From positions 62,001-126,000 of the forward strand of contig JANWJS010000026.1 of assembly GCA_025451845.1 (NCBI GenBank): a DNA stretch of 64,000 bases. Direction: 5' to 3'. Below the pieces are notes generated by a model, which worked only from the letters and a program-made list of their open reading frames with translations, had not been told where the DNA came from and did no database searches. The translations under genes were made by a program, and so were the position numbers. Shown one piece after another: positions 1 through 64,000 of this stretch. How positions within the stretch are numbered: the stretch's first letter is position 1; every line of letters begins with the position of its first letter. The DNA comes from Steroidobacteraceae bacterium. GTDB lineage: Bacteria > Pseudomonadota > Gammaproteobacteria > Steroidobacterales > Steroidobacteraceae.

Positions 1-1
1 C

Positions 2-217
2 GGTGTCGCGCCTACGAGCACGGTCGCCGAGGGAGCCGCGGCCGTGACGCGGCTTGCCGTCTCCCGCGAGCTCGAAGGCAGTACGGGCGAGTACTTCGAC
101 GGGCTGCGTCCGGGCCGGGCAAACGCGCAAGCCTATGACGCTGCGGCCCGCCGTCGGCTCGCGGACGTCAGCGCCAGGCTCACCGGCAGCGGTCAAGCCT
201 CCGGCCTGACGAGCTAG
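2..217 (+). CDS. short-chain dehydrogenase/reductase, C-terminal part (cut by window edge)
   Basis: An open frame runs in from the left edge and ends at a TAG at 215-217, giving 71 residues. The part GEYFDGLRPGRANAQAYD followed by an A-x-RLADVSARLTG helix resembles the C-terminus of NAD(P)-dependent short-chain dehydrogenases of the retinol dehydrogenase/protochlorophyllide reductase-like group, where a G-x-YF motif precedes a final helix. The Rossmann fold and the YxxxK catalytic motif would lie upstream of the window, so substrate and cofactor cannot be judged. The next gene starts about 25 bases downstream on the same strand. Confidence 0.6.
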   Translation, partial: GVAPTSTVAEGAAAVTRLAVSRELEGSTGEYFDGLRPGRANAQAYDAAARRRLADVSARLTGSGQASGLTS

Positions 218-244
218 AATCCCGCCATCGTGGCAGGCCTGATC

Positions 245-847
245 ATGGGACTCGAAAACCCTGCGGAGTCTTTCGATAGCGAGTACTACCGGCGCTATTA
301 CTACGATCCGCGCACGGCAGTGACGACCCGGCGGGAGATGCAGGCCCGCGCCCGCCTCATCTCGGCTTTCACGGAACACATCGGTCTGCCGGTGCGCCGA
401 CTCCTCGATGCCGGATGCGGCACCGGCATGCTGCGCGCCCCGCTCAAGCGCCTCCTGCCCAGAGCGGAGTACGTGTGTCTCGAGACGAGCGCCTACCTCT
501 GTCAGCGCTATGGCTGGGGCCACGGCCGGATCGAGGAGTACCGCAGCAGCGCCGCCTTCGACCTCGTGATCTGCTATGACGTGCTGCAATATCTCGAGCC
601 GCGCCCGGCCGCGCGCGCCTTGAGCAACTTCGGGCGGCTCTGCCGCGGAGCACTCTACTTCAGTGCCCTGACCCGGCGCGATTGGGATCGGAATTGCGAT
701 CCCGTGCGGACGGATTCCAACGTACATCTGCGCGCCGCCAGCTGGTACCGGCTGCGTCTGCAGCGCAACTTCCGCGAAGTCGGCGCCGGGTTCTGGCTGC
801 GCCGCGGCGCGCCGCTCACCGTCTGGGAGCTGGAATCCCAGTTCTGA
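245..847 (+). CDS. class I SAM-dependent methyltransferase
   Basis: The 200-residue product carries the class I methyltransferase glycine motif LLDAGCGTGML (about residues 53-63), an acidic strand end (YVCLETS) and FDLVICYDVLQYLEP, the usual motif following the SAM-binding strand. It has no N-terminal signal or membrane segment, so it should be cytoplasmic. The substrate is unknown. A GTG at 230 would add five residues; the ATG at 245 was preferred because GGCAGG lies six bases upstream of it and nothing similar precedes 230. The unknown gene at 860 follows after 12 bases, so the two are probably co-transcribed. Confidence 0.85.
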   Translation: MGLENPAESFDSEYYRRYYYDPRTAVTTRREMQARARLISAFTEHIGLPVRRLLDAGCGTGMLRAPLKRLLPRAEYVCLETSAYLCQRYGWGHGRIEEYRSSAAFDLVICYDVLQYLEPRPAARALSNFGRLCRGALYFSALTRRDWDRNCDPVRTDSNVHLRAASWYRLRLQRNFREVGAGFWLRRGAPLTVWELESQF

Positions 848-859
848 TCCAGGACCCGC

Positions 860-1270
860 GTGACCGACATCGATTCCCCACTCCCGCCTGTCGCCGTCTT
901 GCGCGGCCCGGTCGCCTGCCGCCGGACCGCCAACGCCCTGATTCTCAGCGGCGCCGCCGCCGATTCCGCGGACGACCGCCTCATCCTGACGTTCCTTTGC
1001 GAATCGATGCCCGATATTCCGGGCTCTTTGCGAGGGGCCAGCATCCGTGCCGTCGATCAGCACCGTTACCTCATTGCGTCCGAGTCGCAGGAGCTGATCG
1101 TCGAGGCGGCAGCCCTCCATATCCATCGCGACGTGGGTAAAGCGTTCTATCGCGCGGTTCCGCCACGCCCGGTGCCGCTCAAGAAGCGCTTCTTCTGGCG
1201 AGTGGTGCTGGCGCTTGCCGGCAGCCGCACGGGCAAGCGTCTGCTGTTGGCGCTGCGCCGCCAGGCCTAA
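860..1270 (+). CDS. conserved hypothetical protein, 136 aa
   Basis: I do not recognise this protein. It is 136 residues from a GTG start, directly behind the methyltransferase gene. The first 100 residues look like a small soluble alpha/beta domain (alternating hydrophobic strands such as DRLILTFLCES and QHRYLIAS). The C-terminus is basic and amphipathic (PLKKRFFWRVVLALAGSRTGKRLLLAL), which could touch a membrane or nucleic acid. Its last four bases overlap the 3' end of the convergent glycosyltransferase gene. Codon use matches its neighbours, so it is likely a true gene. Confidence 0.6.
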   Translation: MTDIDSPLPPVAVLRGPVACRRTANALILSGAAADSADDRLILTFLCESMPDIPGSLRGASIRAVDQHRYLIASESQELIVEAAALHIHRDVGKAFYRAVPPRPVPLKKRFFWRVVLALAGSRTGKRLLLALRRQA

Positions 1271-2478
1271 CTCGGCTCTATCGCCTCCCGGCCCGGCGCC
1301 GCGACTCTCTCCCGGCCGAGCAACGCTCTGTAGGTCGCCATCTGCCCCTGGAAAGCCCGATCCCAGGTGAATTTCCGCAACACCTTCGCTCGGGCGTTGG
1401 CCCCCAGCGCCTCGATATCCCGCTCATACAGCGCCGCGATCGCTTCCGCCATCCTCGCCCCGCTCCCGGGCTCCGCCAACATTCCCACGCCCTCGTCGAC
1501 GAACTCCGGGATCGCACCGGCACGCGCCGCCACCACCGGCCGCCCACAGGCCATGGCCTCGAGGAGGACCAGGCCGAAGGTCTCCTGGGTCCCCGCATGC
1601 ACCAACGCATCGGCCGAGGCCAGCCATTGCGCCAGCTCGATGCTGTCCCGCCGGTACGGCAGCACCGTCACGTTGGCGGCCGGACGCGCTTCCCGGTCAC
1701 CGCCGATGAGCAGCAAGTGATAAGGCGCGCCGAGTAGCCGGAATGCCTCCAACAGCACGGGCACATTCTTCTCGCCCGCGAACCGTCCCGCATACACCAG
1801 TAGCCGTATCGCCGGCGCGAGCCCCAGACGCTCGCGCAGCCAGTCGCCGCGCCGCTCCGGCCGGAACACCTCAGCGTCGACTCCGAGCGGCTGGTGCACC
1901 GCATGTTGCACGCCCACGCCATTGAGCCGATCGCGCATCAGCCGGCTTGGCGCAAACACCACGTCGAAGTGCGCATAGAGCCAGGTCACGTAGCGCTCGA
2001 GCATCCGCTCGGTGGGCCGCCCACCCACGCGGCGGCTGATGATTTGCGGCAGGTTGGAATGATAGAACGCGGCGAGCGGGATGCCGCGGCGCCGCGCGAG
2101 CCGCCACGCGGCCCACGCCGGATGGAAGGCGTCGCCCGCCTCGATCAGGTTCGGCTGCAGCGCATCGAGCAGGTGCAGCCAGCGGCGCGGATCGAGCGGC
2201 AGGCGGTAGTTGAAACTACCCGGCACCGGGCAGCCCCCCAGCGTGCATATTCCCCCGCGCTCCGTCCGGTCCCGCGGTCCGGGCACCACCAGCGTGTGCT
2301 GCCAACGGCTGTGTGCCGCCAGCCAGACGTGCTTTGCATTCAGATAGCGTTTGACGCCGCCACTCGTCGGCGAGTAGAAAAGCGTCGTATCGACGAGGTG
2401 CGGACGGTCGCTCACGGCGGGAGTTGGCACAGCAAGCTGCTTGCCTGCATTGCACCTTTCCGGGGCGGGAGCTGTCAA
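1267..2478 (-). CDS. glycosyltransferase family 4 (group 1)
   Basis: The 403-residue protein has the GT-B arrangement. An N-terminal acceptor half begins with a glycine-containing YSPTSGGVKRYL motif. The C-terminal nucleotide-sugar half has LLVYAGRFAGEKNV, the usual start of the second Rossmann domain, and an EX7E motif in QETFGLVLLEAMACGRPVV that contacts the donor sugar nucleotide. It probably transfers a hexose to a lipid or cell-surface glycan; the sugar cannot be inferred. The start is uncertain: the longest frame begins with TTG at 2478 without a clear ribosome site, and GTG codons at 2430 and 2415 are alternatives just before the conserved region. Confidence 0.88.
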   Translation of the reverse strand: MTAPAPERCNAGKQLAVPTPAVSDRPHLVDTTLFYSPTSGGVKRYLNAKHVWLAAHSRWQHTLVVPGPRDRTERGGICTLGGCPVPGSFNYRLPLDPRRWLHLLDALQPNLIEAGDAFHPAWAAWRLARRRGIPLAAFYHSNLPQIISRRVGGRPTERMLERYVTWLYAHFDVVFAPSRLMRDRLNGVGVQHAVHQPLGVDAEVFRPERRGDWLRERLGLAPAIRLLVYAGRFAGEKNVPVLLEAFRLLGAPYHLLLIGGDREARPAANVTVLPYRRDSIELAQWLASADALVHAGTQETFGLVLLEAMACGRPVVAARAGAIPEFVDEGVGMLAEPGSGARMAEAIAALYERDIEALGANARAKVLRKFTWDRAFQGQMATYRALLGRERVAAPGREAIEPS

Positions 2479-2517
2479 GGCGCGGCGCGCCCTTGGCGGG
2501 CGCGCGGTCGCGTGCCG

Positions 2518-3966
2518 TCAGGCTGCCGTCGGCTCTGCCCGGGGAATTGCGCCATTACGCAGCGCCGAGGCGGCCTCGATGACCTCATCGCCGGTGCTGA
2601 ACCGATCTTCGCGTCGTTTGGCGAGAAGGCGCGCGAGAAGCGGCGCATGACGGGAAAGTGACAACGGCAGCCGCGGCGGCGGAGCGTTCACGTGCTGTTG
2701 CAGCACCTCTATCGCCGAGCCGCCGGTGAACGGCTTCTTGCCGGTCAACAGTTCGTAATACATGACGCCGAGGCTGTACAGGTCGGAGCGCGCGTCCAGC
2801 TCCTCGCCGAGCGCCTGCTCCGGGCTCATGTAGTAAGGTGAGCCGCGCAGCACGCCGGTGCGCGTGCTGTGCGACCCGCCATCCAGCGTGCGCGCCAGCC
2901 CGAAGTCGATCAACGCGATCTCGTCATTCTCGCGCAGCATGACGTTGGGCGGCTTCAGGTCGCGATGCACCAGGCCGGCACCGTGCACGACGCTCAGCGC
3001 CACGGCAATCTGCTCCAGGTAACGCAGTGTTTCCGCTTCCGTCACCCCGAAGTACATCCGCGCCTTGAGGTCGCCGCGCGGAAAATATTCCATCGCGAGG
3101 TACTCGAATCCCTTCTCGACACCGTAGCCGTGGATCCTGACCACCGCCGGATGGCGGATGGCGAGAATCGCGTTGTATTCGCGCTCGAGCGCCTGGCGCT
3201 CGGCGGTCGCCTCGCGGGAGGTCCTGCTGACTTTCAGCGCCACATCCGTGCCGAGTGCGGCGCTCGCGGCCAGATAGACGACCGCCTTTTCCGATTCGCC
3301 GATTTTCTTCGTGATGGCATATCCGGGGATGACCGGCGGAGCTTCCGTTTCCGGGGCCGGCGGCATGTCGGCAACGTCGCCCGGCGCTGGCGGCTCCTCT
3401 TGCACGGAGGAATCGAGTGCGATGGACTGAGCCGTGTGTGCGAGGTCCGCGAGCCGGCTGACGACCCGCTGCTCGATGCGGCGCAGCGCCACGCGTACCG
3501 AGGTTTTCAGCCGCTCGGGGGTGAGCAGGCGTTTCGGCAGGTAGTCCGCGGCGCCGAGCTGCAGCGCCCGCACCGCGGTGAGCTCGTTGCCATCCTCCGC
3601 CAGGGCGATCACCGCCGAGGCGATGTTCCGCGCCCGCAGCTTGCGCAGCAGGTCGAGGCCATGCGCCTGGGGGTCCTCCGGGCTGGCTCCAAAGCCCGCC
3701 GACAGCAGCAGCACGTCGCAGTTGCGACCCGTCACCCGGGCGCTCCAGGGCTCGAATTCCGCCAGGTCAATGGCGCCTATGGTGGCATCCGGGCACAGAA
3801 TACCCAGGTGCAGCCGGAGCCACTCGCGATACTTCTCATCGCGATCGACGACCAGCATGCGCGCCGGAGTGCCTGTCCGCCTGGTTTCCACCTGCCACCC
3901 GAGAACGCCTGTTCTCCGAGCAGAAAACGATGGACTAGCCAGGGCTCGGTTGTCGCTAGTGGCCAA
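2518..3966 (-). CDS. pseudo-receiver / serine-threonine protein kinase fusion
   Basis: The product is 482 residues. Residues about 36-160 form a response-regulator receiver fold with the acidic pair (VVDRDE, D41/D43) and a late lysine (K145). The phospho-acceptor position is serine: DVLLLSAGFG, S89, where LLDxxMP is normal. After a Pro/Glu-rich linker, residues about 215-465 form a Hanks-type kinase with ATP lysine K245 (ALKVSR), HRDLKPPN (catalytic D336), DFG (354-356) and a SPYYMSPEQ activation segment. The glycine loop (IGESEKAVVY) is reduced to one glycine. No membrane segment is visible, so it is cytoplasmic. It lies 147 bases downstream of gspB on the same strand, with a repeat hairpin between them. 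Its substrates are unknown. Confidence 0.88.
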   Translation of the reverse strand: MATSDNRALASPSFSARRTGVLGWQVETRRTGTPARMLVVDRDEKYREWLRLHLGILCPDATIGAIDLAEFEPWSARVTGRNCDVLLLSAGFGASPEDPQAHGLDLLRKLRARNIASAVIALAEDGNELTAVRALQLGAADYLPKRLLTPERLKTSVRVALRRIEQRVVSRLADLAHTAQSIALDSSVQEEPPAPGDVADMPPAPETEAPPVIPGYAITKKIGESEKAVVYLAASAALGTDVALKVSRTSREATAERQALEREYNAILAIRHPAVVRIHGYGVEKGFEYLAMEYFPRGDLKARMYFGVTEAETLRYLEQIAVALSVVHGAGLVHRDLKPPNVMLRENDEIALIDFGLARTLDGGSHSTRTGVLRGSPYYMSPEQALGEELDARSDLYSLGVMYYELLTGKKPFTGGSAIEVLQQHVNAPPPRLPLSLSRHAPLLARLLAKRREDRFSTGDEVIEAASALRNGAIPRAEPTAA

Positions 3967-4010
3967 GCGATTCTGTGAAGCCCGTCATCCCATGTGCCGG
4001 ACCTGTGACC

Positions 4011-4082
4011 GAAAGCAAATAATGCAGCGGCCCAGGGCCGCTCCTGGGCCGCGGGGTCGAAAAATCAGGGGGTTGGCCGCGC
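4011..4082 (-). repeat. dispersed intergenic repeat, family A copy 1
   Basis: Read on the minus strand it gives ...TTTTTCGACCCCGCGGCCC, then a hairpin AGCGGCC-CTG-GGCCGCT (4026-4042), then a tail ending TTTGCTTTC. The same order is found at 51.8 kb and 56.5 kb. It sits between gspB and the kinase gene and could also act as a weak terminator or attenuator, although no U-tract follows the stem. Confidence 0.7.
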
Positions 4083-4113
4083 AACGCGGCGCAGCCGGCT
4101 TTCGGCCGATCAA

Positions 4114-4917
4114 TCAGTTACGGGGTAGCAGGAAGCGAGTGCCATGGTAGGTCAGGACCACGCCGTCGGGGCGGATCGCGTCCACCTGCACGCCGCCGGG
4201 CAGGGAGTCCCCCTCACCCAGCCTGTGCATATTGATCATCACGAAGCGGTCGTGGGGGCGTGCGGCGAACACGTGTAGGTCCAAATGTAGCTCGGGCAAG
4301 CCGTCACTGGTGACGATCTGCTGGTAGAGCGGCAGGCCACCCGCGCCGCTCGCCGTCCCGGGCGCTTGCGCGCCGGCCGGCTCGACCGCCGGCGCGTAGT
4401 CGCTCGGATCGCCGCCGGACTGCGCCGGGCCGGCATTCTGATCATTGCCGCCGGCGGGAGACGACTCCTGGCCGGGCTGGCTCGAGCCCTCCGCGCGGGC
4501 CGCCGGAGCCTCTGCCGCCGAGGCGGGTGCTGCGGGCGTCACGTCGGCGGATGCCGCCGGTCGGGTGCTGCCCGCGGGTCGCGCGGAGGGCCCCGCGGCG
4601 GCGGACATTTGCGCGGTCCCCTGGGATGCTGCAGGGGTGAGCGTCGCCGCGGGAGGCACTGCGGCGGGAGCATTGCCAGCCGCCGGCTGCGGCGCCGGCT
4701 GCGCCTGTTTCGCCTGTTGTGTCTGTTGTGTCGCGGGACGGCGCAGCAACATCCAGGAGACCACGATGACATTGACCCCGAGAAGCACGGCAATCGCCAC
4801 CGCCCAAACCGGCAGCGCTCGCCGGGGGGGAGCAACCTTGACCTCGAAGAGCGACGGCCCGCTCTGCCGCTGCCGGTCGCTCTCGGATTTCTTTAGCGCA
4901 TCCAGGATGAACGACAT
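4114..4917 (-). CDS. gspB: type II secretion assembly protein GspB (ExeB-like)
   Basis: The protein starts with MSFILDALKKSESDRQR, the hallmark N-terminus of GspB/ExeB. It has one membrane helix (about residues 36-58), a long Pro/Ala/Gln-rich periplasmic linker (about 60-200) and a C-terminal GspB domain (about 205-267, with LPELHLDLHVFA and a final GVVLTYHGTRFLLP). In systems studied, GspB works with the ATPase GspA/ExeA to insert the secretin GspD through the peptidoglycan. Its ATG is five bases after the exeA stop, so the two genes form an operon as expected for the pair. The rest of the type II secretion cluster is not in the window. Confidence 0.92.
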   Translation of the reverse strand: MSFILDALKKSESDRQRQSGPSLFEVKVAPPRRALPVWAVAIAVLLGVNVIVVSWMLLRRPATQQTQQAKQAQPAPQPAAGNAPAAVPPAATLTPAASQGTAQMSAAAGPSARPAGSTRPAASADVTPAAPASAAEAPAARAEGSSQPGQESSPAGGNDQNAGPAQSGGDPSDYAPAVEPAGAQAPGTASGAGGLPLYQQIVTSDGLPELHLDLHVFAARPHDRFVMINMHRLGEGDSLPGGVQVDAIRPDGVVLTYHGTRFLLPRN

Positions 4918-4922
4918 GTGGG

Positions 4923-6692
4923 TTACTCGTGGGCCGCGGTCAGGAAGGGAGAGCCGGGCCTCGCCAGCGCGCCGGCCAATGCGACCTGCGTTCGGACGCC
5001 CGCGACACCGTCCACCGTCAGCCGGTGACTGCGCTGGAACCGGCGCACCAGGCTTGCGAGGCCGGCATCATAAACGTCGCTCGCCGGGCCGGGATCGGCG
5101 ATACCCGCGACCTTCTCCAGGCTGCGCCGCAGCCAGCGCACACCGGCGCCGCGCATGCCGGTGGAGAGCGTCTGCACGGGGGCGGCTTCCGGACGCCACA
5201 ACATGACGTAGTCGCCCATCCAGTAGCTCGACAGCTCGCCGACGCCGACCCGATGCCTCGACTTCCCCAGATCGAGGCTCGCGTCCTCGCCGTCGAGATG
5301 CGTCAACACCACTTCGTGACTGCCGCCGGTCGTATCCGTCAGCATCAGGATCGCCGGGCGATTGTAGAGACGCAGCTGCCCGAGAGAGCCCCGCTCCGTG
5401 AGGCACGCGAGTCCGTGTTGGGTCGCCTGCGTACACGGATCGGTCCCATCCACCGAGTAATGGATCCCCCAGAGGCCGAAGAGGGTGGTGAACGCTGCAT
5501 CAGTGGTCGTGACGCTCGAGTACTTCGCGAGCAGCGTGGCGAGACCCTCGGCCGGCCGTGTGGCGGCGGTGGTCCCCGGTTTTGCGCCGGACGTCCCGGC
5601 GCCTGAAAGTGCGGCGGGCACGGCGCCCGAGACAGGCGCGGCGCCGCTGGCCGCGGGAGGCACGATGCCCGATGCTGCGGGGGCCGCTGCGCCAGGAGCC
5701 GCGGACGGCCGGCCCGCGCCGCGGAGCGAACGGGACGCCGTGGGTGCGCCATGCGCCTCTGTCACCACGGGAGAGCGAGTCCATACCCAGGGCTGCAGGT
5801 GCCAGAGCGCGACGCTGCCAACGGCCAGGCACGCCGCCACCGCGGCCGTCCCCGCCCACGGCAGCCAGGGCGGTGTGAACCGCTTGCCAAACACCTCCGA
5901 GGCCGCATTGCGCACCAGCGGGCCCGTGATGCGGTGGCGATCCTGCGAGTACCCGCCGAGGAGGGCTCGGTCGCAAATGACGTTGATCACCCGTGGCACC
6001 CCGCTCGAGAGGCGATAGATCTCCTCCAGTGCGAACCGGTTGAAGATGTCGGCGGTCGCACCGGCGACCCGCAGGCGGTGGCGCACGTAAGCCGTGGTCT
6101 CCTCCACGCTCAGCGGGCTAAGGTGATAGCGCCCCGTGATGCGCTGCGCCAGCTGGCGCAGCTCGTTGCGCGCCAGCAGCTCGCGCAGCTCCTCCTGGCC
6201 TATGAGGATGATCTGTAACAGCTTCTTGGTGTTGGTTTCCAGGTTGGTGAGCAGGCGCACCTGCTCGAGCACTTCGGGCGCGAGGTTCTGCGCCTCGTCG
6301 ACCACCAGCACCACCCGCCGTCCGCCCGCGTGAGCACGCAGCAGATACTGGCTGAGGATGTCGACCAGGTCCTTCAGGCTCTGCGTCGCCGAGTCCGGCA
6401 CCCCGATGCCGAGCTCCTCGCAGATGGTGAGCAGGAACTCCGGTGCCGTCATCTTCGGATTGAGGATGAGGGCGATCTCGGCATTCTTCGGCGCCTGGGC
6501 GAGGAGCGAGCGCACGATCGTCGTCTTGCCGGTGCCGACTTCTCCGGTCAGCTGCACGAAGCCGCCGGCCTCGTTGATGCCGTAGAGCAGGTGCGCCATC
6601 GCCTCCGCGTGCCGCTCGCTGAGATACAGGTAGCGGGGGTCGGGGGTGATGGAGAACGGCTTTTCGTTGAGGCCGAAGAAAGCGAGATACAT
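4923..6692 (-). CDS. exeA: ExeA/GspA-type AAA ATPase with peptidoglycan-binding domain
   Basis: This 589-residue protein has an AAA+ domain at the N-terminus, with Walker A GEVGTGKTT (about residues 50-58) and Walker B VVLVVDEAQ. One membrane helix lies near residue 280 (AGTAAVAACLAVGSVALW). A periplasmic region resembles a C39-peptidase-like domain, and a type 1 peptidoglycan-binding domain follows near the end (LVRRFQRSHRLTVDGVAG). This is the usual ExeA layout; the family uses ATP hydrolysis to help place the secretin in the cell wall. The ATG at 6692 begins the conserved MYLAFFGLNEKPFSITPDP. A longer frame to 6737 would run into dinB and was rejected. Confidence 0.92.
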   Translation of the reverse strand: MYLAFFGLNEKPFSITPDPRYLYLSERHAEAMAHLLYGINEAGGFVQLTGEVGTGKTTIVRSLLAQAPKNAEIALILNPKMTAPEFLLTICEELGIGVPDSATQSLKDLVDILSQYLLRAHAGGRRVVLVVDEAQNLAPEVLEQVRLLTNLETNTKKLLQIILIGQEELRELLARNELRQLAQRITGRYHLSPLSVEETTAYVRHRLRVAGATADIFNRFALEEIYRLSSGVPRVINVICDRALLGGYSQDRHRITGPLVRNAASEVFGKRFTPPWLPWAGTAAVAACLAVGSVALWHLQPWVWTRSPVVTEAHGAPTASRSLRGAGRPSAAPGAAAPAASGIVPPAASGAAPVSGAVPAALSGAGTSGAKPGTTAATRPAEGLATLLAKYSSVTTTDAAFTTLFGLWGIHYSVDGTDPCTQATQHGLACLTERGSLGQLRLYNRPAILMLTDTTGGSHEVVLTHLDGEDASLDLGKSRHRVGVGELSSYWMGDYVMLWRPEAAPVQTLSTGMRGAGVRWLRRSLEKVAGIADPGPASDVYDAGLASLVRRFQRSHRLTVDGVAGVRTQVALAGALARPGSPFLTAAHE

Positions 6693-6705
6693 GGATGGAT
6701 GAAAG

Positions 6706-7896
6706 CTAGTCGATCGTATTGCCGCGCCGCAGCGCATCCCGGCCGAACCGTGCGCGCACCTCGTCCAGCGCGGAATCCAGGCGCGGGTCGCGGGCGCTGT
6801 CGCGCGTGCCCTCGCCGGCCGGACGCGGCTGCCGGCCGGCCTCGAACAGGCCGAGCTGCGAGGCCGGGCTCAAGTCGGTCAAGACCACCCCCAGGAGCCG
6901 AAGTTTCGCACCGGAGTGCTCGCCGAGCCAGCGCGAAAGCAGCTCACGGGCGACGTTGCGCAGGGTACGCTCTTCGTGCGTCGGCGGGGCAATCGCCCGC
7001 TGCCGGGTGAATGTCGCGAAATCGTGACGGCGAATCTTCACTCCCACCCGCCCCGCCATCAGTCCCCGGCCCCGCAGCCGCTCGCAGGCGAGGTCCGCCA
7101 AGCGGCAGAGCTGCGCCTCGAGCCGGCGCGGATCGGCCAGGTCCTGTGCGAAGGTGTCTTCGGCGCTCAGCGATTTCTCTTCGAGATCGGGCTGCACGGG
7201 GCGATCGTCGACGCCGGCCGCCCGCTCCCGCATTCTGGCCGAGTCGCGGCCGAAGAGGGGCCACAGGACGGCTTCCGTCGCCACCCGCAGCTCGCCGAGC
7301 GTGCGCAGCCCCGCGGCTTCGACCCGCTCGCCCAGCTTGCGTCCGAGGCCAGGGAGGCGGCGGACCGAGAGCGGATCCAGCACCTGGCGGATGCGGCTCT
7401 GCGGCACGAGCGTCAGTCCATCCGGCTTGTCGAGATCGGAGGCGATCTTCGCCACCAGCTTGTTGGTAGCCACCCCGACCGAGGCGGTCAGCCCCGTTCG
7501 CTTCCGCACGTCGTCCTTGATCCGTCGCGCAATCACCGCGGGCTCGCCGAGCAGCGCCTGACTGTCGGTGACGTCGAGGTAAGCCTCATCCAGCGACAGC
7601 CCTTGAACGAGCGGAGTGATCTCGTGGAAGACGCCGAACACCACCCGCGAGACCTCGCGATACTGCTGCATCCGCGGCGGAATGCAGATGGCATGCGGAC
7701 AGAGCCGCAGCGCCTGACCCATCGGCATCGCCGAGCGCACGCCGAATTTGCGTACCGCATAGCTTGCCGCGGCCACCACCCCTCGGCCGCCGGGCCAACC
7801 CACGATCACCGGCTTACCCGCGAGCTCCGGGTTGTCGCGCTGTTCCACTGACGCGTAGAACGCGTCCATGTCGACGTGCAGGATGGCGCGGATCAT
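6706..7896 (-). CDS. dinB: DNA polymerase IV (Y family, translesion)
   Basis: The 396-residue product begins ILHVDMDAFYASVEQRDNPEL, which carries the first catalytic aspartate and the steric-gate region. SLDEAYLDVTD supplies the second acidic pair. The thumb helix-hairpin-helix (RRLPGLGRKLGERVEAAGL) and a little-finger domain follow. It makes an error-prone copy past damaged template bases. The C-terminus is extended by about 40 residues after the little finger and has no obvious beta-clamp motif at the extreme end; GLFEA near residue 350 is a possible site. No SOS box is evident upstream. The gene ends 13 bases before exeA. Confidence 0.95.
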   Translation of the reverse strand: MIRAILHVDMDAFYASVEQRDNPELAGKPVIVGWPGGRGVVAAASYAVRKFGVRSAMPMGQALRLCPHAICIPPRMQQYREVSRVVFGVFHEITPLVQGLSLDEAYLDVTDSQALLGEPAVIARRIKDDVRKRTGLTASVGVATNKLVAKIASDLDKPDGLTLVPQSRIRQVLDPLSVRRLPGLGRKLGERVEAAGLRTLGELRVATEAVLWPLFGRDSARMRERAAGVDDRPVQPDLEEKSLSAEDTFAQDLADPRRLEAQLCRLADLACERLRGRGLMAGRVGVKIRRHDFATFTRQRAIAPPTHEERTLRNVARELLSRWLGEHSGAKLRLLGVVLTDLSPASQLGLFEAGRQPRPAGEGTRDSARDPRLDSALDEVRARFGRDALRRGNTID

Positions 7897-7920
7897 TGCG
7901 ATGACGCGGCCCCCTTGCGC

Positions 7921-9015
7921 TCACAATGTCAGGAAGCTGAAGGAGATGGTGGCCGTGACCACCAGCCCGCAGAGGATCAGGTAGATGGTGGCGAGCCCGC
8001 TAAGCTTGGTCAGGGTGAGCCACCGCCCCTGCCCATACACCCGCCGCATGGCCAGATAGCCGTAGATCGGCGCGTAAATCGCGAGGGCGGTGTCGACGGG
8101 ACTGAGCACCAGCGCCGATGAGGTGATCATGGGCAGCAGTGTGCTCACCCCCAGCAGCACGAACAGGAGCACCTGGTAGTGCAGGAGGAAGAGCAAATGC
8201 TCGACGTAGTACCGCGGCGGCTTGCGGTAGAAGGGCTTCACCGCCAGCGCCATCAGCGGCAATAACAGGAACATCGCGCGCTCGAGGTTGTGCTCGAAGT
8301 CCTCCGTCAGGCGCTCGAGCCCTCCTTCGGCCGCGGCCGCGAGGCAGCTCTGCGTCACCCGCGGCGCCCATGATGCGAACCAACCTCCGTGCTGCGTGAT
8401 GTAGTGCTCTGATTGCCCGCAGAGATGCTGCCGCCCGGTTGGCGTCGCCGCCGCCGCCGCCAATCCATCGGCGACTGTGCCGGACGTCGGGGCCGGTGTA
8501 TGGGTAACAGCGTGCGCTCCGCTAGGCGGACCACCGGGGACGACCTGATAGTTGAACGATTTGCCGTTGTAGGCGACAACGACTACGGGCGGTGCCGATA
8601 TCCGCGAGCTCAGGTCGACGACGACGAAGAAGATCACGCTGATGACCAGATACAGCCGCAGCGGAGGCAGGTAGCGCGCCCTGCGGCCGTCGAGGAACGC
8701 TCGGGTCAGGAACCCCGGCCGGAACAGCAGCGCGTTGAGCGTCTGCCAGAGCCGCGAGTCGGCATGTGTCAGATCCTCGGCGGCCTCGCTGACGAAGTGC
8801 CCGAAGTCGTGCACCGGGCGATCATGATGGCGCTGGCCGCACTCGCTGCAGTACTTGCCGGTGAGCAGTGCGTCGCAGTTGGCGCACAGTGTCGTGCGGC
8901 CGGCGGACTGCGGCGCCGCGTGCTTGACGCCTGCCGCATCGGCTGCGGCGTCGGGCGTCGCCGTTACGATGGTTCCTGCTGACGGCGGGGACTCAACGGG
9001 AGCGGGGCTGCTCAT
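7921..9015 (-). CDS. DUF3667 membrane protein with zinc-ribbon
   Basis: The 364-residue protein has a two-CxxC zinc-ribbon-like motif (CANCDALLTGKYCSECGQ, about residues 43-60). A conserved segment (HDFGHFVSEAAEDLTHADSRLWQTL) and about five membrane helices follow, including the very hydrophobic LYLVISVIFFVVVDL and the C-terminal ATIYLILCGLVVTATISFSFL. This matches the DUF3667 family, whose function is not known. An extra soluble loop of about 100 residues separates the first and later helices. It lies six bases from the fadE stop and is probably co-transcribed with fadE. Confidence 0.82.
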   Translation of the reverse strand: MSSPAPVESPPSAGTIVTATPDAAADAAGVKHAAPQSAGRTTLCANCDALLTGKYCSECGQRHHDRPVHDFGHFVSEAAEDLTHADSRLWQTLNALLFRPGFLTRAFLDGRRARYLPPLRLYLVISVIFFVVVDLSSRISAPPVVVVAYNGKSFNYQVVPGGPPSGAHAVTHTPAPTSGTVADGLAAAAATPTGRQHLCGQSEHYITQHGGWFASWAPRVTQSCLAAAAEGGLERLTEDFEHNLERAMFLLLPLMALAVKPFYRKPPRYYVEHLLFLLHYQVLLFVLLGVSTLLPMITSSALVLSPVDTALAIYAPIYGYLAMRRVYGQGRWLTLTKLSGLATIYLILCGLVVTATISFSFLTL

Positions 9016-9021
9016 TCCGCC

Positions 9022-11565
9022 TCACACCGCTCGGGCGGCGGCCCTGGCGTCGTCTCGTGCGGCCTCCGACTGCCGGGCGTCTGAGTGCGAATTCGGCGCG
9101 CTTTGCGTCGGCACCTCGCCTCCTGCCTGCGCTCCCAGCTCGTGCGGTGCAAAATCGTCCACGTGCACGAGGGCCATCACTTTGCCGTCGTATTCGCGCA
9201 GGGCTGTCGCCTCGGCGTCAGAGATGATTCCCAGCGCCAGCGCCTGCGTGATCTGGCCCGGCAGGTCGAGAGCCGTGATGCGCCCGGTCTTGACACCTTC
9301 CACGCGTATGCGCTTCTCGATCGGCTCCAGACTTTCGGCGAGCCGCAGCGCCTCCTCCAAAAGCCCGAGCGGATTGCCCGGCTCGAGCGTCCAATAGATG
9401 TGTTGGCAGAGCCGCTCGCGCGAGTTGCCGGAGCGGGTCACGAGCTCCGCCACCCTGCGGCCGAGCCGGTCCGACGGTGCGGAATAGGCGCGGCCGCGCG
9501 GGAAGACTACGGCGCGCATCACGCCGGCGAGCAGCCGGTTGGGGAAGTTGCGCAGGAAGCCGTGCAGTTGTTCCTGGGCGTGATAGAGGAGGTTGCGGCA
9601 CGCCCACTCGACGATGGGCAGATCCTCGGCCGGGCGGCCCTGGTTGTCGTGGTGCTTGAGCACCATCGAGGCGAGATACATCGCCGAGAGCACATCCCCG
9701 AGCCGCGCCGACAGGCTTTCCTTTTTCTTCAGGTAGCCGCCGAGCGTCAACATCGCCACATCCACAGTGAAGGCGAACGAGGCGCTGAATCGTACGATGT
9801 GTTGATAATAGCGGGCGATGGGACCAGACGCCGGTGCGCGGGTGAAGCGTGCGTGCGTGAGCGCCATCACCAGCGAGCGCACGGCGTTCGAGATAGTAAA
9901 GCCGATGTGTGCGAACAGCGCCCGGTCGAATTCGTCGACGCCGCGAACACGGTCCGGATCGCGCGCTGCGTTCATCTCCCGCAGCACGAACGGATGGCAG
10001 CGCACCGCGCCCTGGCCGAAGATGATCAGATTGCGCGTCAGGAGGTTGGCGCCTTCGACGGTGATGGTGATCGGCACCGACTCGTAGCCCCGGGCCAGAT
10101 AGTTGTGCGGACCGAGACAGATACCCTTCCCGCCATGCACGTCCATCGCATCGTTGGCGACCTGCCGCCCCATCTCCGTCACATGGTACTTCAGCATCGC
10201 CGAAGGCACTGACGGCTTCTCTCCACCATCTATGGCGCCCGCAGTAACGGATCGCGCTGCGTCCATCGTGTACGTCAGCCCCGCCATTCGGGCGAGCACC
10301 GCTTCGACGCCCTCAAACCGTCCGACCGGCATGTTGAACTGCCGGCGGATCCGCGCGTACGCACCCGTTGCCCATACGGCGCCCTTGGCGCCGCCAGTAG
10401 CGTTCGAGGGCAGGGAGATGCAGCGTCCGACCGACAGCTGTTCCACCAGCATGCGCCAGCCCGCGCCCGCCATGCGGGTACCGCCGATGATGCAGTCGAG
10501 CGGTACGAAGACATCGCGGCCCTCGATCGGTCCGTTCTGGAACGGGACGTTGATCGGGAAGTGTCGCCGGCCGATGCTGATGCCGGGTGTGTTGCGCGGA
10601 ATGAGGGCGCAGGTGATGCCGATGTCTGCGCGATCGGTGAGGAGCTTCTCCGGATCGAACATCCGGAAGGCGAGGCCGATCACGGTCGCGATCGGTGCGA
10701 GAGTGATGTAGCGCTTGGTGAAGTTGAGCCGGATGCCGACGATCTCACGGCCCTGCCAGACACCGCGGCAGACCACTCCGGTATCGGGAAGAGAGGCCGC
10801 ATCGGACCCGGCACGCGGACCGGTCAGCGCGAAGCAGGGCACTTCCTCGCCGCGCGCGAGTCGCGGTAGGTAATGGCTCTTCTGCTCCTCGGTGCCGTAG
10901 TGATTGAGCAGCTCCGCGGGACCGAGGGAGTTGGGCACTGCGACCGTGGAGGCGCAGGTGGCGCTACGGCTCGCAAGCTTGGCCAGCACACAGGAGTGCG
11001 CGTAGGCGGAGAACTCGAGACCGCCGTAGCGCTTGGGAATGATCATCGCGAAGAAGCCCCGCGACTTGAGGAAATCCCACACCTGCGGGGGCAGGTCGCC
11101 CAGCTCATGCGTGATGGCCCAGTCATCCAGCGTGCGGCAGAGCTCCTCGCAGGGTCCGTCGAGGAAGGCCTGCTCTTCCGCAGTCAGCTGCGGCGCGCGG
11201 GCCGACAACAGCTTCTCCCATTTGGGAGCGCCCGTGAACAGCTCGCCGTCCCACCAGACCGTTCCGGCTTCCAGTGCCTCCCGCTCCGTCTGCGACATCG
11301 GCGGCAGGAGCTTCAGGTAAGCCTTCATGAAAGGCCGCGTGATGACTGCTTTGCGCAGGGGCCGCAGGTTGAGGAGCCACAAGCCCGCAAGCAGCAGCCA
11401 GAGGAGCCCCTTCCACGCCCCCGCCGGCTCGCCCGAGGCGCCGAGGAGGGTATAGGCCACGAGCAACGCGGTGAAGGTCGCGGTGAACGCGAGCAGCGAC
11501 AGGCGGCGGTAGGCGAGGAAGAGCACCGCCGCCACGAATACCAGGGTTATCAATGCTCCCATCAC
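9022..11565 (-). CDS. fadE: acyl-CoA dehydrogenase FadE
   Basis: The 847-residue protein matches FadE in length and plan. Two to three N-terminal hydrophobic helices (residues 1-70) precede the acyl-CoA dehydrogenase core, with the FAD-contacting CFALTGPRAGSDAASLPD, and a long C-terminal extension. FadE catalyses the first, FAD-dependent dehydrogenation of fatty acyl-CoA in beta-oxidation and is associated with the inner membrane. VEGANLLTRNLIIFGQGA and DVHGGKGICLGPHNY are typical of this subfamily. The C-terminal 40 residues are Ala/Gln-rich and variable. No FadR operator was recognised upstream. Confidence 0.95.
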   Translation of the reverse strand: MMGALITLVFVAAVLFLAYRRLSLLAFTATFTALLVAYTLLGASGEPAGAWKGLLWLLLAGLWLLNLRPLRKAVITRPFMKAYLKLLPPMSQTEREALEAGTVWWDGELFTGAPKWEKLLSARAPQLTAEEQAFLDGPCEELCRTLDDWAITHELGDLPPQVWDFLKSRGFFAMIIPKRYGGLEFSAYAHSCVLAKLASRSATCASTVAVPNSLGPAELLNHYGTEEQKSHYLPRLARGEEVPCFALTGPRAGSDAASLPDTGVVCRGVWQGREIVGIRLNFTKRYITLAPIATVIGLAFRMFDPEKLLTDRADIGITCALIPRNTPGISIGRRHFPINVPFQNGPIEGRDVFVPLDCIIGGTRMAGAGWRMLVEQLSVGRCISLPSNATGGAKGAVWATGAYARIRRQFNMPVGRFEGVEAVLARMAGLTYTMDAARSVTAGAIDGGEKPSVPSAMLKYHVTEMGRQVANDAMDVHGGKGICLGPHNYLARGYESVPITITVEGANLLTRNLIIFGQGAVRCHPFVLREMNAARDPDRVRGVDEFDRALFAHIGFTISNAVRSLVMALTHARFTRAPASGPIARYYQHIVRFSASFAFTVDVAMLTLGGYLKKKESLSARLGDVLSAMYLASMVLKHHDNQGRPAEDLPIVEWACRNLLYHAQEQLHGFLRNFPNRLLAGVMRAVVFPRGRAYSAPSDRLGRRVAELVTRSGNSRERLCQHIYWTLEPGNPLGLLEEALRLAESLEPIEKRIRVEGVKTGRITALDLPGQITQALALGIISDAEATALREYDGKVMALVHVDDFAPHELGAQAGGEVPTQSAPNSHSDARQSEAARDDARAAARAV

Positions 11566-11608
11566 CGGGGGAGTTTACCCCAGTGCGCCCTCCCAGCATG
11601 AGGGATAG

Positions 11609-11650
11609 GCCCAGGGAGGTGCCCCCGCCGCCGCAGGTGGCGATGGAGGG
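11609..11650 (+). repeat. dispersed intergenic repeat, family C copy 1
   Basis: The sequence CCAGGGAGGTGCCCCCGCC and the adjoining GCCGCAGGTGGCG recur at 47.04 kb (twice) and partly at 58.37 kb. Here it lies in the 144-base gap between the fadE start and the mdh stop. Confidence 0.5.
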
Positions 11651-11709
11651 TCACCCCCGGGCTTGCGCGGAGCAGGGCCTGCGCAGCGCAATGCCCGAAA
11701 TCCAGCGCT

Positions 11710-12687
11710 TCAGAGTAACGACTTCACGCCCTCCCGCTCTTCCTTCAGTTCCGCCAGCGTGGCGTCCATGCGCTTGCGGCTGAACTCTTCGATCGAGAGC
11801 CCCTGGACGATCTGGTAGTCGCCGTTGCGGGTGGTTACCGGATAGGAGTAGATCACCCCTTCCGGGATCCCATAGCTGCCGTCGGACGGGATGGCCATGC
11901 TGGCCCAGTCATCCTGCGCGGTGCCGTGGATCCAGGTATGGACGTGATCGATCGCAGCGGAGGCGGCCGAGGCCGCCGAGGAGGCGCCGCGGGCCTTGAT
12001 GATGGCCGCGCCGCGCTGTTGCACGACCGGGATGAAGGTCTGCTCCACCCATGCCGCATCGACCAGCGAGCGTGCGGGCTTGCCCTTCACCTGCGCATGG
12101 CTGATGTCCGGGTACTGAGTCGCGGAGTGGTTGCCCCATACCGTCAGGCGGCGAACGTCCGTGACGTGAGCGCCCGTCTTCTCCGCAAGCTGTGACAGCG
12201 CACGATTGTGGTCGAGCCGCATCATGGCGGTGAAGTTGCGCGGGTTGAGGTCCTTGGCGTTGGCACGCGCGATGAGCGCGTTGGTGTTGGCGGGGTTGCC
12301 CACCACGAGCACCTTGACGTTGCGGTCGGCCGCCTCGTTGAGAGCCTTGCCCTGGGCGGAGAAGATTTGCGCGTTGGCGAGCAGCAGGTCCTTGCGCTCC
12401 ATGCCCGGGCCGCGCGGCCGCGCGCCGACGAGCAGCGCCACCTGGCAATCGCGGAAGGCGATCTTCGCGTCATCGCTGGCCACGACTCTGTTGAGCCGCG
12501 GGAACGCGCAATCCGACAGCTCCATCACGACGCCGTTCAGCGCCTGCAGCGCCGGAGTGACCTCGAGGAGGTGCAGGTTGACCGGCTGATCCGGTCCGAG
12601 GAGCTGTCCGGAGGCGACGCGAAAGGCAAGGGCATAGCCGATCTGCCCGGCGGCGCCGGTGATCGCGACGTTCAAGGCTGGCTTCAT
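11710..12687 (-). CDS. mdh: malate dehydrogenase (NAD-dependent)
   Basis: The 325-residue enzyme interconverts malate and oxaloacetate in the TCA cycle. The N-terminal Rossmann motif [17 protein letters not shown] binds [20 protein letters not shown] supplies the substrate arginines, [13 protein letters not shown] the NAD-binding loop and [13 protein letters not shown] the catalytic histidine. It belongs to the malate dehydrogenase type 2 (lactate dehydrogenase-like, about 325-residue) group and not the E. coli Mdh type. The start at ATG 12687 is supported by a promoter whose predicted start site lies downstream of the longer candidate at 12720. Confidence 0.95.
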
Positions 12688-12721
12688 GGCGTACTTGGGT
12701 TCCGCAGGCGAAAGACCCATA

Positions 12722-12750
12722 ATTCTATCTCGCGCGAAAGCAAGTCACAA
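12722..12750 (-). promoter_or_regulatory. probable sigma-70 promoter of mdh
   Basis: On the minus strand TTGTGA (12745-12750) and TAGAAT (12722-12727) are separated by exactly 17 bases. The transcript would begin near 12715, leaving a leader of about 27 bases before the mdh ATG. The spacer contains ACTTGCTTTCGC, which resembles the tail of repeat family A. Confidence 0.55.
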
Positions 12751-12883
12751 AGCCGCCTGAGGCCGCCGGTTTCCCGGGTCAGCTCCGGTCGCGTTGGCCG
12801 ATCTCAGTGGGGCCGCGAGGTCAAATGCAGTCACAAGCGGGCCCCTCGACAAAATCCACCGCCGCAACGCACTACAATAAGTC

Positions 12884-14038
12884 GTGGTCCTCGAAGTTCA
12901 CAGCACGGAGCAGGGCCTCGCCCTCGATCTGACAGGCGAGTGGCGGGCGCTCACCTATCGCCAGATCGACACCGCGCTCGCGGCTGTGGATCTTGCGGGT
13001 GCGCACCGCATCGAGATAGCCACCGACCGGCTCGCCGCGCTCGACCTGACGGGCGCCTGGCGGCTACGGGAGTTCGTGCGGCAGGCGCAACACCTGGGCG
13101 CGGAGGTCGCCTTCGCCGGCACGCCGCCGGATCAGCTGCGCCTGGTGGAGGAGACCCTGCGGCCGATCGAGGCGGCAGGGCCCCCGCCCCGGCACATGAA
13201 AGCGTTGCGCGAGGAGCTGCGGGAGCTGCCTGTCGAGGCGGAGGTCGCGACGCTGACCTTCATCGGCCGCCTCGCGGTGACTCTCTGGCACGACATGCTC
13301 GGTGCGCTCGCCTTCCTCGGCAGGCTCACCAGCACGGCGGCGGGCGCGCTGCCGCATCCACGCGGGCTGCGCCCGATCTCGATCGCGCGGCACGTCTATG
13401 ACACCGGGATCACCGCGATCCCGATCGTGGCGCTGATCGCCTTCCTCATCAGCGTCATCATTGCGTACATGAGCGCGCAGCAGCTGCGCAGCTTCGGTGC
13501 CGAGATCTTCGTGGTAGACCTCGTCACCATCGGGGTGTTGCGCGAGCTGGGCGTGCTGCTCACCGCCATCATCGTCGCCGGCCGCTCCGGCAGTGCCTTC
13601 GCGGCCGAGATCGGCTCCATGAAGCTCAATGAGGAAGTCGATGCGTTGCAGGCGACAGGGGTCGATCCGTTCGAGGCGTTGGTATTGCCCCGCGTGCTCG
13701 GGCTCGTCATCTCCCTGCCCCTCCTCACCGTGGTCGCGGACCTGATCGGCCTGGTTGGCGGGGCGGTGCTGTGCGCCTCCCTGCTGCACATGCCGCTCGA
13801 CCAGTACGTCAACCGGGTCAGCCAGGCCATCTCCGCCAGCACGTTCTGGGTCGGCATCATCAAGGCGCCCGTTTTCGCGGTGCTCATCGCGATGGCCGGG
13901 ACTCACCGGGGAATGCAGGTGCGCGGCTCCTCGCGCGAGCTCGGCCGGCTCACCACCGTCGCAGTCGTCCAGGCCATCTTCCTGGTGATCCTGGCCGATG
14001 CGCTCTTCGCCGTGCTCTTCATGGAGATCGGCGTTTGA
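12884..14038 (+). CDS. mlaE: MlaE-type lipid ABC transporter permease with N-terminal STAS domain
   Basis: Residues about 1-100 form a STAS-like domain (LALDLTGEW, then IATDRLAALDLTGAWRL), and residues about 120-384 form an MlaE permease. The permease motif NEEVDALQATGVDPFEALVLPRVLG is typical of the family, as are the GRSGSAFAAEIGSMK loop and five to six membrane helices. MlaE with MlaF and MlaD moves phospholipids or related lipids between inner membrane and envelope. In E. coli the STAS protein (MlaB) is separate; here it is fused. A TACAAT at 12873-12878 is so close to the GTG start that the message may have almost no leader. Confidence 0.92.
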   Translation: MVLEVHSTEQGLALDLTGEWRALTYRQIDTALAAVDLAGAHRIEIATDRLAALDLTGAWRLREFVRQAQHLGAEVAFAGTPPDQLRLVEETLRPIEAAGPPPRHMKALREELRELPVEAEVATLTFIGRLAVTLWHDMLGALAFLGRLTSTAAGALPHPRGLRPISIARHVYDTGITAIPIVALIAFLISVIIAYMSAQQLRSFGAEIFVVDLVTIGVLRELGVLLTAIIVAGRSGSAFAAEIGSMKLNEEVDALQATGVDPFEALVLPRVLGLVISLPLLTVVADLIGLVGGAVLCASLLHMPLDQYVNRVSQAISASTFWVGIIKAPVFAVLIAMAGTHRGMQVRGSSRELGRLTTVAVVQAIFLVILADALFAVLFMEIGV

Positions 14039-14808
14039 CGTACCCGGTCCTGGAAGTGCGGGGCCTGGTCAACCGCTTCGGACCCCAGGTGGTTCACGAG
14101 GGGCTTGACATGGAAGTCCGCGAGGACGAGGTGTTCGGCATCGTCGGCGGCTCCGGCACCGGCAAGTCGGTGCTGCTCAGGAGCGTCCTCGGCCTGCAGC
14201 GGCCGCAGGCCGGCACCATTTGTATCGAGGGTCAGGACATCACGCAGCTCTCCGGCGGGGCGTTGCGCGCGGTAAAGGGGCGCTATGGTGTGACCTTCCA
14301 GCAGGGGGCGTTGTACTCCTCGCTCAACGTGCTGCAGAACGTGCAGCTGCCCATGGTTGAGCATCTGGTTGCTTTGTCCCCGTCCGCGCGCGATGAGCTC
14401 GCAATGCTCAAAATCCGCCTGGTGGGTCTTCCCGCCGACGCCGCGCGGAAATATCCTGCAGAGCTCTCCGGGGGCATGGTCAAGCGGGCCGCCCTGGCGC
14501 GGGCGCTGGCGCTCGATCCCCGGTTGCTGTTTCTCGACGAGCCGACCTCCGGCCTCGATCCGATCGGCGCGGCGGAGTTCGACGAGCTGATGTTGTACCT
14601 GCAGAGGCAATTGCGCTTGACGGTGGTGATGATCACGCATGACCTCGATTCCATTTTTCGCACCTGCAACAGGGTCGGCGTGATCGTGGACCATCGGATG
14701 GAAACGGACACACTGGAGCGCATCGTCGATCATCCGCACCCGTGGATACAGGCTTATTTTCACGGGGAGCGGGCCAGCATTCACCTCAAGGTGGCTCATG
14801 GAGCGTGA
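14035..14808 (+). CDS. mlaF: MlaF-type lipid ABC transporter ATP-binding protein
   Basis: The 257-residue ATPase has Walker A GGSGTGKSVLLRS, a Q-loop in VTFQQGALYSSLNV, signature motif ELSGGMVKRAALARAL, Walker B RLLFLDEPTSGLDP and H-loop MITHDLDS. This matches MlaF, the energy-supplying subunit of the lipid transporter whose permease is encoded just upstream. The start is a TTG at 14035 that overlaps the mlaE stop (TTGA), so translation is probably coupled. A longer frame upstream is only the shifted shadow of mlaE. A Tyr/His-rich C-terminal tail (AYFHGERASIHLK) also fits MlaF. Confidence 0.92.
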   Translation: MTYPVLEVRGLVNRFGPQVVHEGLDMEVREDEVFGIVGGSGTGKSVLLRSVLGLQRPQAGTICIEGQDITQLSGGALRAVKGRYGVTFQQGALYSSLNVLQNVQLPMVEHLVALSPSARDELAMLKIRLVGLPADAARKYPAELSGGMVKRAALARALALDPRLLFLDEPTSGLDPIGAAEFDELMLYLQRQLRLTVVMITHDLDSIFRTCNRVGVIVDHRMETDTLERIVDHPHPWIQAYFHGERASIHLKVAHGA

Positions 14809-15727
14809 AGCAAACTACGCTGCCGTAGGAGCGTTCGTACTCGGCGTGGCGCTGGCCGCGGCGCTCTTCGTCTACTGGTATTCGGGCACGCGCGTTCACC
14901 GCACGTACGACCGCTACGAGATCTATTTCAACGGCACCGTCAGCGGTCTGGAGCAAGGCGCAGCGGTGAGGTATCTCGGTGTGCGCGTCGGGCGGGTCGT
15001 GCAGATGCGCATCGATCCTCGCGATGCAGGACGGGTGGAAGTGATCGCGGCAATCGAATCCACGACGCCGATCTCGCCCCGCACCCTCGCGGAGCTCGAC
15101 CTGCAGGGCCTCACCGGCCTGCTCTATATCGACTTGCAGCAGTCCGCGCGGCCGGCGTCCCCGTCAGTGCCGAGCCTGCGATACCCGGTGATCCGCGCCG
15201 CGCCATCACAGTTCGACGTCTTCGTGGCGGGGCTTCCCCGGCTGTCCGCCGCTGCCGGCGGCGTGATCCAGCGTCTGAACCGGCTGTTGAGCGACCACAA
15301 CATCGAGGACATCGCGCAAAGCCTCGACAATATTTCGCAGGCGAGCCGCTCGTTGCCGGCAACGGTGCGGAGCGCCAACGAGCTGCTCGTCCAGCTGCGC
15401 AGCGCCACGGCCGAGCTGACCGCCACGGCCGGAAGCGCGCGCAATCTAATGGATACTGCGGGTCCGCAGATCGTCTCCACGGTGCGGCGGCTGAATACGA
15501 TGGCAGACAACCTGACGCAGGCCACGGATCAGCTCGACCAGATGATCGCGGAGAATCGCATCGACGTCCGCGCGTTCACCCACGCCAGCCTGCCCGAGAT
15601 CGAGAGCTTCGTGCGCGAGGGCCGGGCGGCCGCGCAGGACATCCGCCAGCTCTCCGAGAGCCTGCGCCAGAATCCGTCGCAGCTCTTGTACCAACCGGCT
15701 CCGGCGGGCGTGGAGGTGCCGCGGTGA
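14798..15727 (+). CDS. mlaD: MlaD-family (MCE) lipid-binding protein
   Basis: The 309-residue protein has one N-terminal membrane helix (AVGAFVLGVALAAALFVYWYS). It is followed by an MCE domain (about residues 40-115, with YEIYFNGTVSGLEQGAAVRYLGVRVGRV given here only in part as GLEQGAAVRYLGVRVG). A long helical periplasmic tail rich in Ser/Ala/Thr heptads (residues about 150-290) follows. MCE proteins form hexameric rings that carry lipid across the periplasm. The tail is longer than in E. coli MlaD and resembles those of MCE proteins that form needle-like tunnels. The ATG overlaps mlaF by 11 bases. Confidence 0.9.
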   Translation: MEREANYAAVGAFVLGVALAAALFVYWYSGTRVHRTYDRYEIYFNGTVSGLEQGAAVRYLGVRVGRVVQMRIDPRDAGRVEVIAAIESTTPISPRTLAELDLQGLTGLLYIDLQQSARPASPSVPSLRYPVIRAAPSQFDVFVAGLPRLSAAAGGVIQRLNRLLSDHNIEDIAQSLDNISQASRSLPATVRSANELLVQLRSATAELTATAGSARNLMDTAGPQIVSTVRRLNTMADNLTQATDQLDQMIAENRIDVRAFTHASLPEIESFVREGRAAAQDIRQLSESLRQNPSQLLYQPAPAGVEVPR

Positions 15728-16398
15728 ATGCACATCTGCGGCGCCTCGCGCCGATTCTCGTGGCCTTTGGGGCCGCCGGCTGCTCCAGCCTGTTGCACAG
15801 CAACGCACCGGCCGTGCAGCTCTACACGCTGAGGGGTGCTGTCGTGTCGGCAGAAGGCGCCGCTGACCCCCATCCGGCAATGGCCGCCTCGCTGCGCGTG
15901 GGGCATCCGCTTGCCGGCCCCGGCCTGGGCACCGCGCAGATCGTGCTGCTGCAGCCCGATCACCGCATGAACGTGTACGCGGCCAGTGCCTGGTCAGCGG
16001 ATGTGCCGGCGCTCGTCGGATCATTGGCCGCGCAGACCCTTCGCGCCTCTGGAGAGTGGAGGTCGGTCGAGGACGCCGAGAGCCCCTTCCCCTCGGCCTA
16101 CCTCCTGCAAATTTCCGTCAGACGCTTCGACGCCGACTACTCCGCCGGTACCGAGGTGCCGCCCACCATCCACGTGACACTCGATTGCACCTTGGGGATG
16201 GAGGACGGACGCACGATCCTTGCCAGCTTCGCAGCGGACGGTTCGGCGGCGGCGGGTGCCAACAGGCTGAGCGAGGTGGTGGCCGCGTTCCAGCGGGCAA
16301 CCGATCAGGCACTCGCGTCGATGTCACGACAGGCGATTGCTGCCGTGCCGGCGAGAGGGGTCCAGCGGGCGAAGGGCCGTTCCCTTCGCCCGCGGTAA
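15724..16398 (+). CDS. ABC-type transport auxiliary lipoprotein (PqiC/LetC-like)
   Basis: The 224-residue product has a lipoprotein signal with lipobox FGAAGC, so it should be anchored to the outer membrane. A domain with YTLRG near the start of the mature part and repeated beta strands follows. This matches the ABC-type transport auxiliary component family (PqiC is an example), which often ends operons encoding MCE transporters. It therefore probably replaces MlaA/MlaC as the outer-membrane end of this system. The GTG start overlaps the mlaD stop by four bases. Its last seven codons lie inside a repeat of family B, so the extreme C-terminus (RSLRPR) may be repeat-derived. Confidence 0.82.
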   Translation: MNAHLRRLAPILVAFGAAGCSSLLHSNAPAVQLYTLRGAVVSAEGAADPHPAMAASLRVGHPLAGPGLGTAQIVLLQPDHRMNVYAASAWSADVPALVGSLAAQTLRASGEWRSVEDAESPFPSAYLLQISVRRFDADYSAGTEVPPTIHVTLDCTLGMEDGRTILASFAADGSAAAGANRLSEVVAAFQRATDQALASMSRQAIAAVPARGVQRAKGRSLRPR

Positions 16399-16442
16399 CT
16401 GTGTAGGGTCTCGCTGAAAGCGCAGCCAGGCGACTGTCAGCC
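16365..16442 (-). repeat. dispersed repeat, family B, inverted copy with 12-bp hairpin
   Basis: In minus orientation this copies the unit found twice before fmt (33.6 kb), with about ten differences over 67 bases. It includes the stem GCGGGCGAAGGG (16365-16376) pairing with CCCTTCGCCCGC (16382-16393) across a five-base loop. It overlaps the end of the lipoprotein gene and reaches to 17 bases before rlmJ. The stem lies directly after the operon and might serve as its transcript end. Confidence 0.75.
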
Positions 16443-16458
16443 CAACAATGAGCGGGAA

Positions 16459-17331
16459 ATGAAATACCGGCACGGCCATCACGCCGGCAACTTCGCCGAT
16501 GTCCACAAGCACGTAACGCTGCTCACGTTGCTGGCGGCTCTGAAGCGTAAGGACAAGGGGTTTCTCTATCTCGAGACCCACGCGGGCCGCGGCGCCTATG
16601 GCTCGACTGGACCGGCAGGTGAGGCCGCCACCGGCATCGGGCGGTTTGATGCTCAGTCAGGCGCGGATGCGCTGCTGCGGTCGGGCGCCGAGGAACTGCG
16701 ACGGTATGGCGAGCGTGTGCAGCTGCTGCGTCGCGCGCGCGGCGAGCCGCGACTCTATCCCGGCTCGCCGCTGCTTGCGGTAAGCGAACTGCGCCCGGCG
16801 GATCGTGCAGTGTTGATCGAACGGCTGCCTGCCGAGGCCCGTGCGCTGGAGAAGGCATTGCATCATTCCGGTCCGGCCGCGCCGCGCGTTCATGTCGAGA
16901 CCGGCGATGGCTTCGAGCGGCTGCGCGCGTGGCTGCCGCCGCCCGAGCGTCGCGGGTTGACCTTCATCGATCCTCCCTACGAGGAGAGCCGCCAGGACTT
17001 CGAGCGGGCCCGGCATGCGGCCGCGGATGCGCTGCGGCGCTTCCCCACCGGCGTGGTTGCGGTCTGGTATCCGATCAAGGACGAGCGCGACACCGCGGCA
17101 TGGCACGCGGCGCTCGGTGCGGAGCTCGACTGCCCCCTGCTCGCGGCGGAGCTCTCTCTTTACCCCCGCGACTCGCGGGTCGCGCTCAACGGCTCGGGGA
17201 TGCTCATCCTCAATCCTCCTTACCAGCTCGCAGAGCGCATGGAGATCTGGCTGCCGCAGCTGCACGGCTGCCTCGATCTGGGACATGGCGGTGGCGCCAG
17301 CGTGCGCCCGCTGACTCGGCCGGGACCGTGA
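16459..17331 (+). CDS. rlmJ: 23S rRNA (adenine-2030-N6)-methyltransferase RlmJ
   Basis: The 290-residue enzyme starts MKYRHGHHAGNFADVHKHV, which is diagnostic of RlmJ, and has FLYLETHAGRGAYG (SAM site) and FIDPPYE (catalytic N6-adenine motif). It methylates a single adenine in 23S rRNA using SAM. Length matches the roughly 280 residues of E. coli RlmJ. No signal or membrane segment is present. aroE follows after 31 bases in the same direction. Confidence 0.95.
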   Translation: MKYRHGHHAGNFADVHKHVTLLTLLAALKRKDKGFLYLETHAGRGAYGSTGPAGEAATGIGRFDAQSGADALLRSGAEELRRYGERVQLLRRARGEPRLYPGSPLLAVSELRPADRAVLIERLPAEARALEKALHHSGPAAPRVHVETGDGFERLRAWLPPPERRGLTFIDPPYEESRQDFERARHAAADALRRFPTGVVAVWYPIKDERDTAAWHAALGAELDCPLLAAELSLYPRDSRVALNGSGMLILNPPYQLAERMEIWLPQLHGCLDLGHGGGASVRPLTRPGP

Positions 17332-17362
17332 CGGCGCCGCGGCCGGGGAGCAGAATCCGGAC

Positions 17363-18187
17363 ATGAGCGGACCCGATCAGTATGGGGTCGTGGGCCACCC
17401 CGTGGCGCACAGCCTCTCGCCCTTCATCCATGCCATGTTCGCGCGCCAGACCGGGCAGTCGCTGAGCTATCGCCTGTTCGATTTTCCGCCGGAGTCGCTG
17501 CAGGAGCGCATCGCGGCGTTCTTCGCCCAAGGGGGCCGCGGACTCAACGTCACTTTGCCCTACAAAGTCGCTGCCGTGGCCTGCGCGGCCGAGCTGACCC
17601 GCCGTGCCCAGCAAGCCGGCGCGGTCAATACGCTGGCGATGCGCAAGGACGGCACCATACTCGGCGACAACACCGATGGTATCGGGCTGACGCAGGATCT
17701 TTGCGTCAATCAACATGTAATCGTGACGCGTCGGCGCGTTTTGATCATCGGAGCGGGCGGCGCTACCCGCGGGGTGATCGCGCCGCTCCTCGGACTCGAG
17801 CCGGAAAGCATCACCATCGCCAACCGCACGGCCGATCGTGCCAAGGCGCTCGCGGCGGCGTTCGCGCAACTGGGCCATGTACGAGGCGTCGGCTTCCGCT
17901 ACATCGCCGAGGGCGCCTACGACCTCATCATCAATGCGACGTCTGCCAGTCTCACTGGCCAGATTCCGGACGTGCCCATGGGCGTCATCGGATCTGACAC
18001 CTTCTGTTACGACATGGCGTACGGAAAAGGAGACACCCCCTTCGTCCGTTGGTGCTTGGAGCTCGGCTGCCGGGCGGCCGCGCCGGGTTGGGGGATGCTC
18101 GTCGAACAGGCGGCGGAGTCCTTCCGCCTCTGGCGCGGCGTGCGGCCGCTGACAGGACCCGTGCTCTGCGCGCTTACCGCATCGTGA
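17363..18187 (+). CDS. aroE: shikimate dehydrogenase
   Basis: The 274-residue enzyme reduces 3-dehydroshikimate with NADPH in aromatic amino acid synthesis. The N-terminus has [18 protein letters not shown] (shikimate-binding serines) and [10 protein letters not shown] (catalytic lysine). GDNTDGIGL and the NADPH motif GAGGATRGV (about residue 128) follow, then NRTADRAK, which marks NADP preference. Length is as usual for AroE. The 3' end overlaps the convergent gor gene by 14 bases. Confidence 0.95.
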
Positions 18188-19523
18188 CTATCTCTTCGGC
18201 GCTGGTGGGATGGATCGCCACCGTGTCGTCGAAGTCTTCCTTCGTCGCTCCCATTCGCACGGCGACCGCGAAGCCCTGCATCATCTCGTCCGCGCCTGGA
18301 CCGACGACGTGCACGCCGACGACCCGCCGTTTCGGGCCCACAGTCACCAACTTCATGTCACAGCGCGGCTTGGCGGCGGTCAGCGCGTGGTACATCGGGA
18401 TGAAGCTCGATTTGAAGACGGTGACCTCCTGGTCGCCGTAGTCATCGCGGGCGGCCTGCTCGGACAGCCCGACCGTGCCGATCGGCGGATGGCCGAAGAT
18501 CACCGTCGGGATGTTGTGATAATCGAGGTGCCGGTCGCCTTCGCCGCCGAACAGGCGATCGCTCAGCCGGCGGCCGGCTGCGATCGCCACTGGCGTGAGT
18601 TGTGCCCGGCCAGTGACATCGCCGATGGCGTAAATGCCCGCGGCGCTCGTGGTCTGGTATTTATCGGTGACGATGAAGCCATAAGCGTCGAGCTCCACTG
18701 CGGCGCGATCCAACCCCAACTCCTCCACCGCCGGCGCACGCCCGATGGCCCAGAGCAGTGAGTCGAACGGCTCCAGCCGCCTGCCGTCGCGCAACGGGAG
18801 CGTCAGCTGTCCGCGGGCGTCGCGGTCCAGGGATGAGGGCCATGCCTGTGTGATGATGCTCACGCCCTCGTCGCGCAGGATCTTCTGCATCGACTCCCCG
18901 ATCATGCAATCAAACTGCTTCAGCATCGTCTCGCCGCGCAGGACGAGAGTTACGTGGGAGCCGAGTGCCGCGAAGATACCGGCCAGCTCGACGGCGATAT
19001 AGCCGCTGCCGACGATAGCGACCCGCTCCGGCCTGTGCGGCAGCTCGAAGAAACCGTCGGAGGTAATACCGAGCTGCGCACCCGGGATCGCAGGCCGCAA
19101 CGGCCGGCCACCGGTGGCAATCACGATGTGCGGTGCGCAGAGTATGGAGCCTGCCGCCGCCACGGTCCGGCTGTCCACGAAATCCGCACGGCTGCGGATC
19201 AGGGTGATGCGGCGCTTGGCGAGATTGGCCTCGTAGATCCCATTCAGGCGCAGCACGTAGGCGTCTCGCTTCTCTTTGAGCAGCGCCCAGTCGTGCGCCC
19301 CCGCCGAGAGCGCGAAGCCGTAGTCGGGCGCATCGCGCAGCCCCTCGGCGAGACTGGCGGCATTCCACATGACTTTCTTCGGCACGCAGCCGACATTCAC
19401 GCACGTGCCGCCCAGGCGATGTGACTCCACCAGGGCGACTTTCGCCCCGTACTCCGCCGCCCGCTGTGCAGCGGCCAATCCCCCGCTGCCGCCGCCGATG
19501 ACAATCATGTCGAACTCACTCAT
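18174..19523 (-). CDS. gor: glutathione-disulfide reductase
   Basis: The 449-residue flavoprotein has FAD motif [21 protein letters not shown] at the N-terminus (glycines at about residues 10-15). The redox-active disulfide is in [16 protein letters not shown]. The second dinucleotide motif [16 protein letters not shown] is present, and [13 protein letters not shown] at the C-terminus supplies the His-Glu pair. It reduces GSSG with NADPH in the cytoplasm. The substrate-helix context ([10 protein letters not shown]) is that of glutathione reductase and not of lipoamide dehydrogenase. Its start codon is only 34 bases from the divergent prlC start. Confidence 0.93.
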
Positions 19524-19557
19524 TATCGGATTCTAGCTGCCCAAATAGGTGTGCGTG

Positions 19558-21594
19558 ATGGACAATCCCCTGCTTGCCCAGGAGCCGCTGCCCCCCTTTC
19601 CCCGCATCCGTCCGGAGCACGTCGAGCCCGGAATGCGCGAGGTGCTCTCCGGCGCGCGAGCGCGGATAGAGGAGATCGCCGGAGGGGATACCCCGAGCTT
19701 CGCCTCGGTCGTCGAGCCGCTGGAAGAGCTGCACCACCGGGTCTCGCGCACCTGGTCGCCCGTGAGCCACCTGAATGCGGTGCTCAATTCCGAGGCACTG
19801 CGCAACGCCTACAACACATGCCTTCCGCTGCTCTCGGCCTACCAGACGGACCTCGCCCAAAGCGAGCCGCTCTACCAGGCCTACCGTGGCATCGAGCAGC
19901 GCGAAGGCGCCGCGCTCGACCCCGTGCAGCGCCGGGTGATCGAGCACGCGTTGCGCGACTTTCGGCTCGCCGGCGTCGGACTCGGTGCCGCCGACAAGCA
20001 GCGTTTCAAGGACGTGATGCTGGAGCTCACCGGGCTGCAGGCCAAGTTCGAGGAGAACGTACTCGATGCGACCAACGGCTGGAGCTACCGCGTCACCGAC
20101 GCGGCACTGCTCGGCGGCCTCAACGAGATGCTCATCGAGCAGGCCCACCGGCGCGCGCACGATCAGCGGCTCGAGGGCTGGATCCTGACTCTCGATCAAC
20201 CCACCTACGTTGCGGTCGCGACCGATGCGGAGTCGGACGTCCTGCGCCGCGCCTTTTACGAGGCATGGACCACGCGCGCCTCCGATCAGGGCCCCAACGC
20301 CGGCAAGTGGGACAACGCGGACGTCATGGAGCAAATCCTGCGCCAGCGCTACCAGGCCGCGCGCATCCTGGGTTTCGGCAACTACGCCGAGTACGCGCTC
20401 GCCACCCGAATGGCTCACAGCGTGGCGGAGGTCATGCAGTTCCTCGAGGAGTTGGCGCAATCGGCGCGGCCCGCTGCCAAGAAGGAGTTCGAAGAGCTCG
20501 AGGCTTTCGCCGGGCGCAAGCTCGACGCCTGGGACGTCGGCTTTTATGCGGAGCGCCTGCAGCGCGAGCGCTACGCCGTCTCGCAGGAGGAGCTGCGGCC
20601 CTATTTCCCGCTGCCACGGGTACTCACGGGTCTGTTCGAGGTCGCCCAGAAGCTCTTCGATGTGCGCATCCGCGAGCGCAGCGGCGCTCCGGTATGGCAC
20701 CCCGACGTGCGCTTCTTCGAGATCGAGAGCGCCGCGGGACGGCCCGTCGGCAGTTTTTATCTCGACGCCTACGCCCGGCCCAACAAGCGCAGCGGCGCCT
20801 GGATGGATGAGTGCATCGGGCGCAAGCGTCTGGCGACAGGCGCCGCGCTCCCCACGGCCTACCTGGTGTGCAACGTGTTGCCGCCGGGTGAAGGCCGGCC
20901 GGCGCTCCTCACGCACGATGATGTGCTGACGCTCTTCCACGAGTTTGGGCATGGCCTGCATCATCTGCTCACCCGCGTCGACTACCCGAGCATCGCGGGC
21001 ATCAACGGTGTTGCTTGGGATGCCGTCGAATTGCCCAGCCAGTTCATGGAGAACTACGCCTGGCACCCGGATGTGCTCAGCCGTATCTCCAGCCACCATC
21101 GGACCGGCGCCCCGCTGCCGGCGCAGACCCAGGGCCGGCTGCGCGCGACGCGCAGCTTTCACGCGGGGCTGCAGATGGCGCGACAACTCGAATTCGCGCT
21201 CTTCGACTTCCGGCTGCACGCCGACTACTCCCCGGAGCGGGGCGGGCGCGTGCGCGAAGTGTTGCGGGAGGCCCGGCGGCAGGTGGCGGTCGTGCCGGCG
21301 CCGGAGTGGAACCGCTTCGCGAACAGCTTTGGACATATCTTCGCCGGCGGCTATGCGGCCGGGTACTACAGCTACAAGTGGGCCGAGGTCCTTGCCGCGG
21401 ACGCCTTCTCGGCCTTCGAGGAGCGGGGGGTCTTCGACCGGGCCACGGCGCAACGGTTTCTGGATTCCATTCTGTCCCGGGGAGGCAGCCGGGACGCCCT
21501 CGAGGCTTTTATCGAGTTCCGGGGGCGCCGCCCGGATATTCGTCCCCTGCTGGCCCAGCACGGCATCACCTCCCCCGGCGAGGCGGCCAGCTGA
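19558..21594 (+). CDS. prlC: oligopeptidase A (M3 metallopeptidase)
   Basis: The 678-residue cytosolic zinc peptidase has the M3 motif FHEFGHGLHHLL (the two zinc histidines with the catalytic glutamate) and GINGVAWDAVELPSQFMENY downstream, which carries the third zinc ligand. Its N-terminus MDNPLLAQEPLPPFPRIRPEHVEPG lines up with PrlC, so the ATG at 19558 was chosen over GTG codons at 19549 and 19555. It degrades short peptides, including cleaved signal peptides in E. coli. The length equals the family norm. Confidence 0.95.
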   Translation: MDNPLLAQEPLPPFPRIRPEHVEPGMREVLSGARARIEEIAGGDTPSFASVVEPLEELHHRVSRTWSPVSHLNAVLNSEALRNAYNTCLPLLSAYQTDLAQSEPLYQAYRGIEQREGAALDPVQRRVIEHALRDFRLAGVGLGAADKQRFKDVMLELTGLQAKFEENVLDATNGWSYRVTDAALLGGLNEMLIEQAHRRAHDQRLEGWILTLDQPTYVAVATDAESDVLRRAFYEAWTTRASDQGPNAGKWDNADVMEQILRQRYQAARILGFGNYAEYALATRMAHSVAEVMQFLEELAQSARPAAKKEFEELEAFAGRKLDAWDVGFYAERLQRERYAVSQEELRPYFPLPRVLTGLFEVAQKLFDVRIRERSGAPVWHPDVRFFEIESAAGRPVGSFYLDAYARPNKRSGAWMDECIGRKRLATGAALPTAYLVCNVLPPGEGRPALLTHDDVLTLFHEFGHGLHHLLTRVDYPSIAGINGVAWDAVELPSQFMENYAWHPDVLSRISSHHRTGAPLPAQTQGRLRATRSFHAGLQMARQLEFALFDFRLHADYSPERGGRVREVLREARRQVAVVPAPEWNRFANSFGHIFAGGYAAGYYSYKWAEVLAADAFSAFEERGVFDRATAQRFLDSILSRGGSRDALEAFIEFRGRRPDIRPLLAQHGITSPGEAAS

Positions 21595-21723
21595 ACCCCT
21601 CTTCCGGCGCGCCGGCGTACAAAAATGTGCGGTGTTTCGCAGTGGCGGGGAGGGGTCGACTCCTAGACTGACGCGAATCTCGCTCCCGGGGAGCGGCCCA
21701 AGGCCGTGCTGGAAACCATCAGA

Positions 21724-22731
21724 ATGAGCAGCGCCCGGCGCAGTGACTTCGACGTCACCAATTCCGTGCAAGTGAGCTCCCCGGAGGCGGTGCTGCGCGC
21801 GGTCGAGGCGCTATACCGGCCCACCTGGCCCGACGCGCCCCTGGAGGCGCTGCGGCGGTCCTTCGAGCACTTCGAGCGCCTGTTCGCGGGCGATGTCACC
21901 GGCTTTCACGGCGTGGATACTGTCTACCACGACCGCCAGCACACGCTAGACATCACTCTGGCGCTCGCGCGGCTGCTCGTAGGGTACGAGCGTCAGGCGG
22001 CCGAGGCTGAGCGGCTGGGCGGGGAACGCGCGGTCGCCGGCCTCATCACCGGCCTTTTCCACGACGTAGGCTATCTGCGGCGCGCCGACGACCAGGATTC
22101 CCACAACGGCGCGGAATTCACCCGCATCCACGTTTCCCGCGGCGCGCGCTTCCTCGAGGAGTTCCTGCCCGAGGTCGACCTCGCCTCCTGGGTGCCCATC
22201 GCCCGGGAGATCATCCATTTCACGGGCTACGAGCTGTCGTTCGCGCTGATCGAGGCGCGCGTGCCCGATCCGCGCGACATCGTGGTGGGGCACCTCCTGG
22301 GCACCGCCGACATGATCGCGCAGATGGCCGACCGCTGTTATCTCGAGAAGTGCCGCGACCGGCTGTACGCGGAATTCGTGCTCGGCGGAGTCGCCCTGCC
22401 GATGGCCGCCAACGGGGGCCGCCAGGTCAAGTACGCCTCGGGCCTCGACCTCCTGCGCCAGACGCCGGACTTCGTGGCGGAGGTGCGCGAAAAGCGCCTG
22501 GAGGGGGAGTTCCACGGCGCCTACCGGTACCTCGAGATCCTCTACGGCGGCAGAAATCCCTACATGGAGGCCATCGACCGCAACGTCGATTATCTCCGGC
22601 AGGTGCTGCGGAGCGAGAACTGGCGGCTGCTGCGGCGCAAGCCGCCGATCTTCGCTGCGGTTGCCGACCCCATGTCGACCATGCGGGGTCTCATGGTGGG
22701 ATATATCAAGAAGGTGTGGTCGGGGTTCTAG
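21724..22731 (+). CDS. HD-domain phosphohydrolase-like protein
   Basis: The 335-residue protein has an HD metal-binding arrangement. A first histidine pair is in FHGVDTVYHDRQHTLD. LITGLFHDVGYL carries the HD dyad, HNGAEFTRIHVSRGARFL follows, and a later H/D region is GHLLGTADMIAQMADRCYLEKC. HD proteins hydrolyse phosphate esters such as (p)ppGpp or cyclic dinucleotides; the substrate here is unknown. The HHExxDGxGYP motif of HD-GYP c-di-GMP enzymes is absent. GTG at 21706 is an alternative start; the ATG was preferred. The next gene encodes a c-di-GMP protein, which may or may not be related. Confidence 0.75.
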   Translation: MSSARRSDFDVTNSVQVSSPEAVLRAVEALYRPTWPDAPLEALRRSFEHFERLFAGDVTGFHGVDTVYHDRQHTLDITLALARLLVGYERQAAEAERLGGERAVAGLITGLFHDVGYLRRADDQDSHNGAEFTRIHVSRGARFLEEFLPEVDLASWVPIAREIIHFTGYELSFALIEARVPDPRDIVVGHLLGTADMIAQMADRCYLEKCRDRLYAEFVLGGVALPMAANGGRQVKYASGLDLLRQTPDFVAEVREKRLEGEFHGAYRYLEILYGGRNPYMEAIDRNVDYLRQVLRSENWRLLRRKPPIFAAVADPMSTMRGLMVGYIKKVWSGF

Positions 22732-22740
22732 TCCATGGGC

Positions 22741-22844
22741 GCAAATCGCTCCGGCGATTTACGCGGCCCCGTCCCTGCACCGCCCCGTTACTCGGCCACC
22801 CCGCGGCCCGGAGAAGCGCCCCGGGGCCGTTCCTGGCTTGCTTC
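22741..22844 (+). repeat. dispersed intergenic repeat, family A copy 2
   Basis: A hairpin AAATCG-CTCCGG-CGATTT (22743-22760) is followed about 65 bases later by the tail GGGGCCGTTCCTGGCTTGCTTC. It occupies most of the 180-base gap between the HD-domain gene and the GGDEF/EAL gene. Confidence 0.65.
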
Positions 22845-22911
22845 GACCTCTCGGATGGTCTAAGGATAGGGCGCCGGTTAATATCAGGCTAACCGAAGCG
22901 ATTGGCCCCTA

Positions 22912-24984
22912 GTGACCTCCCCGAATCTCAAGCTTAAGTACGCGAGCGCCGCTTTTGCGGTCGTGCTGCTCGCGACCGCGGCAGTCATCGGGTTTTTCAT
23001 CTGGCGGCACCCGCCCGACACGCTCACCGTCCAGGGCGTCAGCGCGCTCGCCCTGCTCGGCAGCCTCGCCGCGGCAGTGATCGCCTGGCGGGCGGCGCGC
23101 GGCATTCAGTTCTCCACGTCGGCGCTCATCCGCAGCGCGGAACGCGTCGGGCAGGGCGACTACACGCGGCAGATCGAGGTGCGCCGCAGCGACATCATCG
23201 GGGAGCTGGAGCAGGCGCTCGAGCGCATGCGCTCGCGGCTGCGCCAATCGACCATCCACAAGAATTACCTCCACAGCGTCCTCAACAGCATGACGGACGC
23301 GGTGTTCGTCACCTCTCCCGACGGAGTGGTGAAGGTTGCCAACTCCGCGGCTTGCAAGCTCCTCGGCTACAGCGAGGAGGAGATACTGGGACGCAGCATC
23401 ATCGCGATGCTGGATGAGCGCGAGCGCGAAGGCTTCGACTTGCTGCAGGCCGCGCAGGAGACGCGCGAGACCGTGGTGCGCACGCGGGCCGCGCAGACCA
23501 TTCCCGTGTCGCTCACCGGCTCGCGCATCGAGAGCGCTGATCCGCAGTTTCAGGGCAACATCTTCGTCGCGCGCAACATCACCGACCGCAAACGCGCGGA
23601 GCGACGCATCCGTTATCTCGCCCGTTATGACGCGCTCACCAAAGTTCCCAACCGCATGCAGTTCCATCACGTGCTGCAGCAGACCATCTCGCGCGGGCTG
23701 CGCAGCGGACAGGCGGTGGCGCTCCTCTATCTCGACATGGATCGCTTCAAAGAGGTCAACGACACCTTTGGGCACGGCGCCGGCGACCGCGTGCTCGAGG
23801 TGCTGGCCGAGCGGCTGACGGGCGCGCTGCCGAAAGGCGCGCTGCTCGGGCGCCTCGCCGGCGATGAGTTTGCCTTGGTGCTCGACGGCCTGCCCGCGGA
23901 AGCCGACAATCGCGGCCCGATCGCGCACCTCGCGCGCGCCGTGCTCACGGAGGTGAGCCGCGCCTTTCAATTGAATCAGCACGAGGTTTTCCTCACGGCC
24001 AGCCTCGGCATCGCATTCTGTCCGCGCGATGCGGAGAACGTCATCGATCTCATCCGCAACGCCGATGCGGCGATGTACTACTCGAAGCAGAACGGCGGCA
24101 ACACCTTCGCCTTCTACTCGCCGGAGATGAACGCCGCGGCCGTCGAGCGGCTGATCCTCAAGAGCAAGCTGCGCCGTGCGCTCGAGCGGGATGAGCTCGT
24201 GATCCGTTATCAGCCCAAGGTGGATCTCGCCAGCGGCCGTATCATCGGCGCCGAGGCGCTCCTGCGCTGGCGCCTGCCGGGACACGGCGACATTCCCCCC
24301 TCGCAATTCATCCCGCTCGCCGAGGAAACCAATCTCATCCTCGACATCGGCGAGTGGGTGTTGAATCGCGTGTGCATGGACTACCGCCAGATGCAGGCGC
24401 AGATCGGCGACCCCGGCCGCATCTCGCTCAACCTGTCGCTGAAGCAGCTGCGCCAGGCCAGCTTCATCCTGCGTTGCCGCTCGGTGTTCCGCCGCCACGG
24501 CGTGTCGCCGACCGCCTTCGAGCTGGAGATCACCGAGACCACGCTGATGGCGGACGCCAAGCGGACGCTGCGCCTGCTCGATGAGCTCTACGCGATGGGC
24601 CTGCACCTCTCGATCGACGACTTCGGCACGGGTTACTCCTCGCTCTCCGCCCTACAGCAGTTTCCCATAGACACGCTCAAGATCGACCAGTCATTCGTGC
24701 GCGATGTCGGTGAGAACGCCGGCAACGCTACACTCGTGCGCACCATCATAGAGATGGGCCGCAACCTGGAGATCGACGTCATTGCCGAGGGTGTCGAGTC
24801 CGTCAGTCAGCTCGACTTCCTGCGGCGCAATGGCTGCCACTATGCTCAGGGAAGATTGTTCGGCGAGCCGCTCCAGTCCGATGAGCTGCTCGCGTTGCTG
24901 CAGCGACAGGCGGCATCCGGGGCCGCCTTCAGGCGCTATATCCAGGAATCGACCGGCATCGCCGTCGGCGAGCCCCGCGCCTAA
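22912..24984 (+). CDS. membrane PAS-GGDEF-EAL cyclic-di-GMP protein
   Basis: Of 690 residues, the first about 65 form two membrane helices. A HAMP-like linker follows (SALIRSAERVGQGDYTRQ), then a PAS domain (about 125-240, HSVLNSMTDAVFVTSPDG), a GGDEF domain (about 250-415) and an EAL domain (about 425-680). The cyclase motif reads AGDEF (RLAGDEFALVL), a variant compatible with activity. The phosphodiesterase residues EAEALLRW, ELEITETTLM, DDFGTGYSS and EGVES are intact. It may thus make or break c-di-GMP according to a signal sensed by the PAS domain. The GTG start lies in a context without a strong ribosome site. Confidence 0.92.
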   Translation: MTSPNLKLKYASAAFAVVLLATAAVIGFFIWRHPPDTLTVQGVSALALLGSLAAAVIAWRAARGIQFSTSALIRSAERVGQGDYTRQIEVRRSDIIGELEQALERMRSRLRQSTIHKNYLHSVLNSMTDAVFVTSPDGVVKVANSAACKLLGYSEEEILGRSIIAMLDEREREGFDLLQAAQETRETVVRTRAAQTIPVSLTGSRIESADPQFQGNIFVARNITDRKRAERRIRYLARYDALTKVPNRMQFHHVLQQTISRGLRSGQAVALLYLDMDRFKEVNDTFGHGAGDRVLEVLAERLTGALPKGALLGRLAGDEFALVLDGLPAEADNRGPIAHLARAVLTEVSRAFQLNQHEVFLTASLGIAFCPRDAENVIDLIRNADAAMYYSKQNGGNTFAFYSPEMNAAAVERLILKSKLRRALERDELVIRYQPKVDLASGRIIGAEALLRWRLPGHGDIPPSQFIPLAEETNLILDIGEWVLNRVCMDYRQMQAQIGDPGRISLNLSLKQLRQASFILRCRSVFRRHGVSPTAFELEITETTLMADAKRTLRLLDELYAMGLHLSIDDFGTGYSSLSALQQFPIDTLKIDQSFVRDVGENAGNATLVRTIIEMGRNLEIDVIAEGVESVSQLDFLRRNGCHYAQGRLFGEPLQSDELLALLQRQAASGAAFRRYIQESTGIAVGEPRA

Positions 24985-24989
24985 TTTCC

Positions 24990-26903
24990 ATGCTCACTCT
25001 TGCCGATGCCCGCCTGCGCCGCGGGCCGCAGATTCTCATTGATGGCGCGACCTGCAGCATCTTCCGCGGTGAGAAGGTAGGCATCGTCGGCCGCAATGGC
25101 TGCGGCAAATCGACCCTGCTGGCGGTGATCCGCGGTGAGCTCGCGCCGGACGCGGGCGAGTATCGCGCGCCACCCGGCCTCGCGATCGCGGCGGTTGCCC
25201 AGGAGCTGCCGGAGACCCACGCCACGTTGGTCGATTACATCCGTGGCGGCGACCTCGAGCTGGCGGCACTCGAGACGCAGATGGCGCAAGCGCATCTCGG
25301 CGGGCACACGCACCCCGCCTCGGACGGCACTCGCCTCGCTCTACTGCACGCGGAGTACGATCGCCTGGGCGGCTACGCCGCGCGCAGCCGAGCCGCGCTA
25401 CTCGCCGCCGGCCTGGGCTTCGCTCCCGATGACCTCGAGCGTCCGGTGCGCCAGTTCTCCGGCGGCCTGCAGATGCGGGCCAATCTCGCCCGGGCGCTGA
25501 TGCGCCGCTCGGACGTTCTGTTGCTCGACGAGCCGACCAACCATCTCGATCTCGACGCCGTGCTGTGGCTCGAGGGGTGGTTGCAGAGCTACCCTGGCAC
25601 GCTGCTGCTGGTCTCGCACGACCGCGAGTTTCTCGACGGTGTGGTCGGCCGCATTTTGCATGTCGAAGCAATCCGCCTGCGCAGCTACGCCGGCAACTAC
25701 AGCGCCTTCGAGGTCCAGCGCGCCGCGGAAGCGGAGCGTACACAGGCGATGCTGGTAAGCCAACAGCGCGAGCGCGAACGCGTGGAGAGCTTCGTCACCC
25801 GCTTTCGCGCGCAGGCGAGCAAGGCGCGCCAGGTCCAGAGCCGGCTGAGGTGGCTGGACCGTCTGCCTGACATCGCGCCGCTCCACCTCGAGGAGGGCTT
25901 CGAGTGGGAGTTCGCGCTGCCCGCGAAGTTGCCTCGGCCTCTCCTGACTCTGGAGCGCGCCGCCGCCGGCTACGATGACCGTCAAGTGTTGGGTGAGGTG
26001 TCGCTGGAGGTCAGTCCCGGCGATCGCATTGGCATCCTCGGACGCAACGGCGCCGGCAAATCGACGCTGATGCGGGTACTCGCCGGTCAGCTGCCGCCCC
26101 GCGCTGGCGGCATGGAGACTGCGCCGGACGTCACGACGGGGTTTTTCGCGCAACTCGAGCTCGAGCATCTCGATGCCGATGGCACTGCGCTGGGTGAGCT
26201 CGAGCGCCGCGGCGGCGCGAGCCAAGCCCAGTGGAGCGAGCTCGAGCGGCGCAACCACCTCGGCCGCTTCGGCTTCCGCGGCGAGCGCGTCTTCGAGCCG
26301 ACCCGGCGGTTCTCCGGCGGCGAGCGTGCGCGTCTGGCGCTCGCGATCCTCGTTGCCCGCAAGCCCAATCTGCTGCTGCTCGACGAGCCGACCAATCATC
26401 TGGACCTGGATATGCGCCATGCTCTGCTCGTGGCCCTGCAGGACTTCGCCGGCGCAGTCGTCATCGTCTCTCACGACCGTGCGCTGCTGCGCGGGGCATG
26501 CGACCGCTTCCTGCTGGTTGCCAACGGCGCCGTGAGCCCATTCGACGGCGACCTCGAGGACTACGCCGCATGGCTTACGCGCGGCGCCGGTGCTGCGCAG
26601 AGCGAGGATGCAGCCGCCCCAGCTACGCCATCCCGGCGGGAGCAGCGCCGCCTCGAAGCCGAGGCGCGCAACCGCCTCACGCCGCTGCGCGCCGAACAGC
26701 GTAAGTTGGAAGCCCGTCTCGAGCGGCTGACGGCGGAGCGCAAGGACGTCGAGAGGCGCCTCGCCGATCCCGCGACCTACACCGCCGCGAGCGCCGCGGA
26801 GCGGGGGCGCCTGAGCGCCTGCCATGGCGAGTTATCACGCGAAATCACGGCGCTCGAGGAGCGTTGGCTGGAGGTGGCATCGATACTCGAAGCCGCCGGC
26901 TGA
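24990..26903 (+). CDS. yheS: ABC-F family ATPase, YheS-like
   Basis: The 637-residue soluble protein has two ABC cassettes. The first has Walker A GRNGCGKSTLLAV and DEPTNHLDLDAVLWLEGWL; the second has Walker A GRNGAGKSTLMRV and LLLLDEPTNHLDLDMRHAL. A charged linker between them (QQRERERVESFVTRFRAQ) and a coiled-coil C-terminal tail (about 560-637) complete the ABC-F plan. No membrane domain is present. The length and the LD-M-RHALLVAL context match E. coli YheS, a ribosome-associated ABC-F factor. ABC-F proteins act on the ribosomal E site; a role in antibiotic resistance is not indicated. Confidence 0.92.
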   Translation: MLTLADARLRRGPQILIDGATCSIFRGEKVGIVGRNGCGKSTLLAVIRGELAPDAGEYRAPPGLAIAAVAQELPETHATLVDYIRGGDLELAALETQMAQAHLGGHTHPASDGTRLALLHAEYDRLGGYAARSRAALLAAGLGFAPDDLERPVRQFSGGLQMRANLARALMRRSDVLLLDEPTNHLDLDAVLWLEGWLQSYPGTLLLVSHDREFLDGVVGRILHVEAIRLRSYAGNYSAFEVQRAAEAERTQAMLVSQQRERERVESFVTRFRAQASKARQVQSRLRWLDRLPDIAPLHLEEGFEWEFALPAKLPRPLLTLERAAAGYDDRQVLGEVSLEVSPGDRIGILGRNGAGKSTLMRVLAGQLPPRAGGMETAPDVTTGFFAQLELEHLDADGTALGELERRGGASQAQWSELERRNHLGRFGFRGERVFEPTRRFSGGERARLALAILVARKPNLLLLDEPTNHLDLDMRHALLVALQDFAGAVVIVSHDRALLRGACDRFLLVANGAVSPFDGDLEDYAAWLTRGAGAAQSEDAAAPATPSRREQRRLEAEARNRLTPLRAEQRKLEARLERLTAERKDVERRLADPATYTAASAAERGRLSACHGELSREITALEERWLEVASILEAAG

Positions 26904-27004
26904 CTGGTCGGAGGATTTTCGAGGACGGCAGGTTGTACGGCCGCGTGCGCGTTCGCAATCCGTTCCGAGACCCGCACGCGAGCCGACCGCCGCCTGCGGC
27001 GGGT

Positions 27005-27035
27005 AATCGGTATTTCTGCAGAAACACCACCGATT
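27005..27035. promoter_or_regulatory. nested inverted repeat upstream of dprA
   Basis: AATCGGT (27005-27011) and ACCGATT (27029-27035) flank a perfect 12-base palindrome TTTCTGCAGAAA (27013-27024). The site ends 45 bases before the dprA start. It may be an operator or a cruciform-type structure. No regulator is suggested by the sequence. Confidence 0.4.
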
Positions 27036-27079
27036 CTCGAGGGACCTGCCTCGGGGCGCTGCGCCTATGCTCGGCGATC

Positions 27080-28198
27080 ATGAGCATCACGATGGTTGGC
27101 GCGAAGTTGGCCCGCAGCCCGGGGCTCAGCGGAGAGCACGTTCAGGCCCTGACAGCCCAAGCGGGCGGGGACCGGGAGCGGCTTTGTGAGCCGGAGATCA
27201 TCGCGCGGGTGGATCTGCCGCCCGCGGCGCGGGCGTTTCTGCAACAGCCTGACGAGGGATCGCTCGGCGCCGACCTCGAATGGCTGCGTGCCAGCGGTGC
27301 TCGCTTGGTGATTTGGGGCGAGGACGGCTATCCGCAGCAGCTTGCGGCGATTCCCGGGCCGCCCGCCGCGTTATATGTGATCGGAGAGGTCACGGCATTG
27401 AAGGCGCCACAGCTTGCAATGGTCGGGGCGCGCAGCGCATCGCCCGCCGGTCGCGCGATTGCGAGGGAGCTGGCGGGCGCTTTCGCGCTAAGGGGGCTGA
27501 TCATCACCAGCGGCCTCGCGGTCGGCATCGATGCGGCAAGCCATGAAGGGGCGCTGGCTGTGGGCGGGCGAACGGTGGCCGTGCTCGGCACGGGACTCGA
27601 CCAGGTCTACCCGCCGGAAAACACCGGCCTCGCGGACCGAATCCGGGGAGCGGGAACGCTCGTCTCTGAGTTTCCACCGGGGACCGGGCCGCAGCGGCAG
27701 AATTTCCCGCGGCGCAATCGCATCATCAGCGGTTTGGCGCTCGGGACGCTGGTGGTCGAGGCGGCTCACCGCAGCGGTTCGCTCATCACCGCGCAGCGGG
27801 CGCTGGATCAGGGGCGTGAGGTGTTCGCGGTGCCAGGATCCATTCGCAGCCCCCTGTCGTGGGGGTGCCACCGGCTGATCCGGGAGGGGGCGCACCTCGT
27901 CCAGGAGCCGGAGAATGTCTTGGCTGAACTCAGATTTTCCCCGAATACTCAATCACTTGGCTCATGCGGCAGGGGTGGCGCGAACGGGTGCGCAGCGGTC
28001 CTGGGTGGAGGTGCCCCATTGGACAAGGAGTATGAAATGCTGTTAGATGCGCTCGGTTTCGAACCCGCGACCATCGATACGCTCGTGGCCCGCTCAGGCT
28101 TGTCCGGCGAGTCGATCGCCTCGATGTTGCTGATTCTCGAGCTTGAAGGGCGCATCGCGCCGTACCCCGGCGGCCTGTATGGCCGACTATCCAAATGA
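27080..28198 (+). CDS. dprA: DNA-processing protein DprA
   Basis: The 372-residue protein contains the DprA Rossmann core. LAMVGARSASPAGRAIARELA and IITSGLAVGIDAASHEGAL are hallmark motifs, followed by VLGTGLDQVYPPEN and FPRRNRIISGLALGTLVVEA. A winged-helix-like C-terminal domain follows (MLLDALGFEPATIDTLV...SIASMLLILELEG). DprA loads RecA on incoming single-stranded DNA during transformation. The start at 27080 begins at the conserved N-terminal SAM-like region; the longer frame to 26864 runs through a GC-palindromic non-coding stretch. It is followed by smg with a four-base ATGA overlap. Confidence 0.93.
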   Translation: MSITMVGAKLARSPGLSGEHVQALTAQAGGDRERLCEPEIIARVDLPPAARAFLQQPDEGSLGADLEWLRASGARLVIWGEDGYPQQLAAIPGPPAALYVIGEVTALKAPQLAMVGARSASPAGRAIARELAGAFALRGLIITSGLAVGIDAASHEGALAVGGRTVAVLGTGLDQVYPPENTGLADRIRGAGTLVSEFPPGTGPQRQNFPRRNRIISGLALGTLVVEAAHRSGSLITAQRALDQGREVFAVPGSIRSPLSWGCHRLIREGAHLVQEPENVLAELRFSPNTQSLGSCGRGGANGCAAVLGGGAPLDKEYEMLLDALGFEPATIDTLVARSGLSGESIASMLLILELEGRIAPYPGGLYGRLSK

Positions 28199-28683
28199 CC
28201 ACCGGCAATGTTCTGAAAGTGCTGATTTACGTGTACGACCACTACATGCTGGCCGATCCTGCGGAGGTGCCGGAGCGCAACTGCATGCTCGCGGACCTGC
28301 AGAAGCGCGGCTTTTCGGTCAGCGAGGTCGTGCACGCGATGGAGTGGCTGTCGGCGCTCGTGGGCGACCAGCGCGCATCGCCCGGGTCGGTGGATCCGGA
28401 GTCCGACCGCGCTGGCTTGCGCATTTTCGCCGACGGCGAGCTGTCACGGCTGTCAGCCGACTGCCGCGCATTCCTCATGCTGCTGGACCGCCAGCACGTC
28501 CTCCTGCCCCGCCAGCGCGAGCTCGTCATCGAGCGCGCGTTGGCCCTGGACGTCGATGAGGTCGACGTCGAGCAGCTCAAATGGGTGGTGCTCCTCGTCA
28601 TCTCCAGCCAGCCCGGACAGGAGCTGGCGTTCGCCCGGTTCGAGAGCGTCATGTCGGCAGCCGGCGGCGCCGTCCGTCACTGA
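28195..28683 (+). CDS. smg: Smg family protein (DUF494)
   Basis: The 162-residue protein starts MTTGNVLKVLIYVYDHYM and has FSVSEVVHAMEWLSAL, both characteristic of Smg. It lies between dprA and topA, the order found in many Gammaproteobacteria. Its function is unresolved; it is acidic and soluble. Translation is coupled to dprA through an ATGA overlap, and topA begins 25 bases downstream. Confidence 0.92.
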   Translation: MTTGNVLKVLIYVYDHYMLADPAEVPERNCMLADLQKRGFSVSEVVHAMEWLSALVGDQRASPGSVDPESDRAGLRIFADGELSRLSADCRAFLMLLDRQHVLLPRQRELVIERALALDVDEVDVEQLKWVVLLVISSQPGQELAFARFESVMSAAGGAVRH

Positions 28684-28708
28684 TCGGGCCGAGGGACCTT
28701 TCTGACAC

Positions 28709-31405
28709 ATGGCTGACAATCTGGTCGTGGTCGAGTCGCCCGCCAAGGCGAAGACCATCAAGAAATACCTGGGCAAGGATTTCGAGGTGCTGGCCTCCTA
28801 CGGCCATGTGCGTGATCTCGTGCCGAAGGAGGGTGCGGTCGATCCCGAGCACGGCTTCGCGATGCGCTACCAGGTGCTCGAGAAGAACGAGCGCCACATC
28901 GAGAGCATTGCCCGCGGGCTCGCGAAGTCGAAGGCGCTCTATCTTGCCACTGACCCCGATCGCGAAGGCGAGGCGATCGCCTGGCATCTGAAGGAGATCC
29001 TCAAGTCTCGGGGCGGGCTCGACGGCAAGGCGGTCCACCGCGTGGTGTTCTACGAAATCACCCGCAACGCGATCCGCGAGGCGGTAGCGCAACCGCGCGA
29101 TCTGTCGCTCGACCTCGTCAACGCGCAGCAGGCGCGCCGGGCGCTCGACTATCTGGTCGGTTTCAATCTCTCGCCGCTTCTCTGGAAGAAGGTGCGGCGC
29201 GGCCTGTCGGCAGGCCGCGTCCAGAGCCCTGCCCTGCGCATGATCTGCGAGCGCGAGGCGGAGATCGCCGCCTTCATCAAGCAGGAGTACTGGACGCTCG
29301 AGGGCGAAGGCACGCATCGATCGCCGCCTTTCCCGCTGAAGCTCACGGAATATGCGGGGAAGAAGGTAGAGCAATTCTCCTTTACGAACGACATACAGGC
29401 GCGCGACGTCGAACGCAACATCCAGGAGGCGGCCCGCCAGCCGGTGCGGCCGGGCGGCAACGGTGCTGCCGCGCCGGATCGGCTCGGCCAGCTGCGCGTC
29501 ATTGCGGTGGATCGCAAGCAGCGGCGCCGCACGCCGGCGCCGCCCTTCACCACCTCGACGCTGCAACAGGAGGCCGCGCGCAAGCTCGGCTTCAACGCCC
29601 GGCGCACGATGCGGCTCGCGCAGCAACTCTACGAGGGCGTCGATCTCGGTGAGGGCAACGTCGGCCTCATCACGTACATGCGCACCGATTCCGTTTCTCT
29701 CGCGGCCGAGGCGATCAAGGAGATTCGCGAAGTCGCCGCGCGGCTCTATGGCGGCGCTGAAGTGGCCGAGGAGCCGCGGGTCTACAAGACGAAATCGAAG
29801 AACGCGCAGGAGGCGCACGAGGCGATCCGGCCGACTTCGGCCGCGGTCACGCCGGGCGAGGTCGAGGGCAAGGTCGACCACGACCTCTACAGGCTCTACG
29901 CGCTGATCTGGAAGCGCGCCGTCGCTTCGCAAATGGCGCAGGCGATCTTCGATACGGTCGCGGTCGACATGCTCGCCGGACCGGACGGTCCGGAGCGCCA
30001 CGTGTTGCGTGCGAATGGTTCAACGCTGGTGAAGCCGGGATTCATCGCTGTGTATCAGGAAGATGCGGATGACGTTAAGTCAGACGACGGCGACCATGTG
30101 CTGCCGCCGTTGCAAGAGGGCGATCTCGTCGATCTGGTCGCGCTGCGCGCGGATCAGCACTTCACCGAGCCGCCGCCGCGTTACTCCGAAGCATCGCTGG
30201 TGAAGGCGCTGGAGGAGCACGGAATCGGCCGGCCCTCTACTTACGCAACCATCATCTCGACGCTTCAGGATCGGGAGTACGCGGAGATGGACAACCGCCG
30301 CTTCGTACCCACCGATATCGGCAAGATCGTCAACCGTTTCCTGACGGACCACTTCCACCGTTACGTGGAGTACGGGTTCACGGCGGCCATGGAGGATGAG
30401 CTCGACGCGATTTCCCGCGGCGAGGAGGAATGGACGCAACCGCTCGACAAGTTCTGGAAGCCCTTTATCCGTCAGGTGGAGCGCATCGAGAAGAACGTTT
30501 CCCGCGAGGAAGTCGCGCAGGCGCGCGAGCTCGGCAAGGACCCGGCGACCGGCAAGCCGGTCAGCGTGCGGATGGGCCGCTACGGCCCCTTCGTGCAGAT
30601 CGGCACCAAGGACGATGTCGAGAAGCCGCGCTTTGCGGGCTTGCGGCCCGGACAGAAGATGGACGCCATCACGATGGCCGATGCCATGGAGCTCTTCAAG
30701 CTGCCACGCGCGCTGGGCCAGACGGCCGCAGGCGAGGTGATCGTCGCCAACATCGGCCGTTTCGGCCCGTACGTGAAGTATGGCAGCAAGTACGTATCGC
30801 TCAAGGAGGATGATCCCTACACGGTGACGCTGGAGCGGGCGCTGGAAGTCATCCGCCTCAAGCAGGAGGCGGATGCGAACCGTATCATCGCCGACTTCGG
30901 CGTGGACAACATCCAGGTGTTGAATGGCCGCTATGGCCCATACATCACCGACGGCAAGAAGAACGCCAAGGTGCCGAAGGAGCGGGAGCCGAAATCCATG
31001 ACATTGGATGAGTGCCGCACGCTGTTGGCCCAGGCGCCGGAGCGTGGCAAAGGCCGCTTCGGGCGCTTCGGCCGCGGCCGGCGGGGTGCGACTGGGCCCA
31101 AAGCGCTCGCACCGGGTGCAACGGCGGCACGAGCAAAGGGCTCCGCCAAACCTCCGGGCACTCCTGCTCCATCAGCCGCGGCGGCTTCGCGGCCCCGGAC
31201 GCCGGCTGCGGGCCGAAGGGCGGACGGCGCTCACGCAGCCGCGCCGCACCGCGCAAAGACTGCGACGGAGCGCAGCAACGGAGCCACCGCCGAAAGCGCT
31301 CGGCGCCGCCCCGCCAGCGCAGCGAAGAAGCCCGCGAAGAAAAAGGCCGCCGCACGCAAGGCCGCAGGCAAGGCACCGGCGCCCCGTCCCCGCAGCGTGA
31401 AATAA
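28709..31405 (+). CDS. topA: DNA topoisomerase I (type IA)
   Basis: The 898-residue enzyme relaxes negatively supercoiled DNA. The TOPRIM domain starts NLVVVESPAKAKTIKKYLG and has DPDREGEAIAWHL (Mg-binding acidic residues). The active-site tyrosine is in GLITYMRTDS, and HEAIRPT lies in the cap region. The C-terminal half lacks the CxxC zinc ribbons of the E. coli enzyme. It has instead GRYGPF/GRFGPYVKYG/GRYGPYITDG repeats of the Toprim C-repeat type (about residues 615-765). A final segment of about 125 residues is rich in Lys, Arg, Ala and Pro and resembles histone H1. Size agrees with this non-zinc form plus its tail. Confidence 0.96.
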   Translation: MADNLVVVESPAKAKTIKKYLGKDFEVLASYGHVRDLVPKEGAVDPEHGFAMRYQVLEKNERHIESIARGLAKSKALYLATDPDREGEAIAWHLKEILKSRGGLDGKAVHRVVFYEITRNAIREAVAQPRDLSLDLVNAQQARRALDYLVGFNLSPLLWKKVRRGLSAGRVQSPALRMICEREAEIAAFIKQEYWTLEGEGTHRSPPFPLKLTEYAGKKVEQFSFTNDIQARDVERNIQEAARQPVRPGGNGAAAPDRLGQLRVIAVDRKQRRRTPAPPFTTSTLQQEAARKLGFNARRTMRLAQQLYEGVDLGEGNVGLITYMRTDSVSLAAEAIKEIREVAARLYGGAEVAEEPRVYKTKSKNAQEAHEAIRPTSAAVTPGEVEGKVDHDLYRLYALIWKRAVASQMAQAIFDTVAVDMLAGPDGPERHVLRANGSTLVKPGFIAVYQEDADDVKSDDGDHVLPPLQEGDLVDLVALRADQHFTEPPPRYSEASLVKALEEHGIGRPSTYATIISTLQDREYAEMDNRRFVPTDIGKIVNRFLTDHFHRYVEYGFTAAMEDELDAISRGEEEWTQPLDKFWKPFIRQVERIEKNVSREEVAQARELGKDPATGKPVSVRMGRYGPFVQIGTKDDVEKPRFAGLRPGQKMDAITMADAMELFKLPRALGQTAAGEVIVANIGRFGPYVKYGSKYVSLKEDDPYTVTLERALEVIRLKQEADANRIIADFGVDNIQVLNGRYGPYITDGKKNAKVPKEREPKSMTLDECRTLLAQAPERGKGRFGRFGRGRRGATGPKALAPGATAARAKGSAKPPGTPAPSAAAASRPRTPAAGRRADGAHAAAPHRAKTATERSNGATAESARRRPASAAKKPAKKKAAARKAAGKAPAPRPRSVK

Positions 31406-31452
31406 AGGACTGGGATAATTCTTGGAAATCAGGCACCGGGACGTGCACATCA

Positions 31453-32694
31453 TCAAGGATTGTGGACGACGTCTCCGACCTTGATGGTGTCGGAAGCACC
31501 CACGATCAGCCCGAAGCTCAGGTTCGCATAGGTCTTGAAGATGAGCGCCGTCCCGGCGCGCTCATCGGGCAGCCTCACCCGCGGCGCGAGCGAAGTCCCC
31601 ATCGAGCCTAGATGCCGAAGTAACCCGCCGTGCGCGCCATAGACATCGCGCACCACCTCGCCGGCCTGGTCCACTTCCAACACGTTTCCCGGCTCCAGGC
31701 CGGCATCGGACCCGCGGTTGACGACCACGATGTCATATTGCCCGGCAAGGTCGCTGACCCCCGTATCTCCGACGATCCAGGCGATCTTGCCGTCGATCTC
31801 CGTCGAGGGCGCCCGGGGCTCCAGGTTCAGGGGAACTTGAGTGTCCGTCGAGATCAGCTTGTCGCCGCGTAGAGTCTCCCGCGACGTGTCGATGAGCACG
31901 GCCCGCGCCGGGCTCGTAACCGGTTGGGTGAGCAAAGCGGTGGCGGTGTAGATGCCCAGGTAGGCCAGCACATGGCCGCTGTCCGGATCGCGTAATTCGT
32001 CGCTGATGTGGACGATGCTGTAGCGCGGGTGGGTAGCGGCTCCGAGGCCGCGGATGTAGGCGATGTTGCTGGAACCGGCGATCACGTGGTCGTTGCGGAA
32101 CGCGACGACGTGCGGCGCCGCGCGCACTTCCTCCTTGGTGAGCACGGAGGGCCGCTCGAGAAAGGCGGCGATCGAAGAGTACGGGATCGTCGGGATCGCG
32201 GCTATATTCGGTGTGCTGCGCAGCCGCGGCTCGAGCCGCAGCGCGCTCGCCTCGACCAGGCGGACCTGCGGCCGGCCGTTGCTGTCGTAGGCCAGAGCCA
32301 GCTTGTCGCCCGGATAGATCAGGTGGGGATTGCGGATGTCTGGATTGATGTACCAGACCTCGGGCCAATCCCAGGGATCCTTGAGGTACATCGAGGCGAT
32401 GCCCCAGAGGGTGTCGCCCCGCTTGACCGTGTAGGTCAGGGGCGCATTCGGATTGATTTGCGGAACCGGCGCCGCCGCAGCCTGTGGCTGCGGCGCATCG
32501 GCGGCCGCGACTGCCGCCTGCGTCGCGGTCTGGTTATCATCCGCGGCCGGCGTCTGCGTTGCAGGCGGGGCAGTTTCCTGCGCCGCGCTGGGAGCAGCGT
32601 GACGTGAGCCGTGCAGCAACGAGCAGCCGGCCAAGGTCACCGACAGGGCGATACCCGCTGCCAAGCGGGTCCGGAAAGCTAGATTCGAGACCAT
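31453..32694 (-). CDS. LysM-domain outer-membrane lipoprotein
   Basis: The 413-residue product has a lipoprotein signal ending in LSVTLAGC, an Ala/Pro/Gln-rich linker, and a LysM domain (TYTVKRGDTLWGIASMYLKDPWDWPEVW, about residues 90-140). The long C-terminal part of beta strands binds no known ligand. LysM domains bind peptidoglycan. Such a gene is often found divergent from def or dprA in Gammaproteobacteria, as here. The ATG at 32694 was preferred to GTG 32700 because AAGGGG lies at a suitable distance. It converges with topA across 47 bases without a clear hairpin terminator. Confidence 0.85.
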   Translation of the reverse strand: MVSNLAFRTRLAAGIALSVTLAGCSLLHGSRHAAPSAAQETAPPATQTPAADDNQTATQAAVAAADAPQPQAAAAPVPQINPNAPLTYTVKRGDTLWGIASMYLKDPWDWPEVWYINPDIRNPHLIYPGDKLALAYDSNGRPQVRLVEASALRLEPRLRSTPNIAAIPTIPYSSIAAFLERPSVLTKEEVRAAPHVVAFRNDHVIAGSSNIAYIRGLGAATHPRYSIVHISDELRDPDSGHVLAYLGIYTATALLTQPVTSPARAVLIDTSRETLRGDKLISTDTQVPLNLEPRAPSTEIDGKIAWIVGDTGVSDLAGQYDIVVVNRGSDAGLEPGNVLEVDQAGEVVRDVYGAHGGLLRHLGSMGTSLAPRVRLPDERAGTALIFKTYANLSFGLIVGASDTIKVGDVVHNP

Positions 32695-33055
32695 CTCCAC
32701 CCCTTCATGTATCGGCCCAAGGTCGGCTACGCCGCGTTGCTCGGCCCATCCTGGGCCTCTCGCCGCGTCGGGGGCCGACTTGCGTCGTCCAAAATCGCTC
32801 CAGACGATTTTGGGGCGAGCGCGGGCCTACCTATGACTCTGTCGATCGCGCGGCCCAGGGAACGGGCACTGGGCCGCTGACTCACTTGCTTTCGCACGCT
32901 GGGACCGGAGCTGCGACCAGCTTGAATGGGCGCGGTATAATCGCATGCCGGTATCGGGCGCATGGCGGCTTAATGTCAAGTTGTGCGCTGGATCACGGCC
33001 TAGCCTGCCCCTACGGGCCCCTTGAACCCTGGTTGCCTGCCGCAATCGAACCCAC
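32695..33055. other. 361-base divergent gap between the LysM gene and def
   Basis: It holds a family A repeat (32789-32893) and, nearer to def, a good TATAAT hexamer (32936-32941) that could be a -10 element for def, with no convincing -35. The remaining 115 bases before def contain no recognisable structure or gene. A short CGGCCCA...GGGCC direct/inverted patch lies at about 32743-32760. Confidence 0.5.
32789..32893 (+). repeat. dispersed intergenic repeat, family A copy 3
   Basis: It begins with a strong hairpin CCAAAATCG-CTCCAGA-CGATTTTGG (32789-32813) and ends with ACTGGGCCGCTGACTCACTT followed by GCTTTC. Spacing between hairpin and tail (about 60 bases) matches copies 2 and 5. Confidence 0.75.
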
Positions 33056-33595
33056 ATGGCGATTAGATCGATTCTCGAATTCCCCGATCCCCGGTTGCGC
33101 ACGCGTGCGCAGCGGGTCACGCGTTTCGACGCGGACCTTCACCGGATCATCGACGACATGCTGGAAACCATGTATGCCGCGCCCGGGATCGGACTGGCCG
33201 CGACGCAGGTCGACGTTCACCAGCGGCTGATCGTCATCGACATCTCCGCCGAGCGAAACGATCCCCTGGTCCTCATCAATCCGGAGATCCTCTCCCGCGA
33301 GGGCGAGATTGCGACCGAGGAGGGCTGCCTCTCCGTCCCCGGTTATTTCGATGAGGTGACGCGCGCTTCCAAGATCCGTGTGCGTGCCCACGACCGCGAT
33401 GGCAACGTCTTCGAGCGTGACTGCGAGGAAATTCTCGCGGTTTGCGTCCAGCATGAGATGGATCACATCGACGGCAAGCTGTTCGTCGATTACCTCTCCA
33501 GCCTCAAGCGCGAGCGCGTCCGCAAGAAGCTGGAAAAGGAGCGCAAGGAGCGCGCGGCCCGGTCCTCCGTCCCCGAGCGCCGCCGTGCGCTGTGA
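33056..33595 (+). CDS. def: peptide deformylase
   Basis: The 179-residue metalloenzyme removes the N-formyl group from nascent proteins. All three deformylase motifs are seen: PGIGLAATQ (GxGLAAxQ), EEGCLSVPG (metal cysteine) and QHEMDHIDG (two metal histidines and catalytic glutamate). The C-terminal 20 residues are highly charged ([15 protein letters not shown]). It is followed by fmt, as is usual, but here with a 174-base gap filled by the tandem family B repeat. Confidence 0.96.
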
Positions 33596-33600
33596 TGATC

Positions 33601-33666
33601 GGCTAAAAGTCGCCTGCGGCGCTTTGAGCGAGACCCTACACGGTTGCCGCGGGCGCAGGGAACGGC
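33601..33666 (+). repeat. family B repeat, first tandem unit (78-bp period)
   Basis: GGCTAAAAGTCGCCTGCGGC begins the unit and GCGCAGGGAACGGC ends it. The next unit at 33679 differs at only two of 66 positions. In this copy only the left arm of the B hairpin is present; the sequence after it (CTGTTTTTTGATTGG) is T-rich. Confidence 0.8.
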
Positions 33667-33678
33667 TGTTTTTTGATT

Positions 33679-33755
33679 GGCTCAAAGCCGCCTGCGGCGC
33701 TTTGAGCGAGACCCTACACGGTTGCCGCGGGCGCAGGGAACGGCCCTGCGCCCGC
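33679..33755 (+). repeat. family B repeat, second tandem unit with complete hairpin
   Basis: The 66-base unit is repeated at 33679-33744 and continues into the right arm of a hairpin: GCGGGCGCAGGG (33727-33738), loop AACGG, CCCTGCGCCCGC (33744-33755). The stem ends 14 bases before the fmt GTG, so it could affect fmt initiation. Confidence 0.8.
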
Positions 33756-33769
33756 TGCGCTCAATAGAC

Positions 33770-34747
33770 GTGCGCGTTGCATTCGCCGGCACGCCGGATT
33801 TCGCGGTGCCGGCACTGCAATCGCTGATGCGCTCGCTGCACCAGCTGGTCGGCGTACTGACGCAGCCCGACCGTCCCCGCGGCCGCGGGCAGCACCTGAC
33901 CCCCTCGCCGGTGAAAGCCGCCGTCGAGGGCGCAGTGCCTGTCGCGCAGCCGGCCAGTCTACGATCCCCTGAAGACCGGGCTACTCTCGCCGCCTGGCGC
34001 CCCGACGTGTTGGTCGTCGTGGCATATGGGCTCATCCTGCCGAAGCCTGTCCTCGAGATCCCGCGGCTCGGGTGTGTAAACGTCCACGCATCGCTGCTGC
34101 CCCGCTGGCGGGGTGCGGCGCCGGTCGAGCGCGCCCTGCTCGCGGGCGACGAGACCACCGGGGTGACTATCATGCGGATGGAGGAGGGACTCGATACCGG
34201 ACCGATCCTGCTGCAACGAGCGGTCGCGATCGGTCCGCGCGACACCGGCACCACTTTGCGCGCCACACTCGCCGACGAGGGCGCTGCGCTGCTGCTCGAG
34301 GCATTGCAGGGGCTCGGCGACGGCACTCTGCACCCGCGCCCACAGCCCCTCGAAGGTGTCACCTACGCGCGCAAGCTGGAAAAGCGTGAGGCGCCCATAG
34401 ACTGGAACCGCCCGGCGGTGCAGATCGAGCGGCAGGTGCGGGGGCTGCAACCTTGGCCTCTGGCGGAGACTAGCCTATTGGACCCACGGACCGGCGTGCC
34501 AGAGCGCCTGCTGGTCCATGCTGCCAGAGTGGTGCCCGGTGGCGGCGCAGCCGCACTGAGCGTTGCCGGTTGCATCGTGGAGACGGACGGGCGCCACGAG
34601 GCGGGCTATATCCGGGTGCAATGCGGTGACGGTTGCCTGGACCTGCTCGCCCTGCAGCGCCCCGGAGGGCAGCGCTTGCCAGCCGCGCTCTTCACCCGCG
34701 GACCCCGGGCGCTCGTAACCTCGACGGTGCTCGGTGGCATGAGTTGA
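33770..34747 (+). CDS. fmt: methionyl-tRNA formyltransferase
   Basis: The 325-residue enzyme transfers a formyl group from 10-formyl-THF to initiator Met-tRNA. It starts VRVAFAGTPDFAVPAL, contains NVHASLLPRWRGAAPVERAL (catalytic Asn-His-Asp region) and the C-terminal OB-like domain. The start is a GTG at 33770; the longer frame to 33677 is composed of repeat B and was rejected. The C-terminal part has an Arg-rich loop. The rsmB start overlaps its stop codon. Confidence 0.93.
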   Translation: MRVAFAGTPDFAVPALQSLMRSLHQLVGVLTQPDRPRGRGQHLTPSPVKAAVEGAVPVAQPASLRSPEDRATLAAWRPDVLVVVAYGLILPKPVLEIPRLGCVNVHASLLPRWRGAAPVERALLAGDETTGVTIMRMEEGLDTGPILLQRAVAIGPRDTGTTLRATLADEGAALLLEALQGLGDGTLHPRPQPLEGVTYARKLEKREAPIDWNRPAVQIERQVRGLQPWPLAETSLLDPRTGVPERLLVHAARVVPGGGAAALSVAGCIVETDGRHEAGYIRVQCGDGCLDLLALQRPGGQRLPAALFTRGPRALVTSTVLGGMS

Positions 34748-36096
34748 GCGGCGGACCAGGGAATCCGGGCGCGCGGGCCCTTGCCGAGGCCGCCCGGGCC
34801 GTCGCGGCCGTCATGCGCGGGCGATCAGCCGACGAAGCGCTGGCTGCAACCGAAGCCAGTCCCCGGCGCCCCGCGGTTCGGGCCATGGCGCTGGGCACCC
34901 TGCGCTGGTACCTTCGCCTGCGCCCCGCCGTGGACGCGCTGCTCGACTCTCCGGCAACGCTGGCTCGGGAGGTCCACGCGCTGCTCGTCACCGCCGCCCA
35001 TCAGGTCGAGTATTCGCGCGATGCTCCGGCGCCCATCGTGAATCTTGCCGTGGATGCGATCCGCCTGCTGGCCCAGCCGCGCGCCGCAGGACTCGTCAAT
35101 GCCGTACTGCGTCGCTTTGTGCGCGAGCGTCAGGCACTGCTTGCGGGCGCAGACATCGATCTGGCTACCCGGACGGCACATCCGGCTTGGCTGACCGTGG
35201 CGCTGGCCCAGGCCTGGCCGAAGCAGCACGAGCGCATTCTTCAGGCCAACAATGCCCATCCTCCGATGGTCCTGCGCCTCAATACCCGCCGCCGCTCGCC
35301 AGCGGACTACCTGAGCGATTTGGCCGCAGCGGGACTGGCAGGCTCCATCGTGGACTGGACGGTCAGCGAGCGAGGCTCCGCCGCGGTGGTGCTCGAGCGG
35401 CCGGTTTCGGTAGGCGGGCTGCCGGGCTTCAAAGAGGGTTGGGCATCCGTGCAGGATGCCGGCGCGCAGCTCGCTCCGCTGCTGCTCGAGGCCGCGGCGG
35501 GAATGCGCGTGCTCGATACCTGCGCCGCTCCAGGTAGCAAGACGAGCCACCTGCTCGAGAGCGCCGCCGGCCCGCTCGAACTGACCGCCGTCGACATCGA
35601 TGCCGATCGCCTGGGCCGTGTCGCGGAGAACCTGCGGCGCCTCGGTCTGGCGGCACGCCTCGTGGCCGCGGACCTGCGCGACCCCGGGTCTTTTTGGGAC
35701 GGGCAGCCCTACGATCGGATTCTGGTGGATGCTCCATGCTCCGGCACGGGGGTGATTCGCCGCCACCCCGACATCAAGCTCCTCCGTCGCGCCGAGGACG
35801 TGCCGGCCTTTGCGCGAACCCAGCTGGAGATCCTCCAGGCGGCCTTCGGCATGCTCGCCCCCGGGGGGCGGCTGGTGTACGTCACCTGCTCGGTGCTCCC
35901 GGCCGAGAACGAGGCGGTGGTCGCCCGACTGCTCGCCGAGCAGCCCCAGGCGCGTCCGGCATCCATGGCCCAGGGTGAAGCTCTCGCCCCAGGCGGTATC
36001 GCTCGCGAAGTCGGTACTCAGCTTCTTTGCGGAGGAGCGGCGGAAACCGACGGGTTCTATTATGCTTGTGTCGAAAAGACAACGCGCGGAACCTGA
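34744..36096 (+). CDS. rsmB: 16S rRNA (cytosine-967-C5)-methyltransferase RsmB
   Basis: The 450-residue product has an N-terminal NusB-like RNA-binding domain (AVMRGRSADEALAA...ALGTLRWYLRLRP, residues about 10-150). The SAM methyltransferase domain follows, with LDTCAAPGSKTSHLLE, VDIDADRLGRV, DAPCSGTGVIRRHPD and the catalytic cysteine motif VTCSVLPAENE. It methylates C967 of 16S rRNA. The start is inferred to be TTG at 34744, inside the fmt stop (TTGA), since the frame further upstream reads through fmt codons and no ATG/GTG is nearby. The end runs close to the DUF4390 gene. Confidence 0.92.
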   Translation: MSGGPGNPGARALAEAARAVAAVMRGRSADEALAATEASPRRPAVRAMALGTLRWYLRLRPAVDALLDSPATLAREVHALLVTAAHQVEYSRDAPAPIVNLAVDAIRLLAQPRAAGLVNAVLRRFVRERQALLAGADIDLATRTAHPAWLTVALAQAWPKQHERILQANNAHPPMVLRLNTRRRSPADYLSDLAAAGLAGSIVDWTVSERGSAAVVLERPVSVGGLPGFKEGWASVQDAGAQLAPLLLEAAAGMRVLDTCAAPGSKTSHLLESAAGPLELTAVDIDADRLGRVAENLRRLGLAARLVAADLRDPGSFWDGQPYDRILVDAPCSGTGVIRRHPDIKLLRRAEDVPAFARTQLEILQAAFGMLAPGGRLVYVTCSVLPAENEAVVARLLAEQPQARPASMAQGEALAPGGIAREVGTQLLCGGAAETDGFYYACVEKTTRGT

Positions 36097-36142
36097 GCGG
36101 CGTGTTCGGGTCCGAGAGACTCAAGCATCAGCCGTTGCATTC

Positions 36143-36763
36143 ATGCCACGACGGTTCTCAATATCGGACCGCTCGCTCCCCCACCCTCGGAGGGGCAGCT
36201 GGCCGAGCCTGATCATTCTGGCCGGCGCGTTGCTGGCTGCGTTTTCCAGCACACCGTCCCTGGCCAATGCTCTGGATGGGGTGCTGCAGGTCGGCTCCGC
36301 CTACGTCAACTTTGATCATGGTGTGATCCAGCTCTACGCGCGCGTCCAGTACCCCCTGAATCCCGCGATTCGCGAAGCGCTGCAGGACGGGGTCACCCTG
36401 ACGTTCGATCTCGAGGCCAGAGTCGATCGCGTGCGCCATCTCTGGTTCGACGCTAACGTCGTCGATCTCACGCTGCGACGGGAGCTCGCCTACCACGTGG
36501 TCACAGATCGCTTCGTGGTTCGCGACGTGCGCAGCGGCGACCAGAAGAGCTTCGAGACGCTGCAGGAGGCGCTCGCCTACCTCGGAAAGGTCGACAATTG
36601 GCCCATTCTCGTCGAGCCGCAGCTCGATGGAGGCCACTATATCATCAGCGTGCGCGCGGGCGTGCGGCGCGGCAAGCTGCCGGCTTCTCTGCGCGCGCTC
36701 CTTTTCTGGACGGATGACTGGCAACGCGTGAGCAAGTGGTACTCATGGTCTCTGCCGGTGTAA
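36143..36763 (+). CDS. DUF4390 protein, probably exported
   Basis: The 206-residue product has a long signal-like N-terminus (SLIILAGALLAAFSSTPSLANA). The body is beta-rich, with DGVTLTFDLEARVDRVRHLW and WRVSKWYSW-type aromatic motifs at its end (DDWQRVSKWYSWSLPV), as in the DUF4390 family. Its function is not known. It sits between rsmB and ntrY, a conserved position. An ATG at 36062 would extend it by 27 residues before the signal; the later ATG is favoured because it gives a typical export signal. Its 3' end overlaps ntrY by about 28 bases. Confidence 0.8.
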   Translation: MPRRFSISDRSLPHPRRGSWPSLIILAGALLAAFSSTPSLANALDGVLQVGSAYVNFDHGVIQLYARVQYPLNPAIREALQDGVTLTFDLEARVDRVRHLWFDANVVDLTLRRELAYHVVTDRFVVRDVRSGDQKSFETLQEALAYLGKVDNWPILVEPQLDGGHYIISVRAGVRRGKLPASLRALLFWTDDWQRVSKWYSWSLPV

Positions 36764-39021
36764 GCGACGATCGTGACGCGAGGCAACGGCTGCGCGCCCG
36801 CCGCCGCCGCGCCTGGTCGCTTGCGCTCTGGGGCGCGGTCGGCTTCGGGGCGTTGCTGCTCCTGCTCGCCAAGAGCGTGCAGAATTCCTCCGAGTTCGGC
36901 CGGCTGCAGCCCTGGATCCTGCTGCTCAACATCGCCGGCGTGCTCACGCTCACCGTGCTGCTCGTGCGCAAGCTTTGGCAACTGGTGCGTGACTACCGCA
37001 ACCATGTGCCGGGCTCGCGCCTGACGGCGCGCACCGTGATCATCTTCGGGGCGTTGGTGGTGGCGCCGCTCCTGATCGTCTACCTGTCGTCGCTCGAGTT
37101 CCTGAACCGCGGCATCGACAGCTGGTTTCGGGTAGAGGTGCGCCAGGGCCTGAAGGACGCGCTGGTCCTGTCGCGCGCGGCGCTCGACCTGCGGGTGGAA
37201 GAATGCGCGCGGCGCACGGAACTGCTCGCGCGCTCGATCGCGTCGCGCTCCGGGGTGGAGATCCAGGCACGCCTCGACGATGAGCGGCGCGCGACCGCCG
37301 CCTCGGAGATCGTTCTTTTCGGCGGTCACGAGCGGATCATCGCCGGGAGCCTGGAGAACCCGCTCGCCAACGTGCTGCTCGCTCCGCCCGCGGACCTCGT
37401 CGGCCGCGTGAGCCAGCATCGACCGTACGTCAGCCTCGAGCCGCAATCCAACGGCCAGTATCTCATCAGGATCGGAGCGCCGCTCAGCGACTCGCCGGCC
37501 AGCGCTGACGATCGCTACGTCATGGCGCTTTATCCGGTGCCGACACAGCTCGCGGGGCTTGCCGACGCCGTGCAGCGCTCCTACTCGCAATACGGCAACC
37601 TGGCCGCCCTGCGCGAGCCGCTGAAGTACAGCTTCAGTCTGACACTGACACTCGTCCTGCTGCTCGCCATGTTAGCGGCCTGCTACGGCGCCATTTTTTC
37701 CGCACAGCGGCTCGTGCGGCCGGTCCAGGACCTCATTGCGGGTACCCGTGCCGTGGGCAAGGGGAACCTCGATACGCGGCTGCCGCTGCCCTCGCGCGAT
37801 GAGATGGGATTCCTGGTGCATTCCTTCAACGACATGACCAAGCGCCTGCGGCGCGCGCATGAGGAGGCGACTCGCAGTCAGCAGGCGGTCGAGCGGGAGC
37901 GCGAGCGGCTGGCGATCATCCTGGCGCGGCTCTCCACGGGGGTGCTCGCGGTCGACCGGACACTCACGGTGCGCATTGCCAACGAAGCGGCCGGCGCCAT
38001 CCTCGGCACCGATCTCTCGGCGGCAACCGGCCGGTCGCTGCCGGAGCTGTCGGCAGGCAACGAGCGGCTGGGGCAGTTCGTCGCGGCACTCGCCGTGCGC
38101 TTCGCGCGCGGCCGCGAGGAATGGCGCGAGCAGCTCGACCTCGAAGGCGGCGCGGTCCATGGCTCGCACGGCCGGCGCAATCTCATGTGCGCGTGCACGC
38201 CGCTGCCGGGAGAGGGCGGCGACATGGGTTATGTCATCGTGTTCGATGACATCACGACGCTGCTGCAGGCCCAGCGCGATGCCGCATGGGGAGAGGTGGC
38301 CCGCCGCCTTGCGCACGAGATCAAGAATCCCCTCACCCCGATCCAACTCTCCGCCGAGCGCCTGCGCCGGCGGCTGCTCGCCGGCATGGCGCCGCGGGAC
38401 GCGGAGATCCTCGAGCGGGCCACCCACACTATCGTGCAGCAGGTCGAGAGCATGCAGCAGATGGTGAACGCCTTCAGCGAGTACGCGCGCGCGCCGGAGA
38501 TGCGGGTCAGCCGCTTCAGCCTGAACCAGCTCGTCACCGAAGTGACGGAGCTATACCGCTCGCAGGACCCGCGCGCGGCCATCCACCTGAGCCTGGATGA
38601 GCGGCTCGGGGGCATCGAGGCCGACCGCGGCCGGGTGCGCCAGATCCTCAACAACCTGGTCACGAACGCGCTCGAGGCGCTCGAAAGCGCGCCGCAGCCG
38701 CGGGTCGAGATCGCCACCCGCCTCGAAGGCGCCGAGGACGGCCAATACGCGGCGGTGGCGGTATGTGACAATGGGCCCGGCTTCCAGCGCGAGCTCCTGG
38801 GCCGGGTCTTCGACCCGTATGTCACGAGCAAGCCCAAGGGCACCGGGCTCGGCCTCGCGATCGTGAAGAAGATTGTCGAAGAGCATGGCGGCCGGATCGA
38901 GGCGGACAACCGGCCGGAAGGCGGCGCGCGTGTCAGGGTGCTGTTGCCGGTGGCCGACAGCACTCGGACGGCGGCCGGCGCGCGTGATCGAAGAGAGCAA
39001 TTGCGGAGAGAGAGGGCATGA
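36736..39021 (+). CDS. ntrY: NtrY-like sensor histidine kinase
   Basis: The 761-residue kinase has three N-terminal membrane helices (about residues 25-115), a periplasmic loop of about 170 residues and a fourth helix (SFSLTLTLVLLLAMLAACYG). HAMP (GTRAVGKGNLDTRLPLPSRDEMG), PAS, HisKA (RRLAHEIKNPLTPIQLSAE, phospho-accepting His) and HATPase domains (NNLVTNALEAL, DNGPGFQ, KGTGLGLAIVKKI) follow. This is the NtrY plan. The signal it senses is uncertain; NtrYX systems have been tied to nitrogen, redox and envelope control. ATG 36745 is an alternative start. It overlaps ntrX by four bases (ATGA). Confidence 0.92.
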   Translation: MVLMVSAGVSDDRDARQRLRARRRRAWSLALWGAVGFGALLLLLAKSVQNSSEFGRLQPWILLLNIAGVLTLTVLLVRKLWQLVRDYRNHVPGSRLTARTVIIFGALVVAPLLIVYLSSLEFLNRGIDSWFRVEVRQGLKDALVLSRAALDLRVEECARRTELLARSIASRSGVEIQARLDDERRATAASEIVLFGGHERIIAGSLENPLANVLLAPPADLVGRVSQHRPYVSLEPQSNGQYLIRIGAPLSDSPASADDRYVMALYPVPTQLAGLADAVQRSYSQYGNLAALREPLKYSFSLTLTLVLLLAMLAACYGAIFSAQRLVRPVQDLIAGTRAVGKGNLDTRLPLPSRDEMGFLVHSFNDMTKRLRRAHEEATRSQQAVERERERLAIILARLSTGVLAVDRTLTVRIANEAAGAILGTDLSAATGRSLPELSAGNERLGQFVAALAVRFARGREEWREQLDLEGGAVHGSHGRRNLMCACTPLPGEGGDMGYVIVFDDITTLLQAQRDAAWGEVARRLAHEIKNPLTPIQLSAERLRRRLLAGMAPRDAEILERATHTIVQQVESMQQMVNAFSEYARAPEMRVSRFSLNQLVTEVTELYRSQDPRAAIHLSLDERLGGIEADRGRVRQILNNLVTNALEALESAPQPRVEIATRLEGAEDGQYAAVAVCDNGPGFQRELLGRVFDPYVTSKPKGTGLGLAIVKKIVEEHGGRIEADNRPEGGARVRVLLPVADSTRTAAGARDRREQLRRERA

Positions 39022-40382
39022 GCGCTCCACACATTTTGGTGGTCGATGACGAGGCGGACATCCGCGGCCTCCTGAAGGAGATCCTTTCCGAAGAAGGCTA
39101 CGAGGTCGACGTCGCCGCCAACGCAGCCCAGGCACGCGCCTCACGCGCGCGGCAGACGCCCGACCTCGTGCTGCTCGACATTTGGATGCCCGACGTCGAT
39201 GGGATCACGCTCCTGAGGGAGTGGTCCGCTTCAGTGACCGATGGCTGCCCGGTCGTCATGATGTCGGGACACGGTACCGTCGAAACTGCCGTCGAAGCCA
39301 CGCGCCTCGGCGCATTCGACTTCGTGGAGAAGCCGCTCTCGCTCGCGAAACTGTTGCGCACCGTCGAGAGAGCGCTCGATGCCGGCAGGCGCCGCCGCCA
39401 ATCGGGGAAGCTGCTGCTGCCCGCGTTGATGGTGCCGGCGGGCAAGAGCAAGCTGATGCAACAGCTGCGGACGGACCTGCAGCAAATCGCCACCCACGCC
39501 TCCTCGGTGCTGCTCATTGGCGAGCCGGGCTGCGGTCGCGAGGCGTTCGCCAGATATCTGCACGAGCGGGGGCCGCGTGCCGGCTCGCCGTTCGTCACGC
39601 TGGTCGCCAGCAGCCTGCGCGAGGCGGAAGCGGAAAGCCGGCTCTTCGGGCGCGTGGAGGGCGCGAATCGCCATCCCGGGCTCATCGAGCAGGCGTCTGA
39701 CGGCACGCTATTCGTCCAGGAGATCGAAGACCTGCCCGCGGGCGCGCAGCGTCTGCTGGTCGGTGCGCTCGAGTCCGGGCGCTTCTCGCCGATCGGCGAC
39801 GGAGATCCCGTCGAGCTGCGCGCGCGCGTGGTTTCTTCCGCGCAACCGGGCGTGGAGAGCAAGGCCGGCGCGGAGGGGCTGCGCCGCGACCTTCTGGCGC
39901 ATCTCAACACGCTGATCGTCAGGGTGCCGCCCCTGCGCGATTACGCCGAGGACGTCCCGGAGCTGCTGCGCCAACAGGTGGACCGCATCGTCGATACCGA
40001 GGGCCTGCCGTTCCGCCGTTTCAGTGTCGCTGCACAAAACCGGCTACGCAACTACCCATGGCCCGACAACGTGCGGGAACTGAAGAATCTGGTCCACCGT
40101 TTGTTGATCCAGGGGGGCGGCGAGGAGATCGGTCTCGACGAGATCGAGCGGGAACTTGCCGTGCAGACCCCTCCGGGTGAGCCGTTGGTGAAGCAGGACC
40201 TGCTGGCGCTGCCGCTGCGTGAAGCCCGTGAGCAGTTCGAGCGCGCGTACCTGCAGCAGCAACTCCTGCTCTGCAACGGTAAGGTAGGGCAGCTCGCGAA
40301 GCGCGTCGGCATGGAGCGTACGCACCTCTACCGCAAGCTGCGCTCGCTCGGCCTGGATTTTCGCTCGATCGGCGAGGACTGA
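39018..40382 (+). CDS. ntrX: NtrX-like response regulator with degenerate sigma-54 AAA domain
   Basis: Of 454 residues, the receiver (1-125) is intact with D10/D11, phospho-acceptor D54 (LLDIWMPD) and K (VEKPLS). The AAA+ domain (about 140-370) is changed at every key site. Walker A reads GEPGCGREAFAR (Arg for Lys). The GAFTGA loop is absent; FGRVEGANRHPGL stands in its place. Walker B reads GTLFVQEIEDLP instead of GTLFLDEI. The C-terminal Fis-type helix-turn-helix (VGQLAKRVGMERTHLYRKLRSLGLD) is intact. It probably binds DNA and responds to NtrY, but is unlikely to activate sigma-54 RNA polymerase. Confidence 0.9.
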   Translation: MSAPHILVVDDEADIRGLLKEILSEEGYEVDVAANAAQARASRARQTPDLVLLDIWMPDVDGITLLREWSASVTDGCPVVMMSGHGTVETAVEATRLGAFDFVEKPLSLAKLLRTVERALDAGRRRRQSGKLLLPALMVPAGKSKLMQQLRTDLQQIATHASSVLLIGEPGCGREAFARYLHERGPRAGSPFVTLVASSLREAEAESRLFGRVEGANRHPGLIEQASDGTLFVQEIEDLPAGAQRLLVGALESGRFSPIGDGDPVELRARVVSSAQPGVESKAGAEGLRRDLLAHLNTLIVRVPPLRDYAEDVPELLRQQVDRIVDTEGLPFRRFSVAAQNRLRNYPWPDNVRELKNLVHRLLIQGGGEEIGLDEIERELAVQTPPGEPLVKQDLLALPLREAREQFERAYLQQQLLLCNGKVGQLAKRVGMERTHLYRKLRSLGLDFRSIGED

Positions 40383-40473
40383 TAGGGTAACGCGCAGGAC
40401 GTGCCCGCAGCCCGGGAGGGTCCGCAGCTGCGCCGCGACGGGCAGGGTGCCCGCGGGACGCAATTGTTGTATG

Positions 40474-40512
40474 CTGTCAGAGACAACGTTGTCGGAGAGT
40501 GACAACTGACAG
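40474..40512. promoter_or_regulatory. nested inverted repeat between ntrX and the GGDEF/EAL regulator gene
   Basis: CTGTCAG (40474-40480) pairs with CTGACAG (40506-40512) around a perfect palindrome GACAACGTTGTC (40482-40493). A further GTGACAAC copy at 40499-40506 lies next to it. The site is about 60 bases before the start at 40572 and may be an operator for that gene. Confidence 0.45.
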
Positions 40513-40571
40513 CCGCCGGAGAAGGCAAGAGGAAGGGAGCGCCCGCTCACGCGCGGAACGGTTCCGCGCCG

Positions 40572-42836
40572 ATGGCGGTACGGACGGCCGTTACTGCAAG
40601 GAGACTGCGACTTCTCATCGTGGAGGACATTGCCGCCGAGGCCGAGCTCGCGGTCAGGCAGCTCGCAGAGGGCGGAATCCCTTGCCTGCCGCGCGCCGTG
40701 GCCGACGAGGGGCAGTTCCGTACCGCTCTCAAGCAATTTTGTCCCCACGTCATTCTTTCCGACTTCACCCTGCCCGCCTTCGACGGCCTCGCCGCCCTCG
40801 ATATCGCCCGCGAGGAGGCGCCTGACGTTCCATTCATATTCCTTTCCGGCACTCTCGGCGAGGAGCGCGCCATCGAGGCGCTGCGGCGCGGAGCCGTCGA
40901 CTATGTGCTGAAAACCAACCCCGCGCGGCTCGTGCCGGCCGTGTGCCGCGCGCTGCGCGAGGTCGAGGAGCGCGCGCGCCGCCACGCCGCCGAGCGCGAG
41001 ATTGCGCGCCTGACGCGCAGACTGAAGATGCAGAGCGGTATCAACAGCGCGGTGATCCGCATCCGGGACCGGGACGAGCTGCTGCGCGAAGCCTGCCGGC
41101 TCGCATACGAAGTGGGTGCTTACGACCGCGCGGTAGTTTTCTGCGTCGCCAGCGACGGTCGCACCGTCACCCCTTGGCACTGGCTGGGCGCGGCTGACTC
41201 GGCCTCGAGCATTCCGGCTGCGCTGCCGATCGGCGATGGCGCGGAGCCGGATACCAGCCTGACGAGCCGGGCGCTGCGGACGGGTGAGATCGCGCTATGT
41301 GCTGACCTTTCCCGCTCGGAGCCGCCGGTAGCGAACCGCGAGCAGCTGGTGCAGGCAGGGCTGCGGTCCCTGGTGGTGCTGCCGCTGATCATCGACGGCG
41401 CGCCGGTCGGCGCTCTGGCGCTTGCCGCCCGCGAGGCGCACGTGGTCAGCGACGAGGAGCTGCGGTTGCTCCAGGACGTCGCCAGCAACCTCTCATTCGC
41501 CCTTCGCTACCGGCAACAGGAGCATGCGGCCCAGTATCTCGCCTCTTTCGATCCGCTCACAGGCCTCGCCAAGCGCGCCTTATTCTGCCAGCGCCTCGAT
41601 CAGCGACTGCGCAACCGGGCCGCACTCGAGAGTGTGCCGACAGTGGTCGCATTCGACGTCATGCATCTCAGCAAGGTCAACGACAGCTTCGGGCGGCACG
41701 CCGGCGACCTGCTGCTGCAAGCGGTCGCAAAGCGCTTGAAGTATCACATTGCCGACGACGAGCGCGTCGGCTATCTGGGCGGCGGCGCCTTCGTGTTGGT
41801 ATTGCCGCAGGAAGAGACTTCCGCGGAGAGCGTGACGACCCTGCTCGAGCACACCGTCTTTCACGAGCCGTTTCGCATCGAGGGGCGAGTGCTGCGCACT
41901 TCGTTCCGGTCCGGCATCGCGCGCTCGCCGGCCGACGGCAAGGATGGCAACACCATGGCGCAACGCGCGGAAGCCGCGCTCAAACAGGCGAAAGAGGCCG
42001 GCGAGCAGTACCTGCACTATCAGATCGAGATGCACAGCGAGATCGCCGAGCGGCTCGCCCTCGAGCATCGCCTGCGCGCCGCACTCGATGAGCGGCAGTT
42101 CACGCTGCACTACCAGCCGCAGGTGAGTCTCGCCACGGGCCGCATCGAAGGAGCGGAGGCGCTGCTGCGCTGGCAGGACCCGGAGCGGGGACTGGTCTTT
42201 CCGGGGGAGTTCCTGCCGGTCCTCGAGTCGTCCGGCATGATCGTGGCCGTGGGGGAATGGGTGCTGCGTCAGGCTGCGGACGATTGCCTGCGTTGGCGCC
42301 GCGCCGGGTTGGGACAGCTGCGCATCGCGGTCAATGTGTCGGCACAACAGATCCGGCGGCGGACCTTCGCAGAGCAGGTGCTCGCGGCGGCGCAGCCGTG
42401 CCTCGGCGAGGGTTGGGGCATGGATCTGGAGATCACCGAGACGGGCTTGCTGCATGACGTCGAGGGGGCGAGCCGCAAGCTGCGGGAGCTGCGTGCCGCG
42501 GGCCTGCGCATCGCGCTCGATGACTTCGGAACGGGCTACTCGTCGCTCGGCCTGCTGTCCAAGCTGCCGGTGGACCTGGTGAAGATCGATCGCTCGTTTA
42601 TCGCGGGACTGCCCGAGGACAGGGCGAGTGTCACGCTGGTGTCGAGCGTGATCGGGCTCGCATCGGCGTTCGGGCTCAAGGTCGTGGCGGAGGGGGTAGA
42701 AACCCAGGGGCAGCTCGGGATGCTCGAGCAGATGGGCTGCAATTTTTCACAGGGCTACCTGCACTCGCGGCCGGTGCCGGCCGAGCAGCTGGAGAAGTTG
42801 CTGCGACAGCAGAAGGACGGCAGCTTCCGCAACTGA
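40572..42836 (+). CDS. receiver-GAF-degenerate GGDEF-EAL phosphodiesterase
   Basis: The 754-residue protein has a receiver domain (about 13-135, acceptor Asp in LSDFTLPAFDG, K in YVLKTNP) and a GAF-like domain (about 160-310). Its GGDEF-like domain has GGGAF (YLGGGAFVLVLPQEE), so it should be unable to make c-di-GMP. The EAL domain (about 495-745) has EGAEALLRW, LEITETGLL, DDFGTGYSSLGLL and EGVETQGQ intact, as in active phosphodiesterases. It is thus probably a phosphorylation-regulated c-di-GMP hydrolase. No membrane segment is present. It has its own upstream region and follows ntrX by 189 bases. Confidence 0.92.
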   Translation: MAVRTAVTARRLRLLIVEDIAAEAELAVRQLAEGGIPCLPRAVADEGQFRTALKQFCPHVILSDFTLPAFDGLAALDIAREEAPDVPFIFLSGTLGEERAIEALRRGAVDYVLKTNPARLVPAVCRALREVEERARRHAAEREIARLTRRLKMQSGINSAVIRIRDRDELLREACRLAYEVGAYDRAVVFCVASDGRTVTPWHWLGAADSASSIPAALPIGDGAEPDTSLTSRALRTGEIALCADLSRSEPPVANREQLVQAGLRSLVVLPLIIDGAPVGALALAAREAHVVSDEELRLLQDVASNLSFALRYRQQEHAAQYLASFDPLTGLAKRALFCQRLDQRLRNRAALESVPTVVAFDVMHLSKVNDSFGRHAGDLLLQAVAKRLKYHIADDERVGYLGGGAFVLVLPQEETSAESVTTLLEHTVFHEPFRIEGRVLRTSFRSGIARSPADGKDGNTMAQRAEAALKQAKEAGEQYLHYQIEMHSEIAERLALEHRLRAALDERQFTLHYQPQVSLATGRIEGAEALLRWQDPERGLVFPGEFLPVLESSGMIVAVGEWVLRQAADDCLRWRRAGLGQLRIAVNVSAQQIRRRTFAEQVLAAAQPCLGEGWGMDLEITETGLLHDVEGASRKLRELRAAGLRIALDDFGTGYSSLGLLSKLPVDLVKIDRSFIAGLPEDRASVTLVSSVIGLASAFGLKVVAEGVETQGQLGMLEQMGCNFSQGYLHSRPVPAEQLEKLLRQQKDGSFRN

Positions 42837-42851
42837 CCGCTGCCCCGTGCC

Positions 42852-45077
<2,226 letters not shown>

Positions 45078-45150
45078 GACTAAATCCCCTTGCAGACGGC
45101 ACAGCCGCGGCAGCATATCGGAATCCGCCGCGGTGCTGGGAGCCTCTGCG

Positions 45151-46047
45151 CTACCCCCTGACCTCGGCCAGCAGCCGGTCGATGCTCGCGCGCGCCTGGC
45201 GCGCGTAGCCGCCGCCAAACAGGTTGGCGTGATTCAACACGTGATACAGGTTGTAGAGCTCCGCGCGCACGGCGTGCCCGGCGGGCAGCGGTGCGGCCGT
45301 CCGGTACGCGTCGTAGAAAGCGCGGCCGAAGCCGCCGAAGAGCCGCGTCATGGCGAGATCCGCCTCACGATCGCCGTAGTACACCGCCGGGTCGAAGATG
45401 ACGGGCTCGTCGTGCTCGTCCGCGAGCCAGTTGCCCGCCCAGAGATCGCCATGCAGAAGTGAGGCTTGCGGCTGATGGCCCGCCAGCAGCGCATCCATGG
45501 AGTCGAGGAGGCGCGCACCGGGCTCCTCGAGGAGCTCGGCGAAGCCGCTTTGCACCGCGAGCTCGAGCTGCTGGCGCAGGCGCCGTTCGCGGAAGAACTC
45601 GGTCCAATCATCCAAGCAGGCATTCGGCTGGCGCGTCCGGCCGATGAAGTTATCCGTTGCGAAGCCGAACCGGGCCGCCGTCACCCGGTGCTGGGCGGCG
45701 AGCTGCTCGCCGAGCCTATGCTCGGCCGCACGGCCGGCCGGCCGCGACTCGATCCATTCGAGGGCGAGAAAAGCGCTGCGTCCGATGCTGCCGCGTGCCC
45801 GCACCCGCGGGACGCGCACGGCCTGCGCGCCCGCAAGCTCCATGAGACCCGCGGCTTCGGCTTCCAGTCCGGTGCCGCCGCGCTGATCGGCGACTTTCAC
45901 GAATAATGGCGTGTCGCCGCACAGCCAGCGGTAGCTGCGATGAATGCTGCCGCCCGAGACGTGGCTCTGCGGCTCCGGCGCGCAGTCGCCACCGATTTGC
46001 GCGGCGATCTCGCGCGCGATGGCTTCGAATCCGCCGTCCTCGCTCAA
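45151..46047 (-). CDS. fructosamine kinase family protein
   Basis: The 298-residue protein has the kinase-like fold of fructosamine-3-kinase-related proteins. Motifs are [10 protein letters not shown] (phosphate loop), PLFVKVAD (ATP lysine), [12 protein letters not shown] (catalytic HGD), [17 protein letters not shown] (DPA, metal binding) and [18 protein letters not shown] at the end. Such enzymes phosphorylate ketosamines and help repair glycated proteins. The start is a TTG at 46047 with GGGAG six bases upstream, 25 bases after the exonuclease stop. A longer frame through the exonuclease gene is a shadow. Confidence 0.9.
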
Positions 46048-46072
46048 GTGCGGCTTCTCCCGGGTCGAATGC

Positions 46073-46984
46073 TCAGCTGGCAATGGCCGTGGCGTGGAAG
46101 GCTTGCTGCTCGGCCAACCGCACGCCTTGGCGGCGCAGCAGCGGACCGAAGCCGAGTCGATCGTAGAGCGCTCCCAGGGCCGCAAGATCTGGAGTCCGCG
46201 GCCGCAGGTCCGACGCCGATACGCCGAGCGGCATATCACAAACGATCCGCGTGAGCCGCCGCGCCAGGAAGACCGAATCGCGATGTGCGGCCAGGCGCTC
46301 GCCGAGCGCGCTGCCGCCGCGCAGCCCCAGAGCCGCGACGCGGCCGATGTTGGCATAGAGCTCGTCGAGCGAGCCGAATTTCCGCATCAGCGTGGCGGCG
46401 ATCTTGGGTCCGATGCCCGGCACGCCGGGAATGTTGTCGGAGCTGTCGCCGACCAGGGCGAGAAAGTCGGCGAAGCCCTCCGGCCGCACGCCGAAGTAGC
46501 GCTCGACGTCCCGGTAGCCGAGCTGCGTGCGCGCGCCGAAGTCCCAGAGCAGGTCCCCGTCGCGCACGAGCTGCGCGATGTCCTTGTCGCGTGTGATGAA
46601 CGCCGAGCGAACGCCCTCGGAGCGCATCAGGCAGGAGAGCGTGCCAATGATGTCGTCGGCCTCGAACTCCGGATCGACGAACGCCGCCAGGCCGAGATGG
46701 CGGCAGAGCTCGCGGCAATATTCGAACTGGCGGGGCAGGCCGGCAGGCGTCGGCTCACGGTTTGCCTTGTAGGCAGGGTAGATCCGGTTGCGGTAGGACG
46801 TCGCCATCCGCTTGTCGAAGGCAACGCCAATATAACGTGGGCGGATGCGCTCCATCAGATCGCCCAGAAAGCGAGCGAAGCCGAAGACCGCATGCACGGG
46901 ATTGCCGTCACCGTCCACCATGTCCGGCAACTGCGAGTGGTATGCGCGGAAGACGTAAACCGAAGCGTCGACCAGGACAATCAA
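46073..46984 (-). CDS. 5'-3' exonuclease (PolA N-terminal/Xni-like)
   Basis: The 303-residue protein matches the FEN/5'-3' exonuclease domain: VLVDASVYVFRAYHSQLPDM at the N-terminus (metal Asp), VAFDKR, EADDIIGTL, FITRDKDIAQLV (metal Asp) and a helix-hairpin-helix with DNIPGVPGIGPKIAATLM. It is a stand-alone form such as Xni/ExoIX with no polymerase domain. The likely start is TTG at 46984, directly before IVLVDAS; ATG 47035 would add an unrelated N-terminus. It is probably co-transcribed with the fructosamine kinase gene. Confidence 0.88.
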   Translation of the reverse strand: MIVLVDASVYVFRAYHSQLPDMVDGDGNPVHAVFGFARFLGDLMERIRPRYIGVAFDKRMATSYRNRIYPAYKANREPTPAGLPRQFEYCRELCRHLGLAAFVDPEFEADDIIGTLSCLMRSEGVRSAFITRDKDIAQLVRDGDLLWDFGARTQLGYRDVERYFGVRPEGFADFLALVGDSSDNIPGVPGIGPKIAATLMRKFGSLDELYANIGRVAALGLRGGSALGERLAAHRDSVFLARRLTRIVCDMPLGVSASDLRPRTPDLAALGALYDRLGFGPLLRRQGVRLAEQQAFHATAIAS

Positions 46985-47031
46985 GGCATACCCGTCCCGA
47001 AAACAGGAAGCGGCAAGAGCGCGCGACCCAC

Positions 47032-47108
47032 GCACACGGCTGTGCCCCGCCGCCGCAGGTGGCGCTTCATAGGAGGCACACGGCTGTGCCCCACCGCCGC
47101 AGGTGGCG
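47032..47108 (+). repeat. family C repeat, two tandem units (44-bp period)
   Basis: GCACACGGCTGTGCCCCGCC and the following GCCGCAGGTGGCG occur at 47032-47064 and again at 47076-47108 with one base different. GGCACA-CGGC-TGTGCC (47075-47090) forms a hairpin. They occupy the 205-base gap between the HNH gene and the exonuclease gene; nothing else is seen there. Confidence 0.65.
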
Positions 47109-47189
47109 GAGCCGCGGGCAAAAAACCGCGCTTTTTGGCCGCGGCGCGCTGGGCCGGGCAGGAGCCCGGATCCAGCGCATGTACACGTA

Positions 47190-47864
47190 TCATGAGAGCC
47201 AGCGCTGGATCCGGTCGTGCAACGGGCTCGAGCGCGGAAAGTGCGCGAGCAGATACTGCATCTGATCTGCGAGGACGCGCCGGCCCTTGAGGAAGATGTA
47301 CTCCGCGTAGGTCGGCGTGAACGGCACGGCGATGAGCTGCATCTTCGCCTGCTCCGGGGTGCGCGACGCCTTTTGGTTGTTGCACCGCCGGCATGCGGTC
47401 ACGACGTTGGTCCAGACGTCGAGGCCACCCTGACTGAAGGGCCTGATGTGGTCGCGCGAGAGCTCGCGTGATGGGAAGCGCAGACTGCAGTACATGCAGA
47501 GGTAAGCGTCCCTGCGGAACAGCGTCTGATTGTTGAGCGGCGGCACATAGTCATGGCGCGTATTGCCCGGATTGCCGGTGTGCCCGACGGTCGCGACAAT
47601 GGAATTGATCTCCAGCACCGTGCGCCGGCCGGTTCGCGCGTTCACGCCCCCATAGAGCTCGAAGAGAGGCGAGCCGCAGGTATAGGCCACCTGCTCCTGG
47701 TGGTAGAGCCGGGCCGCCTCCTTGTAGTCGATCCACTCGAGCGGCATGCCGGCGATGTCCGTACGCAAGACGAGTTGGGAAAGCCCGCGCGCCGTCCCGG
47801 TCGGGACGATCCGCAGGTCGTCCGCGACACCGCGGTCGGCCCGTTCGAGGTCTATACCCATCAT
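47190..47864 (-). CDS. HNH endonuclease
   Basis: The product is about 224 residues from ATG 47864. An HNH zinc-nuclease motif is present: CMYCSLRFPSRELSRDHIRPFSQGG followed by NVVTACRRCNNQKASRT (given in part; metal cysteines in CxxC and CxxC, catalytic His in RDHI). It belongs to the stand-alone HNH family of unknown target that is common in Proteobacteria chromosomes and not obviously a restriction enzyme. No methylase or partner gene adjoins it. The frame continues upstream to 47927, but those codons are AT-rich and look like promoter sequence. Confidence 0.85.
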   Translation of the reverse strand: MMGIDLERADRGVADDLRIVPTGTARGLSQLVLRTDIAGMPLEWIDYKEAARLYHQEQVAYTCGSPLFELYGGVNARTGRRTVLEINSIVATVGHTGNPGNTRHDYVPPLNNQTLFRRDAYLCMYCSLRFPSRELSRDHIRPFSQGGLDVWTNVVTACRRCNNQKASRTPEQAKMQLIAVPFTPTYAEYIFLKGRRVLADQMQYLLAHFPRSSPLHDRIQRWLS

Positions 47865-47939
47865 GGCGGGTGTAAGATACGGCAATTTTATGCGAATATT
47901 CAACATCCCACGTCCAGGACCCCCCAAAGAGGGCCGTAG

Positions 47940-49064
47940 ATGCCAGTAACCATAGGTGCGCTCCGCGAGAGCACGCCGCGCGAGACTCGTGTCAGTTTGG
48001 CCCCCGAAGTGGCCGAGAAGCTCGCCCAGAGCGGCGCGCGGGTGCTGCTCGAGCGCGGCGCCGGCGCGAGCGCCCAGTTTCCCGATTCAGCCTACCGCGC
48101 GGTCGAGTGGGCCGATTCGGCTGTCGCCGTGCTTCAGCAGTCGCAGGTAGTGCTGACGGTCCAGCCGCTCGCGCTCGAGCAGATCCAGGCTCTGCAGCCT
48201 GGCGCGGTGCTGGTCGGCTTCCTGCAGCCCTACGCGCGCCCGGAGGAGGTCAAGGCATTGCGGGATCGGCGCATCACGAGCTTCGCGATGGAGCTGGTGC
48301 CGCGCATCTCGCGCGCGCAATCGATGGATGCCCTGTCGTCGCAGGCCGCCATCGCAGGGTACAAAGCGGTTCTCATCGCGGCCAATCACCTGCAGAAATT
48401 TTTCCCGATGCTCACCACGGCGGCCGGGACGATCCGTCCCGCGCAAGTGCTTGTAATCGGTGCAGGCGTTGCAGGACTGCAGGCGGTCGCGACGGCTAGA
48501 CGCCTTGGAGCGGTCGTAGAGGCGTATGACGTTCGCAGCGCGACCCGCGAGCAGGTGAAGTCGCTAGGCGCAAAGTTCGTGGAAACCGGCGTCAGCGCCG
48601 AAGGCGCGGGCGGCTATGCGCGCGAGCTCACTGAGGAGGAGAAGCGCAAGCAGCAGGAGGTGCTCGATTCGCGCATCGCCGCCGCGGATGCGGTGGTGAC
48701 CACCGCATCCGTCCCCGGACGGCCGGCGCCGAAGATCATTCAACGCGCCGCAGTGGAACGCATGCGCCCGGGATCGGTGCTCGTCGACATCGCCGCGGAG
48801 CAGGGCGGGAACTGTGAGCTCACCCGGGCCGGCGAGGTGGTCCTGCACCAGGGCGTCAAGGTGATCGGCGCAGTGGGTCTCGCCAGCGAGCTCGCCTACA
48901 ACGCGAGCGAAATGTATGCCCGCAACCTGCTCAACTTCCTCAAGCCCGCCATCCAGAAAGGCGAGCTCGCCATCGACTGGAGCGACGAGGTTTTCGCCCA
49001 GGCCTGCGTCACGCACGCCGGGCAGATCAAGCACGAGCCCACACGTCGCGCGATAGAAGGTTAA
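47940..49064 (+). CDS. pntAA: NAD(P) transhydrogenase subunit alpha, part 1
   Basis: The 374-residue cytoplasmic NAD(H)-binding domain I of the proton-translocating transhydrogenase. It starts VTIGALRESTPRETRVSLAPE, contains RISRAQSMDALSSQA and GAGVAGLQAVATARRLGAVVEAYDVR (NAD site), and ends with IDWSDEVFAQACVTHAG. The alpha chain is split here into two genes, as in many Alpha- and some Gammaproteobacteria. The enzyme uses the proton gradient to make NADPH from NADH and NADP. The divergent HNH gene starts 75 bases away; the space is AT-rich and must hold both promoters. Confidence 0.95.
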   Translation: MPVTIGALRESTPRETRVSLAPEVAEKLAQSGARVLLERGAGASAQFPDSAYRAVEWADSAVAVLQQSQVVLTVQPLALEQIQALQPGAVLVGFLQPYARPEEVKALRDRRITSFAMELVPRISRAQSMDALSSQAAIAGYKAVLIAANHLQKFFPMLTTAAGTIRPAQVLVIGAGVAGLQAVATARRLGAVVEAYDVRSATREQVKSLGAKFVETGVSAEGAGGYARELTEEEKRKQQEVLDSRIAAADAVVTTASVPGRPAPKIIQRAAVERMRPGSVLVDIAAEQGGNCELTRAGEVVLHQGVKVIGAVGLASELAYNASEMYARNLLNFLKPAIQKGELAIDWSDEVFAQACVTHAGQIKHEPTRRAIEG

Positions 49065-49133
49065 AAGCAAGTGAATGAGCCGGTAAAAGCCACGCTTTTT
49101 GCCGGCGAGGTCGATAAAGTAACTGGGCTGCTG

Positions 49134-49167
49134 CTGAAGAGCGCCGCAGGCGACTCTCAACCAATCT
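49134..49167 (-). repeat. degenerate fragment of repeat family B
   Basis: About 27 of 35 bases (GAGCGCCGCAGGCGACT and CAACCAATC) match the tip of the family B unit in its inverted orientation. It lies in the 118-base gap between pntAA and pntAB. Confidence 0.35.
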
Positions 49168-49182
49168 ACAAAGGTTGACCCG

Positions 49183-49488
49183 ATGACCGGAATCGTTGCG
49201 CTCTACATCTTCATGCTCGCGGCCTTCACCGGCTACGAGGTCATCTCCCGCGTGCCGGTGATCCTGCACACCCCGCTCATGTCGGGTTCCAACTTCGTGC
49301 ATGGCATCGTCCTGGTTGGCGCCATGGTGGCGCTCGGCAACGCGCACACGCCATTGGAGAAGACAATCGGCTTCATCGGTGTGCTGCTCGCTGCCGGTAA
49401 TGCGATGGGCGGGTACGTCGTCACGGAGCGGATGCTGGAGATGTTCAAGTCGAGCAGGCCGGGCGGCGCTCGCCCGGGGGCACACTAG
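49183..49488 (+). CDS. pntAB: NAD(P) transhydrogenase subunit alpha, part 2 (membrane)
   Basis: The 101-residue protein has three membrane helices (residues about 3-25, 30-55 and 60-80). GSNFVHGIVLVGAMVALGNA and the last helix with VLLAAGNAMGGYVVTERMLEMF are typical of the alpha-2 domain II segment. It forms part of the proton channel. AAAGG precedes the ATG by eight bases. It is directly followed by pntB with no gap. Confidence 0.93.
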   Translation: MTGIVALYIFMLAAFTGYEVISRVPVILHTPLMSGSNFVHGIVLVGAMVALGNAHTPLEKTIGFIGVLLAAGNAMGGYVVTERMLEMFKSSRPGGARPGAH

Positions 49489-50892
49489 ATGCCGGCCGCA
49501 TCGATGTCGGCTCTCCTGGGGACCGACACGCTCATTCAGGCGAGCTATTTCGTCACCGCGGTGCTCTTCATCCTGGGGTTGAAGCGCATGAGCTCGCCGG
49601 TCACGGCGCGCAGCGGAATTCTCTGGGCCGGCGCCGGCATGCTCGTGGCGACGCTCGTCACTTTCGCCTATCCGGGGATGAGCAACTTCCCGCTCATCGG
49701 TGCCGCCATCGTGATCGGCGGGGTCCTCGCCTGGTGGAGCGGCAAGCGCGTCGCGGTGACCAACATGCCGCAGATGATCGCCCTCTACAACGGCATGGGC
49801 GGCGGCGCCGCTGCCGCCATCGCCGCGGTGGAGCTCTATCGGGGCGGCGCGCCGGGCTACGGGGCGGCGACTCTGGCCGTGGTCGGTGGGCTGATCGGCG
49901 CGGTCTCCTTCAGTGGCAGTGCGATTGCCTTCGGCAAGCTCCAGGGGCTCATCAAGCGCAGCCTCCGTTTCCGCGGGCAACAATTTCTCAACATCCTGAT
50001 CCTCGTCGCCGCTCTGCTGCTCGCGGCGCTGCTCGCCGGACATTTCAACGACTCGCCGCGTGTCGTCACGGGACTCTTCGTCCTGGCGCTGATCCTCGGC
50101 ATCAGCATGACACTGCCCATCGGCGGAGCGGACATGCCGGTGGTGATCTCCCTGTACAACGCCCTGACCGGCCTCGCCGTGGGCCTCGACGGCTTCGTGC
50201 TGCACAACGCCGCGATGATCGTTGCGGGCACCGTCGTGGGGTCGGCCGGCACCCTCCTCACGCAGCTGATGGCGAAGGCGATGAACCGCTCGCTCGCCAA
50301 CGTTCTTTTCTCCGGATTCGGGGACACGGGCGCGGGACCCACCGGTACGGTAACGGGAAGCCTCAAGCCCATAGAGGGCTCCGACGTCGGAGTCATGCTC
50401 GCGTTTGCGCAGAAGGTCATCGTGGTGCCGGGCTATGGCATGGCGGTCGCTCAGGCCCAGCACAAGATCTGGGAGCTGTGTCAGCTGCTCATCGATCGGG
50501 GCGTGATGGTGAGATTCGCGATCCATCCGGTCGCCGGGCGCATGCCCGGACACATGAACGTGCTGCTCGCGGAAGCCGGGGTGCCGTACGACCTGATCGC
50601 CGATCTCGAGGAGATCAACGCGGAGTTCGACACCACCGACGTCGCCCTCATCATCGGTGCGAATGACGTCGTCAACCCGGTGGCGCGCACGGAGAAGTCG
50701 AGCCCAATCTACGGGATGCCCATCCTGAACGCGGACCGCGCGAAGAACGTCATCGTCATCAAGCGGGGCACCGGCGCCGGATTCTCGGGCATCGAAAACG
50801 CGCTCTTCTATCTCGACAACACCCGGATGCTCTACGGTGATGCGCAGAAGGCCGGCGCGGAGCTGATTCAGGCGATCAAGGCAGTCGGCTGA
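49489..50892 (+). CDS. pntB: NAD(P) transhydrogenase subunit beta
   Basis: The 467-residue subunit has about eight to nine membrane helices (residues 10-270) forming most of the proton channel. The NADP-binding domain III (about 290-467) has VPGYGMAVAQAQH, GRMPGHMNVLLAEAGVPYD, IIGANDVVNP and RGTGAGFSGIENALFY, which are characteristic PntB motifs. Its ATG abuts the pntAB stop, so the three genes are an operon. It makes NADPH at the inner membrane. Confidence 0.95.
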   Translation: MPAASMSALLGTDTLIQASYFVTAVLFILGLKRMSSPVTARSGILWAGAGMLVATLVTFAYPGMSNFPLIGAAIVIGGVLAWWSGKRVAVTNMPQMIALYNGMGGGAAAAIAAVELYRGGAPGYGAATLAVVGGLIGAVSFSGSAIAFGKLQGLIKRSLRFRGQQFLNILILVAALLLAALLAGHFNDSPRVVTGLFVLALILGISMTLPIGGADMPVVISLYNALTGLAVGLDGFVLHNAAMIVAGTVVGSAGTLLTQLMAKAMNRSLANVLFSGFGDTGAGPTGTVTGSLKPIEGSDVGVMLAFAQKVIVVPGYGMAVAQAQHKIWELCQLLIDRGVMVRFAIHPVAGRMPGHMNVLLAEAGVPYDLIADLEEINAEFDTTDVALIIGANDVVNPVARTEKSSPIYGMPILNADRAKNVIVIKRGTGAGFSGIENALFYLDNTRMLYGDAQKAGAELIQAIKAVG

Positions 50893-50905
50893 AACGGAGG
50901 TGGAC

Positions 50906-51844
50906 GTGAGGAAGGTGCTTGGAATCGGCCTGGTCCTCGCGGCGGTTGCCGCCTCCCCGTGCCGTGCTCAGGATACGGCCAACAACCTGCCGCCTGCCGT
51001 GCAGGCGCTGCACGCCCATCTGGCATCGACACCCGATGCGATGCTCGCGAGCGCCCCCGAATCCGCGTGGCGTGCAATCGACCCCGACGACACCCTCTAC
51101 ATGAACCTTCCTCAGGGACGGGTGGTGATCGAGCTGGCGCCACAGTTCGCGCCCCGCTACGTGGCCAACATCAGGAAGCTGGTGCGGCAGGGCTTCTTCG
51201 ACGGCCTGCCCATCTTCCGCGTGCAGGACGACGCCGTGGCGGAATGGGGCGACCCGACCGGCCGCAAGTCGGTGGGTATGGCCAGGCGCATGGTGGCCGC
51301 GGAGTTCGAGCGGCCGGTGCGCGGGCTGCCGTTCACTGCTCTGCCGGATCCCGACACGTATGCGCCGCAAGTTGGATTCTCGGACGGCTTCCCGGCGGCT
51401 CGCGACCCCGTGTTCGGTCGGGCGTGGCTGGCCAACTGCTACGGCATGGTGGGCGCCGCGCGTGGCAACAACGTCGACAGCGGCGGCGGCACCGCCCTCT
51501 ACGCGGTAATCGGCGGCCCGCAGCGACAGTGGGACCGAAATACCACCATGATCGGGCGTGTCGTGGAAGGCATGCCGCTTCTCTCGACCCTGCCGCGAGG
51601 CCAGGGTCCCTTGGGCATGCATCGCGATCGCCACCGTTGGGTGCGCATCGAATCGGTGCAGATCGCCGCGGACTTGCCTCCCGCGAAGCGCACGGCGCTG
51701 GAGGCGCTGCGCACCGACACACCGACTTTCACCCAGTACGTGGAATCCCTGCGCAATCGCCGTGATCCCTGGTTCAAGGTGCCCGCCGGCCGCATCTCCG
51801 TCTGCTCGATTCCAATCCCCGTCAGGTCAAAAGTAAATACCTAA
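50906..51844 (+). CDS. peptidylprolyl isomerase, cyclophilin type, exported
   Basis: The product of about 312 residues has a signal peptide ([21 protein letters not shown]). A cyclophilin domain follows (about 60-220), with [42 protein letters not shown], and [25 protein letters not shown]. It would assist folding in the periplasm. The C-terminal 60 residues extend beyond the usual fold. The GTG at 50906 has GGAGG five bases upstream; GTG 50900 lies too close to that site. The final codons (about the last five) fall inside a family A repeat, so the C-terminus may be repeat-derived. Confidence 0.88.
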
Positions 51845-51995
51845 GCGGCCCAGGGCCGCTCCCTGGGCAGCGGGATGAATCCTGTCATAGGGCTGGCTGC
51901 GCACGTCGCCGGGAGCGATTACTCGGCGCACCCATGCGCCTCGGACCTGCGGCCCCGCCCTGGCGGGCGTTCCAAAATCGCTGCATGCGATTTTG
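51829..51995 (-). repeat. dispersed intergenic repeat, family A copy 4
   Basis: In minus orientation it starts with hairpin CAAAATCG-CTGCATG-CGATTTTG (51973-51995). GCGCAGCCAGCCC, GGCCC and the stem AGCGGCC-CAG-GGCCGCT (51844-51860) follow, and it ends TTTACTTTTGAC. It fills the gap between the cyclophilin and DUF3106 genes. Confidence 0.75.
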
Positions 51996-52003
51996 TGCGC
52001 CCA

Positions 52004-52573
52004 TTAGCGCGGTCTTCGCGAGCGAATACCGGGAAAGCGCCGCATCGGTGCCATCTGAGGCGGCCGCCTCATCTGCCAGGCGCGCTGGATCATCCGCTGC
52101 CGCTGCGCGGGCGTCGCTCTCTGCCATTGCTGGCGCAACGTCTGACGCCGAGCGGGCGGCAGGTGCTGGAACTCACGGAAGCTCTGCCGGATTGCCCGCT
52201 GCTGTTGCGGCGGCAGGGATTTGAACGTCTGCCACCGGCGACGTAACGTTTGCCGCTGCTGCGGGCTGAGCTGGCGCCACTGCTGGAAGCGCTGGCGCGC
52301 CATCGAGCGCTGCTGGGGGTTCATGTTGACCCAACGTTGGCTGCCGCGCGCGAGCGCCTGCTGACGCGCCGGCGGCAGCGATCCCCAGCGGTCCGCCAGC
52401 GGCCCGAGTAACTGCTGCTGTTGCGGTGAGAGGCTCGACCAGGGAACGCGGCTGGGAGCCACGGCACCGGCCGCGGCCTGAGGCACGGGAGCGGGCGGCT
52501 GCTGAGCGAGGGCGCAGGCCGGCGCCGCCGCCAGCAGCAGCGCGAGCATCAACGCCTTGCGCTCATTCATCAT
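52004..52573 (-). CDS. DUF3106 protein, exported, Gln/Arg-rich
   Basis: The 189-residue protein has a signal peptide (LMLALLLAAAPACALA). A repetitive body of W-x-x-L/F and P-x-Q-R units follows, such as WRQLSPQQRQTLRRRW and PPARQQALARGSQRW, a pattern of the DUF3106 family. Roughly half of residues 60-180 are Gln, Arg, Pro or Leu. Function is unknown. An AAGGGG ribosome site lies upstream of the paired ATG codons at 52573/52570. It is the last gene of the sigma-factor operon. Confidence 0.82.
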   Translation of the reverse strand: MMNERKALMLALLLAAAPACALAQQPPAPVPQAAAGAVAPSRVPWSSLSPQQQQLLGPLADRWGSLPPARQQALARGSQRWVNMNPQQRSMARQRFQQWRQLSPQQRQTLRRRWQTFKSLPPQQQRAIRQSFREFQHLPPARRQTLRQQWQRATPAQRQRMIQRAWQMRRPPQMAPMRRFPGIRSRRPR

Positions 52574-52586
52574 CGTCTCGAACCCC

Positions 52587-52892
52587 TTAGCCACCCGGCT
52601 TCCCGGCGCCCGCTGCGGCGTTCGCCGGCTTGGACTGCGCAGGCGCCTGCTGCGCCTGTGATGCCTTGGCCGCCTTGCCGATGTTGGTCTGCGACAGATA
52701 CGCCAGCCAACTACCGTCATCGGGCTGCGCCGAATCCGTCGACGGATCGACGCTGCCCAGGAATTCCAACAGCTCCTCATCCGCAGGAGGATCCGTGTTC
52801 GGCTTCGGCGGATCGCCGGCATGTCCGACCCCCGACCCGGCGGCGAGCATCGCCGTCACGACCGCAATCCCGATGCGGCGCGCGGCGCGCAT
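52587..52892 (-). CDS. hypothetical exported protein, 101 aa, in sigma-factor operon
   Basis: I do not recognise this protein beyond its position. It has an N-terminal signal peptide (RIGIAVVTAMLAAGSGVGHA). An acidic segment follows (DPPADEELLEFLGSVDPSTD), with a possible helix around WLAYLSQTNIGKAA, and an Ala/Gln/Pro/Lys-rich tail. The ATG is one base away from the stop of the DUF3619-like gene, and it ends 13 bases before DUF3106. Homologues are likely restricted to relatives; its location suggests a role with the sigma factor or envelope stress. Confidence 0.6.
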   Translation of the reverse strand: MRAARRIGIAVVTAMLAAGSGVGHAGDPPKPNTDPPADEELLEFLGSVDPSTDSAQPDDGSWLAYLSQTNIGKAAKASQAQQAPAQSKPANAAAGAGKPGG

Positions 52893-52893
52893 C

Positions 52894-53388
52894 TCAGCCG
52901 CTGTGCTGATTCGTATGCGCCCCGGCGCTTTGGCCGCCGCGAGGATCGCCCTGACCCGTCGCACCGGTGCCGGCCGGCTGACCTCTCTGATCGCCCTGCG
53001 CCATCGCCCACTCGTAGAACTGCCCATCGCCGCTTTGCATGAGGTCCATCCCCTCGTGATCGGCGAGGAGATCCAGATCCTCCACGGTGGTGGGATTCGC
53101 CTCGGCCCCAGGATATCCCTGTGGCGCATGCGGCCAGAGCACGAAGGCAACCAACACTGCGGCGGCCACCGCCCCCGTGGCCGGCATCCACAGCGGGCGC
53201 AGCCGCAGCCAGGCCGCCGCGCGCAGCGGCAGCAGCCACCGGCTGCGCCGCGCCGCTTGGGCGAGCGCTGCATGCCGTGCCTGATTGAGCCGCGAGCGTG
53301 CCCGGCCGCCCACGCGCTGCACGCTCTCCTCCAGAAGAGCCTGCAGGTGGCGCTCGAAATCGGTGGTGCCGTTCAGGTCCCGGCTCAT
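52894..53388 (-). CDS. DUF3619-like membrane protein, possible anti-sigma factor
   Basis: The 164-residue protein begins MSRDLNGTTDFERHLQALLEESVQRV, a helical cytoplasmic region. One membrane helix (about residues 67-84, TGAVAAAVLVAFVLWP) and an extracytoplasmic tail rich in Gly, Gln and acidic residues follow. The plan resembles the DUF3619 family found behind ECF sigma factors. It is expected to restrain the sigma factor encoded immediately upstream, with which it overlaps by four bases (ATGA). The anti-sigma role is inferred from order and topology. Confidence 0.7.
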   Translation of the reverse strand: MSRDLNGTTDFERHLQALLEESVQRVGGRARSRLNQARHAALAQAARRSRWLLPLRAAAWLRLRPLWMPATGAVAAAVLVAFVLWPHAPQGYPGAEANPTTVEDLDLLADHEGMDLMQSGDGQFYEWAMAQGDQRGQPAGTGATGQGDPRGGQSAGAHTNQHSG

Positions 53389-54011
53389 ACGTAAACTTCC
53401 CCGAGCTGCGCGCGCAATGTCTGCAGCGCGCGAAAATAATGTGTCTTGACGCTGCCCTCCGAGCAGCCCATGGCCCGCGCCGTCTGCGCCACGTCGAGCC
53501 CTTCCAGGGTGCGTAGCAGAAACGCCTGACGCTGCCGCCTGGGCAGCGCCCCGAGCGCCTTCTCCAGTGCCCCCATGGCCTCGTCTATCTCCAGACGCCG
53601 CACGGGCAGCGGTTCCTCGCTCGCGGCCGCCGCGATCGGGTCCGGCTCGTCCTCGTCGGGGTCCGCCCGAAAGGGCAGCCAGGACATGACCCGGTTGCGC
53701 ACCGTGCGCCGACGCTGCATGTCCCGGATACGGTTCTCCAGGATCCGATAGAAGAGCGGTTTCCATTCCTCCGCCGGCCGGTCCGAGTAGGCACGCGCCA
53801 GCTGGAGCATGGCATCCTGCACGGCATCCAGCGCGTCGTCCTCGTGCCGCAGCGCCGCCTGGGCGATCTTGAACGCGCGGACTTCGACGCTCGCCAGAAA
53901 CTGGCTGAGCGCTCTGCTCCCCGCATTGCTGGAAGAATCCGACAGGTCCACGTCGCCGTAAGAGGCAGCCGGCATGCTATAAGGCGGCGCGAGCGTAGCA
54001 AACTCTGGCAT
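53385..54011 (-). CDS. RNA polymerase sigma factor, ECF family
   Basis: The 208-residue protein has a sigma-70 region 2 (about residues 40-110, HEDDALDAVQDAMLQLARAY and FYRILENRIRDMQRRR). A linker with acidic residues (DPDEDEPDPIAAA) follows, then region 4 (about 155-205, ALPRRQRQAFLLRTLEGLDVAQTARAMGCSEGSVKTHYFRALQTL in part). It starts a set of four minus-strand genes with DUF3619-like, unknown and DUF3106 products, a known arrangement in Proteobacteria. The start at 54011 may be preceded by a divergent priA promoter only 77 bases away; ATG 53975 is an alternative. Confidence 0.9.
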   Translation of the reverse strand: MPEFATLAPPYSMPAASYGDVDLSDSSSNAGSRALSQFLASVEVRAFKIAQAALRHEDDALDAVQDAMLQLARAYSDRPAEEWKPLFYRILENRIRDMQRRRTVRNRVMSWLPFRADPDEDEPDPIAAAASEEPLPVRRLEIDEAMGALEKALGALPRRQRQAFLLRTLEGLDVAQTARAMGCSEGSVKTHYFRALQTLRAQLGEVYV

Positions 54012-54088
54012 GACAGGTACAACGCGGCTGCGACCAGTACGGTTGACGGAAACGGCTGCGCGCGTAAGCCGCTGATTTACCAGTACTC

Positions 54089-56380
54089 ATGAGTTCCCCC
54101 CCCGTCGTCCGCGTGGCGCTTCCCACGCCCCTCAGGCGCCTATTCGACTACCGCGCCGGCCCGGCTGACGATCGCGCGATCGTGCCCGGCACGCGGTTGC
54201 GGGTGCCGTTCGGCCAGCGATACCTCATCGGCGTAGTCATGGAGCTGGCCGCCAGCTCGGAGCTGCCCTACGAGCGCCTGAAGCCCGTGTTGGAGCGGCT
54301 CGACCCGCAGCCGGTCTTCGATCCCACCACCCTCGCCCTGCTGGGCTGGGCGGCAGACTATTACCAGCATCCTATCGGGGAAGTGATCGCTGCGGCTCTG
54401 CCGAAGGCCCTGCGCCTGGGCGTGGCCGTCGACTCGACCGAGGAGCGCTGGGCCGCTACGCCGGCGGGTCTGGAAGCGTACGCCAGGGGCGAGCCGCGGC
54501 GGGCGCCGCGCCAGCGCCAGCTCCTGGCAGCGCTGGCGCAGGTCGATCCCTCGAGTTCCACCGGGAGGGATGCGAGTGCGCGAGCGCCCGGTTTCGCGGC
54601 CGCCGAGCTCGACGAGAAGCTGCGGTCATGGCGGGATGCGGCGCGCGCGCTCATCGCCCGTGGATGGCTCGCTGCCATCGAAACGGCACCCCTCGCCGCA
54701 GCTTCGTCCGCCGAACTCCCGGTGGTGGGCGCCGGCCCCGAGCCGAACGAGGAGCAGCGTCTCGCGATCGAGACCGTCTGCGCGTCACTGGGTACTTTCG
54801 GCGGCTTCGTGCTGCACGGCGTGACCGGCAGCGGCAAGACGGAGGTGTATCTGCGCGTGGTGGAGCGCGCCCTGCGGCTCGGGCGCAGCGCCCTGGTGCT
54901 GGTGCCGGAGATCGGACTCACGCCGCAGCTCGTAGGCCGGTTTCGGCATCGGTTCGCAGTCCCGATGGCGGTGCTCCACTCGGCCCTCACGGACCATGAG
55001 CGGCTGCTCGCCTGGCGCGAAGCCTTCAGCGGCCGCGCGCGCGTCATTCTCGGCACTCGCTCCGCGGTGTTCGCTCCCGCGCGGGAGTTGGGTGTGATCA
55101 TCGTGGATGAAGAGCACGACACGTCGTTCAAGCAGCACGAAGGAGGGTTCCGCTATTCCGCGCGCGACCTGGCCGTCGTGCGCGCTCAGCGAGCCGGCGT
55201 GCCCGTCGTGTTGGGATCCGCGACACCGGCACTCGAGACGCTGCAGAACGTCATCACCGGACGATACGCGCGCGTGGTCTTGACCCGGCGGGCTGCGGAA
55301 GCGGCGCCGCCGCGGCTCGCGCTGATCGATCTTCGCTCCAGCGCCGTGCGCGCCGGCATCTCCACGCCCGCGGTGCAGGCCATCGAGCGACACCTCGCGG
55401 CCGGCGGGCAGGTGCTCGTATTCCTCAATCGGCGCGGTTATGCACCCACGCTGCTCTGCACGGCTTGCGGCTGGATCGCGCCCTGCCGCGATTGCGACGC
55501 GCGGCTCACCGTGCATCTCTCGGCCGCGCGGCTGCGCTGCCACCACTGCGGCGCCGACAGCGCGCTGCCCGAGCGCTGTCCGCAGTGCGGCTTCGCGGTG
55601 AAATCCGTCGGCCAAGGCACCGAGCGCATCGAGGAGACATTGGCGCAGCTCTTCCCGGGCATTGCGTGCATCCGGCTGGATCGTGACGTGGTCAGGCGCC
55701 GCGGCGACATGGAGGAGGCGATGCGCCGGATGGCTTCGGGCGAGGCGCGCATTCTGGTCGGTACGCAGATGGTGACGAAGGGGCACGACTTCCCCAACGT
55801 AACACTCGTCGTCGTGTTGAATGCGGACCAGGGCTTCTTCAGCACCGACTTCCGCGCGCCCGAGCGTCTCGCGCAGACCATCGTGCAGGTAGCCGGCCGC
55901 GCGGGCCGCGGCGAGAAGGCGGGCGAGGTGCTCATCCAGACGGAATTCCCGGACCATCCCCTGCTCCACAGCCTGCTGACGGAGGGCTATGAAGGCTTCG
56001 CCCGGGCAGCGCTGATGGAGCGCAGACAGGCTTCCTGGCCGCCTTTCAGCCGGCTTGCCGCCGTGCGCGATTCGGCGCAGACGGCGGAGGCTGCGCTGGC
56101 GTTCCTGACGGAAGCCCGTAAGGCGGCCGAAGAGCTGCGCGCCGACGGATGCGGTAGTTCGGGCAGCCGCATATCCGGGCGCGGAATTCGACTCCTCGGC
56201 CCCGCGCCCGCCGCGATGGCCAAACGCGCCGGGCGGCATCACGCGCAATTGCTCCTCGAGAGCGCGGATCGTGGGGCGCTGCATCGCTTCCTCGAGGCAT
56301 GGCTGCCGGCACTCGAGTCCCTGCCGAGCGTGCGCCGCGTCCGCTGGGCGCTCGACGTCGATCCCATCGATATTTTTTGA
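54089..56380 (+). CDS. priA: primosomal replication protein N' (PriA helicase)
   Basis: The 763-residue helicase restarts stalled replication forks. An N-terminal DNA-binding domain (VRVALPTPLRRLFDYRA) comes first. Walker A LHGVTGSGKTEVYLR, DEEHD (DEAH-type Walker B) and the helicase C domain follow. Two zinc clusters are seen: CTACGWIAPCRDC and CHHCGADSALPERCPQC. The motif ATPALETLQN and QMVTKGHDFPNVTLV are also diagnostic. The length matches E. coli PriA (about 732) with some insertions in the N-terminal region. It shares a 77-base divergent gap with the sigma-factor operon. Confidence 0.95.
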   Translation: MSSPPVVRVALPTPLRRLFDYRAGPADDRAIVPGTRLRVPFGQRYLIGVVMELAASSELPYERLKPVLERLDPQPVFDPTTLALLGWAADYYQHPIGEVIAAALPKALRLGVAVDSTEERWAATPAGLEAYARGEPRRAPRQRQLLAALAQVDPSSSTGRDASARAPGFAAAELDEKLRSWRDAARALIARGWLAAIETAPLAAASSAELPVVGAGPEPNEEQRLAIETVCASLGTFGGFVLHGVTGSGKTEVYLRVVERALRLGRSALVLVPEIGLTPQLVGRFRHRFAVPMAVLHSALTDHERLLAWREAFSGRARVILGTRSAVFAPARELGVIIVDEEHDTSFKQHEGGFRYSARDLAVVRAQRAGVPVVLGSATPALETLQNVITGRYARVVLTRRAAEAAPPRLALIDLRSSAVRAGISTPAVQAIERHLAAGGQVLVFLNRRGYAPTLLCTACGWIAPCRDCDARLTVHLSAARLRCHHCGADSALPERCPQCGFAVKSVGQGTERIEETLAQLFPGIACIRLDRDVVRRRGDMEEAMRRMASGEARILVGTQMVTKGHDFPNVTLVVVLNADQGFFSTDFRAPERLAQTIVQVAGRAGRGEKAGEVLIQTEFPDHPLLHSLLTEGYEGFARAALMERRQASWPPFSRLAAVRDSAQTAEAALAFLTEARKAAEELRADGCGSSGSRISGRGIRLLGPAPAAMAKRAGRHHAQLLLESADRGALHRFLEAWLPALESLPSVRRVRWALDVDPIDIF

Positions 56381-56424
56381 TGGTGCTCCTGGGCATCGCC
56401 CCGCCGAGGCCGGGCGATGCGCGC

Positions 56425-56523
56425 ACGCCCAAATCGCGCCCGGCGATTTCGTGCGCGCCAGCCCTGCGGCTTTTTCGAACCCGCAGTCCCGGGAGCGGCG
56501 CGGGCCGCTTAGTGGCTTGCTTT
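56425..56523 (+). repeat. dispersed intergenic repeat, family A copy 5
   Basis: Hairpin AAATCG-CGCCCGG-CGATTT (56431-56449) is followed by GCGCGCCAGCCCTGCGG, TTTTTCGAACCCGC and GCGGGCCGCTTAGTGGCTTG with final CTTTC. It aligns over about 60 bases with copies 1 and 4 in inverted orientation. TAAGAT downstream of its tail (56533-56538) might be a -10 for argS. Confidence 0.75.
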
Positions 56524-56569
56524 CGATCAGGTAAGATTCATCGCTCACTCACTTGCGGGTCGACCCTCT

Positions 56570-58336
56570 TTGAAGCAAGAAATCGAGCAGCTCCTCGCGG
56601 GCGCCGTCACTGCGCTCGTCGGCAGCGTGCTGCCCCAGCCACCGCCGCCCGGGGCGCTCACGATCGAGCGCACCCGAGATCCGCAGCATGGTGATTTCGC
56701 CACCAACGCAGCGATGCGGCTGGCGAAGCCGGCCGGCTGCAAGCCGCGTGAGCTGGCGCAGAAGATCATCGCCGCTTTGCCGGCCAGTCCGCTCGTAGCA
56801 CGGACGGAGATTGCAGGAGCCGGCTTCATCAATTTCTTCCTGACTCCCGCTGCCTATGGCCGGGAGCTGGCCGCGCTCCACGAGCGCGGCGACCGCTACG
56901 GCCGCAGAGACGACGACGGCATCGGCCGGGGAGAGCGGGTGCTGCTCGAGTTCGTGTCTGCCAACCCGACGGGCCCGCTGCACGTCGGGCATGGACGTCA
57001 GGCCGCGTACGGAGCCACGCTGGGCAACATCCTGGCTGCCGTCGGGTTCAACGTATCGCGCGAATACTACATCAATGATGCGGGACGGCAGGTTGACATT
57101 CTCGCCGTGAGCGCTTGGGTGCGCTATCTCGAGGCTTGCGGCGAGACGCTGCCCTTTCCGGAGAACGGATATCGGGGCGACTATGTGCGCGCGCTGGCTC
57201 AGAAGCTGCTCGCGGCCGAGGGAGCCGGGCTGCGGCGCCCCGCGGCAGCCGTGTTGGCCGGCCTACCGCCGGATGCGCCGACAGGAGACAAAGAGGCATA
57301 CATCGACGCGCTGATCGCGCGGGCACGCGACCTCATCGGGGCGGACGGGTTCGATCGGGTGCTCGCGGGCTCGCTCGCGGAGATGATCGCCGACATCCGC
57401 GACGATCTCGGCCAGTTCGGAGTGACCTTCGACCGCTGGTATTCCGAGAGCACGCTGGAGGAGAGCGGTGCGATCGACCGGGCGCTCGCGCGGCTCGAGC
57501 GCGAGTCACGGCTCTACGCCCAGGACGGGGCGACCTGGTTCCGCGCCACGGCGTTCGGCGATGAGAAGGATCGGGTGGTGGTGCGCGAGAACGGGCAGAA
57601 GACCTACTTCGCATCCGACATCGCGTATCATCTGGAAAAGCGTGAGCGCGGCTTTCAACGACTGATCGACGTGCTCGGCGCCGATCATCACGGTTACGTG
57701 GCGCGCGTCCGGGCGGGGCTGACGGCCATGGGAGAGCCCGGCGAGTGCCTCGAGGTCAACCTGATTCAGTTCGTCAGCCTCTTCCGCGGCGGCGAGAAAG
57801 TGCCGATGGGCAAACGCGAGGCGCAGTTCGTGACGCTCCGCCAGCTGCGCGAAGAGGTCGGCAACGATGCCTGTCGACTCTTCTATCTGATGCGCAGCCA
57901 TGACCAGCCGCTCGATTTCGACCTCGAGCTCGCCAAGGCGCGCACCAATGAGAATCCGGTGTACTACATCCAATACGCACACGCGCGCGTCGCGAGTGTC
58001 ATGAAGCAGCTCGATGCGCGCGGCCTGTCCTTCGACCGCGCGGAAGGTCTGGCAGGCGCGGCGCTCCTGACCGGCGCGCAGGAGCAGGCCGTCCTGGGGT
58101 CGCTGGCGCGCTATCCGGAGGTGCTGGAGCAGGCGGCGCTCAACCGCGCCCCGCACGCCATCGTTCACTACCTGCGTGACCTCGCCAACACCCTGCACAC
58201 GTATTACAACGCGGAGCAGTTCATCGTCAGCGATTCCAGAATGCGCAACGCGCGTCTTGCGCTGGTGCTTGGTGTCCAGCAGGTCATTCGTAACGGCCTG
58301 GGCCTGCTCGGGGTCTCCGCGCCGGAGAGCATGTAA
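56570..58336 (+). CDS. argS: arginyl-tRNA synthetase
   Basis: The 588-residue class I synthetase charges tRNA-Arg. It has an N-terminal additional domain (LLAGAVTALVGSVLPQ...GDFATNAAMRLAK), and the ATP site VSANPTGPLHVGHGRQAAYG (HVGH variant of HIGH). VPMGKREAQ lies where a KMSKS-like motif is expected, and the DALR anticodon-binding domain ends with RNGLGLLGVSAPESM. The start is inferred as TTG at 56570, because no in-frame ATG or GTG lies between the repeat and the conserved N-terminus. priA precedes it; the sequence between holds only a repeat. Confidence 0.94.
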   Translation: MKQEIEQLLAGAVTALVGSVLPQPPPPGALTIERTRDPQHGDFATNAAMRLAKPAGCKPRELAQKIIAALPASPLVARTEIAGAGFINFFLTPAAYGRELAALHERGDRYGRRDDDGIGRGERVLLEFVSANPTGPLHVGHGRQAAYGATLGNILAAVGFNVSREYYINDAGRQVDILAVSAWVRYLEACGETLPFPENGYRGDYVRALAQKLLAAEGAGLRRPAAAVLAGLPPDAPTGDKEAYIDALIARARDLIGADGFDRVLAGSLAEMIADIRDDLGQFGVTFDRWYSESTLEESGAIDRALARLERESRLYAQDGATWFRATAFGDEKDRVVVRENGQKTYFASDIAYHLEKRERGFQRLIDVLGADHHGYVARVRAGLTAMGEPGECLEVNLIQFVSLFRGGEKVPMGKREAQFVTLRQLREEVGNDACRLFYLMRSHDQPLDFDLELAKARTNENPVYYIQYAHARVASVMKQLDARGLSFDRAEGLAGAALLTGAQEQAVLGSLARYPEVLEQAALNRAPHAIVHYLRDLANTLHTYYNAEQFIVSDSRMRNARLALVLGVQQVIRNGLGLLGVSAPESM

Positions 58337-58372
58337 GGTGCCCCACATGACGCAGCGCCATCCCATGATCCA

Positions 58373-58398
58373 GGCACAGGGAGGTGCCCCGCCGCCGC
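58373..58398 (+). repeat. family C repeat, short copy
   Basis: GGCAC-AGGGAG-GTGCC (58373-58388) forms a five-base-pair hairpin, and CGCCGCCGC follows, as in copy 1. It is in the gap between argS and the SPOR gene. Confidence 0.4.
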
Positions 58399-58417
58399 TT
58401 CATACCAGTACCACAGC

Positions 58418-59116
58418 ATGCCCCGGCTGACCACGCGCGATTACAAGCGGTCGTCCCGTAGCTCGGGCGCGGCGAAGCTGAAGGAGTTCGGTCTCGGCGT
58501 TCTCGTCGGCGCGGCGCTCGCCAGCGCCGCGTTTCTCATCGCAGGCGCTCATGCCCGCCACAGCGCAGAGTCAGCGCATGCCCGTGCCCGCGCCGATTCG
58601 CAGGGCGCTGCACCGCATGCGCCGGCGCCCGGCGACACCTCATCCGACAACAACCCCGAGGCGCCCGACGCTTCCGGCTCCGCCTCTTCGCCGCAATCGG
58701 CGTCGGCGCACGCCGGCCCGAAGACTCAGCAGTACGATTTCTACCGGATGCTGCCGAGATTCAAGGTCCCCGTCCCGCATGACGATGAACACCCGTCGAA
58801 TGCAGCAGCCGGGGCGGTGCCGGTGACCATGGCCGGCGGCGGGGTTGCCGACTCGCGCCGGAGTACGGCGCTGCAGCGCGGCTCGCCCTCGTATGTCGTG
58901 CAGGTCGGCTCTTACCGCAACACTGCCGAAGCAGACCAGGTCCGCGCGCGGCTGGCCCGAGTGGGCATCGCAGCGCAGGTGCAACGGATCGTGGAGGGTT
59001 CCAGAACCTGGAACCGCGTTCGGATCGGCCCGGTGAGTGACGCAGAGCTGGTCAGAGTCCGGCAGCAACTGCGGACGGCCAACATTCATGCGCTGGTGAT
59101 CCGGGCAGAAAGGTAA
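58418..59116 (+). CDS. SPOR-domain protein, FtsN-like
   Basis: The 232-residue product has a cytoplasmic Lys/Arg-rich start (PRLTTRDYKRSSRSSGAAK), one membrane helix (about residues 25-45) and a long Pro/Ser/Ala-rich linker. A C-terminal SPOR domain follows (about 155-230, YVVQVGSYRNTAEADQVRARL ... VRIGPVSDAELVRVRQQL). SPOR domains bind denuded peptidoglycan at the division site. In many Gammaproteobacteria the argS-SPOR pair is followed by hslVU; here the neighbour is the TIR operon on the other strand. Confidence 0.88.
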   Translation: MPRLTTRDYKRSSRSSGAAKLKEFGLGVLVGAALASAAFLIAGAHARHSAESAHARARADSQGAAPHAPAPGDTSSDNNPEAPDASGSASSPQSASAHAGPKTQQYDFYRMLPRFKVPVPHDDEHPSNAAAGAVPVTMAGGGVADSRRSTALQRGSPSYVVQVGSYRNTAEADQVRARLARVGIAAQVQRIVEGSRTWNRVRIGPVSDAELVRVRQQLRTANIHALVIRAER

Positions 59117-59123
59117 CCTCGGG

Positions 59124-60398
59124 TCACTCGTCGCCGTCACTGGGCACGTGCGCGCTCACTTCCGTCGCGATGCCAGCGGGGTCGGCGCCCGTCACGGAGT
59201 ACGACTTCGACCACACTACGGAGCCGTCATCCACGGCCAGCACTTTGACGGTGAGCTGTTGATGGGGCCCGCTGCCCCCTACGCCGCCCGAGAGGATGTA
59301 GGTCGCATCACGAGCGCGACCCTGTTGCAGTGCGGCCGACTGATCGACAGTGGTCTGCGTCTGGTTGATCACCGCCACCTGTCCCTGACGGGCGATGGCG
59401 AGTCGCCCGTAGACCAGAGCAAACACCGTCCCCGCGAGCTTCTGTGCCGCGGCATTGCCTGCAGGTGCCGCGAAGGGAACGGCGAGCACCGCGGCATGGA
59501 TGGAGGATTCGGCCCCGGACTGGGCCGGGATCTGCTTCGCGATCTGGGCGAGGAGCTTCGCCGTGTCCGCCGGCGTCCAACCGCCCGGATGATTCTCCGC
59601 TATCTCGCGCAGCTTTTCCGCCTGTGCGGCGGAGGGCCCTGCAGCGGTGGGGTGAACATCCGGTCCGTCCGGGGAGGGCAGGCGTGAGAGCAGATAGATG
59701 CCGCCCCACAGGTAGACCAGGATCCGCACCCACCTGGGCAGGCGCTGCAAAGCGGCCCAGGCCCATTGAAACATCCATCCCGCAACCTGGAACCCGAAGC
59801 GAATCCTCTGGCCGGGCTCCTCACGGGGAAAGGGAGGGAATGGTGGCGGGGGGCCTCGGCGGTCGCGGGCCTTGGCCCGCGGCGGCGCCCCCGGCGGAGG
59901 CCTGCTGCGCGTGGGCTCGTTGCTGACAGGCGGCGCGCCCGGACCCGATACCAGTCGTCTGCAGAGTGCCTCGAGCGCCGCGTTCGGTTGCCCGTCCGGA
60001 ACCCGCAGCCACTGCACTGCGCGGAACCTATCGGGAACGCGCGCGCCGGCATCGGTGGTCTTGTCGATGACCACAGGCAGCAGAAACACATGGTCATCGG
60101 CCATATCGAGCGTCCGCTCGACGGCCAGGCGCCACTCCCGCCGGAAATATCCCTCGTGGCGCGCCTCGGTGTGGGCCGAGATGACGGGCATGAAATAGTC
60201 GCATTCGCGGATCTGCCGGCGGATCTTCTGGTCCCACGCGTCGCCGCCGACCAGCTCGCTCTCGTCGTACCACACTTCCAGGCCGAAGCCCGGCAGAGCG
60301 TCGCGGATGAGCTGTGCCGCGCGCCGATCCTCCGAGGCGTAGCTGAGAAAGACTGTCGGCCGCGGCGCCGCGGAAGCTTCGGGGTCGGTGACCGGCAT
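59124..60398 (-). CDS. TIR-domain membrane protein with C-terminal TolB-like domain
   Basis: The 424-residue protein has a TIR domain at about residues 13-150 (TVFLSYASEDRRAAQLI; VWYDESELVGGDAWDQKIRRQI in part; FMPVIS). Glu-88 in FRREWRLA lies where TIR NADases place their catalytic glutamate. A Pro/Arg-rich linker and one membrane helix (about 224-240) follow. The segment 300-415 has TYILSGGV and SVVWSKSYSV, which resembles the TolB-like N-terminal domain of some cyclase and signalling proteins. By the positive-inside rule the TIR is cytoplasmic and the C-terminal domain periplasmic. Bacterial TIRs often cleave NAD in immunity; here that is inference. Confidence 0.82.
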   Translation of the reverse strand: MPVTDPEASAAPRPTVFLSYASEDRRAAQLIRDALPGFGLEVWYDESELVGGDAWDQKIRRQIRECDYFMPVISAHTEARHEGYFRREWRLAVERTLDMADDHVFLLPVVIDKTTDAGARVPDRFRAVQWLRVPDGQPNAALEALCRRLVSGPGAPPVSNEPTRSRPPPGAPPRAKARDRRGPPPPFPPFPREEPGQRIRFGFQVAGWMFQWAWAALQRLPRWVRILVYLWGGIYLLSRLPSPDGPDVHPTAAGPSAAQAEKLREIAENHPGGWTPADTAKLLAQIAKQIPAQSGAESSIHAAVLAVPFAAPAGNAAAQKLAGTVFALVYGRLAIARQGQVAVINQTQTTVDQSAALQQGRARDATYILSGGVGGSGPHQQLTVKVLAVDDGSVVWSKSYSVTGADPAGIATEVSAHVPSDGDE

Positions 60399-60416
60399 CG
60401 GTGTAGAGGTTCCGGG

Positions 60417-60719
60417 TTACTTGCCTGATGCGCTCTCGCCCATACGGACGTAGCGTCGCTCGCCGCTCGCGCGATCGTAATGGACCTCCAGGGTCTCACC
60501 CGTCGCGGGGTCCTCGAATCGCTCCCCGGTGCGCTCCCAACGCGCTCCGGCGGGCGAGGCGTTGTGATACCGCCAACGCTCGAAGGCCGTGCCGAGAATG
60601 ATCGCCGCTCCCAGGCAGATCAGGTAAATGCCTGCTCCACGGGCGCCTGCCGTAACCATCAGCACGCCTGCCGCGACGGCGATGCCGCCCAGCGCGAGGA
60701 CTGCCCTCCGTAACATCAC
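60417..60719 (-). CDS. small membrane protein of the TIR operon, 100 aa
   Basis: I do not recognise this family. It has a hydrophobic N-terminus with two helices (residues about 5-25 and 28-45: LALGGIAVAAGVLMVTAGARG and IYLICLGAAIILGTAF), then a charged C-terminal part (FEDPATGETLEVHYDRASGERRY). That part, with YVRMG at its end, looks like a small beta domain. It overlaps the ybjQ-like stop by four bases (ATGA) and is followed by the TIR gene after 18 bases. The three genes form one transcript. Confidence 0.6.
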   Translation of the reverse strand: MMLRRAVLALGGIAVAAGVLMVTAGARGAGIYLICLGAAIILGTAFERWRYHNASPAGARWERTGERFEDPATGETLEVHYDRASGERRYVRMGESASGK

Positions 60720-61042
60720 CCGTTCGCCTTCTCCAGCACCACAGCCGTACCGTACGCGACGATCTCACTCATGGTCTGCCCGATCTCCGCGGAGTCGAAC
60801 CGCATCATGACGATGGCGTTGGCCTGCATGAGCGTCGCGTTCTTGACCATGCGGTCGACCGCGTGGCGCCGTGCTTCCTCCAGCAGTTGCGTGTACTCGG
60901 TGATCTCGCCTCCGGCGAGGGAGCGCAGTCCTGCCATGATGTTGCCCCCGAGCCCGCGGCTGCGGACCACGACTCCGAACACCTGACCTTTGACGTCCCG
61001 GATGCGATAGCCCGGCACGTTCTCGGTCGTGACGACCAGCAT
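60716..61042 (-). CDS. YbjQ family (DUF74) heavy-metal-binding-like protein
   Basis: The 108-residue product starts LVVTTENVPGYRIRDVKGQVFGVVVRSR, has GEITEYTQLLEEARRHAVDRMV and ends with IGQTMSEIVAYGTAVVLE, as in the YbjQ family. Members form pentamers; their function is not settled. The frame continues upstream to 61204 but the conserved start is ATG 61042. Its position as first gene of an operon with a TIR protein is unusual. Confidence 0.85.
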   Translation of the reverse strand: MLVVTTENVPGYRIRDVKGQVFGVVVRSRGLGGNIMAGLRSLAGGEITEYTQLLEEARRHAVDRMVKNATLMQANAIVMMRFDSAEIGQTMSEIVAYGTAVVLEKANG

Positions 61043-61273
61043 GGCTTCTATCCCCTCGTACATGGCCGACCCGGCCGTCGGCCCGAAGTATAGCGCCACC
61101 TCCAGCTGGAAGCGGTCGAACCCCCGGCCACCTCGCCCACCCCTGCCGTCCCAAAATGAGGAGGACACGCGAAAACTGCGCAAATGTGCGTCAAGCCGCC
61201 CCAAAGACCCGCTGGTCCCGCGGCAAAGCGCGGGGCTACGCTGCCCGCCGCTGCTACTCGAGGAGTGCTACCC

Positions 61274-61660
61274 ATGGCTCGCAAAAAGACCCGCCCACCG
61301 GCGCCGATATCCGCGCAGGCGCGCTATGAGTTCGCCCTGGCCTACCTCAACGCAATGCTGGAGGATGCCGCTCCGGAGGAGTTGGCCGCAGCGCTCGGTC
61401 GCATCGCGCGTGCCGCCGGCGGCGCGAAGTTGGCTGAGAAAGTGGAGCTCAGTGCGGCCTCGCTGTATCGCACGTTATGTCGGCGCGGAAATCCGGAGCT
61501 GCGAAGCGCAACAGCCCTGCTGAAGGCCATGGGCATGCGGCTGGTCCTGCAGCGTATCCCCACCGCACTCCCTGCGCGCGAGCGCCTCCCGGAAGCGGCA
61601 CGGCACGGAACTTGCGGCGGCGCTCCTGCCGGAAGTGAAGAGAGAGACAGTCATGGGTGA
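61274..61660 (+). CDS. HTH protein resembling addiction-module antidotes (HigA/TIGR02684-like)
   Basis: The 128-residue protein has the pattern LAYLNAMLEDAAPEELAAALGRIARAAGG, a helix-turn-helix AKLAEKVELSAASLYRTLCRRGNPEL, then LLKAMGMRLVLQ. This follows the plan of putative addiction-module antidotes (TIGR02684). A GAGGAG ribosome site precedes the ATG. No RelE/HigB-type toxin gene lies upstream, where it is usual. The next gene overlaps it by eight bases and has no toxin-like features. It is divergent from ybjQ across 231 bases. Confidence 0.65.
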   Translation: MARKKTRPPAPISAQARYEFALAYLNAMLEDAAPEELAAALGRIARAAGGAKLAEKVELSAASLYRTLCRRGNPELRSATALLKAMGMRLVLQRIPTALPARERLPEAARHGTCGGAPAGSEERDSHG

Positions 61661-62012
61661 GGTCATTCATGTGGCCTTCGGCACGGAGCGCGAGTGGGAG
61701 CAGACCCGGTCGAAGACGGTTGACGGCCTGGTCGCCATAGGCTCGCTGTTCGGCGACGATGAGGCCTTGATGCGCGCCAAGGCGGACTGCGTCTACACGA
61801 TCCTGCGGCAGATCGTGGAGGAAGTCCCGACGGTGCAGATCACCACGAAACTGCCGGAGAACCTGTCCACGGAGCAGCTCGACCTGCTGACGGGAGCGAT
61901 CAAAGAGGCGGCGCTGAAAGGCATCGAGATCGCGATGACACATTCCGTGCAGGTGCTGATGTCGTCCATTTACGATCTCTGCACCTCCAAGCTCCACGCC
62001 GGGCCTTCTTGA
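61653..62012 (+). CDS. hypothetical protein, 119 aa
   Basis: I do not recognise this protein. It is acidic and mostly helical (SKTVDGLVAIGSLFGDDEALMRAK, TEQLDLLTGAIKEAALKG). There is no signal, metal motif or membrane segment. The start MGEVIHVAFG at 61653 overlaps the HTH gene and is favoured over 61635. Co-transcription with the HTH gene suggests a shared role. Codon use is like its neighbours. Confidence 0.55.
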   Translation: MGEVIHVAFGTEREWEQTRSKTVDGLVAIGSLFGDDEALMRAKADCVYTILRQIVEEVPTVQITTKLPENLSTEQLDLLTGAIKEAALKGIEIAMTHSVQVLMSSIYDLCTSKLHAGPS

Positions 62013-62018
62013 TTGCGG

Positions 62019-62043
62019 CCCCGGGCCGCTTACTGACTTGCTG
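62019..62043 (+). repeat. dispersed intergenic repeat, family A copy 6 (tail only)
   Basis: CCCCGGGCCGCTTACTGACT followed by TGCTGTC matches the shared tail of the other copies. It lies between two convergent genes. No AAATCG hairpin is present here. Confidence 0.55.
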
Positions 62044-62091
62044 TCAGCGTCAAAGAATAACGGACTGTTACGTCGTTCATCGGCGCGCCGA

Positions 62092-62817
62092 TCATGGGGT
62101 GCCGGTCCCCTGGAGCAGCAGCAGCGCCGTGCCCTCGGGCGCGGTCAGCACCGCATTGGCTCTTGCATCGAGCCCTCGAGGCGGCGCCTGCAGCGAGCCG
62201 AAACCGAGCTCGCGCAAGCGCGCGATCCGCGCCGCCATCTCGACGTCGCGGAAGATGAGGAGCGGCTCCGCAAAGAATCGGGGCCGGTGCAGCGCGAGAT
62301 CCAAGCCCTCTCCGCTCAGCAATACATGCGGGAAGGGGTGCGCGTCCTCGTCCGCCGCGGTCAGTCCGAGCGCTTCCCAGAAGCTGCGGACCGGGTCGAA
62401 GTCCGCCGCCGGCGTGCTCAGCCAGCCAAACTCCCCGCATCGGGACGTGTCGAGCGCGGAACGATCCGCGGGCGAATAGGTCCGCGCCTCGAGCAGCCTG
62501 ACGGCCTGGCCCGCTGGATCGTGAAAAAGGATCTCGTTGAATGCCTCGCCGCCAATGTTGACCGACACCGGCTCGATTCCGGCGCGCTCGAGTGCGGCCA
62601 AATGGCTCGCGATCCCGGGGCGGACGAAAGTCAGCGCCGGCGAGTCGAGGCGCGCTTGGTGCAGGCCGAGGTAGACCCGTCCGTCGGTGAGAACGCCGTA
62701 GGGATGCGCCCACGTGTCGCCGGTCTGCGCCTGCGTGAACCCCAAGCGCTCGTAGAACTCCACCGACGCGCGGATGTCTTCCGTCTGTATCCCGATCTCG
62801 AGAAACCGTCCCAGCAA
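62092..62817 (-). CDS. VOC family protein (glyoxalase/bleomycin-resistance fold)
   Basis: The 241-residue protein has two tandem VOC modules. The first starts FLEIGIQTEDIRASVEFYERLGF and has NEILFHDPAGQAVRLLEA, a typical metal-binding Glu/His context. The second starts FGWLSTPAADFDPVRSFWEALGL and ends APEGTALLLLQG. The substrate is unknown: VOC enzymes include dioxygenases, isomerases and thiol transferases. It starts four bases after hemH stops, so both genes are likely transcribed together. Confidence 0.82.
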   Translation of the reverse strand: MLGRFLEIGIQTEDIRASVEFYERLGFTQAQTGDTWAHPYGVLTDGRVYLGLHQARLDSPALTFVRPGIASHLAALERAGIEPVSVNIGGEAFNEILFHDPAGQAVRLLEARTYSPADRSALDTSRCGEFGWLSTPAADFDPVRSFWEALGLTAADEDAHPFPHVLLSGEGLDLALHRPRFFAEPLLIFRDVEMAARIARLRELGFGSLQAPPRGLDARANAVLTAPEGTALLLLQGTGTP

Positions 62818-62821
62818 TCAA

Positions 62822-63889
62822 CTACCCGATCAACTTGTCACCGTAGGCGACTTCGGGCCAATTCGACGATATCCAGCCCTGGCAGTGCCGCGCGATGTGC
62901 GTGGCGAGAAAGCGCGCGTGCTCCATCCGGGCATTCAGGGCCGGCACGTACTCGAAGCGCTGCCCGCCGGCCCCCAGGAACTTGTCGCGGTTCTCGATGG
63001 CGATTTCCTCCAGCGTCTCGAGACAATCGACCGCGAAGCCGGGACATATCACCGTCACCTCGCGCACTCCGCGTCCGGGCAGTTGCGCGAGTACCTCGCT
63101 GGTGTAGGGCTTCAGCCACCCGGCCGGGCCGAAGCGCGACTGGAAGCTGACGCTCCACTCGCCGTCGCGCAGCATCAGCTCTTCGGCGAGCAGCCGCGCG
63201 GTCTTCTGACACTTGCAGAAGTAAGGATCGCCGTGGTGGAAGTTGCGCTCCGGGATGCCATGAAAGGAAATCAACAGGTGCCGCGTGCGGCCGTGCGCCT
63301 GCCAGTGCTCGAGGACGCTCGTGCGCAGGGCGTCGATGTATTCCGGCTGATCGTGGTACTCAGCGACGAAGCGCAGCTCCGGGAGCCAGCGCCAGCGTTG
63401 CAGCTCGGCGCTCACCTGGTCGTAGACCGCGCCGGTCGTCGCGCCGCAATACTGCGGGAACAGTGGCAGCACGAGGATGCGTTGCGCCCCGGACTCGCGC
63501 AGCCGGGCTAGCGCCTGGGGCACCGTGGGATCGCCGTACAGCATGCCGAGCTCTGCCGAGAACGGCGCCAGCATCCGCTGCGCCAGAGTCGACATCAACT
63601 CGGCGCGCAGCTGCTGCGAGAGGCCGAGGAGGGGAGAGCCGGACTGTGACCAGATCCTGCGGTACTTGCGCGCAACGCGCGCCGGCCGGAACGGCAGGAT
63701 GAGCCCGTGGAGGATCGGCAGCCACAGCGCCCGGGGCAGCTCCACGATCCGTGGATCGGACAGCATCCGCTTGAGAAAACGCCGCACGGCCCACGGCTCC
63801 GGCGCCTCCGGCGTACCGGAGTTGACCAGAAGGATGCCGATCCGCTCGGCGGAATCGCGATGGAAGTCGGGGGAGCTGAGGTAGCGCAT
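62822..63889 (-). CDS. hemH: ferrochelatase
   Basis: The 355-residue enzyme inserts iron into protoporphyrin IX, the last step of protoheme synthesis. It has IGILLVNSGTPEAPEP at the N-terminus, LISFHGIPERNFHHGDPY (conserved histidine), WLKPYTSEVLAQL and CPGFAVDCLETLEEIAIEN (conserved glutamates). Length is within the bacterial range. No membrane helix is present. Its ATG is 56 bases from the stop of the aldehyde dehydrogenase fragment upstream on the same strand. Confidence 0.95.
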   Translation of the reverse strand: MRYLSSPDFHRDSAERIGILLVNSGTPEAPEPWAVRRFLKRMLSDPRIVELPRALWLPILHGLILPFRPARVARKYRRIWSQSGSPLLGLSQQLRAELMSTLAQRMLAPFSAELGMLYGDPTVPQALARLRESGAQRILVLPLFPQYCGATTGAVYDQVSAELQRWRWLPELRFVAEYHDQPEYIDALRTSVLEHWQAHGRTRHLLISFHGIPERNFHHGDPYFCKCQKTARLLAEELMLRDGEWSVSFQSRFGPAGWLKPYTSEVLAQLPGRGVREVTVICPGFAVDCLETLEEIAIENRDKFLGAGGQRFEYVPALNARMEHARFLATHIARHCQGWISSNWPEVAYGDKLIG

Positions 63890-63945
63890 GCCGGTGAAAA
63901 AAGGCCTTGAACCGGGAAAGCCCAGGCACGGGGAAGGGCCTCAGA

Positions 63946-64000
63946 CTATATACCCGTGCACAGGTACTTGAGCTCGGTATAGTCCAGAATGCCGTATTTC
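63946..64000 (-). CDS. C-terminal end of a probable aldehyde dehydrogenase (cut by window edge)
   Basis: A frame enters from the right edge on the minus strand and ends at TAG 63946-63948, leaving 17 residues: KYGILDYTELKYLCTGI. This matches the end of the aldehyde dehydrogenase superfamily (KYGI-x-x-Y-x-E-x-KY-hydrophobic). The short length means that the family assignment is tentative. Confidence 0.5.
   Translation of the reverse strand, partial: KYGILDYTELKYLCTGI

Follow-up and report, generated by a model that had tools for sequence, protein, structure and literature searches.

The repeats in front of fmt in a Steroidobacteraceae bacterium are probably copies of a genus-restricted, REP/BIME-like, non-autonomous intergenic DNA element that is kept palindromic by processes acting at the DNA level. 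We analysed a stretch of 64,000 nucleotides of this genome (contig JANWJS010000026.1, positions 62,001 to 126,000; hereafter, the window), the rest of the host genome and draft assemblies of its relatives.

Repeat Units in the Window

Two directly repeated units lie between genes that we take, from the original prediction and from sequence, to be def and fmt. They form the near-perfect tandem that had been claimed: 2 of 66 bases differ within 33601-33666 between the units at a period of 78, and units 33596-33666 and 33674-33744 are 96% identical across 71 nt at the same period. From the end of unit 2 it is about 10 nt to the probable start codon of fmt (GTG at 33770, to judge from the reading frame). 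The third, inverted copy announced for 16.4 kb is also present, with 16363-16426 and 33694-33757 pairing at 91% over 64 nt, and with more differences and a changed length in its other hairpin. The hairpin arms quoted in the original prediction were found at 33727-33755 and 16365-16393, each with perfect 12-bp pairing. Absent from that prediction were a second hairpin at 33680-33707, which also covaries, and six further candidate copies in the window, the weakest with E = 0.0076. When the window was searched together with syntenic sequence of relatives, nine window matches were obtained at E up to 0.01 (Table 1).

The two complete window copies fold into both hairpins far below shuffled sequences (RNA folding, z = -5.0 and -3.4) and the family recurs genome-wide. 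Thus, the tandem and inverted repeats of the window are confirmed as real and are not due to chance.

The genes around 16.4 kb presumably encode a lipoprotein and an RlmJ-like protein, to judge from sequence. An ORF at 15724-16398 terminates inside the 16.4-kb element, which therefore provides the last codons and the stop codon of this ORF; relatives G034, G035 and G065 have no element there.

Table 1. Two-hairpin elements of the window and their parts.
Feature	Position	Strand	Remarks
B-type element	4012..4113	-	102 bp; relative G079 has 12 nt there
Third A-type copy, inverted	16361..16447	-	69.4 bits
H2 of 16.4-kb copy	16365..16393	-	
B-type element	22733..22853	+	121 bp; clean empty site in G079; absent in G080; starts right behind a stop codon
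B-type element	32782..32881	+	counterparts in G034, G065, G035; absent in G079
Unit 1, A-type element	33596..33673	+	directly after def stop codon; H2 3' arm missing; R2 48.2 bits
Unit 2, complete A-type element	33674..33759	+	R2 88.3 bits
Hairpin H1 of unit 2	33680..33707	+	folding, covariation
A-type linker GAGACCCTACAC of unit 2	33708..33719	+	also 33630-33641 in unit 1
Hairpin H2 of unit 2	33727..33755	+	12 perfect pairs, loop AACGG
Element with C-like H2	49075..49167	-	G035 counterpart has B-like H2
B-type element	51841..51922	-	E 4e-4
B-type element, weak	56425..56512	+	E 0.0076

Types and Extent of the Family

The element consists of a 5' TNATTGGC, a hairpin (H1), a linker, a second hairpin (H2) and a 3' tail, and it measures about 85 nt in types A and C and about 120 nt in type B. 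Alignment revealed three subfamilies of this fixed layout with different linkers. The type A linker contains GAGACCCTACAC; type B has GGCCAGCC or GAGCGCGG and a tail with TTGCTTTCG behind H2; type C, seen in congeners, has an H2 of the kind CCGCCGGCAAAAGGCGCGACTTTTGCCGGC. H1 and H2 differ from each other in sequence and loop in all three types. The A linker is 98% identical between copies versus 69% for the H1 arms and 83% for the H2 arms, an invariance that is partly built in since the loci were gathered by a pattern containing the linker and a later script also required it. So far as it is not a product of copy collection, the near-invariant linker suggests sequence-specific recognition, a feature outside our preferred model.

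BLAST with the def-fmt spacer retrieved 23 places in the host genome, and a covariance model of type A (R1) retrieved 41 at E up to 0.01. A model made from 71 copies of all three types (R2) retrieved 90 places, 6 of them within the window; both model lists include a few overlaps or partial matches, and the 90 places are probably an underestimate, as only 150 of the 5578 first-look candidates were scored. The genome thus holds many more than the three copies of the original prediction. Tandem arrays were found in L009, L011, L014 and L031, and alternating orientation was not seen. At 5934-6405 of L031 there are five tandem 97-bp units, four of which have identical model scores, suggesting recent growth of the array.

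Within the genus, 34 of 58 genomes, host included, have R1 matches (E up to 0.001). In a sample of 157 genomes from the order, R2 had matches in 3, all of the host genus, and in none of the 55 other genera (1 of 56 genera positive). The exact type-A pattern occurs in 12 stretches of named genome records, all of them metagenome assemblies titled Gammaproteobacteria or Proteobacteria bacterium; one of the stretches has five 97-bp units in tandem. The same pattern had no match in viral contigs, and one A-type copy had no blastn match in plasmid and phage records. Rfam searches of the whole window at gathering scores gave no match; nine loci searched at E up to 1 gave one tRNA and three matches far below gathering scores. 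A keyword search of titles and abstract openings, mostly outside subscription journals, found no description of this family.

Placement Relative to Genes

Genes were called by a simple codon-usage ORF finder, so single gene borders may be wrong. We examined 72 of the 90 R2 places, leaving out the 17 weakest and one antisense overlap. Sixty-six were intergenic (some overlap an ORF end), two lay inside ORFs and four at contig or locus edges. The 66 classed places comprised 41 between unidirectional, 18 between convergent and 7 between divergent genes; among the unidirectional ones, 13 elements were in the orientation of the genes and 28 in the opposite one. Where the upstream gene was on the same strand, 14 of 31 elements started -3 to +3 nt from its stop codon. 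Uniform placement in free space expects 5.0, and none of 20,000 draws reached 14.

In E. coli, REPs close behind stop codons affect translation. Adjacency to stop codons is also what would be seen if the elements were functional cis-acting RNAs whose hairpins act in mRNA behind the stop, in 3'-end protection or termination, and whose RNA folding is selected. Such a role is argued against by the use of both orientations, opposite to the flanking genes in 28 of the 41 unidirectional cases, and by some elements that stand antisense beside tRNA genes. The placement matches the description of REPs given in PMC3733652.

The tRNA-adjacent elements lie on the strand opposite to the genes for tRNA-Val, tRNA-Trp and tRNA-Lys and begin at a distance of 3-9 nt from the 5' ends of these genes; they were observed both in the host and in G028 (L052, L059, L066 and L156, L158, L160).

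Presence and Absence among Relatives

The window aligns with relatives over long stretches. At 22733-22853, the G079 sequence joins at the next base without a scar; at the same site G035 carries elements, G034 has an apparent remnant and G080 has none. The 16.4-kb copy is missing from three relatives, as described above, and at least one relative lacks the 32.8-kb copy, and likewise the def-fmt pair. Thirty def-fmt junctions of the genus were inspected, the host's among them. The A pair turned up in the host alone; at three (L118-L120), a C-like element lies right behind def, and no element was seen by eye at the other 26. This pattern fits both insertion and precise deletion. Copy number, location between genes, arrays and the variable presence of copies among relatives support the REP-like or mobile character put forward in the original prediction, while insertion and deletion are not separated by these data.

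No consistent target-site duplication was seen by eye at 22.7 kb and the other sites examined, few of which are clean empty sites. A TA repeat at L221 was considered as a target duplication; neither 22.7 kb nor 4.0 kb shows it. These observations bear on the reading of the family as a MITE derived from an insertion sequence with a DDE transposase, terminal inverted repeats and target duplication. The two defined ends of the element and the clean empty site at 22.7 kb would suit such an origin. No clear terminal inverted repeats and no consistent duplication were apparent by eye at the sites examined, and we regard this origin as very improbable.

Folding and Covariation of the Hairpins

Five copies were folded and found to be stable (z from -3.4 to -5.8). 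Standard pairs make up 95.5% of the pair cells in the 71 copies, which come from several genomes; changes on both sides occur in 19 of 22 pairs, and there are 184 double-change cells versus a shuffled mean of 44.6 and 13-44 in slid controls. The host-locus matches (88, of which 81 are distinct, with a few antisense overlaps) gave 94.5% standard pairs, 20 of 22 pairs changed on both sides and 222 double-change cells versus 61.2 shuffled and 17-47 slid. Both alignments were fitted to the structure and are biased towards it. A MAFFT alignment (A1) was not structure-fitted, yet its structure was drawn from the same sequences; it contains 35 double-change cells versus 13.5, and 7 of its pairs have double changes, a number that 26 of 500 shuffles also reached. 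The compensatory changes in the arms reported in the original prediction are thus strongly borne out, and both stems covary.

Tolerance of G.U, a hallmark of RNA, is weakly above that of A.C. Symmetric, alignment-free extraction from 125 sequences gave 59 G.U versus 36 A.C overall, 22 versus 14 in H2 (123 H2) and 37 versus 22 in H1 (122 H1), in sets that contain a few antisense overlap matches. A strong G.U excess in H2 seen in a model-fitted alignment (32 versus 5) shrank to the above 22 versus 14, and since the asymmetry shrinks in this way we do not rely on it.

The original prediction also concluded that selection on RNA or cruciform structure is likely. The compensatory changes on which it was based stand; selection does not follow from them alone, since template switching also creates multibase compensatory changes (PMC8794818). 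The arms may be kept complementary either by selection for the folded form, as DNA for mobility or as RNA, or by template switching or exchange between copies.

Change in Place at Matching Sites

The way in which the hairpins change was studied in 21 comparisons of matching sites, which are not independent because some use one host copy repeatedly. Left out were L229/L297 (opposite orientation), 22.7 kb (split G035 match), 32.8 kb vs G035 (weak match), the truncated second element of L059/L125, and L200/L262, L052/L239 and L241, L058/L246 and L209/L270. Of 453 lettered pair cells, 365 are unchanged, 47 are changed on one side and 41 on both. The one-sided changes leave 15 cells still paired and 32 paired in only one genome, and 36 of the 41 two-sided changes are paired in both genomes (5 are not). 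A transversion is contained in 24 of the 36 paired double changes, so these have no route through a single G.U step. Three comparisons (L059/L125, L230/L279 and 32.8 kb/L186) have one-sided changes only, with no paired double change, and look like decay.

Several sites differ by blocks. At 49.1 kb, H2 is of a different type in the host and in G035 (Table 1); H1 differs as a block at L064/L287, L075/L247 and L221/L253, and at L064 the first part of the linker differs as well. An H1 block difference is also seen at 32.8 kb between G034 and both G065 and G035, where pairing in G034 is incomplete, two doubly changed pairs not being paired in both. At the tRNA-Val and tRNA-Trp sites the host has A-type and G028 has C-type elements between conserved neighbours, which can be due to replacement in place or to repeated insertion. 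At one matching site (L229 1496-1571 and L297 1227-1319), the host and G035 elements are oppositely oriented.

Differences in whole blocks, together with the large number of double transversions, speak for a process at the DNA level. They are unexpected under stepwise selection through G.U pairs, as is the erratic presence of the elements between relatives if they serve as cis-acting RNAs, for which Rfam provided no match at gathering scores in the window either. Even with the stable folds, the strong covariation of both stems, the slight G.U excess and the stop-codon adjacency on its side, an RNA function of this kind appears unlikely to us as the explanation of the family.

Tentatively, one may go further and regard the hairpins as interchangeable cassettes, with the H1 apex or the whole H2 swapped at fixed sites for the hairpin of another subfamily and most of the linker, together with tail and flanks, kept. 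Concerted evolution of this kind might need no RAYT and proceed by copying templated by hairpins, either through intermolecular template switching or through single-strand annealing; we put this forward as possible, at less than even chances.

Search for an Associated Transposase and Tags

The original prediction had suggested looking for a nearby or chromosomal RAYT. Pfam model PF01797 was tried and rejected as a RAYT test since E. coli rayT falls below its threshold (E = 0.017). It was not found in the host and was found in 13 of 58 genus genomes; an R1 or R2 match (E below 0.01) accompanied 1 of 16 PF01797 loci, beside a truncated gene, and the proteins tested from G003 and G065 are IS200/IS605 TnpA (NF033573). 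The NCBIfam RAYT model NF047646, which detects E. coli rayT, was used instead. It had no match in the host genome and scored over the cut-off in one of the 58 genomes, G003, and thus in 1 of 34 element carriers; five other genomes gave matches below the cut-off, including carrier G005 with 51.5 vs 80 bits.

GTAG palindromes like GTAGGTTGGGGTGAGCTTGCGAACCCCAAC stand on both sides of the G003 RAYT gene; their sequence is unrelated to the two-hairpin family, and R2 with filters off found nothing better than E = 0.29 at this locus. The link to a RAYT was therefore not borne out: there is none in the host by NF047646, and the sole genus RAYT over the cut-off is accompanied by different REPs. As far as draft genomes show, the two-hairpin family is not tied to a RAYT. 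Next to the RAYT gene of G003 (L306, contig 44, 1222-2493), a 144-bp repeat occurs four times in an array; its GTAG REPs closely resemble the Coxiella burnetii REP in Table 1 of PMC2817692.

Tags were looked for in the linkers. GTAG is present in 3 of 81 host matches and 3 of 18 C-type copies. A GTAG link through the reverse complement, as it occurs in the A linker, was considered and rejected: only 14 of 81 host matches have it, and it does not adjoin the stem. CGTC is found in 8 of 18 C-type copies, mostly shortly before the H2 stem, and in 6 of 81 host matches.

One could suppose that the elements are a REPIN-type population mobilised by a RAYT that was lost from the lineage or missed by the assembly. 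Their placement and numbers are REP-like, the host genome is 97% and not 100% complete, and carriers G003 and G005 do have a RAYT match, the latter below the cut-off. With a RAYT over the cut-off in just one genome of the genus, where it is flanked by unrelated REPs that R2 does not recognise, and with so few linkers containing GTAG, we regard this supposition as quite improbable.

Likeness to Known Repeats

In placement, arrays, numbers and polymorphism, the family behaves as REP/BIME repeats do. PMC2817692, PMC3116915 and PMC3733652 describe GTAG REPs and REPINs associated with RAYTs as palindromes that are intergenic, numerous in a genome and close to ORF 3' ends, in unidirectional or convergent placement, with arrays, complementary stem changes and, sometimes, a stop codon provided by the repeat; all of this is shared by our elements. 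Unlike those repeats, the family has no conserved GTAG tag and no RAYT in the host and was seen in one genus only, and instead of the inverted REP pairs of REPINs it has two unlike hairpins in fixed order. Since tag, RAYT and inverted pair are lacking, we call the family REP-like and do not file it as REP.

CGTC REPs, as presented in PMC3733652, are REP-like repeats without an associated transposase, and CGTC occurs in some C-type linkers. They are characterised there by a tag that resembles CGTC and is unpaired, by stems of 8-9 bp and, for the most part, by inverted dimers, whereas the stems here are longer, the units are direct two-hairpin units and CGTC is not constant; type C may belong to the CGTC super-family. 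BIMEs, as described in PMC2817692, are likewise composite palindromic units of mosaic make-up that form tandem arrays. Their REPs alternate in orientation, whereas H1 and H2 are different sequences in one orientation. The template-switch hairpins of PMC8794818 share multi-base compensatory changes in both arms; they were studied in RNA genes, whereas here a dispersed repeat is concerned, with hairpin types that differ at matching sites.

A Proposed Model of Spread and Upkeep

In the DNA-level model that we prefer, copies would spread and be rewritten as single-stranded DNA hairpins. Spread would depend on a transposase, and no RAYT was found in the host genome; rewriting may take place when the template is switched or a short tract is converted between copies, either of which leaves the arms complementary. 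Their build-up behind stop codons would reflect either the minimal damage that the elements cause at such places or the location of the insertion site. Copies that are transcribed would form strong 3'-UTR hairpins, with a possible influence on mRNA ends that is probably incidental.

The CGTC families are an existing example of REP-like repeats that have no associated transposase. The family described here offers many matching sites in close relatives, which show directly whether an element is present or absent and how its hairpins differ in place. It also cautions against taking compensatory changes in the arms of a repeat, on their own, as proof that the RNA is functional.

A Second Repeated Hairpin Unit

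The window also contains another repeated hairpin unit, GCACACGGCTGTGCCCCGCCGCCGCAGGTGGCG, at 47032-47108, 47068-47178 and 58345-58398, two copies being 44 bp apart. It recurs in contigs of relatives (L178 and L180) at 86-91% identity, and near 19.5 and 31.4 kb G079 has stretches filled with sequence that looks similar. Perhaps this unit represents another repeat family.
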